Source: an uncultured Alphaproteobacteria bacterium (GTDB taxonomy: Bacteria > Pseudomonadota > Alphaproteobacteria > HIMB59 > GCA-002718135). From it: DNA of 61,920 nucleotides. Positions within the stretch are counted from its first letter, which is position 1. Every line of letters starts with the position of its first letter. The notes beneath the pieces were generated by a model, which worked only from the letters and a program-made list of their open reading frames with translations, did not search any database and was not told the origin of the DNA. The stretch spans positions 1-61,920 of the forward strand of contig CACJSL010000004.1 in NCBI GenBank assembly GCA_902596065.1. Reading direction: 5' to 3'. The position numbers and the translations under genes are program-made. This document shows positions 1 through 61,920 of this stretch, piece by piece.

Positions 1-1620
1 CAACCCCCCAGCTAGGTGTGCTGTAGAGCTACTAATTGTTATAAATAAATCTAGATTTACTAGTAAGGCTGCCAAATTTTCAAAGTCATTAAATAAATCA
101 ATATTAGGATAATTCATAATATTCAATTTTTCTTTTTTGTTTAATTTTTCTATTTCTTTTTCATAATTTCCATATTGTAAGTTTATAAAAGATATTTCAG
201 GCATTTTCAGAATTGGTAAAAAAGAATTTAAATTAATTGATTTTTCTTCCCCAAAAAATTTTCTTTTACTTAGCCAGGAAAAACCAATTTTTATTTTTTT
301 ACATTTTTTATCTAAAACTTCTTTTATATTTTTGATATTAGCTGAATCAGCTCTTAGAAATGCTTCTTGAGGAAAGCTAGTTTTGGTATTTCTAAATTTT
401 GAAGGCAAACTTCCTGCAAAAATTGCTTTATTATAATTTTTTAACTGATCTTTAGATGAAGATATTTTTTTATAAGGAATAAAATTATCAGACTTAAATG
501 ATCTTTTAAAAAGAGAAATTAATCTTTCATCTGTTTCAATAATGGTTTTGGGATATGTGTTTAATAAATCATTATAAATTGAGCTGAACAAAATTTCATC
601 ACCAATACCCTGTTCTTTTATTAAAATAACTTTATCATTTTTTGAAATATCTTGAAATGAGCCGAGTTTTTCTTTTATGTTATCCATATAGCTCCCCGGT
701 ATAATAAATTTATCTTTATTTATTCCTTCGGAAAGCATTTTCCATGCTTTTTGATATTCTTGTTTATATATTAGGAATGATGAATAATTTTTCTTAAAAT
801 TATTATTGTTAGGATCTTCTTTTTCAACATACTGAAAATATTTTTCTGCTTCATTAAAGTTTTCATTAAAAAAATATCCAATAGCTAAGTTTAAATTAAC
901 TGAATTACTTTTTGTTTTTTCTTTAACACTTTCTAAAAATTTTATTCCTTCATTATATTTACCTGTTTCTATTAATAGTGCGCCCATATTAATGATGCCT
1001 TCAATAAAATTAGGAAAAATTGCTAGAGTTTTTTGGAGATACTCAATTGCGATTTTTGGTTCATCTAACTGTCTGAAACAAGTACTTAAGTTATTTAAAA
1101 TAGGGTAATAGTTAGGACTTATTTCAATTCCTTTTAAAAATACTTCTTTTGCTTTTTGTAACTCATTGCTTTTTAGATAAATAAGTCCTTGAATATTTAA
1201 ACCTAAGTGATCATTGGGATTTAATTTTATAAAATTATTAATTATTTTTTTTGCATCATTAATCTTGTTTTGATGAAAATATACATTTGCTTTTTCTCTT
1301 AATGCAGGATGAAAAACTGGATTTATTTTTAATACTTCCTCTAAAAGAGGTAGGCATTTGTCATACTGTTTTTTTTGAAAAAAAATTAAACTTAAGTTAA
1401 ATCGTGATTGCCAATGAAGTTTGTTTTTTATTAATACTTGCTTGTATATAGTTATTGCTTCGTCTATCTCTTCTAAAACTTCACACATGTAGCCTAGATT
1501 ATATAATGCGATAATATCTTTAGGATTTTTCTTCGTAAATTTTTTTAGTTTATTAAATGCAATTAGTTTATCAGAATTTTGAAATTCATTTAAAATGCTG
1601 TTTAAAGAAATATTAGACAT
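1..1620 (-). CDS. TPR-repeat protein with C-terminal glycosyltransferase-like domain (partial, runs off the window start)
   Basis: Reverse-strand frame is open from ATG at 1620 (MSNISLNSILNEFQNSDKLIAFNKLKKF...) to position 1; TPR-like repeats (LYNLGYMCEVLEEIDEAITIYKQ, LNIQGLIYLKSNELQKAKEVF) then a domain ending LDLFITISSSTAHLAGG as in the paralogue at 25385-26854. Confidence 0.75.
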   Translation of the reverse strand, partial: MSNISLNSILNEFQNSDKLIAFNKLKKFTKKNPKDIIALYNLGYMCEVLEEIDEAITIYKQVLIKNKLHWQSRFNLSLIFFQKKQYDKCLPLLEEVLKINPVFHPALREKANVYFHQNKINDAKKIINNFIKLNPNDHLGLNIQGLIYLKSNELQKAKEVFLKGIEISPNYYPILNNLSTCFRQLDEPKIAIEYLQKTLAIFPNFIEGIINMGALLIETGKYNEGIKFLESVKEKTKSNSVNLNLAIGYFFNENFNEAEKYFQYVEKEDPNNNNFKKNYSSFLIYKQEYQKAWKMLSEGINKDKFIIPGSYMDNIKEKLGSFQDISKNDKVILIKEQGIGDEILFSSIYNDLLNTYPKTIIETDERLISLFKRSFKSDNFIPYKKISSSKDQLKNYNKAIFAGSLPSKFRNTKTSFPQEAFLRADSANIKNIKEVLDKKCKKIKIGFSWLSKRKFFGEEKSINLNSFLPILKMPEISFINLQYGNYEKEIEKLNKKEKLNIMNYPNIDLFNDFENLAALLVNLDLFITISSSTAHLAGGL

Positions 1621-1623
1621 AAA

Positions 1624-1653
1624 AAAACCTGACTATTATATAGTCAGGTTTTA
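1624..1653 (-). terminator. Rho-independent terminator downstream of the Bax inhibitor-1 family gene
   Basis: Inverted repeat aaaacctgacta-ttata-tagtcaggtttt with A/T tracts, just after the stop of the minus-strand gene at 1672. Confidence 0.75.
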
Positions 1654-1671
1654 TTGTGTAATGAAGAAATT

Positions 1672-2421
1672 TTATCTTCTTTGCCCAAAAAGTTGCAATA
1701 AAAGTATAAATAAGTTGATGAAATCAAGATATAATCTTAGAGCTCCCATTAAAGCTTTTTTAGAACCAACTGAATCTGAATCTCCTGCATAATACATATT
1801 TTTAATAGTTTGAGTGTCATATGCTGTTAAACCAACAAATACCAAAACTCCTATTATAGAAATTACAAAAGCCATAGGGCCAGATTGAATAAAAATATTA
1901 ACAATACTTGCCAAGATAATTCCAATTAAGCCCATAAATAAAAAGCCACCAAGTTTTGTTAAATCTCTTTTAGTTGTATAGCCATAAAGACTCATTGCTG
2001 CAAAAGTTCCTGCAGTAATAAAAAATACTCTTGCTATAGATGTGCCAGTAAACTGCACAAAAACAGAAGCTAGAGATAATCCCATAATTGATGCAAACAA
2101 CCAGAATGTAATTTGAGCACTTGAAACAGACATTTTATTAATTCTAGCACTTAAATAAAAAACAAAACCCAGAGGGGCAAGCATGATAATCCACGATAAA
2201 CCAGAATTAAAAAGCGCTTGTCCAAGTGATGTCAAAATAACTCCGTTTGGTGTAAATGCTGCTACTGATGCTTTACCAAAAAAATAAGCGATAAAACCAG
2301 TAAGTACTAAGCCAGTTGTCATATAGTTATAAACTTTCAGCATATATGCTCTTAAGCCTTCATCAATACCAGCTTGATCAGCTGTTTTTGAATAAGTTCT
2401 TTGATTAAAGTCTAAAGCCAT
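1672..2421 (-). CDS. Bax inhibitor-1 / YccA family membrane protein
   Basis: 249 aa, about seven TM segments, AYDTQTIKNMYY motif and N-terminal region typical of the family. Confidence 0.85.
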   Translation of the reverse strand: MALDFNQRTYSKTADQAGIDEGLRAYMLKVYNYMTTGLVLTGFIAYFFGKASVAAFTPNGVILTSLGQALFNSGLSWIIMLAPLGFVFYLSARINKMSVSSAQITFWLFASIMGLSLASVFVQFTGTSIARVFFITAGTFAAMSLYGYTTKRDLTKLGGFLFMGLIGIILASIVNIFIQSGPMAFVISIIGVLVFVGLTAYDTQTIKNMYYAGDSDSVGSKKALMGALRLYLDFINLFILLLQLFGQRR

Positions 2422-2504
2422 AAATTCTCCTTTTAATTATTACTAATATCGCTATAAATTTGTTAAATTCAAGATATTTAGGAAAAAATTAATATAAATT
2501 TATT

Positions 2505-3557
2505 ATGAGGTATAGAAAATTAGGAAATACAAATACTGACGTAAGCGTCATTTGTCTTGGAACCATGACTTTTGGAGAGCAAAACTCTGAAAAAGATGGT
2601 TTTGAGCAAATGGACTACGCAATTGATAGAGGAGTTAACTTTATTGATACAGCTGAAATGTATGCTGTTCCAACAAGAGCTGAAACATATGGTAAAACTG
2701 AAGAGATAGTTGGAAATTGGATTAAATCTAAAAAAAATAGAGATAAAGTTATTTTAGCGACAAAAATAGCCTCTAAATCAAATGGACTTTCTTGGGTAAG
2801 AGAAGGTGGAAAAAAATTAAGTTTTAATAAAAAAAATATAAATGCCGCTATAGATGCTAGTCTAAAAAGATTAAAGACTGATTATGTTGATTTATATCAA
2901 CTTCATTGGCCAGAAAGAAATGTACCAAAGTTTGGTGTTATGGATTTTGAATATGATCCAAATGATAATGAATGGACCGCAATTGAAGAAGTTTTAGAAA
3001 ATTTAAACCAATTAATAGATCAAGGCAAAGTAAGATATATAGGAGTTTCTAATGAAACACCTTGGGGTTTAATGAAATTTATGCAGGTTGCTAAAGAAAA
3101 AAATTTACCTGTTATGGTTTCGATTCAAAATGTCTATAATTTAGTCAATCGAGTTTTTGATATAGCTAACTCAGAAGTTTCATTAAGAGAAAATTGTGGG
3201 CTATTAGCTTATTCGCCTTTAGCAGGGGGGCGTTTAAGTGGCAAATATTTAAATGATCAAAATCCAAAAAATTCAAGATACACACTTTTCGCATCTATTT
3301 TTGAAAGACATAGAACGCCAAGAGGAGAAGTTGCTATTTCAAAATATGTTAATTTAGCAAATAAATATAACATTGCCCCCTCCACATTTGCTAATGCTTT
3401 TGTTAATGACAGGCCTTTTGTAACTAGTAATATTATTGGGGCAACAACAATGGACCAGCTTAAAGAAAATATTGACAGTATAGACATTAAGTTCTCAGAT
3501 GAAATATTACGAGAAATTGAAGATATTCATCTTGCAGATCCTAATCCATGCGTGTGA
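2505..3557 (+). CDS. Aldo/keto reductase (Tas-like)
   Basis: MRYRKLGNTNTDVSVICLGTMTFGEQN, GVNFIDTAEMYAVP, DYVDLYQLHWPERN motifs. Confidence 0.9.
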   Translation: MRYRKLGNTNTDVSVICLGTMTFGEQNSEKDGFEQMDYAIDRGVNFIDTAEMYAVPTRAETYGKTEEIVGNWIKSKKNRDKVILATKIASKSNGLSWVREGGKKLSFNKKNINAAIDASLKRLKTDYVDLYQLHWPERNVPKFGVMDFEYDPNDNEWTAIEEVLENLNQLIDQGKVRYIGVSNETPWGLMKFMQVAKEKNLPVMVSIQNVYNLVNRVFDIANSEVSLRENCGLLAYSPLAGGRLSGKYLNDQNPKNSRYTLFASIFERHRTPRGEVAISKYVNLANKYNIAPSTFANAFVNDRPFVTSNIIGATTMDQLKENIDSIDIKFSDEILREIEDIHLADPNPCV

Positions 3558-3583
3558 TATTTTAAATATTATTATTTTAGGAA

Positions 3584-4447
3584 TTAAATTTTAATTTTAT
3601 TCAATAATTTTTCAACATCTCTAATATAGGTCCGATCCCAAAGATGAACATTTAAAAGACAATAATATAATTGATAAATTGGCTCATATTCAAAATACTC
3701 TCTTTCAATAGGTATAATATTAGAATAAACTTTTATAAATTCTTCATTAACAAAATTAAACCAAGTTAAATAAGCTATTTCTAATTCATTATGTCCAAAA
3801 AAAATTCCTGGATCTATTAGCCCTACTAATTTACCATTGTTGTATAAAATATTACCCGCCCATAAATCTCCATGTAATAATCTAGGAATAGGATTGTTTG
3901 GTATCAAATTATGAATATTTTTTAATAATTTTTCAATTCTCTGGTTTATGTGACTTGCCATCGGGTTATCATTATTAATTAACTCAAAAATAGAATTTAA
4001 TCTTTTGTCTCTAAAAAAAATATCCCAATTATCTGTGAATTCATTTTTTTGTTTTAAAGCTCCAATTTGCGAATCAAATTTAAAACCATATTTTTCGTGT
4101 GTATTTTGATGAATTTTTAATATTTCTTCTGCTAAGATAATTTGATAATTTTTATCTTTAATATTATTATTTTCAATGTAATCGATAATAAGAAGCTCAT
4201 TTGAATTGAATTTTATCTTAGGTACAAGCGATGTTATATTTGCTAAATAAGATAATGAATTCTTTTCGCTAATAATAGAATTAAATTCCTCTTTTTTATT
4301 TTGATAATATTTTACTACAAAAGCCTCATTATTTTTTAACAATATTTTTTCACATATCATATTGAATGAATTAGAAAGTATTTTTCTAGTTTTTATTTTT
4401 TTATCTGATACGTAATTGGCTATTTGATTTTCTACTATTTTATTCAC
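3584..4447 (-). CDS. Fructosamine kinase / aminoglycoside phosphotransferase family protein
   Basis: RLLHGDLWAGNILYNNGKLVGLIDPGIFFGHNELEIAYL kinase motif. Confidence 0.85.
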   Translation of the reverse strand: MNKIVENQIANYVSDKKIKTRKILSNSFNMICEKILLKNNEAFVVKYYQNKKEEFNSIISEKNSLSYLANITSLVPKIKFNSNELLIIDYIENNNIKDKNYQIILAEEILKIHQNTHEKYGFKFDSQIGALKQKNEFTDNWDIFFRDKRLNSIFELINNDNPMASHINQRIEKLLKNIHNLIPNNPIPRLLHGDLWAGNILYNNGKLVGLIDPGIFFGHNELEIAYLTWFNFVNEEFIKVYSNIIPIEREYFEYEPIYQLYYCLLNVHLWDRTYIRDVEKLLNKIKI

Positions 4448-4477
4448 GATTAAAATTTTATAAAATTATAATAATTA

Positions 4478-5473
4478 TTATGAAATTTTTGTATATATTT
4501 TTCCAGTATTTATTCTTGCATGATTAAATATTTTTTCATTAGTCCATTTAGAAAGTCCTCTTAGTTCTTTTTTATTTAATAAATTTAATTTCTTGAAAAT
4601 ACTATTTGCTACTGAAGGTAATGCTCTTTCATTTCCATCCTCAACCTTAATAATTCCTCCAACCTTTTTTTCTTTATGAGCGAATAACAATACTCCTTCA
4701 GCACCTCCCTTCGCAAAAATTTTTCCCCCAGTAATTTTAATTAGTTGACAAGGGTATATGTTTTTGCTTCCTGTAAGTTGAGGATATCTTTCAATAGCTT
4801 TTAAAAGAATTTTAACCTCTTTATTATATTTATTTTTTTCATCATAACTTTTAATTATATTGATCATTGCAATAGCAAGGTTTTCCATAGGAAAAGCATA
4901 TTGTGGTGCACTGCAACCATCTATGCCCTTTTGAATTTTTTTAACCTTACATTCTGTAAAGTCTTCTAAGCATTTTCTTATTTTTTTTTGGTATGGATGA
5001 TTAATATTTAAATAATCTACAATATTTAAGTTGTTAGCTTTACAACCTGAAATCATCCCCAAATGTTTTCCAGCACAATTATTATGTAATTGATTTGGTT
5101 TGATACCACTTAATAATATTTTGTTAGAAGATTTTAAATTTATAGGATTGTGGACTCCACATTTTAATTGATGTATTTTTATTTTTGTTTTTTCTAACCA
5201 TTTTTTTAATACATTTATATGTTCCTGCTCTCCACAATGAGACGAACAACAAATTGCTATCTGTTTTTGTGTTAAATTATATTTATTTTTTGCTTGAGAC
5301 TGAATAAAAGGAATAGCTTGTAATATTTTAATCGCTGATCTTGGATAAACTAAGTCTTTATTATTTTTAGTCGAAAAAACTGTTTTGTAATTATAGTTTT
5401 TTATAACACACTTTGATTTGTGAGTACTCTCAATAAGATTTCCCCTAGTTATGTGGGTCTGTATTTGTGTCAT
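4478..5473 (-). CDS. Asparaginase, L-asparaginase II family
   Basis: RGNLIESTHKSKCVI, CCSSHCGEQEHINVL, HNNCAGKHLGMI, GIDGCSAPQYAFPM motifs. Confidence 0.85.
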   Translation of the reverse strand: MTQIQTHITRGNLIESTHKSKCVIKNYNYKTVFSTKNNKDLVYPRSAIKILQAIPFIQSQAKNKYNLTQKQIAICCSSHCGEQEHINVLKKWLEKTKIKIHQLKCGVHNPINLKSSNKILLSGIKPNQLHNNCAGKHLGMISGCKANNLNIVDYLNINHPYQKKIRKCLEDFTECKVKKIQKGIDGCSAPQYAFPMENLAIAMINIIKSYDEKNKYNKEVKILLKAIERYPQLTGSKNIYPCQLIKITGGKIFAKGGAEGVLLFAHKEKKVGGIIKVEDGNERALPSVANSIFKKLNLLNKKELRGLSKWTNEKIFNHARINTGKIYTKIS

Positions 5474-5644
5474 AACCTATAATGTCATAAAATACAGTAC
5501 AAGTCTCTTTGAATTTTTTTTAGCATTTTAAATTTTTTAGCAAAATAATCAAATTTACAATAATATTAAATATCCATAAAATGTTAAAACTACCTTCCAA
5601 CCTTTAATTTTTTGGTATAATAGAAACTTACAGTAATTAGTATT

Positions 5645-6118
5645 ATGAATAAAATATTAAGTTTATTTTTTGGAATTTCTTTTTTTATCCTTTCATTTTC
5701 ACCCTCAGTTTTTGGTGAGATTATCAAAGGCCAATGGGAATTTGTAAAAGAGCCAGAATACTGCTTTATTCAAAGTGCTCCAATTGAAACAAAAATTCCA
5801 GAAGGTAAAACTAGAGGACAACATTATATCCTGGTATATAGAATGCATAAAAGCCCTGATATAATAGTTCAAATAACTGCAGGATTTAATTACAAAGATT
5901 CGGGTGCAGTCGAGGTTAAAATTGATTCTAGTAACTATGATTTTTATACAGACGGGGATACTGCTTGGGCTAAAGAAGATAAAAAAGTCATATATGCAAT
6001 GAAAAAGGGATTACAATTAGAGACAACTGGAATTTCAAGTAAGGGAACTAAGGTTATTGATATTTATACTTTGAAAGGATTTACCTCAGCAGTTAACAAA
6101 CTTACCAAAGATTGTTAA
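5645..6118 (+). CDS. Invasion-associated locus B (IalB) family exported protein
   Basis: Signal peptide followed by [18 protein letters not shown]...[25 protein letters not shown]. Confidence 0.7.
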
Positions 6119-6119
6119 C

Positions 6120-7307
6120 GTGGTAAAAAAAATAGTACTAGCATATTCAGGTGGGTTAGACACAAGTGTTATATTAAAATGGTTACAACTAAAATATAAT
6201 TGTCCTGTAGCAACATTTACAGCTGATTTAGGGCAAGGAGATGAGCTTGAGCCAATAAAGGAAAAAGCAGAATCACTTGGGGTAAAAGAAATATTCATAG
6301 AAAATCTTCAAGAAGAATTTGTAAAAAACTATGTCTTCCCAATGTTCAGAGCAAATACCTTATATGAAGGATCATATTTATTAGGAACGGCTATAGCAAG
6401 ACCCCTAATAGCAAAAAGACAAATTGAAATAGCAAAGGAAATAGGAGCAGATTCAGTAGCTCATGGTGCAACCGGCAAAGGAAATGATCAAGTACGTTTT
6501 GAGTTAGGTTACTATGCAAACGACTCTTCAATAATTGTTATAGCTCCTTGGAGAGAGTGGGATTTAAGTTCTAGAAAAGAATTAGTTAATTTTGCTCAAA
6601 AATATCAAATACCAATTCCTAAAGATAAAAAAGGTGAACCTCCTTTTAGTACAGATGCTAATCTGTTACATACTTCTTCAGAAGGTAAAGTTTTGGAAGA
6701 TCCATGGTTGGAGGCGCCTGAATATGTATATAATCGTACAACCTCTCTATTAGATGCACCTGATAAGCCTGAAGAAATAAATATTATTTTTGAGAATGGA
6801 GACCCTATTGCTGTAAATAACAAAAAGATGAAAGCTCATGAAATTCTTACTTCCTTAAACAATATAGCTGGCAAACATGGAGTCGGACGAATTGATATTG
6901 TTGAAAATAGATTAGTAGGTATGAAATCCAGAGGTGTTTATGAAACTCCAGGAGGAACTATACTGCTTCATGCACATAGAGCAATTGAGAGCATAACTTT
7001 AGACAGAGGTGAGGCTCATTTAAAAGATGAAATTATGCCTAAATATGCAGAGATAATTTACAATGGCCTTTGGTTTTCTTCAGAGAGAGAATCAATGCAA
7101 AAAATTATTGATAAAACTCAAGTAAATGTCTCTGGAGAAGTTTGTTTAAAAATTTATAAAGGAAACGTAATAGTATGTGGCCGTAAATCAAAAAATAGCT
7201 TATACGATACGTCTTTAGTATCTTTTGATGAAGAAGGTCAATTTAATCAAAAAGATGCCGAAGGTTTTATAAAAATTTTATCACTACGTTTAAAAAAAAG
7301 AAAATAA
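6120..7307 (+). CDS. argG: Argininosuccinate synthase
   Basis: GTG start; [35 protein letters not shown]. Confidence 0.97.
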
Positions 7308-8189
7308 TTATCTTGAATTTTTGAATGCAATTGCTGTATTTCTTAATAAACAAGCAATTGTCATAGGACCCACACCTCCCGGCACAGGTGTAATTGCTGA
7401 GGCATTTTTTTCTGCTTCTTTAAAATCTACATCACCCACAAGTTTATTTTTTCTCTCACCACCAATTTCTACTTCTACGCGATTAATACCCACATCAATA
7501 ACAATTGCTCCTTTTTTTATCCATTCACCTTTTATCATTTTAGGTCTTCCAACTGCAGCAACGACTATATCAGCATTTTGACAAATACCAGGTAAGTCTT
7601 TTGTTTTAGAATGTGCAACAGTTACCGTACAAGATTCTTTAATTAATAATTGTGCCATAGGTTTTCCAACTATATTGGATCTTCCTACAACAACTGCATT
7701 TTTTCCTGCAAGTTCAATATTTAAACCTTTTAACATCAGAAGACATCCATAAGGAGTGCATGGGATAAGTAAATTTTCATCATTATGTGAGGCAATTGAA
7801 AGTTTACCAACATTTAGTGGATGAAAACCATCAGCATCTTTATCAGGATGAATGGAATCTAAAATTAATTGCTCATTCATGTGTTTAGGTAGCGGCAACT
7901 GTACCAAAATACCATTAACATTCTTTTGAGTATTTAATTTTTCAATTAAGTTTAGGAGCTCATCTTCAGATATAGATTCTTCAAGATGATGGTCTATTAC
8001 TTCAATTCCAACTTCTTGGGCACTTTTAGTTTTAGCCTTTACATACACACTACTAGCTGCAACGTTTCCTACTTGAACAACTGCAAGTCCTGGAACAGCA
8101 TTATATTTTTTCTTTAAATCTTTAATTTCTTTATTTAAATCTTCCCTTAATTTTTTAGAAATTTCTTTTCCATCTATTATTATAGTCAT
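7308..8189 (-). CDS. folD: Bifunctional methylenetetrahydrofolate dehydrogenase/cyclohydrolase
   Basis: VVVGRSNIVGKPMAQLL, ITPVPGGVGPMTIACLL; start placed at MTIIIDGKEIS, where TAATG overlaps the YggT stop. Confidence 0.95.
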   Translation of the reverse strand: MTIIIDGKEISKKLREDLNKEIKDLKKKYNAVPGLAVVQVGNVAASSVYVKAKTKSAQEVGIEVIDHHLEESISEDELLNLIEKLNTQKNVNGILVQLPLPKHMNEQLILDSIHPDKDADGFHPLNVGKLSIASHNDENLLIPCTPYGCLLMLKGLNIELAGKNAVVVGRSNIVGKPMAQLLIKESCTVTVAHSKTKDLPGICQNADIVVAAVGRPKMIKGEWIKKGAIVIDVGINRVEVEIGGERKNKLVGDVDFKEAEKNASAITPVPGGVGPMTIACLLRNTAIAFKNSR

Positions 8190-8473
8190 TAATACCTCGG
8201 CCAATATTCAATTAATAAACTTTTAATAAACCATAACAGTAAGTAAACAATTACTGGTGAAATATCTATAGCACCTAAATTTGGTAAATATTGTCTTACA
8301 AGTCTTAAGCTAGGTTCACATAGTCGAAAAAGCGCATTCATCATACTAAATATAAATCGATTGGAAGTATTGATAATATTAAAACTAATTAACCAAGTCA
8401 TTATAATATAAATTAATAAAATAAATTGGTACAAATTTATGATTTGAATAATAAGCCCTAATAATGAATTCAT
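8189..8473 (-). CDS. YggT family membrane protein
   Basis: 94 aa, hydrophobic, LFRLCEPSLRLVRQYLPNLGAIDISPVIVYLLL. Confidence 0.85.
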   Translation of the reverse strand: MNSLLGLIIQIINLYQFILLIYIIMTWLISFNIINTSNRFIFSMMNALFRLCEPSLRLVRQYLPNLGAIDISPVIVYLLLWFIKSLLIEYWPRY

Positions 8474-8518
8474 GTATTTTGCACTTCGTAAAAATTTTTT
8501 TTATACTATTAATTAAAT

Positions 8519-8547
8519 AAAAAAAGCGGCTTAAGCCGCTTTTTTTA
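8519..8547 (-). terminator. Rho-independent terminator of the substrate-binding protein gene
   Basis: Perfect palindrome aaaaagcggcttaagccgcttttt. Confidence 0.85.
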
Positions 8548-8563
8548 AACAAAAACAATTAAA

Positions 8564-9394
8564 TTACATAGAAATATCTCTACCGAACCACTGTTTAGTG
8601 ATTTCTGCAGTAGTACCGTCGGCACTCATTTCAGCTATTGCTTTATTAAACATTTCTAAAATATCAGTGTCTTCTTTTCTAACAGCGCCACCAACACCAT
8701 CTCCAAAAACTCCTCCAGAGAATTTTGGTCCTGTTAAAACTACATCAACACCACCATCTGAGTCCATAAAATCAATAAGAGATCCAACATCAGCAAGTAT
8801 TGCATCGCATCGTCCTGCAGCTAAATCAAGATTATGATCATCAACTGCTTGGTAAAGTCTTACATCTACAGCTCCTGCCATATGTTTTTCTAAAAAGTTT
8901 TGATGAATTGTAGAAGATTGAACACAAACAGTCTTACCATTCATTGCAGCAATTAATTGACCTATAGCTGCCTGTTCTTTTCCACCTGCATTATTTAAAT
9001 TTACTTTTTCTGATCCAACTGACAAATTTGCTAATCCACTACCTTTTAAGACAGCAAAACTTGCAGGGTCGGTCATATATCCATTAGTAAAGTTTACTTT
9101 TTCTTTTCTTTCTTCAGTAATTGACATACCAGCAATGATGATGTCATACTTACCATTAAGTAAAGCAGGGATAATACCATCCCAATCTTGAGTTACCCAT
9201 TCACAGTCAGCACTCATTCTTTTGCACAGCTCATTACCAAAATCAATTTCAGCACCTTCAAGCTCGCCAGCAGAATTTAAATTATTCCAAGGTGGGTATG
9301 CACCTTCAGTTCCTATTCTTATTGTCTTAGCACTTGCAACTGTAGTTAAGCATAAAGCACTAAGAGCTATTAAAGATAATATAAATTTTTTCAC
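8564..9394 (-). CDS. Polar amino-acid-type ABC transporter substrate-binding protein
   Basis: GTG start, signal peptide, IRIGTEGAYPPWNNLNSAGELEGAEIDFGNELCKRM, GKYDIIIAGMSITEERKEKVNFTNGY. Confidence 0.9.
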   Translation of the reverse strand: MKKFILSLIALSALCLTTVASAKTIRIGTEGAYPPWNNLNSAGELEGAEIDFGNELCKRMSADCEWVTQDWDGIIPALLNGKYDIIIAGMSITEERKEKVNFTNGYMTDPASFAVLKGSGLANLSVGSEKVNLNNAGGKEQAAIGQLIAAMNGKTVCVQSSTIHQNFLEKHMAGAVDVRLYQAVDDHNLDLAAGRCDAILADVGSLIDFMDSDGGVDVVLTGPKFSGGVFGDGVGGAVRKEDTDILEMFNKAIAEMSADGTTAEITKQWFGRDISM

Positions 9395-9497
9395 AATTCC
9401 TCCTAATGACCTATACAGTTAATAGGTCTTAAAATTTTATTTTTATATGTTCGTTATAGTTAAAATTATAAAAAAGGAAATAAATAGTCAGCTTTTC

Positions 9498-9899
9498 TTA
9501 GTTTTTTTTGATTCTAAAAATTAGGAAAATCAAGGATATTGCTAAAATAACAAAAGGAAAGAACCATAAAAAATAATTTTTAATGTTCATTTGGGGCTCA
9601 AAGACTATGTATTCCCCATATCTTTGTACAAGAAATTTAATTATCTCTTTCTCAGTATGTCCACTTTCTAATTTTTGAACTATTATTTTTTTTATATCTT
9701 TTGAAAAGTCAGCATCTGAATCATAAATGCTTTGATTTTGGCAAGTCATACAACGTAATTTTGATGATATTTTTTTTAAATCTTTTTCAGAATATGCATT
9801 TGTAGAACCTGAGAACAGAAATATAAAAAAACAAATCAACAAAAATAAAAAATATTTTAGAAAATTTTCAGTTAAGTAAGGGATAAATATCATTTTCAA
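9498..9899 (-). CDS. ccmH: Cytochrome c-type biogenesis protein CcmH
   Basis: KLRCMTCQNQSIYDSDADFSKDIK (CxxC), C-terminal TM helix; ccm operon context. Confidence 0.92.
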   Translation of the reverse strand: MKMIFIPYLTENFLKYFLFLLICFFIFLFSGSTNAYSEKDLKKISSKLRCMTCQNQSIYDSDADFSKDIKKIIVQKLESGHTEKEIIKFLVQRYGEYIVFEPQMNIKNYFLWFFPFVILAISLIFLIFRIKKN

Positions 9900-10395
9900 T
9901 AATTTTTTTATCTAATGGGCCTAAGTGTTTATAGATAATTTTTCCGTTTTTATTAATTAAAAAAGTTTCTGGTAGTCCAAAAACTCCAAATTCTAAACCA
10001 ATTAAACCTTGTTTATCATAACCCACAAAATCATAAGGGTTACCATCTTTTTTCAAATAATCTAATGCGTCATTTTTTGAATCTTTATAATCAACTCCAA
10101 TTATAAATAAGTTAGGATACTCTTCTTTGATCGTAAAAAAAAGAGGGTGCTCAATTTTACAAGGAGCACACCAAGACGCAAAAAAATTAACTAAAATCAA
10201 TTTATCATTAAGTTCAATATTTGTTAAAAATTTTTTTTCATCAAATAAATCTGGGATTTTTATTTTTGGTACATCTTCATTTAAAAGAGCGCTAGGAGGT
10301 TTTTTAGGATCTTTGTTTTGTAAGAGATAAAATAATAAAAAACTTGAAATAATTAAAGTTAATATAAATGGTATAATTAATATAATTTTCTTCAT
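9868..10395 (-). CDS. ccmG: Thiol:disulfide interchange protein DsbE/CcmG
   Basis: ILVNFFASWCAPCKIEHPLF thioredoxin motif, GLPETFLINKNGKIIYKHLGPL. Confidence 0.93.
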   Translation of the reverse strand: MKKIILIIPFILTLIISSFLLFYLLQNKDPKKPPSALLNEDVPKIKIPDLFDEKKFLTNIELNDKLILVNFFASWCAPCKIEHPLFFTIKEEYPNLFIIGVDYKDSKNDALDYLKKDGNPYDFVGYDKQGLIGLEFGVFGLPETFLINKNGKIIYKHLGPLDKKIIENDIYPLLN

Positions 10396-10398
10396 ACT

Positions 10399-12288
10399 TT
10401 ATACTTTTCGAATGCCCAAAAATCCTGACATAACCATTATTATAACTCCAATCCATATTAAGCTTACCAGAGGGTTTTGGTAAATTTTTACAGACCATAT
10501 CTTATCTTTTTCATTACCGATGATAACATAAAAATCTTGAAACCAACTATGGTATATACCAGCTTCAGTGGTGATCATTTTTGAAACATTATAGTATCTT
10601 TTACTGGGTTTAATTTCAGCTATTTTTTTATTATCTTTATATAGTGAAAATACAGCTACTAATTCTTGGAAATTACTGTCTTGATTTGTTTCTAATTTTA
10701 ACAATGTATATGAGTAATTATTAATTTGTTTTTTTTCATTTATCATAAATGTTTCACTAAATTCAGATTTATAAACACTCGATGTTGTAATTCCCAAAAT
10801 TAATATTCCCACTCCAATATGAGCTAGTAATGCATTATTTTGACTAATAAAATTTCTTAATCCAAATTTTTTATAATTAAAATAAACAGACAACAAAGAT
10901 GAAAATATAATTATCAAACCTAGTGAAATCCCTATAAAACCCCAAACATTAAAAGTATTTAAATAAACAATAATAAAAGATAATAAACTTAGAGCTATGA
11001 AAACAAAAATATAACTTTTATATTTCGGTAACTTATTATTCTGCCATGATAATGCTGGAGCAATACTCATTAGCAAAAAACCAGGAAGCAATATTGGGAG
11101 AGCAGTAGAGTTAAAATATGGAGCTCCAACTGATATTCTTTTATTTGTAATTACTTCAATTACAATTGGGTAAATTGTACCCAATAATATTGTTAAGCAA
11201 GCTATTATCATAACTATATTATTAAATACTAGTGCAGTAGACTTATTTATAAACAAAAGTTTTAATTTTTCTTCTGAATCATCAGTTTTAAAAATGAACA
11301 GTATAAAAGAAAATCCTGTAGAAACTAAAAATATGATTAAAATAAATATGCCTCGAGCAGAATCAGTTGCAAATGAATGTACGCTAGTTAAAATACCTGA
11401 TCGTACTAAAAAGGTGCCAAAAATACTTAGTGAAAAACATAATATAGATAAAAAGACTATCCATCTAATCAGTAATTTTTCCTTTTTTGTTATCATTAAT
11501 GAATGAACAAGTGCCAAACCAGCAATCCAGGGCATTAAGGAAACATTTTCAACAGGGTCCCAAAACCACCATCCCCCCCAACCTAATTCATAGTAGGCCC
11601 AATATGACCCCAAAGCTATTCCTCCAGTAAGCATTGACCAACAAAATAAAGTAAATTTTTTTGCAGTATTCATCCATTCATAATCTATTTGTTTAAATGT
11701 TAATCCAGCTAAAGCCAAACTCAGAATTAATGAAAAACCTACATAGCCAATATACAAAATAGGAGGATGTACCGCTAATGCGGGATCTTGTAAAATAGGG
11801 TTTAGACCCATTCCCTCTTCAAAATTAATTGAATTTATCAAAAATGGATTAGAAGTTAAAATAACAAACACTGCAAAAAGAAGAAAAAGACTAGTCTGAA
11901 AAGTTATAGTTAATTTTTTAATATTATCTTTTAAATTTTTATTGAATATAAAAAATAATGTATAGCCTGACATAATCAACAACCATAAAAGCATTGAGCC
12001 CTCATGGTTCCCCCATGTTCCAGTTATTTTATATAAAATTGGCTTATCAGAATGAGAGTTTTCAAAAACATTTTGATTTGAAAAATCAGAAACTACATAA
12101 GCATATATAAGTGTTAAAAAAGAAACTATAATAAAAAAAAACTTAAAAAAAACTAAATTATAATAAGTTCTACTTATTTGATTTTTGTTATTAAAAAAAT
12201 ATGAAAAAAATATTATTAATCCAATTAAAAAAGAAAATAATAAATTAGCAAATCCTACTAAAGATATCATTGGTAGCTTTTGTTCCAA
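10399..12288 (-). CDS. ccmF: Heme lyase CcmF/NrfE family
   Basis: GTWGNHEGSMLLWLLIMS, ELGWGGWWFWDPVENVSLMPW. Confidence 0.96.
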   Translation of the reverse strand: MEQKLPMISLVGFANLLFSFLIGLIIFFSYFFNNKNQISRTYYNLVFFKFFFIIVSFLTLIYAYVVSDFSNQNVFENSHSDKPILYKITGTWGNHEGSMLLWLLIMSGYTLFFIFNKNLKDNIKKLTITFQTSLFLLFAVFVILTSNPFLINSINFEEGMGLNPILQDPALAVHPPILYIGYVGFSLILSLALAGLTFKQIDYEWMNTAKKFTLFCWSMLTGGIALGSYWAYYELGWGGWWFWDPVENVSLMPWIAGLALVHSLMITKKEKLLIRWIVFLSILCFSLSIFGTFLVRSGILTSVHSFATDSARGIFILIIFLVSTGFSFILFIFKTDDSEEKLKLLFINKSTALVFNNIVMIIACLTILLGTIYPIVIEVITNKRISVGAPYFNSTALPILLPGFLLMSIAPALSWQNNKLPKYKSYIFVFIALSLLSFIIVYLNTFNVWGFIGISLGLIIIFSSLLSVYFNYKKFGLRNFISQNNALLAHIGVGILILGITTSSVYKSEFSETFMINEKKQINNYSYTLLKLETNQDSNFQELVAVFSLYKDNKKIAEIKPSKRYYNVSKMITTEAGIYHSWFQDFYVIIGNEKDKIWSVKIYQNPLVSLIWIGVIIMVMSGFLGIRKV

Positions 12289-12707
12289 TATTTATTTTTT
12301 TCAAGCTGCTTTTTAATAGATGTAGGCATATAGTTTTCGTCATGTTTAGCAAAAACTCGTTCAGCTTTTATGTTGTCAATTTTTATTAATTTTCCTTGTA
12401 CTACTACCCCTTGTTCTTCTCTAAATAAATCAGGCAATATACCTGTGTAACTAACCCTTACATAATTATTATTATCATGGATAATAAAAACATATTTATT
12501 ATCTTCGATATTTTTTAATGAATCTTTTTTTACAATTCCTCCAATGCGAATTGTGTCATTAATTTGAGTTTTTGAATTCAGTAATTCTGAAGGGGTATAA
12601 AAAAAAATTAAATTTTTTTTTGAATTAAAGAGAATAAGAAAAATCGAAGCTGTTAAAAAAATCAACGATAAGAATATAAGTAATAATCTTTGAAATCTTA
12701 AGGACAT
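12267..12707 (-). CDS. ccmE: Cytochrome c maturation protein CcmE
   Basis: IRIGGIVKKDS..., VSYTGILPDLFREEQGVVVQGKL, FAKHDENYMP. Confidence 0.95.
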   Translation of the reverse strand: MSLRFQRLLLIFLSLIFLTASIFLILFNSKKNLIFFYTPSELLNSKTQINDTIRIGGIVKKDSLKNIEDNKYVFIIHDNNNYVRVSYTGILPDLFREEQGVVVQGKLIKIDNIKAERVFAKHDENYMPTSIKKQLEKNKYWNKSYQ

Positions 12708-12714
12708 TATTATT

Positions 12715-12813
12715 TTATTTAAGTTTTTTAAGTTTTAAATATGACTGGACTAAGAGCAGAAATAGCAAAATAAAGCTTATAAAATAAGCAAAGAAAATAT
12801 ACCAAAAATACAT
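12715..12813 (-). CDS. ccmD: Heme exporter protein CcmD (32 aa, absent from the supplied ORF track)
   Basis: Frame MYFWYIFFAYFISFILLFLLLVQSYLKLKKLK*: aromatic N-terminus, one TM helix, basic tail; lies between ccmC and ccmE. Confidence 0.75.
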   Translation of the reverse strand: MYFWYIFFAYFISFILLFLLLVQSYLKLKKLK

Positions 12814-12878
12814 AAACCCTTTTAACAAAAAAATTATATAATGTAATAATACTTAGATGACCGATCGTCTCATCAAGA

Positions 12879-13571
12879 TTATCTAAGTTTTCTCTTAAGT
12901 ATCTCCGCTTTAATTCTAATAATACCAATTACTATAGCCAATAACATAAGTGCAATAGTCATAATAACCAGAGGCCTTAGCATACTAGGATCAATAGAAG
13001 GAGAAGATAACTTGCTTATACTAGCAGGTTGATGAAGTGTATTCCACCAATCCACAGAAAATTTAATTATTGGGAGGTTAATAGATCCTACTATTATTAA
13101 AACAGCAGTAATTTTTTCGGAAACATTAATATTTGTAATTGAGTTTTTAAGAAAGATTATGATTAAATATAAAAGAAATAAAATTGCTACAGAAGTTAAT
13201 CTTGCGTCCCAAACCCACCAAGTTCCCCACATGGGCTTACCCCACAAAGAGCCAGTAACTATGCATATCAATGTAAATATTGCTCCTATAGGAGCGATGG
13301 CTGAATTAATTATAAAACTAAAATTAATTTTAAAAGCTAATCCTATAATACTATAAAGTGTCATTATTAAAAAAGTCAAAACTGCTATCCACGCAGCAGG
13401 AACATGAATATACATTATCCTAACAGTAGCGCCCTGTTGATAGTCGTTAGGAGATAAAAAAAAAGCAAATACTATCCCAATTAACAAAAATATAGCACTT
13501 AAACAAATTAATGGTTTGAAAACTAGGTCACTAAACTTAATAAAACGATTTGGATTAATTAAAAACTTCAT
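12879..13571 (-). CDS. ccmC: Heme exporter protein CcmC
   Basis: MYIHVPAAWIAVL, GSLWGKPMWGTWWVWDARLTS. Confidence 0.96.
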   Translation of the reverse strand: MKFLINPNRFIKFSDLVFKPLICLSAIFLLIGIVFAFFLSPNDYQQGATVRIMYIHVPAAWIAVLTFLIMTLYSIIGLAFKINFSFIINSAIAPIGAIFTLICIVTGSLWGKPMWGTWWVWDARLTSVAILFLLYLIIIFLKNSITNINVSEKITAVLIIVGSINLPIIKFSVDWWNTLHQPASISKLSSPSIDPSMLRPLVIMTIALMLLAIVIGIIRIKAEILKRKLR

Positions 13572-13572
13572 A

Positions 13573-14253
13573 TTATTTATTTTGTAATGATATTTTAATA
13601 CATAATCCGCTAGCCCAAGGTGAAATTGCTAGAAAAAAAAACATAATTCCTAAAAGGATATTGATTTGCGCTTTTATAATCTCAATATTATTTGAAACAT
13701 TTACAATATTAACTCCAAATATTATTACTGGAATACTAAATATCATAATAATAAGCCCTCCTATTGAAAAATTTTTTTTATTTAATAAATTCATTGATCC
13801 TGATATTGCAGATATACACGTAATAATAACAGAACCTATTAAAAAACTTAAATAAACTATTTTTAAATTGTCAAATTGCATTTCTAATAAAAGAAAAGCT
13901 ATAGGGAGAATTATAAAAAAAGGAGCTTGAAGAAACATCCATATCGTTAACATTTTAATAAGTGCTATGATTTCATAGGAAAGCCCACTCATATGAATTA
14001 TTATCAAGCTATTGTCATCAAAATCATTCTGAAAAAATTTTTTTATTGAAAGAGTATTGCTTAATAATATTATTGTCCAAATAATACCCACACCAATTTG
14101 GTTAAACAATTCTTTATTTGAACCTACTGCAAAAACAAAAATTATAATACTAAGTATAAAAAATAAAAATATACTTAATATATGAAAGAAACTTCTATAA
14201 TGTATTTTAGACTCTCTTAAAAAAACTCCCAAAATTGAATTGAAGCTACTCAT
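13573..14253 (-). CDS. ccmB: Heme exporter protein CcmB
   Basis: Multi-TM protein between ccmA and ccmC; GVGIIWTIILLSNTLSIKKFFQNDFDDNSL. Confidence 0.9.
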   Translation of the reverse strand: MSSFNSILGVFLRESKIHYRSFFHILSIFLFFILSIIIFVFAVGSNKELFNQIGVGIIWTIILLSNTLSIKKFFQNDFDDNSLIIIHMSGLSYEIIALIKMLTIWMFLQAPFFIILPIAFLLLEMQFDNLKIVYLSFLIGSVIITCISAISGSMNLLNKKNFSIGGLIIMIFSIPVIIFGVNIVNVSNNIEIIKAQINILLGIMFFFLAISPWASGLCIKISLQNK

Positions 14254-14863
14254 TGATTTCCAAATTTACAGTATTAATATTAGGAATAGTTGGTAATGTA
14301 TGGGAAGTAAAAATCACCATACCACTTAAATCTAGGTGATTAGTTATTGTTTGAATAATTATTTCAACAGATTTTAAATCTAGACCTATAAAAGGCTCAT
14401 CTAGAACCCAAAGTTTTTTTTGTTCAATAATTAACCTAATTAGTTCTAGTTTTTTAATTTCTCCAAAAGATAGATGAATAGTAGAAGTATTTTTATATTC
14501 TAACAATCCTAAAACTTCTAATATTGATTCTATTTCATTAATCTTAATTTGTGATGAAAAAATTTTCTTCCAAAAAATTATATTTTCATAGACTGTTAAA
14601 TTTTCATTAGAAGTATTTTGATCCAAAATAAAAGTTATATTTTTACAATAATCATAATGATTTTTTTTTATATTTTTCCCATTCCAAAAAATTTCACCAT
14701 CATCTGGATTTAAAATCTTACATATAATTTTTAATAATGTTGTTTTACCAACACCATTATTCCCAGTTAGATGAATTATTCCTTTGGGAGGTAAAGATAA
14801 ATTTACATCTTTTAAAATGGCTTTACTTTGACGACTGAAATAAATATTATTAACGAGAAGCAT
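14246..14863 (-). CDS. ccmA: Heme exporter ATP-binding protein CcmA
   Basis: Walker A GNNGVGKTTLLK, LSFGEIKKLELIRL, Walker B LWVLDEPF. Confidence 0.93.
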   Translation of the reverse strand: MLLVNNIYFSRQSKAILKDVNLSLPPKGIIHLTGNNGVGKTTLLKIICKILNPDDGEIFWNGKNIKKNHYDYCKNITFILDQNTSNENLTVYENIIFWKKIFSSQIKINEIESILEVLGLLEYKNTSTIHLSFGEIKKLELIRLIIEQKKLWVLDEPFIGLDLKSVEIIIQTITNHLDLSGMVIFTSHTLPTIPNINTVNLEINE

Positions 14864-14906
14864 TTCTTTGATCCATAATCTCTTTATTAGCCTTAGACAA
14901 CAATAA

Positions 14907-14933
14907 AAAACGGGGCCTTAAGACCCCGTTATT
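14907..14933 (-). terminator. Rho-independent terminator downstream of the H1-like gene
   Basis: aacggggccttaagaccccgtt inverted repeat with flanking A/T, downstream of minus-strand gene 14998-15195. Confidence 0.7.
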
Positions 14934-14997
14934 TGAGATAAAATCTCTATTTTTAAGAAAAAGAAAACTTAAATTAAGCTTTCTATTAAAAAAGAAA

Positions 14998-15195
14998 CTA
15001 TCTTCTTCTTTTCTTAGCTGCTTTTTTCTTTTTTTTCTTAGCTGCTTTTTTCTTTTTCTTAGGTGCAGCTTTTTTCTTTTTCTTAGGTGCAGCTTTTTTC
15101 TTTTTCTTAGCTGCCTTTTTTCTCTTAGGTGCAGCTTTTCTTTTTCTTGGTGCAGCTTTTCTTTTCTTAGCTGCCTTCTTTTTCTTCTTTGCCAT
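14998..15195 (-). CDS. Histone H1-like lysine/alanine-rich DNA-binding protein
   Basis: MAKKKKKAAKKRKAAPRKRKAAPKRKKAAKKKKKAAPKKKKKAAPKKKKKAAKKKKKKAAKKRRR; start moved from 15288 to 15195 because AAGGAG lies just upstream of this ATG. Confidence 0.8.
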   Translation of the reverse strand: MAKKKKKAAKKRKAAPRKRKAAPKRKKAAKKKKKAAPKKKKKAAPKKKKKAAKKKKKKAAKKRRR

Positions 15196-15523
15196 TTGAT
15201 GCTCCTTGTGTTGGGTTAAGTGGAGGAACCTCCCTCCATCATCACTTAAAAAAAGTGATAAACATAAAAGGCTATCTTTTTTTCCCAAAACTTACGGAAA
15301 ATGTCAACGATATAGTAGATTTTAAAAATTAATCTAAAAAATATCAATTTTAAATTTAATTATATATTTTTTAGTACTAATTTTTTTAAAAAAAGTTTTT
15401 TTTATCAAATAGTACAAATTTTTCGCAGAAATCTTATATTTTATTCACTTTTATATATACTTTATCTCTTTGACATAATATTTATATTAAAAAAGAAAAT
15501 GAATTTAATTTTCTTTAATTAAC

Positions 15524-18169
15524 ATGAAATCTAAAAATACTTTTAAAACTCGCTCAATATTGGAAATAAATGGACAAAAATACGTTTATTTTGACCTTAA
15601 TATTCTCGCAAATTATTTTGACTTTAATCTAAATAATATTCCAAATAGTATAAAAATTTTATTAGAAAATTTAATTAGAAATGAAGATGGAAAGTCGATA
15701 AATCATGAGATGATATCATCTTTTTGTACCAAAATAGAAAAGAAAGAATCATTTTCTGAAATTGCATTTTTTCCAACAAGAGTTTTAATGCAAGATTTTA
15801 CTGGAGTGCCAGCCATAGCAGACTTAGCTGCAATGAGAGATGCACTTAAGTTAAAGAATGTTGATCCAAAGAATATTAATCCTCTTTCAAGAGTAGATCT
15901 AGTTATAGATCATTCAGTCATGGTTGATAAATTTGGCACTTCTTCAGCTTTAGAAGAAAATGTAAAGATTGAGTTTCAGCGTAATCAAGAAAGATATGAA
16001 TTTTTAAAATGGGGTCAAGAATCTTTTAATAATTTTTTCTTGGTTCCTCCTGGGGCTGGTATTTGTCATCAGGTTAATTTAGAAAATATTGCTAAAACCG
16101 TATGGTTAAATAAATTTGATAATAATCAGTATATCTATCCAGACTCTGTTGTTGGAACAGATAGCCATACAACTATGGTAAACTCTTTATCAGTTTTGGG
16201 TTGGGGAGTAGGTGGCATAGAAGCTGAAGCGGCTATGCTAGGACAACCTATATCTATGAACATACCAAAAGTTTTAGGTTTTAATATAACTGGCTCTTTA
16301 AGAGAAGGAATAACAGCAACAGATTTGGTCCTTACTATTACTGAAAAATTACGCAAGCATGGAGTTGTAGGAAAGTTTGTTGAATTTTATGGTAGTGGTT
16401 TAGATAGCTTGTCATTGGCAGACAGAGCAACAATTTCCAATATGGCTCCCGAATATGGAGCTACATGTGGATTTTTTCCAACAGATCAAGAAACTATCAA
16501 ATATCTTCATATGACAGGTAAAGATAAAAATCATTTAGATATAGTTAAGGCTTATACAAAAAAACAAAAACTTTGGTATGATAAGAATATCGAACAAAAT
16601 TTTGATGAGTCAATAAATTTTAATTTAGATAAAGTTGAAGCTGTGGTAGCAGGACCAAAAAGACCACAAGATAAAATTTTATTAAAAGATATTTCTAAAT
16701 CATTCTCTACTTTTGCAAAAAAAAATACAAAATTAATTAGAAAAAAAAATGAAATACAATCTGGCGATATAGTTATTGCAGCAATTACTAGTTGTACTAA
16801 TACCTCTAATCCAAGTGTCATGGTTGCAGCAGGACTTGTTGCCAAGAAAGCCGTTGAACTTGGATTAAAAGTAAAGCCTTGGGTGAAAACAAGTTTGGCG
16901 CCTGGAAGCAAAGTAGTAAGTGATTATTTAGAAAAATCTAAGCTTTCTGAGTTTTTAAATAAAATAGGTTTTAACTTGGTTGGATATGGTTGCACAACAT
17001 GTATAGGAAACTCTGGGCCTTTAGATAAACGGATTTCTAAAGAAATTAAAAATAACCAATTATCAGTTTGTTCAGTCTTATCAGGAAATAGAAATTTTGA
17101 AGGTAGAGTACATCAAGAAATAAAAGCAAATTATCTTGCTTCACCCCCTTTGGTCGTTGCTTTTGCTTTAGTAGGAAATGTGAATATTGATATAGTTAAT
17201 GATCCAATAGGAATTGGTGGAAGTGGAAACAAGATATATTTGAAGGATATTTGGCCTACTTCGAAAGAAATAGAAAATATTGTAAGATCAAGCCTATCCC
17301 CTGATGTTTTTTTATCAAGATATAATGAAATATATAAAGGAGATAATAATTGGAATTCTATTAAAACTATTTCTCAAGATACTTTTAAATGGAGAGAAAC
17401 AAGCACCTATATTAAACATCCTCCTTTTTTTACAAATAATTCTAATAATACAAAAGAAGATATAAATGATGCAAGAATACTAGCTCTTTTAGGAGACACA
17501 GTAACCACAGATCATATTTCTCCAGCTGGTGCAATAAAAGAAAAAAGCCCCGCTGGTGAATATCTTTCCATGAGACAAATATCTAAAGAAAATTTTAATT
17601 CATACGGATCTAGAAGAGGAAATCACGAAATAATGATGAGGGGCACTTTCGCAAATATAAGAATAAGAAATGAAATTAACAAGAATATAGAAGGAGGGAT
17701 AACATATTGTTATATTAATAATAAGCATATGCCAATTTACGATGCTGCGATGGAATACGCCAAACATTCTATTCCTCTAGTTGTACTAGCTGGCAAAGAG
17801 TATGGCACCGGCTCTTCTCGTGACTGGGCGGCTAAAGGAACTAAGCTTTTAGGGATTAGAGCTATTATAGCTGAGTCATTTGAAAGAATTCACAGATCTA
17901 ACTTAATAGGAATGGGAGTAATACCATTTGAATTTACAGAAGGCCAAAACCGAATAAATTTGTCAATCAAGGGAGATGAAAAAATTTCTATTTTGGGAAT
18001 AAATCAAATTGCCCCAAACAAAATAATTGAGTGTACTATATCAAGAAAAGATTTTTTTAAAAAAATAAATTTAAGATGCAGAATAGATACTACAAAAGAA
18101 CTAGAATATTTTAAAGCTGGAGGCATTTTGCAATTCGTTCTTAACTCAATTATTGCCAAAGCTTCTTAA
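15524..18169 (+). CDS. acnA: Aconitate hydratase
   Basis: VVGTDSHTTMVNSLSVLGWGVGGIEAEA, GYGCTTCIGNSGPL, YGTGSSRDWAAKG. Confidence 0.97.
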   Translation: MKSKNTFKTRSILEINGQKYVYFDLNILANYFDFNLNNIPNSIKILLENLIRNEDGKSINHEMISSFCTKIEKKESFSEIAFFPTRVLMQDFTGVPAIADLAAMRDALKLKNVDPKNINPLSRVDLVIDHSVMVDKFGTSSALEENVKIEFQRNQERYEFLKWGQESFNNFFLVPPGAGICHQVNLENIAKTVWLNKFDNNQYIYPDSVVGTDSHTTMVNSLSVLGWGVGGIEAEAAMLGQPISMNIPKVLGFNITGSLREGITATDLVLTITEKLRKHGVVGKFVEFYGSGLDSLSLADRATISNMAPEYGATCGFFPTDQETIKYLHMTGKDKNHLDIVKAYTKKQKLWYDKNIEQNFDESINFNLDKVEAVVAGPKRPQDKILLKDISKSFSTFAKKNTKLIRKKNEIQSGDIVIAAITSCTNTSNPSVMVAAGLVAKKAVELGLKVKPWVKTSLAPGSKVVSDYLEKSKLSEFLNKIGFNLVGYGCTTCIGNSGPLDKRISKEIKNNQLSVCSVLSGNRNFEGRVHQEIKANYLASPPLVVAFALVGNVNIDIVNDPIGIGGSGNKIYLKDIWPTSKEIENIVRSSLSPDVFLSRYNEIYKGDNNWNSIKTISQDTFKWRETSTYIKHPPFFTNNSNNTKEDINDARILALLGDTVTTDHISPAGAIKEKSPAGEYLSMRQISKENFNSYGSRRGNHEIMMRGTFANIRIRNEINKNIEGGITYCYINNKHMPIYDAAMEYAKHSIPLVVLAGKEYGTGSSRDWAAKGTKLLGIRAIIAESFERIHRSNLIGMGVIPFEFTEGQNRINLSIKGDEKISILGINQIAPNKIIECTISRKDFFKKINLRCRIDTTKELEYFKAGGILQFVLNSIIAKAS

Positions 18170-20765
18170 AAAATTTTCTGTGCAAGATCGAGACAATAAT
18201 TTAACAGCAATTCTTGGGCCAACCAATACCGGCAAAACTTACGCTGCATTTGAGCGTCTTATCTCATATAAATCTGGAATTTTTGGTTTTCCTCTAAGAT
18301 TATTAGCAAGAGAAAATTATGATAAAGCTTTATCAAAATTAGGTTCTAAAAATGTGGCTTTAATAACAGGTGAAGAAAAAATTTTTCCAAAAACAGCTAA
18401 ATATTTTTTTTGTACAGTTGAGTCAATGCCATTAAATATTGATGTCGAATGTATAGCAATAGATGAAGTACAACTAGCATCTGATTATGAAAGAGGACAT
18501 ATTTTTACTGACCGTTTGCTTAATATGCGTGGAGAGCATGAAACTATTTTTTTGGGCTCATCAACTATTGAAAGAATACTAATAAATTTATTTCCAAAAA
18601 TTAATATTAAAAAAAGAGAAAGATTTTCTAAATTAACTTTTGAAAATAAAAGAAACTTGTCCAAACTTAATCCTCGTTCAGCAATTATTGCTTTTAATAT
18701 TAATTCAATTTATGAAATTGCTGAATCTTTAAGAGCCCACAAAGGTGGAGCGGCTGTTGTTTTAGGCTCTTTAAGTCCGAGGACACGTAATTCACAAGTT
18801 GAAATTTATGAAGACAAAAAAGTAGATTTTTTAGTAGCGACTGATGCTATTGGTATGGGACTTAATCTAAATATCGAGCATGTATCTTTTTCTTCATTCC
18901 AAAAATTTGATGGAAGATATAATCGTGATTTATATCCTGCAGAATTGGGTCAAATAGCAGGAAGAGCAGGAAGACATTTAAATGATGGGACATTTGGATG
19001 CTTAAATACTGCGGGCAACTTAGATCCAATGATTATCAAGTCAATAGAAGACAGTAAGTTTGATTCAATAAAAAAAATTTATTGGAGAAATTCAAAAATT
19101 GATTTTGAATCTGTTGACTCAGTTATTAATTCTTTCAAAAAATTTCCTATAAAAAATTTTTTTATACATAAAAAAAATGCAGAAGATGAAATTAATTTTA
19201 GAGAACTTTCTCAGGACAAAGAAATTAAACCATTTTTAAATAATTTTTATTCTATTAGTTTGCTTTGGGATGTGTGCCAAATTCCTGATTTTCAAAAAAT
19301 TTTTAAGGATTCATATTTAGATTTATTAAAGAGTATTTTTTTAGAATTGATTAATAATGATGGAGTAATAAATGATAATTGGTTGAGAGAAAAAATACTT
19401 AAATTAGAAAATTATTCAGGTGGGATAGAGGAACTATCAATCAAAATTTCTAATATAAGAACTTGGACCTATATATCCAATCAAACAAAGTGGATAAAAG
19501 AATATGAATTTTGGCAAAGCAAGACCAAGGAAATAGAAGATAATTTGTCAGATAATTTGCATGAATCTCTTACTAAAAGATTTGTTGATTTTTCAGCTAG
19601 TTTTTTTGTTAATAACAAAAAACTTGGCGAAGATATAAAAGTTGAAGTTGATAATAATAAGAATATTATATTAAATGGACAAAATTATGGATATATTAAT
19701 GGTTTTAATTTAGAATTAAAAGTAACTAAATCTGAGTCTTTATTTTCTCTAATACATGTAAAAAAATCAATACGAACAATGATAGAAGAAAAAATTAATA
19801 ATTTTTTAAAAGCTCCCTTAATAGCAATTAATCTAGGAAATATTTATGAATTTCCAATTAGTAATGAGGTTAAAATTTATTGGGGTGATGAGCCTATAGG
19901 TAGATTGATTAAAGGAAATAAAATATTTGCCCCAAAGGCTGAATGCTTAAATTCAGAATTATTAGAATCTGATAAGAAATTGGCTATAACAACTAAATTA
20001 CAAAAGTGGGTTGATGATAAAATAGCCAATACTTTAAAATCTCTCGTTGAGGAGATTGATGCTAATATCTCTTCAGAAGCAAGAGCAATTGTTTATAATG
20101 TTTTTGATTCCCTTGGAACGATGACAATATATGAGCATTTTGATAGTTTAAAAAAGTTGTCTGAAGGGGATAAGTCAAGTTTATCAAAAACAGGGATTAG
20201 AGTTGGAACTAAATTTTTTTTTATGCCACATTTGTTAAAAAAATCACCAATGGAATTAAATGCTTTACTTTGGAAAGTGTATTATGAATCTCAAGAAGAA
20301 AATTTATATCCACTACCAAATGACGGAAGAGTATCTTTTCTTTGTAATTTTGCTATGCCAGAGTCTTATTGGTTTGCAATAGGTTACATTAATTTAAATG
20401 GTTTTTTAATAAGAACAGACGTTTTTGAAAGAATTTTTTTTATAGCTAGGCAAAAAGCTAAATACGGACCCTTTTTAGAATCTTCTGAATTAATGAATCC
20501 AGTTGGATGTAATTCTGACCAGCTTAAAAATATCTTAAATTATTGTGGATTTGAAAGTATTGCTGTTTCTGAGAATAAAAAATTATTTTTTTATAAATCA
20601 AATAAAAAAGAAATATTAAAAAAATCTAATAAAAAAATAAAGCTACATAAGAAAAAAATTAAAAAAACTAATATTAATTTAAAAAAGAATACTTCAAACA
20701 AGGAAAGAAAAGATAATAAAAAAGACCCCAATTCTCCTTTTGCAGTTTTAGAAAAATTACTTTAA
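18153..20765 (+). CDS. SUV3-like DEAD/DEAH-box helicase
   Basis: LGPTNTGKTYAAFERL, CIAIDEVQLASDYERGHIFTDRLL, IAGRAGRH; long Lys-rich linker then DPNSPFAVLEKLL. Confidence 0.88.
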   Translation: MPKLLKKFSVQDRDNNLTAILGPTNTGKTYAAFERLISYKSGIFGFPLRLLARENYDKALSKLGSKNVALITGEEKIFPKTAKYFFCTVESMPLNIDVECIAIDEVQLASDYERGHIFTDRLLNMRGEHETIFLGSSTIERILINLFPKINIKKRERFSKLTFENKRNLSKLNPRSAIIAFNINSIYEIAESLRAHKGGAAVVLGSLSPRTRNSQVEIYEDKKVDFLVATDAIGMGLNLNIEHVSFSSFQKFDGRYNRDLYPAELGQIAGRAGRHLNDGTFGCLNTAGNLDPMIIKSIEDSKFDSIKKIYWRNSKIDFESVDSVINSFKKFPIKNFFIHKKNAEDEINFRELSQDKEIKPFLNNFYSISLLWDVCQIPDFQKIFKDSYLDLLKSIFLELINNDGVINDNWLREKILKLENYSGGIEELSIKISNIRTWTYISNQTKWIKEYEFWQSKTKEIEDNLSDNLHESLTKRFVDFSASFFVNNKKLGEDIKVEVDNNKNIILNGQNYGYINGFNLELKVTKSESLFSLIHVKKSIRTMIEEKINNFLKAPLIAINLGNIYEFPISNEVKIYWGDEPIGRLIKGNKIFAPKAECLNSELLESDKKLAITTKLQKWVDDKIANTLKSLVEEIDANISSEARAIVYNVFDSLGTMTIYEHFDSLKKLSEGDKSSLSKTGIRVGTKFFFMPHLLKKSPMELNALLWKVYYESQEENLYPLPNDGRVSFLCNFAMPESYWFAIGYINLNGFLIRTDVFERIFFIARQKAKYGPFLESSELMNPVGCNSDQLKNILNYCGFESIAVSENKKLFFYKSNKKEILKKSNKKIKLHKKKIKKTNINLKKNTSNKERKDNKKDPNSPFAVLEKLL

Positions 20766-20793
20766 TGAACCTTTTTAACCAAACAAATTTAAA

Positions 20794-21246
20794 TTGATAA
20801 ACTCACTTAAAAATTTTTTTATAAGATCTAAAGAAAATATAGAATCAGAAATTTCTGATTTGAATATATTGTGTGGACTTATGATTGAGGCTGCCAATAT
20901 TGATGGAACTATTGATCAAAAGGAAATTGACAAAATATCTACTTTCTTAGTGGACTTATTGGAAGAAAAGAAAGAAGATGTTCAAAGAGAAATAGATAAA
21001 TGTATAAATGATCTTAATAATCATAAATCTTTACATTTTTTTACTTCTAAAATTAATAAAATCTATTCTGATGAAAATAAAATAGAATTAATAGAAATTT
21101 TATGGGAAATTATTCTTGCTGATGGAAAAGTTCATGATTATGAATCTAATCTTATTAGAAGACTCGCAGGGTTATTATATTTAAATGATTATGAATGTGG
21201 AAAAGCTAAGAAAAAAGTTTTATTAAAAATGGGAATTAATGAATAG
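20794..21246 (+). CDS. TerB-family (tellurite resistance-like) protein
   Basis: TTG start; LCGLMIEAANIDGTIDQKEIDKISTFL and ILADGKVHDYESNLIRRLAGLLYL repeats. Confidence 0.72.
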   Translation: MINSLKNFFIRSKENIESEISDLNILCGLMIEAANIDGTIDQKEIDKISTFLVDLLEEKKEDVQREIDKCINDLNNHKSLHFFTSKINKIYSDENKIELIEILWEIILADGKVHDYESNLIRRLAGLLYLNDYECGKAKKKVLLKMGINE

Positions 21247-21255
21247 GTTTTAATC

Positions 21256-21588
21256 TTGACATACGTAGTTGATGAAAATTGTATTAAATGCAAGCATATG
21301 GACTGTGTAGAAGTATGCCCAGTGGATTGTTTTTACGAAGGTGAAAATATGCTTGTGATTCATCCTGATGAGTGTATTGACTGTGGAGTGTGTGAACCAG
21401 AATGTCCTATAGATGCCATACATCCAGATACGGAAGAAAATATGGAAAAATGGGCAGAAATTAACCGAACTTACTCTGAAAAATGGCCAGTAATTACTGA
21501 AAAAAAAGATCCTCCAAAAGATGCTAAAGAATGGGAAGGCGTAAAGAATAAATTTGAAGAACATTTTAGTGAAAAACCAGGAGAATAA
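21256..21588 (+). CDS. fdxA: FdxA-type 7Fe ferredoxin
   Basis: TTG start; [47 protein letters not shown]. Confidence 0.93.
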
Positions 21589-22092
21589 ATGAAATCTAAG
21601 AAAAATAAGGAATTTAAAATTGGAGAAATTGTAGTTTACCCTAAGCATGGAGTTGGAGAAATAATTAAAATAGAGTCCATGGAAGTTTCTAGCATAAAAA
21701 CAAAATTTTATGTTGTTAAAATGGAGCAGGGCAAACTAACAATTCGTGTTCCTTTAGATAAACAAAATGAAGTTGGATTAAGAAAAATTTCATCTAAAAA
21801 AATTATAGAAGAAGTATTTAATATTTTAAAATTGAAACCTAAAATACGCAGAATTATGTGGAGTAGGCGCGCGCAAGAATATGATACTAAAATATTTTCA
21901 GGAGATCCAATAAAAATAGGAGAGGTAGTAAGGGATTTATTCCGTAAAAGTAGTCAACCAGAGCAATCATATAGTGAAAGACAAATGTTCCAAGTTGCTT
22001 TAGAGCGATTAGCAAGAGAGGTTGCTGCAGTAGAGAAGACTGACTATTTTCAAGCTACTGAAAAAATAGAAACAACATTGTACAATAAGTAA
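21589..22092 (+). CDS. carD: CarD family transcriptional regulator
   Basis: FKIGEIVVYPKHGVGEIIKIE, MWSRRAQEYDTKIFSGD, AREVAAVE. Confidence 0.92.
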   Translation: MKSKKNKEFKIGEIVVYPKHGVGEIIKIESMEVSSIKTKFYVVKMEQGKLTIRVPLDKQNEVGLRKISSKKIIEEVFNILKLKPKIRRIMWSRRAQEYDTKIFSGDPIKIGEVVRDLFRKSSQPEQSYSERQMFQVALERLAREVAAVEKTDYFQATEKIETTLYNK

Positions 22093-22095
22093 TTA

Positions 22096-22908
22096 GTGAA
22101 AAAAAAAACAAATTTTATTGAAATTACAAAATCAAAAAAAATTTGGGCTATAGGCTCTATACATTCTAGAAATACTGCTTTTGAGTCTATCAAAAAATAC
22201 TTATTAAAAAAATTTGAAAAAAATGATGCATTAGTTTTTTTAGGAAATATTATAGGTCTAGGAACAGAGGCTAAAAAAACATTAAGCAGTGTTTTGGATC
22301 TTAGAAACGATCTTATGTCTAAGTTTTATTTAGATCCTGAGAAAATTATTTTTTTGCGAGGAGCACAAGAAGAAATGTTTCTAAAATTACTTCAATTGCA
22401 AACTGCTCCCAATCCAAATGATATTGTTAAATGGATGTTTGAACATGGTGTAGACGCTACAATTAAATCATATGGATTTAATAGAGAAGAATTATTACAA
22501 ATTTCTACCCAAGGTACCATGCCTATAAGCAAGTGGACTGCAAGATTAAACTCTTCTATTCTATCTCAGCCTGGGCATAATCAATATTTTATTAATTTAA
22601 AACATGCAGCTTATACAAGTACAAAAAAAATTTTATTTTTAAATAGAGGCGTTGATATTTCTCGCCCTCTATCAGCTCAGAGTGACTGTTTTTGGTGGGG
22701 TTATCAAAATTTTTCCAATTTAAATAATCCCTACAATACCTTTATTAGAATTGTAAGAGGCTATAAATCTTCTAATACTGAAGAAATAAAAGATGTTAAT
22801 AAAAGAATTGTTTGTTCATTGTTTAATCAACCTCTAGATAATCCTAACATTTTAGCAGGAATTTTTAATGATTCTGGTAAAATTCTTGATATATTTGAAT
22901 CACATTAA
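22096..22908 (+). CDS. Degenerate calcineurin-like phosphoesterase (probable pseudoenzyme)
   Basis: GTG start; order of motifs resembles PPP-type phosphatases but reads GSIHSR / FLGNIIGLG / LRGAQEEM / LNRGVD instead of GDxHG / GDxxDRG / GNHE / HAG. Confidence 0.6.
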   Translation: MKKKTNFIEITKSKKIWAIGSIHSRNTAFESIKKYLLKKFEKNDALVFLGNIIGLGTEAKKTLSSVLDLRNDLMSKFYLDPEKIIFLRGAQEEMFLKLLQLQTAPNPNDIVKWMFEHGVDATIKSYGFNREELLQISTQGTMPISKWTARLNSSILSQPGHNQYFINLKHAAYTSTKKILFLNRGVDISRPLSAQSDCFWWGYQNFSNLNNPYNTFIRIVRGYKSSNTEEIKDVNKRIVCSLFNQPLDNPNILAGIFNDSGKILDIFESH

Positions 22909-23006
22909 TTTTTTATTAAACACCATATTGTTATTAAGATATGGATTAATTAATTTAGCAATTTTCAATTGATAGAATTAAAAATTGTTTTAGTATAAAA
23001 AAATAA

Positions 23007-23543
23007 ATGTTTAAAAAATTATTAACTATTCTAATATTGTTTTTATTCCCTAAAATTGTTTATGCTGGGGGTTATGATATTTTTGGTTTTGGTTTATATG
23101 ATATAAAGTTTGATGGTAGCCAAACTAACGAAGCAGCAGATATAAGATATGAAAGAAGATTTGATAATGCTGTAGTTGAAATAGGTCCTGAAAGTGAAAA
23201 TTTTTTTTACCTTAAACCATTCGTTGGATTAGAAACCACATCAGACTCCGCAGTATATTTATTGGGTGGAATTTATTTAGAAGATAACCTGGGTACACTA
23301 TTTGTAGGTGATGATTCTAATTTTATATTTACTCCTAGTTTCGGAGTAGGATTTTATGATGATGGTGATGGGAAACAGCTTGGGAATGATATTCAATTTA
23401 GAACCACTTTTGAATTTAGTTATGAATTATCAAATAAAAATAGAATAGGCATATCTTTTGGACATATTTCTAATGCAAACTTAGGTGATAAAAATCCTGG
23501 AGCTGAAATATTATCACTTTCTTATCAAATTCCATTTGATTAA
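23007..23543 (+). CDS. PagL-like acyloxyacyl hydrolase / lipid A deacylase family outer-membrane protein
   Basis: Signal peptide, beta-barrel-like pattern, C-terminal IGISFGHISNANLGDKNPGAEILSLSYQIPF (HxS...N/G/E pattern). Confidence 0.7.
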   Translation: MFKKLLTILILFLFPKIVYAGGYDIFGFGLYDIKFDGSQTNEAADIRYERRFDNAVVEIGPESENFFYLKPFVGLETTSDSAVYLLGGIYLEDNLGTLFVGDDSNFIFTPSFGVGFYDDGDGKQLGNDIQFRTTFEFSYELSNKNRIGISFGHISNANLGDKNPGAEILSLSYQIPFD

Positions 23544-24532
23544 ATTAATATTTCTTTTTTCTGTTTAATAAATTGTAAAAACAATGATTCCAATTCATCT
23601 AATTTATGATTTTTCATATTTTCATGAATATCAGTTTTAAATTTTTTACTATTAGGTATTCCAAAAAAAATCTGTAAAATTGGGCTCAATAATCTAAATA
23701 TTGATTCAGTATTAATTTTTGGTCTAATATAATTAAAGTATTCATTAATTATTTTTTCATTTATTGCCTTCTTTTCTGAATAGTTAAAAAAAATTTTATC
23801 AATCTTAGATAAACAAAAAGGATTGTTTTGAATTAATCTTCCAACCATTACCCCATCGTATTCATTAGAAAGCTTATAAGCATTTTCTAAATTTTTTATT
23901 CCTCCATTAAGAATAAATTGGATTTTTGGATGTTCCGCCTTAATTTTTTTTATAAAATCATAATTTAAAGGTGGAATGTTTCTATTGCCTTTAGGACTTA
24001 ACCCATTTAGAATTGCATTACGAGCATGCACGTATACTATTGAAATATCACTTTTAATAATTTCATTTATAAAGTCTGAAAAAAAATCATAGTTAAATTC
24101 TTTTCCAATTCCAATACGACATTTAACAGAAACTTCAATATCTGCCGCATTTTTCATTTGTTCTAAACAATTTCTGACTAAGGATTTTTTTTTCATTAAA
24201 CAGGCACCAAAACTTCCTTTTTGTACTGCCTTACTTGGGCAACCTACATTTAAATTTATTTCATCATAATTATAAGATTTAGCAATTTTGGAGCATTTTT
24301 TTAAATCATCAATTTCAGAACCTCCAACTTGTAAAGCAATAGGGTTATTAGAATCATTTTCTATAATTAAATCTCTATTTTTAGAATGTATCATTGTTTT
24401 TGTTGCTATCATTTCAGTAAATAAAAATGCTTCAGAAGAAAGCATACGATAAAGTCTACGAGCGTGAGGTGTAGTGTATCCCATCATTGGAGCTACACAA
24501 AAAATTCTTTTTTTTGATTTATTATTCATCAA
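23540..24532 (-). CDS. dusA: tRNA-dihydrouridine synthase A
   Basis: VAPMMGYTTPHARRLYRMLS, INLNVGCPSKAVQKGSFGACLM, VKCRIGI. Confidence 0.93.
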   Translation of the reverse strand: MMNNKSKKRIFCVAPMMGYTTPHARRLYRMLSSEAFLFTEMIATKTMIHSKNRDLIIENDSNNPIALQVGGSEIDDLKKCSKIAKSYNYDEINLNVGCPSKAVQKGSFGACLMKKKSLVRNCLEQMKNAADIEVSVKCRIGIGKEFNYDFFSDFINEIIKSDISIVYVHARNAILNGLSPKGNRNIPPLNYDFIKKIKAEHPKIQFILNGGIKNLENAYKLSNEYDGVMVGRLIQNNPFCLSKIDKIFFNYSEKKAINEKIINEYFNYIRPKINTESIFRLLSPILQIFFGIPNSKKFKTDIHENMKNHKLDELESLFLQFIKQKKEILI

Positions 24533-24543
24533 TTGCTATTAAA

Positions 24544-25344
24544 CTACTTATAAACATTTTTTTTATTAGGAAATTTTTTTTGAATAACATCCAAACAATA
24601 TTTTTTTACAGATTTATTAATTTCTGATTCAAAATTGGCATATGATTTAACAAACTTAGGTTTTTTTTCTGAGCTTGATATTCCTAATATGTCATCTATT
24701 ACCAAAATTTGACCATCACAATCTTTAGAAGCACCTATACCAATAGTTGGAATTTTTAATTTTTTTGATATCTCTCTAGCTAGAGTTTCTTGCATACACT
24801 CAAGAACAATCAAACATGATCCAGCTTTTTCAAGATTTAAAGCTAATTTGATAATTTCCTCTTTTTCATTTGGTAGCTTACCTACTGTACGTATTTTATT
24901 AAAATTTTTGTATTTTTGAGGGGTTACACCAATATGAGATACTACTTTGATTTTGTTTTTGGTTAAATATTTTACTATTCCTATATTATTTTCATCACTT
25001 TCTATTTTGACTGATTGGCATTTAGTATAATTAATTATATTCTTAGCATTTGTTAACGCCTCTTTATTGTTATTATAAGTATTGAATGGCATATCAATAA
25101 TTGTATATGATTTTTTACAGTACTGAGAAACAGCTCGACCATGCTCCTTCATCATTTCCAACGAAACTTTTTGGGTATTTTTCATCCCATAAATCGTTGA
25201 ACCTAGAGAGTCACCTACCAAAACAATATCTACATAATTATCAATGATTTTAGCAACAGAAGAAGTATAAGCAGTCAAACATGTAATTTTCTTCCTGCCC
25301 TTTTGTCTTTGTATAGCTTTAATTGTTTTTTTAGTCATAAGCAA
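24544..25344 (-). CDS. panB: 3-methyl-2-oxobutanoate hydroxymethyltransferase
   Basis: ITCLTAYTSSVAKIIDNYVDIVLVGDSLG, VSHIGVTPQ, IGIGASKDCDGQILVIDDILG. Confidence 0.95.
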   Translation of the reverse strand: MLMTKKTIKAIQRQKGRKKITCLTAYTSSVAKIIDNYVDIVLVGDSLGSTIYGMKNTQKVSLEMMKEHGRAVSQYCKKSYTIIDMPFNTYNNNKEALTNAKNIINYTKCQSVKIESDENNIGIVKYLTKNKIKVVSHIGVTPQKYKNFNKIRTVGKLPNEKEEIIKLALNLEKAGSCLIVLECMQETLAREISKKLKIPTIGIGASKDCDGQILVIDDILGISSSEKKPKFVKSYANFESEINKSVKKYCLDVIQKKFPNKKNVYK

Positions 25345-25384
25345 TTTTCAAAATATTATATTTATAAACGAATTTTAAAAAATA

Positions 25385-26854
25385 TTAATTACTATTAATA
25401 AGTAAATTAATCTCTTTTTCTATTTGTTTAAAGGGGTCACCCCAATCATTTAGTTTTGATTGTCTAAATAATTTCATTGAAGGATACCATGGGGTTATTT
25501 TTTTATCTGACATCCATCGCCAATCAGGAATGAATTGTAGAAGCACCCAAACCTTACAACCCATTGATCCTGCTAAATGTGCTATTGATGTATCTACAGT
25601 AATTATTAAATCTAATTTAGTCATCAATACTGCTGTATCTAAAAAGGCCGCTTCTTTATCTAAATCAGTACCAAAATTAATTACTTTTATTTCTTCAGAA
25701 TTTGAGTGTAACTGTTCTGCCCCATCATTTTTTTGTAAGCTAAATAATTTAACATTTTTTATTTTGGAAATATTTTTAAAATATTTTATTGAAAACGATC
25801 TTCCTTCATCTTTTGAATATGAACTGCCTTGCCAACATATTCCAATATTAAAATTATCCTTGTTTAATTTATTTTTCCAAATTTTTTTTTTGATATTGGG
25901 CTTTTTAATATAGGGAATATTTTGAGGAATATTATTAATGTTTGTTTTAAAGGCATTAGGCAAACTAAGTAGAGGGCAGTGGCAATCAAAAAAGGGTAAT
26001 TTTTCTCCTTTTCGAACTATAGCAAAATTTCCTTTTAAGTATTTCATTAATTTTATAAGTGAGTCTTCAACTTCAAATATTATTTTAGCACCTAATTTTT
26101 CTACTAGCTCAATATATCTTGAAAACTGTATACTATCCCCTAACCCTTGCTCAGTATGAATTAAAATTATTTTTTTGTTTATGTTAAAATCTCCTAACCA
26201 CAAGGGTTTAGAAAAGCTTCTTTTTTCAGATGAAAAATCATTTTTTTTCCATCTCCATTCATAGTATTTCCAACCTTCATCTAAATCTCCTTTAAGCAAA
26301 AGGGTAATTGCTTTATTCCAATTCGGCTCTACTTCATTTGAATTAATTTCAATTGCTTTATTATAATTTGTAATTGCTTCATCTAGTTTTTTTAAGTTTT
26401 TAAGAGAGTTACCTTTGTTTATGTAGGCACCAAATAAATTAGAATTAATTTCTAGAGCTTTATCATAGTTAATTATTGATTCTTCAAAATTTTGTAATTT
26501 TTGTAAAGCATTTCCTTTGTTGTAGTATGCATCTACTAATTTAGGATTTAAGGATATTGCTCTATCATAATTATTAATTGCTTTTTTAAACTCATTTAAT
26601 TCAAAATGTGCATTGCCTTTATTACAATATAAACCTGCATGATTATCTTGAATATTAATAGCTTTATTAAAATATTTTAAACCTTCACTAAATTTTTCAT
26701 ATTGGCAGCAAAGTATCCCAAGTAAGTTGTGAGCTTCAAAATTATTTATATCTATATCAATGATTTTTTTATAAAATTTTTCAGCCTTTAAATTTTCATT
26801 TTTATTTTGGCAATCTTTAGCCTTTTCTAATAATTCTCTTATTGTATTATTCAT
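25385..26854 (-). CDS. TPR-repeat protein with C-terminal glycosyltransferase-like domain
   Basis: At least five TPR units (AINNYDRAISLNPKLVDAYYNKGNALQKLQNFEESIINYDKALEIN) then LIHTEQGLGDSIQFSRYI ... IITVDTSIAHLAGSMGCKVWVLL. Confidence 0.85.
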   Translation of the reverse strand: MNNTIRELLEKAKDCQNKNENLKAEKFYKKIIDIDINNFEAHNLLGILCCQYEKFSEGLKYFNKAINIQDNHAGLYCNKGNAHFELNEFKKAINNYDRAISLNPKLVDAYYNKGNALQKLQNFEESIINYDKALEINSNLFGAYINKGNSLKNLKKLDEAITNYNKAIEINSNEVEPNWNKAITLLLKGDLDEGWKYYEWRWKKNDFSSEKRSFSKPLWLGDFNINKKIILIHTEQGLGDSIQFSRYIELVEKLGAKIIFEVEDSLIKLMKYLKGNFAIVRKGEKLPFFDCHCPLLSLPNAFKTNINNIPQNIPYIKKPNIKKKIWKNKLNKDNFNIGICWQGSSYSKDEGRSFSIKYFKNISKIKNVKLFSLQKNDGAEQLHSNSEEIKVINFGTDLDKEAAFLDTAVLMTKLDLIITVDTSIAHLAGSMGCKVWVLLQFIPDWRWMSDKKITPWYPSMKLFRQSKLNDWGDPFKQIEKEINLLINSN

Positions 26855-27012
26855 TCTTTAAAAAAATCACCAAGCTTAATATTTTTTTATAAAATTATTT
26901 TAGCATTTTATTGAAGTTTAAAAACTAATAATTCAACAATAATTTGCATCCTCAACATAATTAAAGTAAAAATTACTATAGTTTTTATAATGTAGTTTAT
27001 TGTATATAGAAA

Positions 27013-27582
27013 ATGATCAAAATAAATCTAGGTTCTGGTGATAAAAGAATAGATGGATATGCTAATTTAGATAAGTTTGACACCTTTAATCCAGAGTATG
27101 TTCATGATTTAGAAACCTTTCCTTATCCTTTCAAAGATAACGAAGTATCTAATATTATGCTGTCTCATGTTCTAGAGCATATTGGACAAAATCCAGACAT
27201 TTTTAATCATATAATGAAAGAATTATATAGAATTTGTTGTCATGAAGCTGAAATAGATATTATAGTTCCACATCCAAGACATGATAATTATTTATCTGAT
27301 CCCACCCATGTAAGACCTATTACTGCTTTAGGATTAGAACTTTATGATTTAGAAAGTAATGCTCGCTGGATAAAAATTAATGCCGCGAATACCCCTTTAG
27401 CTATGATTCATAAGGTAAATTTTAAAATTATAAATACAGTACATTTTTTAGAAGAAAATTATGATAATTTATATAAAAAAAATAAAATTTCAAAAGAAGA
27501 CTTAGAATATCATATCAGACATTATAATAATGTTATAAAACAAACTCATTATAAGCTTAAAGTAATAAAAGAAAATGGTTAA
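27013..27582 (+). CDS. SAM-dependent methyltransferase-like protein
   Basis: INLGSGDKRIDGYANLDKF ... VSNIMLSHVLEHIG. Confidence 0.7.
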   Translation: MIKINLGSGDKRIDGYANLDKFDTFNPEYVHDLETFPYPFKDNEVSNIMLSHVLEHIGQNPDIFNHIMKELYRICCHEAEIDIIVPHPRHDNYLSDPTHVRPITALGLELYDLESNARWIKINAANTPLAMIHKVNFKIINTVHFLEENYDNLYKKNKISKEDLEYHIRHYNNVIKQTHYKLKVIKENG

Positions 27583-28447
27583 AGAAAGTGACAATCGTGA
27601 TCTGAGTTTTTTGCCTATACAAAACTCTTCTCCAAAATTATTATCATTTGAAGATATTGAGAATTATAATTCTAGTGGTTTCATTTCACCTTTTAATGCC
27701 TTTTCTAAGAAAGAAATAAATGAGGTAAGAAAATCTGTAGATAACTTATTTCATAAACTTCAATCATATAAAGATGGTAGAGATAGTTATTCAATAAATT
27801 GCTATCAACATAAGTCAAAATCAATTTGGAAAATTATCAATAATACCAAAATATTAAATCACGTTGAGGATTTGATTGGTCCCAATATTATTTGTTGGGC
27901 GTCACATTTTTTTAATAAGCTTCCAAATGATAATAGGCCAGTTCCTTATCATCAAGATGCGAGTTATTGGTTAATGTCTCCGGCAAGAACAGTTACTGTT
28001 TGGTTGGCTATAGATGATACTGATTTAGAAAATGCTCCGATGGAGTTTCTCCCTGGTTCACATAAAGTAGGCCCATTACCGTGGAAAGTTACAGATAAAA
28101 AAAATCCTGTATTGAATCAAGAAATTACTGGTATTGAAAAATTTGGCAATCCTTATTTAAATGTTCTTAAAGCTGGAGATTTTTCTTTACATGCTGATAT
28201 GATTGCACATGGATCACTTCCAAATTTGTCTCATAGAAGAAGATGTGGCTTAACAATTAGATATTGTAATCCTGAATCAACAAACCCGCTACATCCCATG
28301 TATGCGGAAAAGGCTATACTTTGTAGAGGAATTAAACCAACTGGGAAGTGGAGTTCATGTAATATAAATATGCCTTTAGAAGATGATCTTGCAATTATAG
28401 AATCTAATCCAATAGTAGAATTGCCTAACCCACAATCTTTCCACTAA
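27575..28447 (+). CDS. Phytanoyl-CoA dioxygenase (PhyH) family protein
   Basis: PYHQDASYWLMSPARTVTVWLAIDDTDLENAPMEFLPGSH; distal ADMIAHGSLPNLSHRRR. Confidence 0.88.
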   Translation: MVKESDNRDLSFLPIQNSSPKLLSFEDIENYNSSGFISPFNAFSKKEINEVRKSVDNLFHKLQSYKDGRDSYSINCYQHKSKSIWKIINNTKILNHVEDLIGPNIICWASHFFNKLPNDNRPVPYHQDASYWLMSPARTVTVWLAIDDTDLENAPMEFLPGSHKVGPLPWKVTDKKNPVLNQEITGIEKFGNPYLNVLKAGDFSLHADMIAHGSLPNLSHRRRCGLTIRYCNPESTNPLHPMYAEKAILCRGIKPTGKWSSCNINMPLEDDLAIIESNPIVELPNPQSFH

Positions 28448-28456
28448 ATTCTTTTT

Positions 28457-29299
28457 ATGTCTCTCCAGGTCAAAAAACTTCATAAAAAATTTGGTGCAGA
28501 AATAATAAATTTTGATTTGTCAAAAAGTTTAAATAACAAATATTTCAAAGAAATTTTAAAAAATTTTAATGAATATGGAATTTTGCTTTTCAGGAATCAA
28601 AATCTATCTATTAAAAATCAAGTAATATTTGGAAGAAAATTTGGAAAAGTTTTAATTCATGCTGTCAATCAGAATCACGCCAAAGAACACCCAGAAATTT
28701 ATGTATTAAGTAACTTAGACAACAAAGGACAACCATCAGGAAAGCATCCTGATCAAGGTTCTTTATATTGGCATACTGATGGCTCATGGCGTAAAAATAC
28801 TGGGCAAGCAACTATAATGGTTGCAGATATAATTCCTTCAAAAGGTGGAGAAACCCATTTTTGTTGTATGGAAAATGCATATGATTCTTTAGGCGATAGC
28901 AATAAACAAAAAATAATTAATCTATTTGCTTATCACAATTTAGATTTTTCTAGAAATAGAAGACATGGCCATGATCCTTTATCCAAAAAACAAAAAAATA
29001 ATGCCCCACCTGTAATACATCCAGTTGTAAGAACTCATCCTAGCACTAAGAGAAAAAGCCTATTTCTTGGAGATCATGCAGAATATATTGAAGGTATGGA
29101 TTATTCAAAAGGGAGAAATTTTATTGAGCAATTAAACAAATTAGCAACCAAAACACAATTTATTTATAAGCATAAGTACAAAGAAGGTGATGTGTTGGTG
29201 TGGGATAATCGTAGATTACTCCATAAAGGCACAAAATATGATACTGCTAAAGAGAAAAGAGTTATGCGAAGAACTACAATTATTGGAGAAGCACCTTAA
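28457..29299 (+). CDS. TauD/TfdA family dioxygenase
   Basis: GILLFRNQNLSIKNQVIFGRKFG, LYWHTDGSWR, VWDNRRLLHKGT, RVMRRTTI. Confidence 0.9.
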   Translation: MSLQVKKLHKKFGAEIINFDLSKSLNNKYFKEILKNFNEYGILLFRNQNLSIKNQVIFGRKFGKVLIHAVNQNHAKEHPEIYVLSNLDNKGQPSGKHPDQGSLYWHTDGSWRKNTGQATIMVADIIPSKGGETHFCCMENAYDSLGDSNKQKIINLFAYHNLDFSRNRRHGHDPLSKKQKNNAPPVIHPVVRTHPSTKRKSLFLGDHAEYIEGMDYSKGRNFIEQLNKLATKTQFIYKHKYKEGDVLVWDNRRLLHKGTKYDTAKEKRVMRRTTIIGEAP

Positions 29300-29439
29300 T
29301 AAAAGTAAAATTATCAATTCAAAAAAGTTTAAAAATGATATTTCTATGAATTTTACACTCAATTTTTGGTAAAAAAAGTATTGTATTCTTTACTTTTCGT
29401 TTATCATCATTTTTAATTAGTCTTATTTAATAACATTAT

Positions 29440-32400
29440 ATGAAAAATATCTTTTTAGCTTTTTTTTTATTTCTTTTTTTGCCATCGGCAAGTTTTGCTT
29501 TTTCTAAAAAAGAAGCAATTTACCAAGATGGTAGTCAATTACATGAATGGTCAATTAAAGCAGGCTATCATATATCTTGGATGGAATGTGCAACAGGAGG
29601 TAATGGATCAAAAGTTGCAAAAACTATTAAACAAGAAGTTGCCAAACTTTCTTGGCCAGACTTTAAGGTTTTAAATGTTGGCATAAACCTTAGCAGTAGT
29701 AATCCTCCTAAGTTTGTTGGTTTTTTTTGTAACTCAGGTGTTAATAAATTTGACATGGTTGAGGCTAAACTAAAAAATTATGTTACAGAATTAAAACTAC
29801 TTGTTTTGACAGATGGTAGTCAAACAACAGAAACCTCTAAAACTAACTCAGATGACAGCGGAATAATAGAAATAGCAGGCTCTTCCTATCCTTATTCAAG
29901 CAAAACACCTCTAATGGCTAAAGAATCTAAATATGCAGGTGAGGATCATGAGTGGCTAAGATTATGTGGAGGTGAGGCAGCTGAGAATGCAAGAGAGGTT
30001 GAAAAAAAAGTAAAACAACTATCTACTCCTGATTATAAAATATATCAAAAAGCAAAAAACAGAGAAAGGTCAAAAAATTATTCTCATTCTACTGGGTGTA
30101 CTGATAATGTTGGATGGGTTATTAGAGAAAATAATAATTTCATTAAGGCTCTTAAACGTAAAGTAGATAAAAAGCTCGGTCTTGTTAAAGAAAAAACTAG
30201 TGGGAAAGATGAAGTCGTACCAAAAATTGAAGCAAATAAAAAGTTTTTGTGGTGTTTAGATATTTCTGAGGAAAGGGGGTTTATCTATGTAAAATCATCT
30301 GTTTTAAAATCTTGCTATGAAAATCAAATAGAAATTACCAGAGCTCAATATAATAATTTAATAGCTAATAAAATAACAGCACAAGAAATAATTGATAGTC
30401 AAGATGACTCAACAGACCCAACACTATTAGATTTGAAAAAATTTGCTAATAGAAATTGTGATAATGTTCCAGCAGTTAATACTAATAAGGGCATCAAATG
30501 TTCAAATCAATTAGATGGAGCTACAATAATTAAACAAACTGAAACAGATTCAAAGCAAGTATTCGAGGATCAATCTGAAAATAACAAAGAACTTCAAGAG
30601 GCCCAACACTATATTAATGATCTTTTGAATTACATCAAAATAAACCCTAGCACTTTTGATATTATTGAAATCACTAAATTTATGATTGGTAATAAAAATA
30701 TTTTGAATGGTAGTTGGACTGATTTAGAACAGGAAGGCTTTAAGCTATTTAAAAATTATACTGAAGCTTCAAAGGATTTTTTAGATTTTCATAATAAACA
30801 AAATAATCTTCGTGAAGAAGAAGCAGCAAATAATTTGGTTACAGCTGAGAATGAATTAAAAAAACTCATTAATTATTTTACATACTTTTTACAAAATAAT
30901 TTAACCTCTGTTTTAGCACCTGATATTCTAGCAAATATTGATCTCGCTAGAGATACATTGTCTTCAAAAGAAATAAATAAGTTAAATAGTATAATTGAGA
31001 CATTAAATACTTTTATAAACGATAAAAATCTTATTTCTGATTACCAAGAATTTCAAAATGAGCAAATAGATGAAGTAGTTACTAAAAAAGAAACCAAAAA
31101 AGAAACCAAGAAAGTAGAAAAGAAAATTAATAATAATCTTATTACTTTAAAAGAAGACTTTAAAAGAGCGCAAAGTGCTCTTAATAAACTAGGATTTTAT
31201 GAAGGTGTAATTGATGGTCTTTTTGGAAGAGTTTCTCTTAAAGCTCTTAATGCATGGCAAGAAAAAACAGGCTTAACCATTACTACAACTATTTCATTTG
31301 ATCTACTAACTACTCTAGAAAATGCAGCAAATGATTTTGATCAAGTAATTGTTAAACAAGAAATTATTGAAGATATAGAAAAAACTGAAGCTGGTATCTT
31401 CAATGCAGAACAACAAGCAGCTCAACATTTTCTGAATGATTTTTTAATTTTTATTAAGGATAATCCTACATCTTTTGATATCATTGAAATTACAGAATTA
31501 ATTTCTGTTAATAAAAGTATTTTAGAAGGTCAATGGAATGAAGTTCAACAGAAAGATTTTATACAGTTTAAAAATTATGTTTCCATTTCAGATGAATTTT
31601 TAAAATTTCATTCAAAGCAAAATGATCAACGTCAAAAGGATATTTTAAATAAGATTGCTACTCAAAACACAAAGTTAAAAAATATAATTTCTTATTTAAA
31701 ATTTTATTTACAGAATAATATTACTTCGGATATTGCAACAATTGTTATTAAAAATATAAAATATGCTGAAAAATCTCTTGAGGATCAAAATCTTGGAGTA
31801 TTAACTAATGCTAATAATGAACTAGAAAAATTTATAAATAATCAAAATTTAACTGATGAATACAAAGCTCATGTTAGTTCATTATCTTCTCAAGATGAGT
31901 TAGTTGTAACTAGTACAATTAATGAAGTAGATTTACTCAGTTTTGACATTATCAAAAACGCTACTGACTCTGATTTTATTACTTTAGTTAATTTATCAGG
32001 TAAGGCTCCTAATGCTATTCTCAATTTAGAAGGAAAAGTTGTGTTTGAAAAGGACATTGCACTTTCATGTTTTTATCAATCTAAAACAATTAAAAATGAC
32101 TTAAAATATTATTTGTATGATAAGGTTGCGAATAAAAAGTTTTTAGCTTTTGATCAGGGTTTTGAATGTAATCAAAACAACTTATTAAATTATGATCTAA
32201 TCTTTTTTGAAAAAGATGCATTATTGCGTGAAGACAAAAGCTATGTAAGTTCTTTAGCGGCTGCTATAGCTTCTGATCATTTGCAATTATTTTCTATGAT
32301 ATCAAAAAAAGAATATGAAAAAGATTTTTTACAACGTGAAATGTTCGCAGAGCAAATATCAGAGGATGTATTAAATGAAACAAGATTAGGTTATGGTTCA

Positions 32401-33309
32401 TTAATTATTGATAATGATAATACTTCTTTGTGTACTGATGTTAATTCATCTCTTGGTCATATAAGTATTATGAATTTACTTGCTAATGAATTTACAAGAA
32501 TGGGATATGGAAAATCTGTAAATGATGTTGTTTTCAATAATACTGAAGATACCTTCATAAATGTTCAACGAGGTAATTGTGGCTTTATTTATGCTGGAGA
32601 AGAATCACTTAAAAATCTTATGATAGCATTTGAAAACTCTAATACAAAGTTTAGTGTTTTGCCTATTTGGTTATCTAATAAACAAGTTGCAGATGAACAA
32701 GAAAGACAAGAAAATAAAGAAAAAAATGTATTAGTTGATTTGCAGAAGAAAAAAGAACAATTAGAAAAAGAAAAAAAACTTAAAGAAGAACGCTTAAAGG
32801 CCGAAGGTATTTTAAAGGCACAAGAAGAAAAAGCTCTAAGGGATCGCAATAGAGTTGTTGTTGAGGCACATGTCGAATTAATTGAAAATGAAATTAAAAT
32901 TTTATTTAATAAAGATAAATTTAAAAAAACTTGGCTCTATGAATCTTATCCTAATTTGGGAAAACTAATGGATACAAAGTTTAAGGAAAAATGGGAGTTA
33001 GACCAATCAAGTGTTTCAATTAACGATTATGGTCTTAGTGATTATAAAGGACGAAAAATTGCAACTTTCATTACTGATATTAATTTTAGATTGATGAATA
33101 GAGACTTGGGTGAGTATGAAACTATGTGTATTCGGTTAGCAATTATTGCCGACAGTGAATTCTCTCGTTGGAGAGAGCCAGAGGCTGCAGTTTGTAAAGT
33201 GGATGATGATAAAAATTTAACTGAAGAAGAATTATACGAAAAGTATAAAAATGCATTTGATAATTACAAAAAAAGATTAAATTTTCAAAGTGCATGGATT
33301 GTTGAATAA
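29440..33309 (+). CDS. Large exported protein with a peptidoglycan-binding domain and duplicated modules; function unknown
   Basis: Signal peptide MKNIFLAFFLFLFLPSASFA; PG_binding_1-like AQSALNKLGFYEGVIDGLFGRVSLKALNAWQEKTGL; two ~150-aa repeats around it. Confidence 0.75.
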   Translation: MKNIFLAFFLFLFLPSASFAFSKKEAIYQDGSQLHEWSIKAGYHISWMECATGGNGSKVAKTIKQEVAKLSWPDFKVLNVGINLSSSNPPKFVGFFCNSGVNKFDMVEAKLKNYVTELKLLVLTDGSQTTETSKTNSDDSGIIEIAGSSYPYSSKTPLMAKESKYAGEDHEWLRLCGGEAAENAREVEKKVKQLSTPDYKIYQKAKNRERSKNYSHSTGCTDNVGWVIRENNNFIKALKRKVDKKLGLVKEKTSGKDEVVPKIEANKKFLWCLDISEERGFIYVKSSVLKSCYENQIEITRAQYNNLIANKITAQEIIDSQDDSTDPTLLDLKKFANRNCDNVPAVNTNKGIKCSNQLDGATIIKQTETDSKQVFEDQSENNKELQEAQHYINDLLNYIKINPSTFDIIEITKFMIGNKNILNGSWTDLEQEGFKLFKNYTEASKDFLDFHNKQNNLREEEAANNLVTAENELKKLINYFTYFLQNNLTSVLAPDILANIDLARDTLSSKEINKLNSIIETLNTFINDKNLISDYQEFQNEQIDEVVTKKETKKETKKVEKKINNNLITLKEDFKRAQSALNKLGFYEGVIDGLFGRVSLKALNAWQEKTGLTITTTISFDLLTTLENAANDFDQVIVKQEIIEDIEKTEAGIFNAEQQAAQHFLNDFLIFIKDNPTSFDIIEITELISVNKSILEGQWNEVQQKDFIQFKNYVSISDEFLKFHSKQNDQRQKDILNKIATQNTKLKNIISYLKFYLQNNITSDIATIVIKNIKYAEKSLEDQNLGVLTNANNELEKFINNQNLTDEYKAHVSSLSSQDELVVTSTINEVDLLSFDIIKNATDSDFITLVNLSGKAPNAILNLEGKVVFEKDIALSCFYQSKTIKNDLKYYLYDKVANKKFLAFDQGFECNQNNLLNYDLIFFEKDALLREDKSYVSSLAAAIASDHLQLFSMISKKEYEKDFLQREMFAEQISEDVLNETRLGYGSLIIDNDNTSLCTDVNSSLGHISIMNLLANEFTRMGYGKSVNDVVFNNTEDTFINVQRGNCGFIYAGEESLKNLMIAFENSNTKFSVLPIWLSNKQVADEQERQENKEKNVLVDLQKKKEQLEKEKKLKEERLKAEGILKAQEEKALRDRNRVVVEAHVELIENEIKILFNKDKFKKTWLYESYPNLGKLMDTKFKEKWELDQSSVSINDYGLSDYKGRKIATFITDINFRLMNRDLGEYETMCIRLAIIADSEFSRWREPEAAVCKVDDDKNLTEEELYEKYKNAFDNYKKRLNFQSAWIVE

Positions 33310-33336
33310 GTAATTATTTATGACAAATGAGTTTTT

Positions 33337-34167
33337 GTGAAAGTTGAATTATTATCAGGAGCTTTGGGAGCAGAAATTACAGGTATAAATTTACGTGATA
33401 CATCAGACAATAATATAAAAATAATTAAAGATCTTTTATGGGAACACAAAGTAATTTTTTTTCGTGAACAAGATATTTCTCATCAAGAACAAATTGATTT
33501 TGCTAAGTGTTTTGGCCCTATAGAACATCACGCGTATGTGAAAGGATTACCTAATCATCCTGAAATATTAAGAATTGTTAAAGAGCCATACGAAAAAAAC
33601 AATTGGGGAGAAAATTGGCACAGTGATGTAAGTTATAATCATGAACCTACTCAAGCTGTTATTTTAAAATCTGTGGAAATACCGCCAATTGGTGGAGATA
33701 CAATGTTTGCTAATATGGAACTTGCATGGGAAACACTAGATGAGAAATTAAAAAATCAAATAATAGATAAAAAAGCCTTACATAGCTCTCTTGGAATGTC
33801 GTTTTTTGTAGATAATTATGCGGGAATGGAAGCAAAAAAAGTAGATATAGACGAATATTCTAATGAGCATCCTATTGTAAGAACTCATCCTGAAACAAAA
33901 AAGAAAATTTTATATGTAAATTGGACTTATACAAAAAAAATTATAGGATTAAGTAAAAAAGAAAGCGATGAATTATTGATGAAAATTTTTAAGCATCAAG
34001 AAAGATTAGAATTAACATGTAGATTTAGGTGGACTAAAAATGCAGTGGCAATATGGGATAACAGAAGTGTCATACATTATGCAATAGCTGACTATTTTCC
34101 TAATAGAGGTTTAGGACACAGAAGGATTATGGACCGAGTAGCTATTAAAGGAGATAAACCTTTTTAA
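33337..34167 (+). CDS. TauD/TfdA family dioxygenase (taurine dioxygenase-like)
   Basis: GTG start; GALGAEITGINL, VIFFREQDISHQEQIDFAKCFG, WHSDVSY, IWDNRSVIHYA, HRRIMDRV. Confidence 0.92.
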   Translation: MKVELLSGALGAEITGINLRDTSDNNIKIIKDLLWEHKVIFFREQDISHQEQIDFAKCFGPIEHHAYVKGLPNHPEILRIVKEPYEKNNWGENWHSDVSYNHEPTQAVILKSVEIPPIGGDTMFANMELAWETLDEKLKNQIIDKKALHSSLGMSFFVDNYAGMEAKKVDIDEYSNEHPIVRTHPETKKKILYVNWTYTKKIIGLSKKESDELLMKIFKHQERLELTCRFRWTKNAVAIWDNRSVIHYAIADYFPNRGLGHRRIMDRVAIKGDKPF

Positions 34168-34201
34168 TTTTAAAACTAAATTATTTAAACAAGATTTGTT
34201 T

Positions 34202-35707
34202 TTAAGTTATTTTGATCCAAGTTGATTTTACTTGAAGATAATTTTCTAGAGCTTGTGCACCGTTATCTCTTCCGATTCCAGATTGTTTATATCCACCAAG
34301 AGGAATTGTTGAGTCAACACCTTCCTCATAGTTATTTATATAAACTGTTCCTGCACGAATTTCTCTTGATGCCCTTATTGCTTTGTTAATATCATTCGTC
34401 CACACACCAGCTGCTAGTCCATATTCAGAGTCATTAGCAATTGAAACAGCCTCATCAAAATTAGAAAAAGCTAAAGTTGTTAACACGGGTCCAAAAATTT
34501 CTTCTTGAGCAATCTTCATATTGTTCTTAACATTCTTAAAAATAGTAGGTTCAAAATAACAACCACCTGTTTCTTTCATTGTTATATTTCCACCAACTTC
34601 AATATCAGCCCCCTCTTTTTTACCTATATTTACATATTTATTTATTTTTTCTAACTGCTCAGTATTTACTATTGCTCCAGCAAATGAATCTGGATTTAGC
34701 GGATCTGAAGGTTGCATTTTTTTACTTAATTGAACAACTTTATTGATGAAATCTTTTTCAATATCTTTTTGGATTATAAGTCTAGATCCTGCCGAACAAA
34801 CCTCACCTTGATTTCCAAAGATAGCATAAGCAGATGCTTCTGCAGCTCTATCAAGATCATCACAATCTGCAAAAATAATATTTGGTGATTTTCCACCACA
34901 CTCCAGTTGCACTCTTTTCATATTGGATTGACCAGAATATTGAAGTACTAGTTTACCAACTTCGCCTGATCCAGTAAAAGCTACACAATCAATATCATTA
35001 TGAAGACATAATGATTTGCCTGTAATAGGCCCATCTCCTGGAAGTACTGAAAATACTCCATCAGGTACTCCAGCTTCAGAGAGCAAAGCACCAATTTTAA
35101 TAGCGCTCATCGGAGATTGTTCTGCAGGTTTTAATATAACAGAATTACCAGTAATAAGCGCTGGAGCAATTTTCCATATTGCCATCCATAATGGATAATT
35201 CCAAGGTACTATCGCTGCTACAACTCCAATTGGCTCTTTGGTAATTAAGCCCAAATATTCTTTTGAACTTGGTGAAATATCATCAAAAAGCTTATCAATT
35301 ATTTCAGCATACCATTCAATATTATCTATACTAGTTGGTAAGTCAGCATTGTAAGTATCATTAATTGTTTTACCCATGTCTATGGTATCAAGGAGTGATA
35401 ACTCCAAACGATCTCTTTCCAATAGTATAGCAAATTTTAAAAGTATTTTTTTTCTTTGACCTGGTGAAAGATTTGACCAATATCCTTTATTAAAAGTTTC
35501 TTTAGCTTTAGAAACAGCTAAATCAATATCTTCTTGCTCAGCAAAAAAAACTTGATTTACAATACTTCCATCAATTGGAGAAATATTTTCAAATGATTTT
35601 TCTGAAATTGATTTTTGATATTTCCCATTAATAAATAATTGAGAGGGATAACTTAAATTAGATTTTGTTTTTTTAATATTTTCAAAGGTTAAACTCATTG
35701 TTGACAA
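34202..35707 (-). CDS. Aldehyde dehydrogenase family protein
   Basis: VAAIVPWNYPLWMAIWKIAPALITGNSVILKPAEQSP, FTGSGEVGKLV, LECGGKSPNII, NQGEVCSAGSRL. Confidence 0.95.
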   Translation of the reverse strand: MSTMSLTFENIKKTKSNLSYPSQLFINGKYQKSISEKSFENISPIDGSIVNQVFFAEQEDIDLAVSKAKETFNKGYWSNLSPGQRKKILLKFAILLERDRLELSLLDTIDMGKTINDTYNADLPTSIDNIEWYAEIIDKLFDDISPSSKEYLGLITKEPIGVVAAIVPWNYPLWMAIWKIAPALITGNSVILKPAEQSPMSAIKIGALLSEAGVPDGVFSVLPGDGPITGKSLCLHNDIDCVAFTGSGEVGKLVLQYSGQSNMKRVQLECGGKSPNIIFADCDDLDRAAEASAYAIFGNQGEVCSAGSRLIIQKDIEKDFINKVVQLSKKMQPSDPLNPDSFAGAIVNTEQLEKINKYVNIGKKEGADIEVGGNITMKETGGCYFEPTIFKNVKNNMKIAQEEIFGPVLTTLAFSNFDEAVSIANDSEYGLAAGVWTNDINKAIRASREIRAGTVYINNYEEGVDSTIPLGGYKQSGIGRDNGAQALENYLQVKSTWIKIT

Positions 35708-35778
35708 TATATACTATTATTTTTTTTTAAGCATCCTTTTTAGAGCTGAGAAATGTGAAATCCTGCTATGAGTAAATT

Positions 35779-36285
35779 TTAAAAATTTATTTTTTTTATA
35801 TAAAAAGAATATAGCATTAAAAAACACCCCCAAAACACAACCATTGTTGTCATAGCTAAAATTATATTTTTACTAGAAGCTATATCCAGTGGTATACCTA
35901 AATAATATGTAGGAGGAGCAAGTACGGCACCTATCAAGAAGGATAGCAATAAATAATTTTTTAAAAAAACAAGAACATTTACAAATAAAGTTGTAAAACT
36001 AGGCCAGAGAACTAAAAACCAAATTGGCATATAGCCTATCATAATATTAGATTTAATATTAAATAGTTGAGTATACCCAAGAATACTATCAAACAAATAT
36101 CCAATAAATGAAAAGAGCAGACATATTTTTAATGCTCGAATTTTAAATTTAACAAAATAGAAAAAAGTAGACAAATATAAAATTCCTACAACAATACCAA
36201 GTAAAGGATAATTGTAATATTCACCAAAAACACAAAATATCCATGTTAATTGATATCCTGTTAGTGTTAAAAATATGTTTTTCAT
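35779..36285 (-). CDS. Small integral membrane protein, probably DUF2878 family
   Basis: 168 aa with several TM helices; resembles DUF2878 (YQLTWIFCVFG... GYMPIWFLVLWPSFTTLF). Confidence 0.55.
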   Translation of the reverse strand: MKNIFLTLTGYQLTWIFCVFGEYYNYPLLGIVVGILYLSTFFYFVKFKIRALKICLLFSFIGYLFDSILGYTQLFNIKSNIMIGYMPIWFLVLWPSFTTLFVNVLVFLKNYLLLSFLIGAVLAPPTYYLGIPLDIASSKNIILAMTTMVVFWGCFLMLYSFYIKKINF

Positions 36286-36382
36286 AAATTTGTGTAAATA
36301 TATAGTGTATTATATTTAATATTGTATTTATTTATTATCTAAAATTTTGTACTATTTTTTTTAATTGCAAGATTGATTTAAG

Positions 36383-37300
36383 ATGACTGAAAAAAACTCA
36401 AATTATAAAGATGTGGATGTAACAAGTCCAGGAAACTCAGATTTAAATAATATAAATGAAAAAATAGATTTTATGAATATTGATGAGACAGATTTTGAAT
36501 CGATGTCTCTGGGAGAAAAAAAACGCCATCTTGAAGTCGAAGGATATACTATTCTTCCTAAAGCTGTAGATGCTTCAAAGATTGAACAGATAAAAAAAGA
36601 AATGAAAGATGCACCTATGCAGACAAAGGATTATAGTGACTGCCAGACTTTTCATTTAGAGCCACAGTGGTATAGTCCTGCAGTTGCGTCCTTGATAGCT
36701 AACCCACCAGTAGTTGAATTTCTTGAAGAGTTATGTGGTCCAGAAATAATTTTTACTAGGGGTTTTTTTCACCGGACACTTCCGGGCTCACCTCCCGTAT
36801 CAATGCATACTGATGGGCAGCCCTTCGGCTCTTCAATTTTTGGATATGAGGGAAGTTCTCCTAAACTTTTACGTGTAATTTATTATTTTGATGATTTAAC
36901 TAAAGAACGTGCACCGTTTAGAATTTTACCACGATCCCATCTTTCTTTTCATGCTGAAGCTAATCCATATAAAAGATATAAATCTCATCCAGAAGAAATC
37001 ACTATATGTGCCGAAGCAGGAACTGCTATAGTTTTCCCAGTAAATATATTTCATGGTGTTCATCCCAATTTAGCTGATACTCGTCGTACGATGGTACAAT
37101 TTGGTTATCGTCCAATTTGGGCAGGCCCTATTAAACCTATGGAAGAGTGGGATCCTGAACTTGTAGAAAAGGCACCTAAAGAAACTAAACGTTTTCTTAA
37201 AAGTGTTAACAGTTCAGGAGTTGAATGGGAACAGCCCCACAAACCTAAAGGAATGAAATCAGAAGCCTCAGCTATTAATCCTAGTAGGTGGGATAAATAG
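36383..37300 (+). CDS. Phytanoyl-CoA dioxygenase (PhyH) family protein
   Basis: VSMHTDGQPFGSS..., FRILPRSH, FPVNIFHGVHPNLADTRRTMVQFGYRP. Confidence 0.82.
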   Translation: MTEKNSNYKDVDVTSPGNSDLNNINEKIDFMNIDETDFESMSLGEKKRHLEVEGYTILPKAVDASKIEQIKKEMKDAPMQTKDYSDCQTFHLEPQWYSPAVASLIANPPVVEFLEELCGPEIIFTRGFFHRTLPGSPPVSMHTDGQPFGSSIFGYEGSSPKLLRVIYYFDDLTKERAPFRILPRSHLSFHAEANPYKRYKSHPEEITICAEAGTAIVFPVNIFHGVHPNLADTRRTMVQFGYRPIWAGPIKPMEEWDPELVEKAPKETKRFLKSVNSSGVEWEQPHKPKGMKSEASAINPSRWDK

Positions 37301-37359
37301 TATCTGTAATTTATTTAGATAGAGAGTCAGTTTCCTAATCTATATAGGTACTGAAAATT

Positions 37360-38025
37360 ATGTTAACAAAAATAATTTATGTATTAACACTTAAAACAAT
37401 TCCTAAACTTCATTGGAGTTCTTCACATGAATATAATTTAAAACCAAAAATAGTAACTGTTTTATATTTAATTTTCGGGTTAATGTTATTTGGTTTAGGT
37501 GAGACATTAATAGTAACAGCAAATATTGGAGTTAGCCCCTGGTTCGTGCTTCATCAAGGATTGTCTTTTATCACTGGTTATACAATTGGAATAACTACAT
37601 TTATAGTCAGTGTAATTTCCCTACTATTCTGGTTTCCATTAAAACAAAAACCAGGAATTGCTACAATTCTAAATGCTATACTGATATCGATAGTTATTGA
37701 TTTATCTTTACCATTTTTACCAAAACCAGATATTTTTTTATTACAATTATTCCAAGTAATTTTTGCAATACTAATCATTGGAATAGGAAGTGGATTTTAT
37801 TTAGCAGCTAACTTAGGCCCAGGTCCAAGGGACGGACTTATGACGGGCATCAATAAGCAAACTGGTTTATCTTTTTCTCTAATCAGATTAGTGCTTGAGT
37901 TAAGCGTTGTTGGTCTCGGTTTTTGGTTAGGCGGTATAATTGGTATAGGAACTGTTTTATATGCGGTTGGAATAGGTTATTCAGTTTCTTTAGGTTTATT
38001 TTTGGTTGGAAAGTTTTATAAATAA
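37360..38025 (+). CDS. YczE/YitT-like integral membrane protein
   Basis: GETLIVTANIGVSPWFVLHQGLS, LGPGPRDGLMTGINKQTGLS. Confidence 0.75.
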   Translation: MLTKIIYVLTLKTIPKLHWSSSHEYNLKPKIVTVLYLIFGLMLFGLGETLIVTANIGVSPWFVLHQGLSFITGYTIGITTFIVSVISLLFWFPLKQKPGIATILNAILISIVIDLSLPFLPKPDIFLLQLFQVIFAILIIGIGSGFYLAANLGPGPRDGLMTGINKQTGLSFSLIRLVLELSVVGLGFWLGGIIGIGTVLYAVGIGYSVSLGLFLVGKFYK

Positions 38026-38041
38026 AAATTATTATAGGTAT

Positions 38042-38365
38042 TTAATCTTTTCTAAAAACTTCTTCTAATTCTACCCAGCCCTCAAACTTTTCTTGGTGTT
38101 CAAGAGGCCTAAACATATTTTCATGAAATTTTTCCCATTCTATAAATCTTGGATCATTTTTCATTTTTGTCATATCTTTTTCAAAATCATCACCATGATA
38201 TTCAAAAAAAGCAAAAAGCCTGTCTTCTTGAGCAAAAATTGAATAATTTTTAATTTTGCTCTCTGAAATTTTCTCTAATATATCAGGCCAAACATCAGAG
38301 TGAGTTTTTTTATACTCTGCAATAAACTCTGGCTTAATACCTATTACCAACCCTTTTCTAATCAT
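38042..38365 (-). CDS. L-rhamnose mutarotase family protein
   Basis: IKPEFIAEYKKTHSDVWPDILEKISESKIKNYSIF ... RPLEHQEKFEGWVELEEVF. Confidence 0.85.
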   Translation of the reverse strand: MIRKGLVIGIKPEFIAEYKKTHSDVWPDILEKISESKIKNYSIFAQEDRLFAFFEYHGDDFEKDMTKMKNDPRFIEWEKFHENMFRPLEHQEKFEGWVELEEVFRKD

Positions 38366-38416
38366 AGTATTTATTTTAAATTTTTTTAATAAATTGTAAA
38401 TTTTAAATCTTAATAC

Positions 38417-38833
38417 TTATTCAAATTTATCTGAGTAAAACCAAGGAATTAATATTGTCAAAAAAAAATATAAACAAAAAAACAATACTATAGGTAATAA
38501 AATATTATAGATCCCAATTTCAGCTATTGGTCCAAAAATAGAAGCATAAATTGTAAATAGAACATTTGAACCTAAAAACCAATACCCCCCTGATTTTTTA
38601 AGTTTATATAAAAGAAATATTCCGTAAATTATACCAATTTCAAAAATTATGAAAACAATCAAATCTATTGTTGTAGGCTTGATAAAAGAATCTACTCCAG
38701 GAAAACTTGCACCTTCTCCAAAATAGCCAATAATTACAAATCTATAAATTGTATCAATTGTATCTCCAGCTAAGAGGATTATCATTACCCAATATACCAA
38801 CTTAAATGAATTTTCTTTAAAACCTTCACTCAT
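38417..38833 (-). CDS. Hypothetical four-TM membrane protein
   Basis: 138-aa ORF with hydrophobic segments; no family recognised. Confidence 0.55.
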   Translation of the reverse strand: MSEGFKENSFKLVYWVMIILLAGDTIDTIYRFVIIGYFGEGASFPGVDSFIKPTTIDLIVFIIFEIGIIYGIFLLYKLKKSGGYWFLGSNVLFTIYASIFGPIAEIGIYNILLPIVLFFCLYFFLTILIPWFYSDKFE

Positions 38834-38843
38834 AGTAGAAAAA

Positions 38844-39320
38844 TTATTTATATTTTATTGATCTATTTACTGGTAAAGGTTTTGCCTCTTCTTTTTCTGG
38901 AATCACATAAGCTATAGCACAATGATCTAGACAATATGGTTTATCATCGAACCTTTCTTTACCGCAAAAATGAAAATCAGATTCATCAGGATGACCCATT
39001 GGCCACTCACAACCTCTCTTTGAACTTGAAATAAAAATATTTTTAACAGATGGTTGAAAATTGCTAGTATTAATTTGGTTTATTTCTGACTCTTGTTTTT
39101 CAAAATTTAATTTTGGCATTACTGGTGAACGTGCTTTTTTTCTATCGGGCTTAACCGCTGTTCTTCTTATTGGCGAAGGCCTTCTCTCTAATCCAATCCT
39201 ATGAGCTTTACCCACAACAGCATTTTTCGTAAAACCTAACAATTTACCTATTTGAGCAGTAGGAAGCCCTTGATCCCATAATTCTTTTAAGCGAAGGACA
39301 TTATCATCATTCCAAGACAT
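38844..39320 (-). CDS. gcrA: GcrA-family cell cycle regulator
   Basis: MSWNDDNVLRLKELWDQGLPTAQIGKLLGFTKNAVVGKAHRIGLERRPSPI; C-terminal GCEWPMGHPDESDFHFCG...PYCLDHCAIAY. Confidence 0.93.
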   Translation of the reverse strand: MSWNDDNVLRLKELWDQGLPTAQIGKLLGFTKNAVVGKAHRIGLERRPSPIRRTAVKPDRKKARSPVMPKLNFEKQESEINQINTSNFQPSVKNIFISSSKRGCEWPMGHPDESDFHFCGKERFDDKPYCLDHCAIAYVIPEKEEAKPLPVNRSIKYK

Positions 39321-39469
39321 AAATTATATACTCTCCTTACAATAGTCTCTATATATAGTATCTTGGATATAGACTAATATACTAAATATGTATTTTTTTA
39401 AACAAAAAACTGCCATTTTTTTAAAAAAATGTAGAAAAACTGTGGTTAATTAGGATAAAAAATTGAATT

Positions 39470-40669
39470 ATGAACAGTATAGAAGATAAAAATTTAAGTA
39501 AAAAAAATATTTTAGTTAGAGTAGATCTTAATGTGCCTGTTGTTAATGATCAGATAACTGACAGATCAAGGATTAAATCAATATTGCCAACTTTGAATAA
39601 ATTGAAAGATTCTAATAATAAAATTTTTTTAATTTCTCATTTTGGAAGACCTAAGGGCACAAAAAATAAAAAATATTCTTTAAAATTTATATGCAATATT
39701 CTTGAGGAAGAAATAAATATTAAAAAAATTTATTTTCTGAATGACTTCGATGAAAAAAATATTCAGAATATGATTAATGAAATTAACCCAGGAGATATTT
39801 GTCTTTTTGAAAATATCCGATTTTATTCTGCTGAAGAAAAGAATGATTTAGATTTTGCTAAAAATATTAGTAAAAATTTTGATGCATTTGTCAATGATGC
39901 CTTTTCTTGCTCACATAGAAAACATGCATCAATAGTTGGTCTTCCAACTTTTTTACCTTCATATCTAGGATATAGTTTTTTAAAAGAAATCAATAATCTT
40001 AATTCTTTATTATCTAATAAAGACAAACCAAATTTAGCAATTATTGGTGGCTCAAAAATTTCTACTAAAATAGAATTACTTTTTAATTTGTCTTATTACT
40101 TTGATGCAATAATTATCGGAGGAGCCATGGCTAATACTTTTTTATATGCAAAAAAAATTAATATTGGAAAATCTTTAATTGAAAAAAACTACAATGAAGT
40201 TGTTTTTTCAATTATAAATAAAGCTAAAGAAAATAATTGTGAAATCATTCTGCCAATTGATGTTGTATGTGCAAATAATTTAAATGAAAAAGAAACTGTT
40301 AAAAGATGTGAAATAGACAATGTATCTGACTCTCAAATGATTTTAGATATTGGATCCAAAACAACTCAAATAATTGCACAATATATTAATAAATCAAAAT
40401 TGATTTTATGGAACGGACCTTTAGGAGCTTTTGAATATCCTGCTTTTGCGGAGTCTTCTATTAAAATTGCCAATATTATAAAATCACGCTCAGTCAACTC
40501 TGAGATAATTAGTATTGCCGGAGGCGGAGACACAAACTCAGTTATTAAAATTGCTAAAGCAAAAGATGGTTTTTCTTATATTTCAAATGCTGGAGGGGCT
40601 TTTCTTGAGTGGTTAGAAGGAAATGGATCCCCAGGTTTTAATGCAATTGAAGAAAATAATATAAATTAA
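39470..40669 (+). CDS. pgk: Phosphoglycerate kinase
   Basis: NILVRVDLNVPVVNDQITD, LFENIRFYSAEEKND, AIIGGSKISTKIELL, WNGPLGAFE. Confidence 0.96.
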   Translation: MNSIEDKNLSKKNILVRVDLNVPVVNDQITDRSRIKSILPTLNKLKDSNNKIFLISHFGRPKGTKNKKYSLKFICNILEEEINIKKIYFLNDFDEKNIQNMINEINPGDICLFENIRFYSAEEKNDLDFAKNISKNFDAFVNDAFSCSHRKHASIVGLPTFLPSYLGYSFLKEINNLNSLLSNKDKPNLAIIGGSKISTKIELLFNLSYYFDAIIIGGAMANTFLYAKKINIGKSLIEKNYNEVVFSIINKAKENNCEIILPIDVVCANNLNEKETVKRCEIDNVSDSQMILDIGSKTTQIIAQYINKSKLILWNGPLGAFEYPAFAESSIKIANIIKSRSVNSEIISIAGGGDTNSVIKIAKAKDGFSYISNAGGAFLEWLEGNGSPGFNAIEENNIN

Positions 40670-41217
40670 TCTTCTATTTGATGTTTTTTTAGTAGAGAAA
40701 ATTGGCTTAGAGTAAATAAAAATGTAATTGGCAAAATACCAAAAACCTTAAAGTTTACCCATATATCTGTAGATTGAGTTCTCCATATAATTTCGTTCAA
40801 AATACCAAGAGCTATAAAAAAAGCTATCCATCTTTTTGTAAGTATAGACCATCCTTCCTCAGAGAGTTTTAAAGCAGAACCCAAAAGTAGTTTTAATAAT
40901 GGTTTTTTTATAACTTCTCCAGCATATAAAATTATTGCAAAAATAATGTTAATTATAGTTGGTTTCATTTTAAAAAAAACTTCATTATCAAAGTAGATCG
41001 TAAGTCCTCCAAAAACTAAAATAATAAATGCTCCAAAAGTTGGCATTATTGGTATTTTTTTCTCTAATATGTAAGAAAACAATATGGCAACAATCGTTGC
41101 AATCATTAATGGTAGAATTGCTGATTGTAATTTTTCTCCCTCTTCACCTCTTGTATAAAAAATAAAAAATATAGCTAGAGGTCCAATATCAATAATTATT
41201 TTTGTTAAGCCTTTCAT
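40666..41217 (-). CDS. Septation protein A / YciB-IspZ family inner membrane protein
   Basis: IDIGPLAIFFIFYTRG, MKPTIINIIFAIILYAG, WVNFKVFGILPITFLFTLSQ. Confidence 0.88.
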   Translation of the reverse strand: MKGLTKIIIDIGPLAIFFIFYTRGEEGEKLQSAILPLMIATIVAILFSYILEKKIPIMPTFGAFIILVFGGLTIYFDNEVFFKMKPTIINIIFAIILYAGEVIKKPLLKLLLGSALKLSEEGWSILTKRWIAFFIALGILNEIIWRTQSTDIWVNFKVFGILPITFLFTLSQFSLLKKHQIED

Positions 41218-41220
41218 TTT

Positions 41221-42132
41221 TTATTTTTTAATTTCAATAATTGATTCAGCAAAATTTTTTGCATTAAATATTAGCAAATCTTCTTTTTTTTCTCCCATTC
41301 CAACAAAGTGTATAGGTAAATCATATTTTTTTGCTATAGCGATCAGTGCCCCACCTTTTGCAGTACCATCGATTTTTGTTATTATTAATCCTGTTACATC
41401 CATTGATTTGCTAAATATTTCAACTTGTTTAATCATATTTGATCCATTAGTTCCATCTAAAACTAAAATTATCTTTAGATCATCTTTATTTATATTTTTT
41501 TCTACAACAGTTTTAATCTTTATTAATTGATTTAATAAATTTGCATTATTTGATAGACGACCTGCAGTATCCAATATCACATAATCATACCCTTCACTTT
41601 TAGCCTTTAAAGTTGCATTGTATGCAACACTTGCGGGATCTTGATTAATCTTACCTTCATAAAAATCAACACTTTGTTTTACTGACCATTCTTTTAATTG
41701 TTCAACTGCAGCCGCCCTAAAAGTATCACAAGCCCCTATTAATATTTTTTTATCGGAAATAAAATTTATTACCTTTCCAATAGTGGTGGTTTTTCCACTT
41801 CCATTAACACCTATAAAAATTAATGCACCGGGCTTATTATCACTTTCTGAGACTAATGTTTTTTCTTTAGACTTAAGAATTTGTTCTATTTCATCACACA
41901 ATATTTTTAAAACTAAATTAGAGTCTTCTTTACCTGATAATTTTGAGGATTTTATTTTTTCAATTAAATGATTAGTTACTTCAATTCCTATATCACTCGA
42001 AAGTAAAATATTTTCAATTTCATCAATAACTTCTTGGTCAATTTTATTTTTTGCTAAAACGTTTAATAAACTTGAAGAGAAAATAGTTGAAGTTTTGTTT
42101 AATCCAATCTGAAATTTTTTAAAAATATTCAT
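41221..42132 (-). CDS. ftsY: Signal recognition particle receptor FtsY
   Basis: GVNGSGKTTTIGKV, ACDTFRAAAVEQL, VILDTAGRLSNNANLLNQL, TKIDGTAKGGALI. Confidence 0.96.
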   Translation of the reverse strand: MNIFKKFQIGLNKTSTIFSSSLLNVLAKNKIDQEVIDEIENILLSSDIGIEVTNHLIEKIKSSKLSGKEDSNLVLKILCDEIEQILKSKEKTLVSESDNKPGALIFIGVNGSGKTTTIGKVINFISDKKILIGACDTFRAAAVEQLKEWSVKQSVDFYEGKINQDPASVAYNATLKAKSEGYDYVILDTAGRLSNNANLLNQLIKIKTVVEKNINKDDLKIILVLDGTNGSNMIKQVEIFSKSMDVTGLIITKIDGTAKGGALIAIAKKYDLPIHFVGMGEKKEDLLIFNAKNFAESIIEIKK

Positions 42133-42136
42133 TAAA

Positions 42137-43399
42137 TTAGATAATATTTCCCTCTAAGATATTGTCATTAAAATCTGTAATTTTACAATTTATTATTTGA
42201 CCTATATGCATTTTTTTATCAATTTTAGTTTTAATAAAATGTTGAGACTTTCCAAATGATGAATTATTTTTTACTTCTTCAACTAATACAGAGGCATAAT
42301 TACCAATTTGTTTTTTTAATAATTTCTTCATTTCCTTATTTCCTGCTTCTCTTAATAATTTTGCTCTTTTTTTAATTATTTCTCGAGGAACTTGTGGCAT
42401 TCTTGCTGCTGGAGTACCTTCTCTTGGAGAATATGGAAAAATATGTAAGTGTGTTAAATTACATTCTTCAATCATAGACAGTGAATCTTTAAACATAATT
42501 TCTGTTTCTGTAGGAAAGCCAGCAATAATATCTGCTCCCAGAACTACATCAGGTCTAAATGATCTAATTTTTTTACAGAAATCAGTCACTTGTTTATTAT
42601 TATGTCTTCTTTTCATCCTTTTTAAAATTAAATCGTTTCCAGCTTGTAAGCTTAAATGAAAATGGGGCATAATTCTCTTATCACTAAGTAGTGGCCAGAA
42701 GTCATCATTTATTTCAGCACAATCAATTGACGATAGTCTCAATTGTTTTAGCTGTGGCACTAAATTGAGGATTCGTTTGATAAGTTGAAAAAGATTTGGT
42801 TTACCTGGCAAATCTTTTCCATAATCTGTTATATCTACTCCTGTTAAAACAATTTCATTATAACCATTATCTACAAGTTTTGTAATGCGATTTACAATTA
42901 CCCCTACAGGTACACTTCTATTGTTACCTCTACCAAAAGGGATAATACAGAATGTGCAACGATGATCACACCCCTGTTGTATTTCAATATATGCTCTCGA
43001 TTTACCTTCAAATTTTTCAATTGAATTATTATGTAATTTATTATCTGAAAAAATATTATTAACTTTAATAGGGTCATTATTTGATAAATTATTCCAAGTT
43101 GAACTTTCTAATTTTTCTTTGTTTCCTATTACAAAGTCAACATTACTTATTTTAGAATATTTTTTGGGATTAATTTGTGCAGCACACCCAGTTACAATAA
43201 TTTTTTTATCTGGGGAGTATTTTTTTGATTTTCTAATCTCATACAATACTTTTTTTTCAGCTTGTTCAGTTACAGCACAAGAGTTGATTATTGTATAATT
43301 TTTAATATCACTTTTTTTTACTAAAGTGTTCATCACCTCACCTTCAAAAATGTTCAATCTACAGCCAAGATTGACAATATCTACTCTATTTTTTTTCAT
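42137..43399 (-). CDS. mtaB: tRNA (N6-threonylcarbamoyladenosine 37-C2)-methylthiotransferase MtaB
   Basis: VDIVNLGCRLNIFEGE, NSCAVTEQAEKK, QQGCDHRCTFCIIPFGRGNNRS, LTGVDITDYGKDLPG. Confidence 0.94.
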   Translation of the reverse strand: MKKNRVDIVNLGCRLNIFEGEVMNTLVKKSDIKNYTIINSCAVTEQAEKKVLYEIRKSKKYSPDKKIIVTGCAAQINPKKYSKISNVDFVIGNKEKLESSTWNNLSNNDPIKVNNIFSDNKLHNNSIEKFEGKSRAYIEIQQGCDHRCTFCIIPFGRGNNRSVPVGVIVNRITKLVDNGYNEIVLTGVDITDYGKDLPGKPNLFQLIKRILNLVPQLKQLRLSSIDCAEINDDFWPLLSDKRIMPHFHLSLQAGNDLILKRMKRRHNNKQVTDFCKKIRSFRPDVVLGADIIAGFPTETEIMFKDSLSMIEECNLTHLHIFPYSPREGTPAARMPQVPREIIKKRAKLLREAGNKEMKKLLKKQIGNYASVLVEEVKNNSSFGKSQHFIKTKIDKKMHIGQIINCKITDFNDNILEGNII

Positions 43400-43402
43400 A
43401 AT

Positions 43403-44224
43403 TTAGTAATCTAAACTTCCGTAAAAACTTACCTCTGCAGGCCCTGTCATTATTGCTTCATCATTAACTATGTTTATATATAATGATCCTCTTTCTAAAA
43501 TTACCTCAACTTCATTTTCAAGAAGGTCTTTCAATGTTCCAGCATATACTGAAGCACAAGCTCCGCTTCCACAGGCTAGTGTAATTCCAGCACCTCGCTC
43601 CCATACTCTTAATTTAATTTTATTCCTATTTATGATTTCCACAAGCTCAACATTTATTTTGTTAGGAAAAAACTTATGATTTTCTATACTAGGTCCTATA
43701 ACTTCTAAATCCACATCATTTATATTTTGTCCAAAAAAAACTAAATGAGGATTACCAATATTAACAGCTACTCCTTTACTAAAGTCATTTATTTTTATTG
43801 GAACATTCATGGTATCCATATCTTTTATTATGGGGATTTTTTTCCAATTAGTTGTAAGCTTTCCTAAATTGACACTAATATTGTTATCTTTTTGTTTAGC
43901 GACTAAAATTCCAGCATCAGAAAGTATTTTGATATCATTTTTATTTAGCTCTTCAAATAATAATTTTGCTACACATCTTGTTCCATTTCCACAAGCTTCT
44001 GCTTGATCACCACTAGGATTATATATTTTTATTTCAGCATCTATATCAATATCTTTTTTACTGCTGTTATTAATAGTGATTAATTGATCACAACCAGCGC
44101 CACTTTTTCTGTCACTTAATTTGCTTATTAACTCTTTTGTAATGTTAATTTCATTGACTCTTCTATCAATGATGACAAAATCATTACCTAGGCCGTGCAT
44201 TTTGATAAAATTTATTTTTTGCAT
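43403..44224 (-). CDS. dapF: Diaminopimelate epimerase
   Basis: INFIKMHGLGNDFVIIDRR, ACGNGTRCVA, ACGSGACAS; start placed at MQKINF rather than 44284. Confidence 0.94.
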   Translation of the reverse strand: MQKINFIKMHGLGNDFVIIDRRVNEINITKELISKLSDRKSGAGCDQLITINNSSKKDIDIDAEIKIYNPSGDQAEACGNGTRCVAKLLFEELNKNDIKILSDAGILVAKQKDNNISVNLGKLTTNWKKIPIIKDMDTMNVPIKINDFSKGVAVNIGNPHLVFFGQNINDVDLEVIGPSIENHKFFPNKINVELVEIINRNKIKLRVWERGAGITLACGSGACASVYAGTLKDLLENEVEVILERGSLYINIVNDEAIMTGPAEVSFYGSLDY

Positions 44225-44351
44225 AAAAATGCTTTTATGACTGTTTTTTCGAAGAATTCCAGTAAAAATTCCATCACTTATCAAATCTTGACTTTAATGC
44301 TCTATTTCAATATGCGTTCCTTAAAATTCATTAAATGAAATTTTATTAACT

Positions 44352-44399
44352 TATCAGTTTTGATAGGTACATCAGCCCACGAGTTTCGTGCCCTGGTGT
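44352..44399 (+). promoter_or_regulatory. Two consecutive hairpins in the ffh 5' UTR (candidate cis-regulatory RNA)
   Basis: TATCA-gttt-TGATA, then ACATCAG-cc-CACG-agttt-CGTG-cc-CTGGTGT, 18 nt before the ffh ATG at 44418. Confidence 0.5.
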
Positions 44400-44417
44400 G
44401 AAAGGTTATTTGATATT

Positions 44418-45785
44418 ATGTTTGAAACATTAAATGAAAGATTAGAAAAAATTGTCAACTCTATTAGAGGCAAGGCAGTAATTTCAGAGTCAGATCTTGA
44501 TACTACTATGAGAGAAATAAGAATTTCTCTTCTAGAGGCCGATGTAGCTCTTTCAGTAGTTAAGAGTTTTGTAGATAACATAAAATCAAATATTTTAGGT
44601 AAAGAAGTTTTAAAATCAATAAAACCTGATCAAATGATTATTAAATTAGTTCAAGACGAACTAATTAAAATTCTTGGTGATAATAATGAGCCTTTAAATA
44701 TTCAAAAAAATAGTTTAACAAAAATTCTTTTCTGTGGACTTCAAGGATCAGGTAAAACGACAACTGTTGCAAAAATTGCAAATGACATTAAAAAAAATAC
44801 AAAGAAAAAAATTTTATTAGTTTCAGTTGATATTTATCGTCCAGCAGCCCAAGAACAATTAAAGGTATTAGCTAATCAAATTGATGTAGACTTTTATGAT
44901 AGCAAAAACTCTGATTCTGTTAATAATATATTAAGCGAATCATTAAATTTTGCAGAGAAAAATTTAATAGATATTATTTTATTAGACACAGCTGGAAGGC
45001 AAGTCATTGATGAAGCAATGATGAAGGAGTTAAAAGACATAAATGAATTTTTTAGTCCTAATGAAACACTTCTAGTAGCTGATTCTTTAACTGGCCAAGA
45101 TGCAGCAAACATAGCTAAAAGTTTTAGTAATACTGTAAATATTACTGGATCTATTCTAACTAGAATTGATGGAGATGGAAGAGGAGGGGCAGCCTTATCA
45201 ATAAAATCAATAACTGGAGCTCCAATCAAGTTTATAGGTACAGGAGAAAAAATTGATCAACTTGAAGCTTTTTATCCTGAAAGAATAGCTAATAGAATTC
45301 TTGGGATGGGAGACATTGTTTCATTAGTAGAAAAAGCTTCTGAAAATATAGATCAACAAGAAGCAGAAATTTTAGCAAAAAAAATGGCTAAAGGTAATTT
45401 TGATTTAGAAGATTTTGCGAAACAACTTAAGCAAATGGGCAAGATGGGAGGAGTATCAGGTATTATGTCTATGCTACCAGGAATTTCAAAAGCACAAAAA
45501 CTAATGGCTGAAAATAAAATATCAGATGACATGATTAAACATCAGATTGCAATAATTAATTCAATGACAAAAAAAGAGAAATCTAATCCTGATTTAATTA
45601 AAGCATCAAGAAAAATTCGTATCTCCAAAGGATCTGGCACTAGAGTGCAAGATGTAAACAAATTATTAAAACAGTTTCTTCAATCTCAAAAGATGATGAA
45701 AAAAATGAAATCCATGGGAAAAGGCGGTCTTCCAAGTGATTTTATGAATAAATTACAAGGAAAATTACCGCCAAATTTAAATTGA
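44418..45785 (+). CDS. ffh: Signal recognition particle protein Ffh
   Basis: MFETLNERLEKIVNSIRGKA, GLQGSGKTTTVAKIA, DTAGRQVID, Met-rich C-terminus; start moved from 44388. Confidence 0.96.
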   Translation: MFETLNERLEKIVNSIRGKAVISESDLDTTMREIRISLLEADVALSVVKSFVDNIKSNILGKEVLKSIKPDQMIIKLVQDELIKILGDNNEPLNIQKNSLTKILFCGLQGSGKTTTVAKIANDIKKNTKKKILLVSVDIYRPAAQEQLKVLANQIDVDFYDSKNSDSVNNILSESLNFAEKNLIDIILLDTAGRQVIDEAMMKELKDINEFFSPNETLLVADSLTGQDAANIAKSFSNTVNITGSILTRIDGDGRGGAALSIKSITGAPIKFIGTGEKIDQLEAFYPERIANRILGMGDIVSLVEKASENIDQQEAEILAKKMAKGNFDLEDFAKQLKQMGKMGGVSGIMSMLPGISKAQKLMAENKISDDMIKHQIAIINSMTKKEKSNPDLIKASRKIRISKGSGTRVQDVNKLLKQFLQSQKMMKKMKSMGKGGLPSDFMNKLQGKLPPNLN

Positions 45786-45802
45786 TTTAGAAAGGAAAAA
45801 AT

Positions 45803-46240
45803 ATGCCAGTTAGAATTAGACTATCAAGAGGGGGAGCAAAAAAAAGACCATATTATAGAATAGTTGTTGCAGACTCTAGGCGTGCCAGAGATGGTAAATT
45901 TATTGAACAGATAGGTACATATAACCCAATGTTAACAAAAGATAATCCAGAAAGAGTAAAAGTAGATTTAGACAAAGCAAAAGATTGGATTGGAAAAGGT
46001 GCACAACCAAGTAACAGAGTTCAGTTGTTTTTAAGCTCTATGGGTGTTGGAGAAAAACCTATTATTACTGAAAAAACAAAAAAACATCTTCCAAAGAAAA
46101 AAACAAAAGAAAAATCTGAAGAAAAACCTGCAGAAGTTAAAGCAGAAGAAAAACCTGCAGAAGCTAAAGCAGAAGAAAAACCTGCAGAAGCTAAAGCAGA
46201 AGAAAAACCTGCAGAAGAAAAACCTGCAGAGGAGAAGTAG
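45803..46240 (+). CDS. rpsP: 30S ribosomal protein S16 with a repetitive C-terminal tail
   Basis: [43 protein letters not shown]; tail ...[40 protein letters not shown]. Confidence 0.97.
46117..46237 (+). repeat. In-frame ~27-nt tandem repeat encoding (A/V)KAEEKPAE
   Basis: gcagaagctaaagcagaagaaaaacct repeated with minor variation. Confidence 0.85.
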
Positions 46241-46276
46241 AAATTATAAATTTTAAATATTTAATAGTTAAGTAAA

Positions 46277-46786
46277 ATGAAAAAAAATCAATTGGTTCTC
46301 GTTGGCTCTTTTGGCAACCCCAGAGGTTTAAAGGGCGATATAAGTATCAATATTTTTATGTCTAATTTAAAATCTTTTAAAATGTTAAAAGAATTTTTTT
46401 TAGAAGAAAATAAAACAATTTTACATTTTACTTATTTTAAAAAAATAGGATCTAAATATATAGCTAGTTTAGATAAATGCTGTGATAGAAACACTGCATT
46501 ATCATTTAAAGGAAAAAATATTTACTCTTATAGAAAAAACTTTCCAAAATTAAAAAAAAAAGAGTTTTATTCTTCAGATTTAATTGGTTGTAAAGTTACA
46601 AATACAAAAAATAAGTTTCTTGGAATTGTTAAAGATTTAAAAAATTTTGGAGCAGGTGATTTACTTGAAATTTATGATGAAAAGAAAAAGATTTTTTTTA
46701 TTCCAATGGATAAAAATAACATTGTAAGCGTTGATATTGTAAATAATATCATAATTACTGATCCTTTATTGGGGCTTATAGACTGA
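46277..46786 (+). CDS. rimM: Ribosome maturation factor RimM
   Basis: LVGSFGNPRGLKGDISINIF, operon position between rpsP and trmD. Confidence 0.88.
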   Translation: MKKNQLVLVGSFGNPRGLKGDISINIFMSNLKSFKMLKEFFLEENKTILHFTYFKKIGSKYIASLDKCCDRNTALSFKGKNIYSYRKNFPKLKKKEFYSSDLIGCKVTNTKNKFLGIVKDLKNFGAGDLLEIYDEKKKIFFIPMDKNNIVSVDIVNNIIITDPLLGLID

Positions 46787-47496
46787 TGTTAGATATTAAA
46801 ATATTAACTGCTTACCCTAATATGTTTCCTGGGACATTGAATCATTCTTTAATTGGAAGCGCATTAAAAGAGAAAAAATGGACGCTTGAAGTGATTAATT
46901 TACATAATTTTGGTTACGATAATAATAAAAGTATTGATGATGAGCCTTTTGGAGGTGGTCCTGGCATGATTATTCGTGCTGACGTAGTAGAAAAAGCCTT
47001 ACTTTCTATAGAATATCCAAATAATATTAAGAGAAAATTGATATATTTAACTCCTTCAGGCAAGCCATTAAAACAAGCAAATTTATTAGAATTTTCAAGA
47101 TTTGACCAATTAATTATACTTTGTGGGAGATTTGAGGGGGTAGACCAGAGAGCAATAAATGTTTTAGATTTCACAGAAATTAGCATTGGAGATTATATTT
47201 TAATGGGAGGAGAAACAGCAGCTCAAGTATTAGTTGAAGGTTGTATTCGTTTGCTTCCTGGAGTATTAGGGCAACCTAAAAGTTTATTAGAAGAAAGTTT
47301 TTCTAATGACCTTTTGGAGTATCCGCATTATACCAGACCTAAAGTTTGGAAAGATACTAATAACAATAATCATGAAATTCCTGAAGTTTTAATTTCAGGT
47401 CATCATGAAAAGATTAAAGAGTGGAGATTAAAAAAGTCTATTGAGAGAACTAAAATAACTAGACCAGATTTATTAATTAAAGACAAAAAAGCATAA
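46786..47496 (+). CDS. trmD: tRNA (guanine-N1)-methyltransferase
   Basis: [66 protein letters not shown]. Confidence 0.96.
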
Positions 47497-47504
47497 GGAA
47501 AAAA

Positions 47505-48125
47505 ATGAATAATTTATTAGAAAAATTTGAAAAAAAACAAATTGAAAATCTTACTTCAAAAAAAAGAATTCCTGCTTTTCGTCCTGGAGATACAATCAAG
47601 GTGACTTTAAAGATTACTGAAGGTGATAAATCGCGTCTACAATCTTTTGAAGGAATGTGCATTTCAAGAAAAAATAATTCAGTTAATTCAAAATTTACTT
47701 TAAGAAAAATTTCTCATGGTGAAGGCGTAGAAAGAGTATTTCCTCTTTTTGGTGCTAACATAGATAAAATAGAAGTTATACGTAAAGGTAATGTTAAAAG
47801 AGCTAAATTATATTATCTTCGTGATCGAACAGGGAAAAGTGCTCGAATTGCAGATCGCGATAGAGGTGATGAAATTGATCAATATGCGATGATGGCAGAA
47901 AAACCAATATCAGAAGAAAGTTCTAAAGAAACTTCAATCGAAGCAAACCAAACTGAATCAATAGAACAAAGCGCTGAACCTAAAGTGGAAGAAGAACAAA
48001 TAAAAAAAGAAGCAACTGAGCAACCTGTTAATGAAGAAAAAAAAGAAGATACGCAAAAAGAATCAGTAAAATCAGAAGCTTCTGCTGAAGAAACTGAAAA
48101 AAAAACGGATGAGCAATCCAAATAA
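47505..48125 (+). CDS. rplS: 50S ribosomal protein L19 with a long charged C-terminal tail
   Basis: [55 protein letters not shown]-type core followed by an ~80-aa E/K/S/T-rich extension. Confidence 0.96.
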
Positions 48126-49512
48126 TAAAACATTATTTGATAAAATTTGGTCTCATCATCTTGTCCACCAACAAGAAGATGGTACTTGTCTAATATATAT
48201 TGATCGTCATTTAGTTCACGAGGTAACAAGCCCTCAAGCATTTGAGGGTTTGAGAGACAATAATAGAAAAGTACATCGTCCTGAAAGTACCTTTGCTGTT
48301 GCTGATCATAACGTTCCTACCTCCGATAGATCTAAGGGTATTGATAATGAAGAAAGTAGAATACAAGTAGAAACACTAGAAAATAACTGTAAAGAATTTG
48401 GAGTTACTTTATTTCCTCTTTTAGATAAACGACAAGGTATAGTTCATATAGTCGGTCCCGAACAAGGTATTACTCAGCCAGGAATGACTATTGTATGTGG
48501 AGATAGTCACACTGCCACACACGGTGCTTTTGGTGCACTTGCTTTTGGAATAGGCACGAGTGAAGTAGAACATGTTTTAGCTAGTCAGACTCTTATTCAA
48601 CAACCTGCAAAAAATATGAAGATTGCTGTTAATGGAAAATTAAAATCTGGGGTTACAGCAAAAGATATTATTCTTCATATTATAGGCGTAATTGGTACAG
48701 CTGGAGGAACAGGTTATGTTATTGAATATACTGGTGATGCAATTCATTCACTTAGTATGGAAGGACGTATGACTATATGTAATATGAGTATAGAAGCTGG
48801 AGCAAGAGCTGGACTAATTGCCCCTGATCAAAAAACCTTTGATTATATTAAAGATAGACCATATGCACCTAAAGGATCAGAATGGGAAAAGGCCATTGAA
48901 TTTTGGAAGTCCTTACCTTCTGATGATGATGCAAAATATGATAAAGAAATAAATATTAATGCTGAAGACATTGCTCCTCAAATAACTTGGGGAACTAGTC
49001 CTCAAGATGTTGTGCCAATTAATGGAAAGGTTCCAAACCCTTCATCTGTTGAAGATGTTAATAGAAAAAAAGCAATTGAGCGATCACTTGAATATATGGG
49101 CTTAGAACCAGATCAAGAAATAAATGAAATTAAAATTGATAAGGTGTTTATTGGATCATGTACAAACGGTAGAATCGAGGACCTAAGAGAAGTTGCAAGA
49201 GTAGTTAAAGGAAAAAAAGTAAGTGTTGATTCAATGATTGTTCCTGGATCCGGTCTAGTAAAAGAGCAAGCAGAGAGTGAAGGATTAGATAAAATTTTTA
49301 TTGAAGCTGGCTTTGATTGGAGAGAACCAGGATGTTCAATGTGTTTAGCTATGAATCCAGATCAATTAAAACCAAGAGAAAGATGCGCTTCAACATCAAA
49401 TAGAAATTTTGAAGGAAGACAAGGCAGAGAAGGTAGAACACATTTAGTTAGTCCAGTTGTTGCTGCTGCATCTGCAATTAAAGGCTCATTTGCTCAGGAG
49501 ACTGATTTATAA
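48109..49512 (+). CDS. leuC: 3-isopropylmalate dehydratase large subunit
   Basis: [71 protein letters not shown]. Confidence 0.97.
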
Positions 49513-50114
49513 TGGACAAATTCATAACTTTAAAAGGTATTGCAGCTCCCCTCCCTATGATCAATGTTGATACAGATATGATCATACCAAAACAATTTTT
49601 AAAAACAATTAAACGTTCTGGTTTGGGAAAAAATCTTTTTCATGAATTAAGATTTGATATGCAAGGTAATATAAAAAATGATTTTGTCTTAAATTGGGAT
49701 CCTTATAAAAAAGCAACTATTCTTATCGCAGGTGATAACTTTGGCTGTGGTTCAAGTAGAGAACATGCGCCTTGGTCTTTATTAGATTTTGGATTTAAGT
49801 GTATTGTTGCCCCAAGTTTTGCTGATATTTTTTATAATAATTGTTTTAAAAATGGCATTCTTCCTATTCGCTTAAATCAAGAAAAAGTGAATATATTAAT
49901 GACAGAAGCAAAAAATAAAAATCAATTAACCATAAATCTTGATGAGCAAATAATCATTTTAGAAGATGAAAATGCTATTGAGTTTGATATTGATCCCTTT
50001 AGAAAAAAATGTTTGATAGAAGGCCTTGATGATATTGGTTTAACACTTCAAAAAAAAGATAAAATTTCTAAATATGAAGAAAATATTAAGTCATCTCATC
50101 CTTGGATAATATAA
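49512..50114 (+). CDS. leuD: 3-isopropylmalate dehydratase small subunit
   Basis: [47 protein letters not shown]. Confidence 0.97.
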
Positions 50115-50115
50115 A

Positions 50116-51228
50116 ATGAGTAATAAAAAAATTCTTATTTTGCCTGGCGATGGTATTGGCAATGAGGTTATGGCTGAAGTTCTCAAAATTATTGATTGGA
50201 TGGAGAAAACCAAATCTATATCTTTTGATATTTCTGAGAGATTAGTTGGTGGAGCTGCATATAACAAAGAAGGTAACTCTATTAGTGATGAAACAATGCA
50301 GATTGCTTTGGACTCAGATGCTGTTTTATTTGGTGCAGTAGGTGGGCCTAAATGGGAAAATGTCGAAAGAGAAAAAAGACCAGAAGCTGCGTTATTAAGA
50401 TTAAGGAAAGATTTAGACCTTTTTGCAAATTTAAGACCTGCTGTTGTATTAGATGCTTTAGCAGAATCTTCTTCTTTAAAATCAGATTTAGTAAAGGGAT
50501 TAGATATATTAATTGTCCGAGAATTAACAAGTGGAGTGTATTTTGGCCAGCCAAGAGGTATTTCTAAAATTAGTGATACAGAAAGTAAAGCTATCGATAC
50601 TCAAGCTTATACCACATCTGAAATTGAGAGAGTTTCAAGAGTTGCTTTTGATTTAGCAAAATTGAGAAGAAATAAAGTTTCATCAGCTGAAAAATCTAAT
50701 GTAATGGAAACTGGATTATTTTGGAGAAATATTGTTACTGATTTACATAAAAAAGAATATGATTCGGTCAATCTTGAACATATCTTAGCTGATAATTGTG
50801 CAATGCAACTTGTTCGATATCCTAAACAATTTGATGTTATTCTAACAGACAATCTTTTTGGTGATTTACTTAGTGATACTGCTGCAATGTTAACCGGTTC
50901 ACTTGGTATGCTACCATCAGCGTCACTTGGATCATTAAAGGAAAATGGCTCTAGAGCGGCCATGTACGAACCAGTTCATGGAAGCGCGCCAGATATAGCC
51001 GGTCAATCAAAAGCAAATCCTCTCGCAATGATTATGAGTTTTGCTATGATGCTTAAATATAGTTTTAATATGCAAGAGGATAGTGAACTAGTTGAGAAAG
51101 CTGTGCAAAATGTTTTATTAAAAGGTCTTAGAACTGCAGATATTAAAGACGGTGCAAAAAAAATAATTTCTACTAAAGAAATGGGCGATGCTGTAATAGA
51201 GGAATTAAAAATATTATCAGGAAATTAG
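50116..51228 (+). CDS. leuB: 3-isopropylmalate dehydrogenase
   Basis: [52 protein letters not shown]. Confidence 0.97.
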
Positions 51229-52269
51229 ATGACACGAAAATATAATATAGCAGTTGCAGGAGCAACAGGAGCAGTTGGCAGTGAAATAATTCAAATTTTA
51301 GAACAAAGAAATTTTCCAATTGATAATCTTTATTTACTTGCATCATCAAAATCTAAAGGTAAAAAATTAGAATTTAAAGACAAGGAGATTATTGTTGAAG
51401 ATTTGACTGAATTTGATTTTTCAAAAGCTCATATAGGTTTGTTTTCTCCAGGTGGTAAAATTTCAGCTGAATATGCTCCTAAAGCTGCTAATGCTGGATG
51501 TATAGTTATTGACAACACTTCTCATTTTAGAATGCAAAGAAATATTCCTCTAATAGTTCCTGAAGTTAATGCAAATACTCTAGAAGAATTTTTTCAAGAT
51601 GAAGAAAGAATAAATATCATTTCAAACCCGAATTGCTCAACAATTCAAATGGTGGTTGCTTTAAAACCACTTCATGAAAAATCAATCATAAATAGAGTTG
51701 TAGTTTCAACATATCAAGCTGTATCAGGAGCAGGCAAAACAGGAATGGATGAGTTATTTAATCAAACTCAAAATGTGTATGCAAATCAAGAATTAAAAAA
51801 AGAAAAGTTTACCAAACAAATAGCTTTCAATGCAATTCCTCATATAGGTGCTTTTTTAGAAAACGGTAATACTGAAGAAGAGCAAAAAATGATTGATGAA
51901 ACAAAAAAAATTTTAGATGAAGGAATTAAAGTCTCAGCAACATGTGTTAGAACAGCAGTGTTTATTGGTCATTCAGAAGCTATAAATATTGAATTTGATT
52001 CCCCAATGGATTCTAAAGAGGCTCATGATATTCTATCTAATTCTGATGGTATTTCAGTTATTGATCATAGAAAAGATGAGGGATACGTAACTCCTGTTGA
52101 AATAGCTGGTGAAGATAAAGTTTATATAAGTAGAATTAGAAATGATGATACAATTGATAATGGTTTAAGTTTGTGGGTTGTATCAGATAATCTTCGTAAG
52201 GGAGCTGCCTTAAATGCTGTTCAGATAGCTGAAACTATAATAAAAGATTATGATCAGTATATTCAATAA
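51229..52269 (+). CDS. asd: Aspartate-semialdehyde dehydrogenase
   Basis: IAVAGATGAVGSEIIQILEQRNFP, NPNCSTIQMVVALKPLH, TYQAVSGAGKTGMDEL. Confidence 0.96.
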   Translation: MTRKYNIAVAGATGAVGSEIIQILEQRNFPIDNLYLLASSKSKGKKLEFKDKEIIVEDLTEFDFSKAHIGLFSPGGKISAEYAPKAANAGCIVIDNTSHFRMQRNIPLIVPEVNANTLEEFFQDEERINIISNPNCSTIQMVVALKPLHEKSIINRVVVSTYQAVSGAGKTGMDELFNQTQNVYANQELKKEKFTKQIAFNAIPHIGAFLENGNTEEEQKMIDETKKILDEGIKVSATCVRTAVFIGHSEAINIEFDSPMDSKEAHDILSNSDGISVIDHRKDEGYVTPVEIAGEDKVYISRIRNDDTIDNGLSLWVVSDNLRKGAALNAVQIAETIIKDYDQYIQ

Positions 52270-52287
52270 ATTAGTTTTTTTAATATT

Positions 52288-52935
52288 GTGAACGACAAAA
52301 TTCATTTAAATTTATCTAAACCTTTTGGTCCAAGTTTGGGTAAAGTAAATATTCCTGAAAACTTAATTATAAAAATTAATAATTATATAGATGAAATAAT
52401 AGAAAAAGACAAAGAAGCTGCTCAGCTTAATGACTATGGATCAAGCTTAGCAGGTCAAGTAAAACAAGAAATCAGATTACCAAAAGAAATAGTAGAAGGT
52501 GAACTCTTAGATTATCTTATTAGCATTTCAAAAACATATGTTAAATTGTCTTGTGGACAGGAAATAACTAAATTTGAACTAATGTCTGCTTGGGTTGTAA
52601 GACAATTTGAAAATGAATATAATCCTGCCCATGTACATGGAGGCCATCTTTCAGGTGCTGGATATCTTAAATTACCAGATACTTTTGGAGAAACAATTCA
52701 AGAAAATAAAAAAAATGTTCATGGAAATATAAATTTTATTCATGGAACTGAACAATTTCTTTCCAAGGGCGCTTTATCAGAAAAACCACGTGTGGGAGAT
52801 TTTTATATTTTTCCTCATTATCTATTTCATTCAGTAAATCCTTTTATAGGATCAGGAGAAAGAAGATCTTTGTCATTTAATGCAAAAATTGATGAAGAAA
52901 TTTTTAGTGTTCATAGTCATAGAACAAAAAAATAA
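52288..52935 (+). CDS. Putative 2OG-Fe(II) oxygenase
   Basis: GTG start; YNPAHVHGGHLSGAGYLKLP ... GDFYIFPHYLFHSVNPFIGSGERRSLSFNAKI. Confidence 0.75.
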   Translation: MNDKIHLNLSKPFGPSLGKVNIPENLIIKINNYIDEIIEKDKEAAQLNDYGSSLAGQVKQEIRLPKEIVEGELLDYLISISKTYVKLSCGQEITKFELMSAWVVRQFENEYNPAHVHGGHLSGAGYLKLPDTFGETIQENKKNVHGNINFIHGTEQFLSKGALSEKPRVGDFYIFPHYLFHSVNPFIGSGERRSLSFNAKIDEEIFSVHSHRTKK

Positions 52936-53007
52936 TAAAATTTTTTAGAAGCTTAAACCTTTACTTTGTCTAACGTAAATTTCAAATAGAAAATTTATGG
53001 CAACTAG

Positions 53008-53892
53008 TTAAATATAATTTAATTCAGTCAATTGATTTTTGAATTTCTTCTCAATTGCCTCTATTTGTTTTTTATTTAATATTTTTTTCCATTGTTTTTG
53101 TTGTCCTACTCTAAAAAAATTAGAATGCAAATGTTCTGAGAAGCCATATTGCAATTCTTTTTTCTTTAAGTTATCAAATTTTGTTGATTCAATAATATTT
53201 TTTATTTTATTACTTTCATTAGTGATTTTTATATTATAATTTTTGTAAAAAAATTTTGTTATTTTTTGTATTTCTAATTCTATATTATTTAACATATCTT
53301 CGTATTTAAGAAATAAACTTGGCACTTCTGAAAATTTTTTCCACGACAAATAGTTATCTCTCCAATTTAGTATAATTTCAGGCATTTTATTATCTATTTT
53401 TTCTTTTTTCATAATTTGTCCATCTAATAAAAAGCTAATTGTTTCATCAATGTCTTTATTTATATGTTTACTATATGAAATAGCAATGTCTCTAGGATCT
53501 CTAGAAAGATAAATAAAACCTAGCGTAGTTGATGAGTCAGTATAAAAGTTATTATTAATTTTCAATCTGGCATTGTGTGTTTTAAATAAACCAAATTTAC
53601 CTTTCTCAATATTAATTTTTTTTTGTGCCTCAATCCAATATTTAGAATAAGTTAAAACTGACTCTTCATTATATTCTCTTCCATTGAAAATTATATTATA
53701 ATCATCTAATGATTTCTTTTTTACAAACCTAAAATTTTTTAGATTATCAAAACCTGTAATCTTATTTAGTAAATTAAAATTATTTAAATTCCCATCTTCA
53801 GTAAAAAAAAGAGCACATAAAATTAATCTTAACCAAGTATTGCCACTTTTAGGATATGAAGCAATCCAAAACATTTTTTTATCGTTAATCAT
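53008..53892 (-). CDS. Sulfotransferase domain protein
   Basis: FWIASYPKSGNTWLRLILCAL (PAPS 5'-phosphosulfate loop), YLSRDPRDIAISYSKH. Confidence 0.88.
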   Translation of the reverse strand: MINDKKMFWIASYPKSGNTWLRLILCALFFTEDGNLNNFNLLNKITGFDNLKNFRFVKKKSLDDYNIIFNGREYNEESVLTYSKYWIEAQKKINIEKGKFGLFKTHNARLKINNNFYTDSSTTLGFIYLSRDPRDIAISYSKHINKDIDETISFLLDGQIMKKEKIDNKMPEIILNWRDNYLSWKKFSEVPSLFLKYEDMLNNIELEIQKITKFFYKNYNIKITNESNKIKNIIESTKFDNLKKKELQYGFSEHLHSNFFRVGQQKQWKKILNKKQIEAIEKKFKNQLTELNYI

Positions 53893-53922
53893 TAATTATT
53901 TCATTTTTTATATTTATTAAAT

Positions 53923-53997
53923 TGGCAGTCTCGTAGGGACTCGAACCCCAAACTTTGGTTCCGAAGACCAACGTGATATCCATTTCACTACGAGACC
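53923..53997 (-). tRNA. tRNA-Arg (anticodon TCG), CCA encoded
   Basis: Cloverleaf GGTCTCG-TA-GTGAAATGGATATCAC-G-TTGGTCTTCGGAACCAA-AGTTT-GGGGTTCGAGTCCCTA-CGAGACT-GCCA; anticodon loop CTTCGGA. Confidence 0.9.
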
Positions 53998-54035
53998 TTA
54001 TAAAAATAATCTTTATCATTTTTTAATAACTTTAA

Positions 54036-54596
54036 CTACCAAGCACTATTTGGTAGTTTTAAAAAAATTTCTTCTTTTGGAGTAGATTTTCTTCCAAGAA
54101 TCTCATTTCTATGAGGATAACGACCAAATTTTTTTATTGGAATTGTGTGATCATCCCAAGCCTTTTTTATTAAATGATATTTTTCATGTTTTTTTAAATA
54201 TGCTTCTATGAGCTTATGACCAAAAATATGATCACTAATATCTTCACTATGAATTAAAGGAAGTAATAAAAAATGTATTTTATCAAGATCTAATTCTTCT
54301 AAATAACCTCTGTCTACGGCTTCATTTACTATTAGTCTTGTTTTGTAGTCTTGATGAAATGCTTTTTTGCTGTTTCTAAAAAGATTTCTTGAAAATTGAT
54401 CAAGTAAAATTACCAAAGCTACACATTCATTAGGATTATCCTGCCAATCGTCATATTCATTATTAATAGCTTGATTATAATCTTCTAAGAAAAGATCTCT
54501 AATTTTTTTATCAAAATTATCATTTTTTTCAAACCAATCTTTTATTGATGATTTGATAAACCAAAATTCAAGTATTTTTTTTGCTCTTTCATTCAT
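54036..54596 (-). CDS. DUF924 family protein
   Basis: ILEFWFIKSSIKDWFEKNDNFDKKIRDLF, LILLDQFSRNLFR-like VALVILLDQFSRNLFRNSKKAF, FGRYPHRNEILGR. Confidence 0.88.
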   Translation of the reverse strand: MNERAKKILEFWFIKSSIKDWFEKNDNFDKKIRDLFLEDYNQAINNEYDDWQDNPNECVALVILLDQFSRNLFRNSKKAFHQDYKTRLIVNEAVDRGYLEELDLDKIHFLLLPLIHSEDISDHIFGHKLIEAYLKKHEKYHLIKKAWDDHTIPIKKFGRYPHRNEILGRKSTPKEEIFLKLPNSAW

Positions 54597-54629
54597 ATCT
54601 TTACTATAATATAGAAGACTTATTTCTTC

Positions 54630-55310
54630 ATGACACTAATAAAATTAAATCAAACCATTACTAAATGTAGACAATGTAAGAGGCTTGTAAATTTTAGAGA
54701 AAAAATTGCAAAAGAAAAACGTAAACAATACATAAATGAAAATTATTGGGGAAAACCAATAACTGGATATGGTGATCCAGATGCCAAATTGTTAATGATC
54801 GGATTAGCACCTGCGGCTCATGGAGGCAACAGAACTGGCAGAGTTTTTACTGGAGATAAATCATCTGAATTTTTATTTCAATGTTTGTTTAAAGCGGGCT
54901 TATCAAATAAGTCCAACTCATTAGAAAAAAATGATGGATTAAAGTTATATAATGCTTATTTAACAACGGCTCTCAAATGTGTTCCCCCTGAAGATAAACC
55001 AACATCTAAAGAATTAAAGACTTGTTTTGCCTTTTTTAAAAAAGAGAAAAATCATTTAAGAAATATCAAAGTAATTTTGGCCTTAGGCAAAATTGCTTTT
55101 GACGCATGTTTAAATTTTTATAGAGAAGATTATGAAATAAAAACTAAAAACTATAAATTTTCTCACGGATGCAAATTTCAACTACCTGATAAAAAAATTC
55201 TTGTCGGATGTTATCATCCTAGTCCACGAAATGTGAATACTGGAAGAATCAATATAAAGAAAATGGTTAATTTATTAAATGAAGTGAAAAAAATAACATT
55301 AAAATATTAA
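54630..55310 (+). CDS. Uracil-DNA glycosylase family protein (UdgB-like)
   Basis: CRQCKRLVNFRE, YWGKPITGYGDPDAKLLMIGLAPAAHGGNRTGRVFTGD, GCYHPSPRNVNTGR. Confidence 0.9.
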   Translation: MTLIKLNQTITKCRQCKRLVNFREKIAKEKRKQYINENYWGKPITGYGDPDAKLLMIGLAPAAHGGNRTGRVFTGDKSSEFLFQCLFKAGLSNKSNSLEKNDGLKLYNAYLTTALKCVPPEDKPTSKELKTCFAFFKKEKNHLRNIKVILALGKIAFDACLNFYREDYEIKTKNYKFSHGCKFQLPDKKILVGCYHPSPRNVNTGRINIKKMVNLLNEVKKITLKY

Positions 55311-55521
55311 TATGATTAAAACTAAAAACTCAATTAATATAATTCATATAGAAAGCAATGGGCAACAATCATTTTTTGGACGTGATAATATTTTTTTTAA
55401 AACTATTAATATGCCAAAAAAACAACACTTTAAAAATATTTGTTGTAATTTTAAACTAAAAAAAACATATAAAAAAAGAAAATTATTTTTACCTTTTTTT
55501 TCAATTTGTAATTAATAAAAT

Positions 55522-56718
55522 ATGAGAGATTTTTTATCATTTGATCCTAAATTGCTTATTTATGGATTTGCCATTCTATTTTTTGCTAGTTTTGGTCAAA
55601 CATTTTTTATTTCAATTTATAATTTAGAGATAAGAGAATTTTATGTTTTAACAGATGGAGAATTTGGTTTAGTTTATGCTCTTGGTACTTTATTTAGTTC
55701 AATTATTCTAGTGGGTTTTGCTAAACTTATAGATTACATAGATCTAAGAATTTATTCTTTAATAATTTCAGTGGGTTTATCTTTAGCATGTTTAGGCATG
55801 TATTCATCTTTTAAGAGTCCTTTTTTTCTTTTTTTTGTTATATTTGCATTACGTTTTTTTGGCCAAGGAGCCATGTCTCATGCAGGAGAAACCACAATGG
55901 CCAGATACTTCGGTAATAACAGGGGGAAAGCTTTATCAGTTGCTACACTTGGAGGAATGATTGGTGTTATGTTCTTGCCAATGATTGTTGTTAAATTAGC
56001 TGGTAATTTAGAGTGGAAGCATATTTGGTTAGCGGGGAGCTTTAGTATTTTAATTATTTTTTTACCAATACTTTTTCTATCTTTACAAAATCAATCAATC
56101 AGACACTCTAATTTTAGAGAAAATTCATTAAACTTTGTAAATAATAAAACTTGGCGAACCCGAGATGTTTTATTTGATAAAAAATTTTATTATTATTTGC
56201 CAATTTCTATTGCTGCACCATATATTAGTACCGGACTGACATTTCATCAAATTTTTATTATTAATCAAAAAGGATGGACTATTCAAATGTTAGCAAATGG
56301 ATTTATTTTTCTAGGAATATTTTCTATCATAGGAATAATTATAGGCGGCCCTATAGTTGATAAATATAATACAAAAAAAGTAATTTATTTTACACTAGCT
56401 CCTTTGTTTTTTGGAATAATAGCTTTAATTTTTTTTGAAAGTTATTTTTTTATGATGTTTTACATGTCCTTGCTTGGTTTAAGTTTAGGAATTGGAACTC
56501 CATTTATAGGATCTTTATGGGCAGAACTTTATGGTCTTGAAAGCCTGGGCTCTGTAAAAGCACTACTTCATGCACTAGGGGTTTTTTTTAGTGCTTTATC
56601 ACCAGTAGTTTTTGGTTATATGATAGATTTTGGAATGGGTGTGCTATCAATTAGTTTTATGAGTTTATTCATAATAATATTTTCAACTGTTTTGCCTTTT
56701 TTTTACAATCAAAATTGA
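55522..56718 (+). CDS. MFS transporter
   Basis: ~12 TM segments; RFFGQGAMSHAGETTMARYFGNNRGKALSVATLGGMIG. Confidence 0.88.
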   Translation: MRDFLSFDPKLLIYGFAILFFASFGQTFFISIYNLEIREFYVLTDGEFGLVYALGTLFSSIILVGFAKLIDYIDLRIYSLIISVGLSLACLGMYSSFKSPFFLFFVIFALRFFGQGAMSHAGETTMARYFGNNRGKALSVATLGGMIGVMFLPMIVVKLAGNLEWKHIWLAGSFSILIIFLPILFLSLQNQSIRHSNFRENSLNFVNNKTWRTRDVLFDKKFYYYLPISIAAPYISTGLTFHQIFIINQKGWTIQMLANGFIFLGIFSIIGIIIGGPIVDKYNTKKVIYFTLAPLFFGIIALIFFESYFFMMFYMSLLGLSLGIGTPFIGSLWAELYGLESLGSVKALLHALGVFFSALSPVVFGYMIDFGMGVLSISFMSLFIIIFSTVLPFFYNQN

Positions 56719-56867
56719 TGAATAGTAATATTGATGAAAGTTTAAAATATCTTTTTGAAGAATATAAAAGATTAAAATTAAAAGAAAAAAAACAAAAATT
56801 AACAATTGAAGAGATTGAAACACTTAAAAAACTTTCTTCTTTTTTAGGAAAATCAAATGAAAAATAA
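56718..56867 (+). CDS. Small 49-aa hypothetical protein
   Basis: ATG overlaps the MFS stop (TGATG); MNSNIDESLKYLFEEYKRLKLKEKKQKLTIEEIETLKKLSSFLGKSNEK*; end overlaps zapE start at 56857. Confidence 0.5.
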   Translation: MNSNIDESLKYLFEEYKRLKLKEKKQKLTIEEIETLKKLSSFLGKSNEK

Positions 56868-57903
56868 CTTAATGAAAATATATAATGATTTTGTATCAAA
56901 TAATTTTATTAGTTATGATGAAGATCAAATTAAAATTTTAAATATTTTTGAGGAAATTTGGAATCAAAATCAAAAAATTAACTTTTTTTTAAACAAAAAA
57001 AAACCTAAAGGCATATATCTTTATGGCCAAGTAGGTATTGGAAAAACTTTTCTAATCAATTTATTTATTAATAACATTGAAAAATCAAAAAAATTTCACT
57101 TTAATCATTTTATGATTAACTTACATGCATTTGTTAATAATCACAGTAAAAAAGATTTTGCCTTAGAAATATATGTAAAAAAACTTTCTCAAAAATATAA
57201 AATTATATTTATTGATGAATTACATGTTTTTAATATAGTAGATGCATTATTATTAAAAAAAATATTCTATTTTTTTCAAAAATATAAAGTTTTTATTGTT
57301 ACCTCTTCAAATTATATTCCCAAAGACCTATATAAAAATGGTTTACAAAGAGAAGATTTTATTCCGTTTATTGAACATATTAAAAATAATTTTAAAGTTT
57401 TACACTTAGAGAGTTTTGAAGATTATAGACGACAAATGCTTAACCAGGCAAAGACTTACTATAGTCCAGTTAATAATAAAACTATTAGTGAATTTAATAA
57501 ACTTTTTGATCGTTTTGTAGATAAGGGAGAAATACATATAAGAAAAATTAAAACTAAAAGCAGAACTATACGTCTAGAAAAATGTACAGCGAATATTGCT
57601 TATTGTGAATTTTCTGAACTTTGTATGGCTAATTTAGCCCACGAAGATTATAAAAATATTGCGAATGAATTTAGTATTTTATTTATTAATAAAGTTCCAG
57701 AATTTTCAGATTCTGAATCTGATCAATGCAGAAGATTTATTAGCTTAATTGATATGTTGTATGAAAAAAAATGTTCAGTAGTGATATTGGCAGAAAAACC
57801 AATAAACAGCTTATGTAATATACAAAAACTAAAAATTGAGTTCAAGCGAACAGCTAGTAGATTATATGAAATGACAATTATAACTTCTGAAAACAAATGG
57901 TAA
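56857..57903 (+). CDS. zapE: AFG1-like / ZapE cell division ATPase
   Basis: KGIYLYGQVGIGKTFLINLFI, IIFIDELHVFNIVDALLL, FIPFIEHIKNNFKVLHLES. Confidence 0.9.
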   Translation: MKNNLMKIYNDFVSNNFISYDEDQIKILNIFEEIWNQNQKINFFLNKKKPKGIYLYGQVGIGKTFLINLFINNIEKSKKFHFNHFMINLHAFVNNHSKKDFALEIYVKKLSQKYKIIFIDELHVFNIVDALLLKKIFYFFQKYKVFIVTSSNYIPKDLYKNGLQREDFIPFIEHIKNNFKVLHLESFEDYRRQMLNQAKTYYSPVNNKTISEFNKLFDRFVDKGEIHIRKIKTKSRTIRLEKCTANIAYCEFSELCMANLAHEDYKNIANEFSILFINKVPEFSDSESDQCRRFISLIDMLYEKKCSVVILAEKPINSLCNIQKLKIEFKRTASRLYEMTIITSENKW

Positions 57904-58889
57904 AAAAAGTAATTTATATTTTTAGCTCTTTGATATTTTTTATATTTATCATTTATATAGCTGCTGGTTTTTACTTAGCTAATACTATACTAAAAATTGA
58001 TCCCTCATGCGGATTACATGAAGGTGCTTTACCTAATACATGGTCAACATTAGTAGATCATCATGAATACTCAAATGTTAACAGGAGCATCCTTAGAAAA
58101 AATTTTCCTTTTAAAAATTATCATATTGATGATTGGCAGGCAGTTTATTTTTCTTCTAGAGAAAAAGATATTAAAATAAGTGGATGGTTATTTGACCACC
58201 ATAAAAACCAACCAATTGTAATAATAGTTCATGGATTATTTCCCAATGGCAAATGCAAACCTGAGTCAAATCTTTTAGCAAGCTTATTAATAAAAAATAA
58301 TATTAATGCTCTTACAATTGATTTAAGAAATTATGGAGATAGTACTACTGTTAGTAATTATGAAAATTTAGGATTAAGTGAATATAAAGATGTTTTAGGG
58401 GCTTATGATTTTTTAGTAGAAAATGGATTTAGGGAATCTTCTATTGGCTTACTAGGAATTTCTTTAGGAGGAACCTCAGTTATATTTGCTGGAAAAGAAG
58501 AACCAAACATTAAAGCTATTTGGCTTGATAGTACTTTAGCAGAATTCAAAATGATTTTAAAAGATGAAATTGCTCGCTATGGATTTTCTCATGATTTTGG
58601 GCCATCAGTAAGTTTTGCAGGAAAGTTTTTAACAGGAATTGATCCAACGAAACTATCACCAGCATTTTCTTTAACTAAAACTCAAAATTATTTTTTTACT
58701 CATGGAGATAAGGATGAAAGAGTATTAATTCATCATTTTGATTTTTTTAAAGAATATATAAAAAAGAATAATATCAAAGCAAAATTCTGGCTTGCAAAAG
58801 ACTCATATCATGTTGATGCAATGTTTAAATACCCAGAAGAATATGGAATAAAATTAAAAAATTTTTTTGAAGCACATTTAAATAACTAA
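57897..58889 (+). CDS. Alpha/beta hydrolase
   Basis: PIVIIVHGLFPNGKCKPESN, SIGLLGISLGGTSVIFAG (GxSxG), C-terminal SYHVDAMFKYPEEY. Confidence 0.85.
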   Translation: MVKKVIYIFSSLIFFIFIIYIAAGFYLANTILKIDPSCGLHEGALPNTWSTLVDHHEYSNVNRSILRKNFPFKNYHIDDWQAVYFSSREKDIKISGWLFDHHKNQPIVIIVHGLFPNGKCKPESNLLASLLIKNNINALTIDLRNYGDSTTVSNYENLGLSEYKDVLGAYDFLVENGFRESSIGLLGISLGGTSVIFAGKEEPNIKAIWLDSTLAEFKMILKDEIARYGFSHDFGPSVSFAGKFLTGIDPTKLSPAFSLTKTQNYFFTHGDKDERVLIHHFDFFKEYIKKNNIKAKFWLAKDSYHVDAMFKYPEEYGIKLKNFFEAHLNN

Positions 58890-58890
58890 A

Positions 58891-59038
58891 AGTGCCGGAC
58901 TCGCCTTCACCAGTTTGTACCTTGGCAGACACTTCTCTAGTTTAGACAAAACTCTAATACATCATCCGGCGGGAATGATTGTAAACTGTATCTCGGCGTT
59001 CCTCCGAAGCTAAGAAAACGAGCTTTTTATCCGGCATT
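58891..59038 (+). ncRNA. Candidate structured non-coding RNA, class unassigned
   Basis: GC-richer than its flanks, no long ORF, closed by AGTGCCGGA...TCCGGCATT; nested CTCG/CGAG and CAGTTTGTA/TGTAAACTG (with flanking U) helices; G.U pairs favour the + strand. Confidence 0.5.
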
Positions 59039-59257
59039 ACCAAATTACTTTCAAACTAGAAATTATTCAAGAAATAAGGAAAAAAAGATTAGTTAATTTG
59101 ATTAAGTTATTAGAATTTAAGCCAAAATTTATAATATCCACAGATTTATCCACATTAATTACATAAATTGATTATAGTCTAAAAAGGGATTTTTTTTTGA
59201 ATTTCTCTAAAAAAAGAATACTTAAAAGTTAGAATATATATTTTTAATTTTCAATAA

Positions 59258-59626
59258 ATGATCGATAATAGACCTTTATCCCCACATCTAAGTATTCACA
59301 AAAAGGTATTAACTGCTGTCTTTTCTATTTTTCACAGATTAACTGGCATTTTTTTAACATTAGGTTCATTTTTTCTAGTCTTTTGGTTTTTATCAGTTTT
59401 AATTGGAGAAAATTTTTATAATTATTTTCAAATTGTTTCTTCAAATTTAATTTTTAAAGTAATTTTATTTTTTTGGACATTGGCATTTTTTTATCATTTA
59501 TTTAATGGTATTCGCTATTTATTCTGGTCTTTTAGTTTGGGAATGGATTTAAAAACAGTTTACCTATCAGGTTACATAGTTTCATTATTAACGATTATTG
59601 CCACAATCATAGTCTGGTATTTATGA
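59258..59626 (+). CDS. sdhC: Succinate dehydrogenase cytochrome b556 subunit
   Basis: RPLSPHLSIHKKVLTAVFSIFHRLTGIFL, FYHLFNGIRYLFW. Confidence 0.94.
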   Translation: MIDNRPLSPHLSIHKKVLTAVFSIFHRLTGIFLTLGSFFLVFWFLSVLIGENFYNYFQIVSSNLIFKVILFFWTLAFFYHLFNGIRYLFWSFSLGMDLKTVYLSGYIVSLLTIIATIIVWYL

Positions 59627-59967
59627 ATATTATAAAAAAAAACTATAAAAATAGCTGGATAGCGCAAAGAGTTACTGCAACAATGTTATTACCTTTATCG
59701 TTTTGGTTTATTTATCATTGTATTTTGTTTCAAAATCAATCTTATGAAGAAATTAGGATTTTTTTTGAATCATTTTTTAATAGTTTTCTTTTTTTATTAA
59801 TGATGTTGGCAATACTATTGCATTCAAAAATAGGCTGTGAAACTATTATACAGGATTATATTTCAGCAAAAAATTTAAAAATATTTTTAATACGATTTAT
59901 AAATTTAATAATATTAGCTTCAGCTATTGTAGTTGTAGTGGGAATTTTAAAATTAAATCTTTTTTAA
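59623..59967 (+). CDS. sdhD: Succinate dehydrogenase membrane anchor subunit
   Basis: [37 protein letters not shown]. Confidence 0.93.
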
Positions 59968-61760
59968 TGAATAAAGCTTATAATATTATTGATCATAATT
60001 ATGATGTAGTTGTTATTGGTGCAGGAGGATCAGGTTTACGTTCTACTTTAGGGTTGGCTGAATCTGGTTTAAATGTAGCATGTATATCAAAAGTTTTTCC
60101 AACCAGAAGTCACACTGTTGCAGCGCAAGGCGGTATAGGCGCAGCACTAGGCAATATGGGTGAGGATAATTGGAAATGGCACATGTTTGATACGGTTAAA
60201 GGCTCTGATTGGCTTGGAGATCAAGATGCAATAGAGTATCTTTGTTCAAAAGCTCCAGAGGCAATTGAAGATTTAGAAGAATATGGAATGCCATTTAGTA
60301 GGACTGAAGAGGGCAAAATTTATCAACGACCTTTTGGAGGTCATTTAACTAGTAATGGTGAGGGCCCACCAGCTATGCGAGCTTGTGCTGCAGCAGACAG
60401 AACAGGACATGCTTTATTACATACTTTGTATCAACAATCTTTAAAGAATTCTGTTGAATTTTTTATAGAATATTATGTTCTAGATTTACTTATAGATGAT
60501 GATGGGACTTGCAAAGGAGTGATTGCTTGGTGTCTTGAAGATGGAACTTTACATAGATTCTTATCTCACCAAACTATTATCGCAACAGGAGGGTATGGAC
60601 GTGCATATTTTTCTTCAACAAGTGCCCACATCTGTACTGGTGATGGAAGCGCAATGGCTTTAAGGCAAGGATTGCCTTTATCAGATATGGAATTTATTCA
60701 ATTTCATCCTACTGGAGTTTACGGAGCCGGGGTTTTAATAACAGAAGGTGCTAGAGGAGAGGGAGGTTATTTAACAAATAGTGATGGAGAACGTTTTATG
60801 GAACGTTATGCCCCTAATGCAAAAGATCTAGCTTCTCGAGATGTTGTAAGCAGAGCAATGACGATTGAAATAAATGAAAACAGAGGATGTGGAGAAAATT
60901 CTGATCATGTTTTGCTTCATCTAGAGCATATTAATTCGAACACTATTCACAAAAGATTACCAGGAATATCAGAAACAGCAAAAATTTTTGCAGGCGTAGA
61001 TTTAACTAAAGACCCTATCCCAGTTTTACCTACCGTACATTATAACATGGGAGGCATTCCAACAAATTATAGAACTGAAGTACTTAACCCAACAACTGAC
61101 AATCCTGATAAAATTTGTGAGGGACTTATGGCAGTTGGAGAAGCAGCATGCGTTTCTGTACATGGAGCTAATAGATTAGGAACAAATTCTTTAATTGATT
61201 TATTAGTTTTTGGTAAAGCCTCTAGTATTACTGCAAGAAAAAAAACAAAACCAAATTCAGCTAAAGTTAATATTCACCAAAGATGTACTGAAGAAATATT
61301 AAATCGATTTGATCTTATTAGACATAACAAAGGAGAAATTTTTTCAGGAGAAGCGCGAAATGAAATGCAAAAAATAATGCAAAAAAAATGTGCTGTTTTT
61401 AGAACTGAGTATTTAATTAAAAGTGGTATAAAAGAATTTGAAACTGTTGAAAGAAAAATGGAAAATATTCAAGTTAAAGATCAATCACTTATTTTTAATA
61501 CAGATTTAGTAGAAACATTAGAATTGCACAATTTAATGGAACAATCAAAAGTAACATTATATTCAGCTCTTAATCGAAAAGAAAGTAGAGGTGCTCATGC
61601 TAGGGAAGACTATCCTGAAAGAGATGATAAAAATTGGCTTGTTCATAGTCTAGTATGGTTAGATAAAAAAGGAAATATAAAATTAGATAAGAAGCCTGTA
61701 AATTTAAATACCTTAACTAATCACGTTCAACCAATCCCACCCAAGAGAAGAGTGTATTAA
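59967..61760 (+). CDS. sdhA: Succinate dehydrogenase flavoprotein subunit
   Basis: [71 protein letters not shown]. Confidence 0.98.
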
Positions 61761-61764
61761 TATT

Positions 61765-61920
61765 ATGGCTGATTTTATTTTACCAAAAAATTCAAAAATC
61801 AAAGAAGGCAAAACATATCCTTTTGAAGGAAATAAAGATTCAACAAAAAAATTAATTATATACCGATGGGATCCTGAAGAGAATGAAAATCCTAGATTAG
61901 ATAAATATGAAGTTGACTTA
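61765..61920 (+). CDS. sdhB: Succinate dehydrogenase iron-sulfur subunit (partial, runs off the window end)
   Basis: MADFILPKNSKIKEGKTYPFEGNKDSTKKLIIYRWDPEENENPRLDKYEVDL. Confidence 0.93.
   Translation, partial: MADFILPKNSKIKEGKTYPFEGNKDSTKKLIIYRWDPEENENPRLDKYEVDL

Follow-up and report, generated by a model that had tools for sequence, protein, structure and literature searches.

A candidate family-restricted small RNA encoded opposite sdhC and predicted to pair with the marR translation start in uncultured Alphaproteobacteria

Little is known of the small RNAs of streamlined marine bacteria, and a short intergenic island in the AT-rich genome of an uncultured, marine-type alphaproteobacterium raises the question of whether it encodes one, on which strand, and what such an RNA might do. 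The window (the whole analysed stretch of 61,920 nucleotides) contains a G+C-rich island of 148 nt in the intergenic region between two genes:

57897-58889: alpha/beta-hydrolase gene, left neighbour of the island
59258-59626: sdhC, right neighbour of the island

Its sequence and coordinates are as the first-pass annotation had given them, and its reading as a structured RNA outside the known classes holds: Rfam and ARAGORN (tRNA/tmRNA) are both empty at the island, with no match to tmRNA, SRP RNA, RNase P RNA or known riboswitches, and an Rfam scan of the window and the homologs left the locus without a match at either the gathering or the E-value threshold. A Flavo-1 hit (E 0.92; 16.9 bits, where the cut-off is 42) falls in flanking A/T-rich DNA and was taken as chance. 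A repeat or mobile element was rejected, given the single full copy in the RNA's own genome. The small hairpins drawn from the letters are present in the island, and the outer helix AGUGCCGGA/UCCGGCAUU with CUCG/CGAG is seen in the plus-strand fold; the further helix proposed, CAGUUUGUA/UGUAAACUG, is absent from the minimum-energy folds of both strands. Folded as a single sequence, the island does not differ significantly from shuffles (z -1.60 on the plus strand, -1.94 on the minus strand). Its conservation among relatives is what sets it apart from chance.

A BLASTN search of 100 relatives recovered homologs in 49 of the 60 same-family genomes, with E values from 1e-10 to 1e-83. A covariance model, R1, matches 80 of the 111 genomes of the family and misses none of the 10 with a completeness of 90% or more. 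In all homologs examined there is one full-length copy per genome at a fixed site opposite sdhC; sdhC is divergent in all loci examined, and the hydrolase gene is convergent with the RNA in nearly all. BLASTN gave nothing convincing in the sister family f2 (the best hit is a 31-base piece, E 9e-4), where R1 matches none of 52 genomes. Across 388 genomes of the class, R1 found family members only, and a second model, R2, found family members plus four matches at E 0.04-0.1, the best of which (G416) overlaps an unrelated coding sequence and was discarded. A core-motif pattern search of the order also left f2 empty, a weak negative because its gap limits missed most g7 copies as well. By this distribution, the putative sRNA is a structured RNA restricted to the family; the literature searched contained no earlier description of it.

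The features that bear on its strand are as follows:

58888..59036, minus strand: sRNA gene, located by BLASTN and covariance model, with ends inferred from the promoter and T-run
59065..59070, minus strand: -35 element TTGAAT; TTGAA(T/A) lies 5' of almost every homolog
59042..59047, minus strand: -10 element TAATTT; a -10-like hexamer or close variant, with the 17-nt spacing conserved

The first-pass annotation had favoured the plus strand while pointing to a minus-strand promoter, TTGAAT-N17-TAATTT, and nearly all relatives have this promoter, its spacing unchanged. Expression from it should yield a transcript that starts about 7 nt past the -10 element at GCCGGA, near 59036, and should finish with UCCGGC followed by a U-run (58891-58888); a U-run 3' of the closing stem exists on the minus strand. 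The consensus energy of alignment A2, with covariation included, is -25.8 kcal/mol on the minus strand versus -17.6 kcal/mol on the plus strand, and hairpin P5 (listed below) has two invariant pairs that read as G.U on the minus strand but would become C.A on the other. All of these features (promoter, U-run, the better consensus fold, the invariant G.U pairs) point to the minus strand, and we take this to be the strand of the functional RNA, a well-supported reading that overturns the earlier preference; plus-strand transcription was set aside because of promoter, terminator and fold. The island coordinates first given are nearly right, and the likely transcript extends on the minus strand from near 59036 down to near 58888.

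The interval between the sRNA promoter and sdhC holds other conserved elements. A DnaA-box-like pair (TATCCACA, TTATCCACA; window 59135-59154) is kept as at least one site in most genera and is lost in part of g7, and a T-run/TTGAAATTCTGCAAAAAAAATATAcTTA block (window ~59185-59240), conserved just 5' of sdhC in several relatives, is possibly an sdh promoter or regulator site.

A compact conserved structure adjoining a metabolic operon might suggest a cis-acting leader or riboswitch. However, the minus strand meets the 3' end of the convergent hydrolase gene and sdhC is divergent, so no gene lies directly downstream to be controlled, and we find a cis-acting element scarcely credible.

The consensus fold of the minus strand comprises a closing stem and four inner elements:

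59029..59035, minus strand: P1 closing stem, 5' arm GCCGGAU; 4 of 7 P1 pairs with double-sided changes, 100% of cells paired
58894..58901, minus strand: P1 closing stem, 3' arm AGUCCGGC, followed by ACUUUU
58948..59023, minus strand: P2 (ACUC/GAGU type), enclosing P3 and P4, from single-sequence folds
58991..59017, minus strand: P3 hairpin, core GC-UUC-GGAG-GAA-C-GC, with GGAGGAA invariant
58961..58979, minus strand: P4 hairpin with a CCGCC loop; one outer pair switches UA/CG/AU
58910..58940, minus strand: P5 targeting hairpin, CUAG-AGAA-GUGUCU-GCCA-AGGUAC-AAA-CUGG (or -CUAG)

Compensatory changes, which the first-pass annotation had proposed to seek by alignment, are present on this minus-strand fold. 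In alignment A2, which draws most of its related sequences from a single genus, 98.6% of cells at the 32 consensus pairs are standard and 7 pairs show double-sided changes; none of 500 shuffles reached the observed pairing or double-sided counts, and slid structures were only 27-44% paired. Variants of P1 include GCC/GGC and GUC/GAC, and in G004 GCUGAGUAG/CUACUCAGC; its 3' arm together with ACUUUU is a probable intrinsic terminator. P2 aligns poorly, and different sequences form it in several single folds, for example AAGUAAUG/CAUUACUU in G007. The lower-stem pairs of P5 show little covariation because they hardly vary at all. A structured RNA is thus well supported by the alignment.

The size of the RNA and its closing stem had led the first-pass annotation to speculate about a divergent 6S RNA, that is, a promoter mimic that binds RNA polymerase. 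No 6S RNA (RF00013) was detected in 30 relatives (G000-G017, G060-G071), although control genomes gave hits, so a 6S gene elsewhere in the genome offers no argument against the idea. Against it, even permissive thresholds brought no Rfam match to 6S at the locus, and the consensus lacks the long rod and central bubble of 6S RNA; P1 surrounds separate hairpins whose loops are conserved, and one of these hairpins contains a strongly conserved stretch that is exactly antisense to a gene start. We therefore regard a 6S identity as highly improbable. The same 30 relatives were searched for Hfq (PF17209), which defines the host of an Hfq-dependent sRNA: 30 of 30 were negative, with controls such as E. 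coli and Caulobacter detected. This suggests that any pairing is independent of Hfq or proceeds via another chaperone.

The gene start in question emerged from the BLASTN results, in which query interval 44-59 had a second recurring match in genome after genome, the start of a marR gene:

58923..58938, minus strand: 16-nt segment of P5, AGAGAAGUGUCUGCCA, the exact complement of the marR start UGGCAGACACUUCUCU
G000:C5, ~27316-27331, minus strand: marR start site UGGCAGACACUUCUCU, on a contig other than that of the sRNA

The gene encodes a MarR-type protein of 150-155 aa (Pfam PF01047), and its 3' end overlaps lysK (class I lysyl-tRNA synthetase). Its mRNA starts as AUGGCAGACACUUCUCU, and the complementarity spans the start codon and codons 2-6. 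With its putative promoter and terminator and a predicted target on another contig, the sRNA is predicted to be a stand-alone gene. In several genera, genes for a 2Fe-2S ferredoxin-like protein and a pyridine-nucleotide oxidoreductase (ferredoxin-NADP reductase-like) precede marR-lysK on the same strand, and a divergent heme A synthase gene (ctaA) adjoins that cluster (L025, L026, L027).

Both partners were obtained in 37 genomes, and the 16-nt pairing is kept across this set, with one mismatch in G028. Among family members in a search of 24 relatives, the 11-mer GGCAGACACTT occurs only in the sRNA arm and at the marR start, plus one G003 hit; its reversed control gave zero hits. Extra sites of the 11-mer in G003, G060 and G064 lie inside unrelated genes, and the G003 hit was counted as chance. 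Codons 2, 4 and 5 of marR show no synonymous change (GCA 51/51, ACT 50/50, TCT 51/51), and codon 3 is GAC in 45/50, whereas GAT accounts for ~95% in the rest of the gene. None of the other conserved four- or six-fold codon columns of marR has a diversity below ~0.15. The codon data indicate that the start site is constrained at the nucleotide level. Where the site does vary, in the mRNA (GAC>GAT, GAC>GGC, ACT>GCT) or in the sRNA (GAGAAG>GAGAGG), pairing is retained as G.U; the G028 sRNA breaks one pair by an A.C mismatch within the pairing region.

Predicted energies set the marR start apart from other gene starts. The RNA and its own marR start form a duplex of -46.6 kcal/mol, whereas 64 gene starts of the window used as controls average -21.8 (sd 6.6), with a best of -41.0; the cofold gain is -16.3 for marR vs -9.5 for the best control gene start. 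Duplexes in twelve other genomes range from -39 to -49. The plus strand, for its part, matches the marR mRNA start letter for letter, as well as part of the AGTTTGTA upstream of it, and could in principle serve as a mimic of that start (a sponge or a shared protein-binding site) or as part of an sdhC leader. Given the strand features set out above, a functional plus strand is very unlikely.

Directly upstream of marR, two TTTGTATACAAA palindromes abut the start codon (G000:C5 ~27331-27375, L023), in nearly all family genomes. Their arrangement is, we infer, that of typical MarR-type operators, and suggests that marR may be autoregulated by its MarR-type product. Because the palindromes sit directly before the start codon, the marR leader is probably only ~10-15 nt long and lacks a Shine-Dalgarno sequence. 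Right 3' of the start, codon 8 is GAG in 51/51, so that a UUCUC/GAGAA hairpin is kept.

Genome G007 (genus g5) provides a natural control, in which scaffold and regulator are present and both pairing arm and site are absent, in a single genome that is 85% complete. Its marR ortholog has the same palindromes, but its start reads ATGGAAAAAATTCAT and the pairing site is missing. Its syntenic RNA opposite sdhC is ~217 nt long and has P1, P2, P3 and P4 without the GUGUCUGCC arm:

L157 2995-3063 (G007:C15): divergent RNA match, with the P3/P4 scaffold and the third arm replaced

The R2 match there scores 42.4 bits (E 4e-8), with G007 itself among the sequences from which R2 was built. The duplex of this RNA with its own marR start is at background level (-17.6). 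Arm and site are thus missing together, and the complementarity to the marR mRNA appears to be evolutionarily maintained, given its presence in 37 genomes, the variants that keep wobble pairs and this co-absence; the comparison supports both the complementarity and its co-conservation with the marR start.

We consider it probable that the locus encodes a trans-encoded sRNA of ~150 nt whose pairing at the marR translation start would, most likely, repress marR(-lysK) independently of Hfq. An arm exactly complementary to the marR start makes control of its translation the likely role. P1-P4 would form a scaffold and P5 would display GCCA in its loop, which could nucleate on AUGGC of the marR mRNA; extension would then give a 16-bp duplex across the start codon and codons 2-6, blocking initiation and opening the early UUCUC/GAGAA hairpin. 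A block of initiation is the most likely outcome, as the leader is short and without Shine-Dalgarno sequence and the duplex would open the hairpin. Levels of the MarR-type regulator would fall, possibly along with those of lysK through the overlapping stop and start. Repression rather than activation is expected from the position of the pairing on the start codon. The position of the sRNA divergent to sdhC might hint that its trigger is linked with respiratory state. Against pairing with marR as the function, the 16-nt match could in principle have arisen once, long ago, by coincidence or duplication and have been retained for a different reason, and without detectable Hfq ordinary sRNA action is less routine.

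P3 and P4 are conserved beyond what a scaffold needs and persist in G007 without the marR arm. It is possible, if on balance unlikely, that the RNA acts in trans with marR as one of several targets, its GGAGGAA and CCGCC loops acting on other mRNAs or a protein, or that it activates marR by opening the hairpin or protecting the short-leader mRNA. However, BLASTN secondary hits contain no second recurrent mRNA site, though short seeds would escape such a search, and start-codon pairing usually represses. A rather doubtful further reading is that the sRNA is modular and Hfq-free: a constant P3-P4 scaffold, kept at one chromosomal site, would carry an exchangeable targeting hairpin, locked to the marR(-lysK) start in most genera and replaced by different hairpins in g5 (G007), and the scaffold loops would have a conserved role of their own.

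By these comparisons the candidate sRNA is previously undescribed, and its predicted mRNA partner is strongly supported. Comparative genomics alone has led here to a family-wide RNA and a specific co-evolving mRNA partner in genomes without detected Hfq, and with the partner identified the pairing mechanism becomes directly testable by reporter. The sRNA has no sequence match to any named sRNA family; several known systems resemble it in part. GsrN of Caulobacter, on which Hfq has an effect, activates katG, and its C-rich loop pairs with an mRNA leader in which no clear ribosome-binding site is seen (PMC5869019). The present RNA would likewise be an alphaproteobacterial sRNA with a pairing loop and a target leader without a clear ribosome-binding site, but Hfq was not found here, and its comparison with GsrN covered Rfam, where it has no match. 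In Methanosarcina mazei, sRNA162 masks translation initiation of a transcription-factor gene on a two-gene mRNA (PMC3510493). Masking of a regulator gene in a two-gene mRNA is likewise predicted here, although sRNA162 is archaeal and uses a single-stranded linker rather than a hairpin arm; the likeness proposed is one of mechanism. Other sRNAs, those of the five-codon window, pair with the start and first codons (Bouvier 2008, cited in PMC7769764). The present RNA resembles them in its antisense segment, which spans the start codon plus codons 2-6 in a single mRNA, and in having its own promoter and a terminator-like end; here, in contrast, no Hfq was found in relatives and a 16-bp pairing is kept across genera. 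According to PMC7769764, OmrA and OmrB of E. coli repress fepA by disrupting an early-coding stem-loop, much as the conserved marR hairpin right 3' of the start would be opened by the predicted duplex, but the pairing here also covers the start codon.
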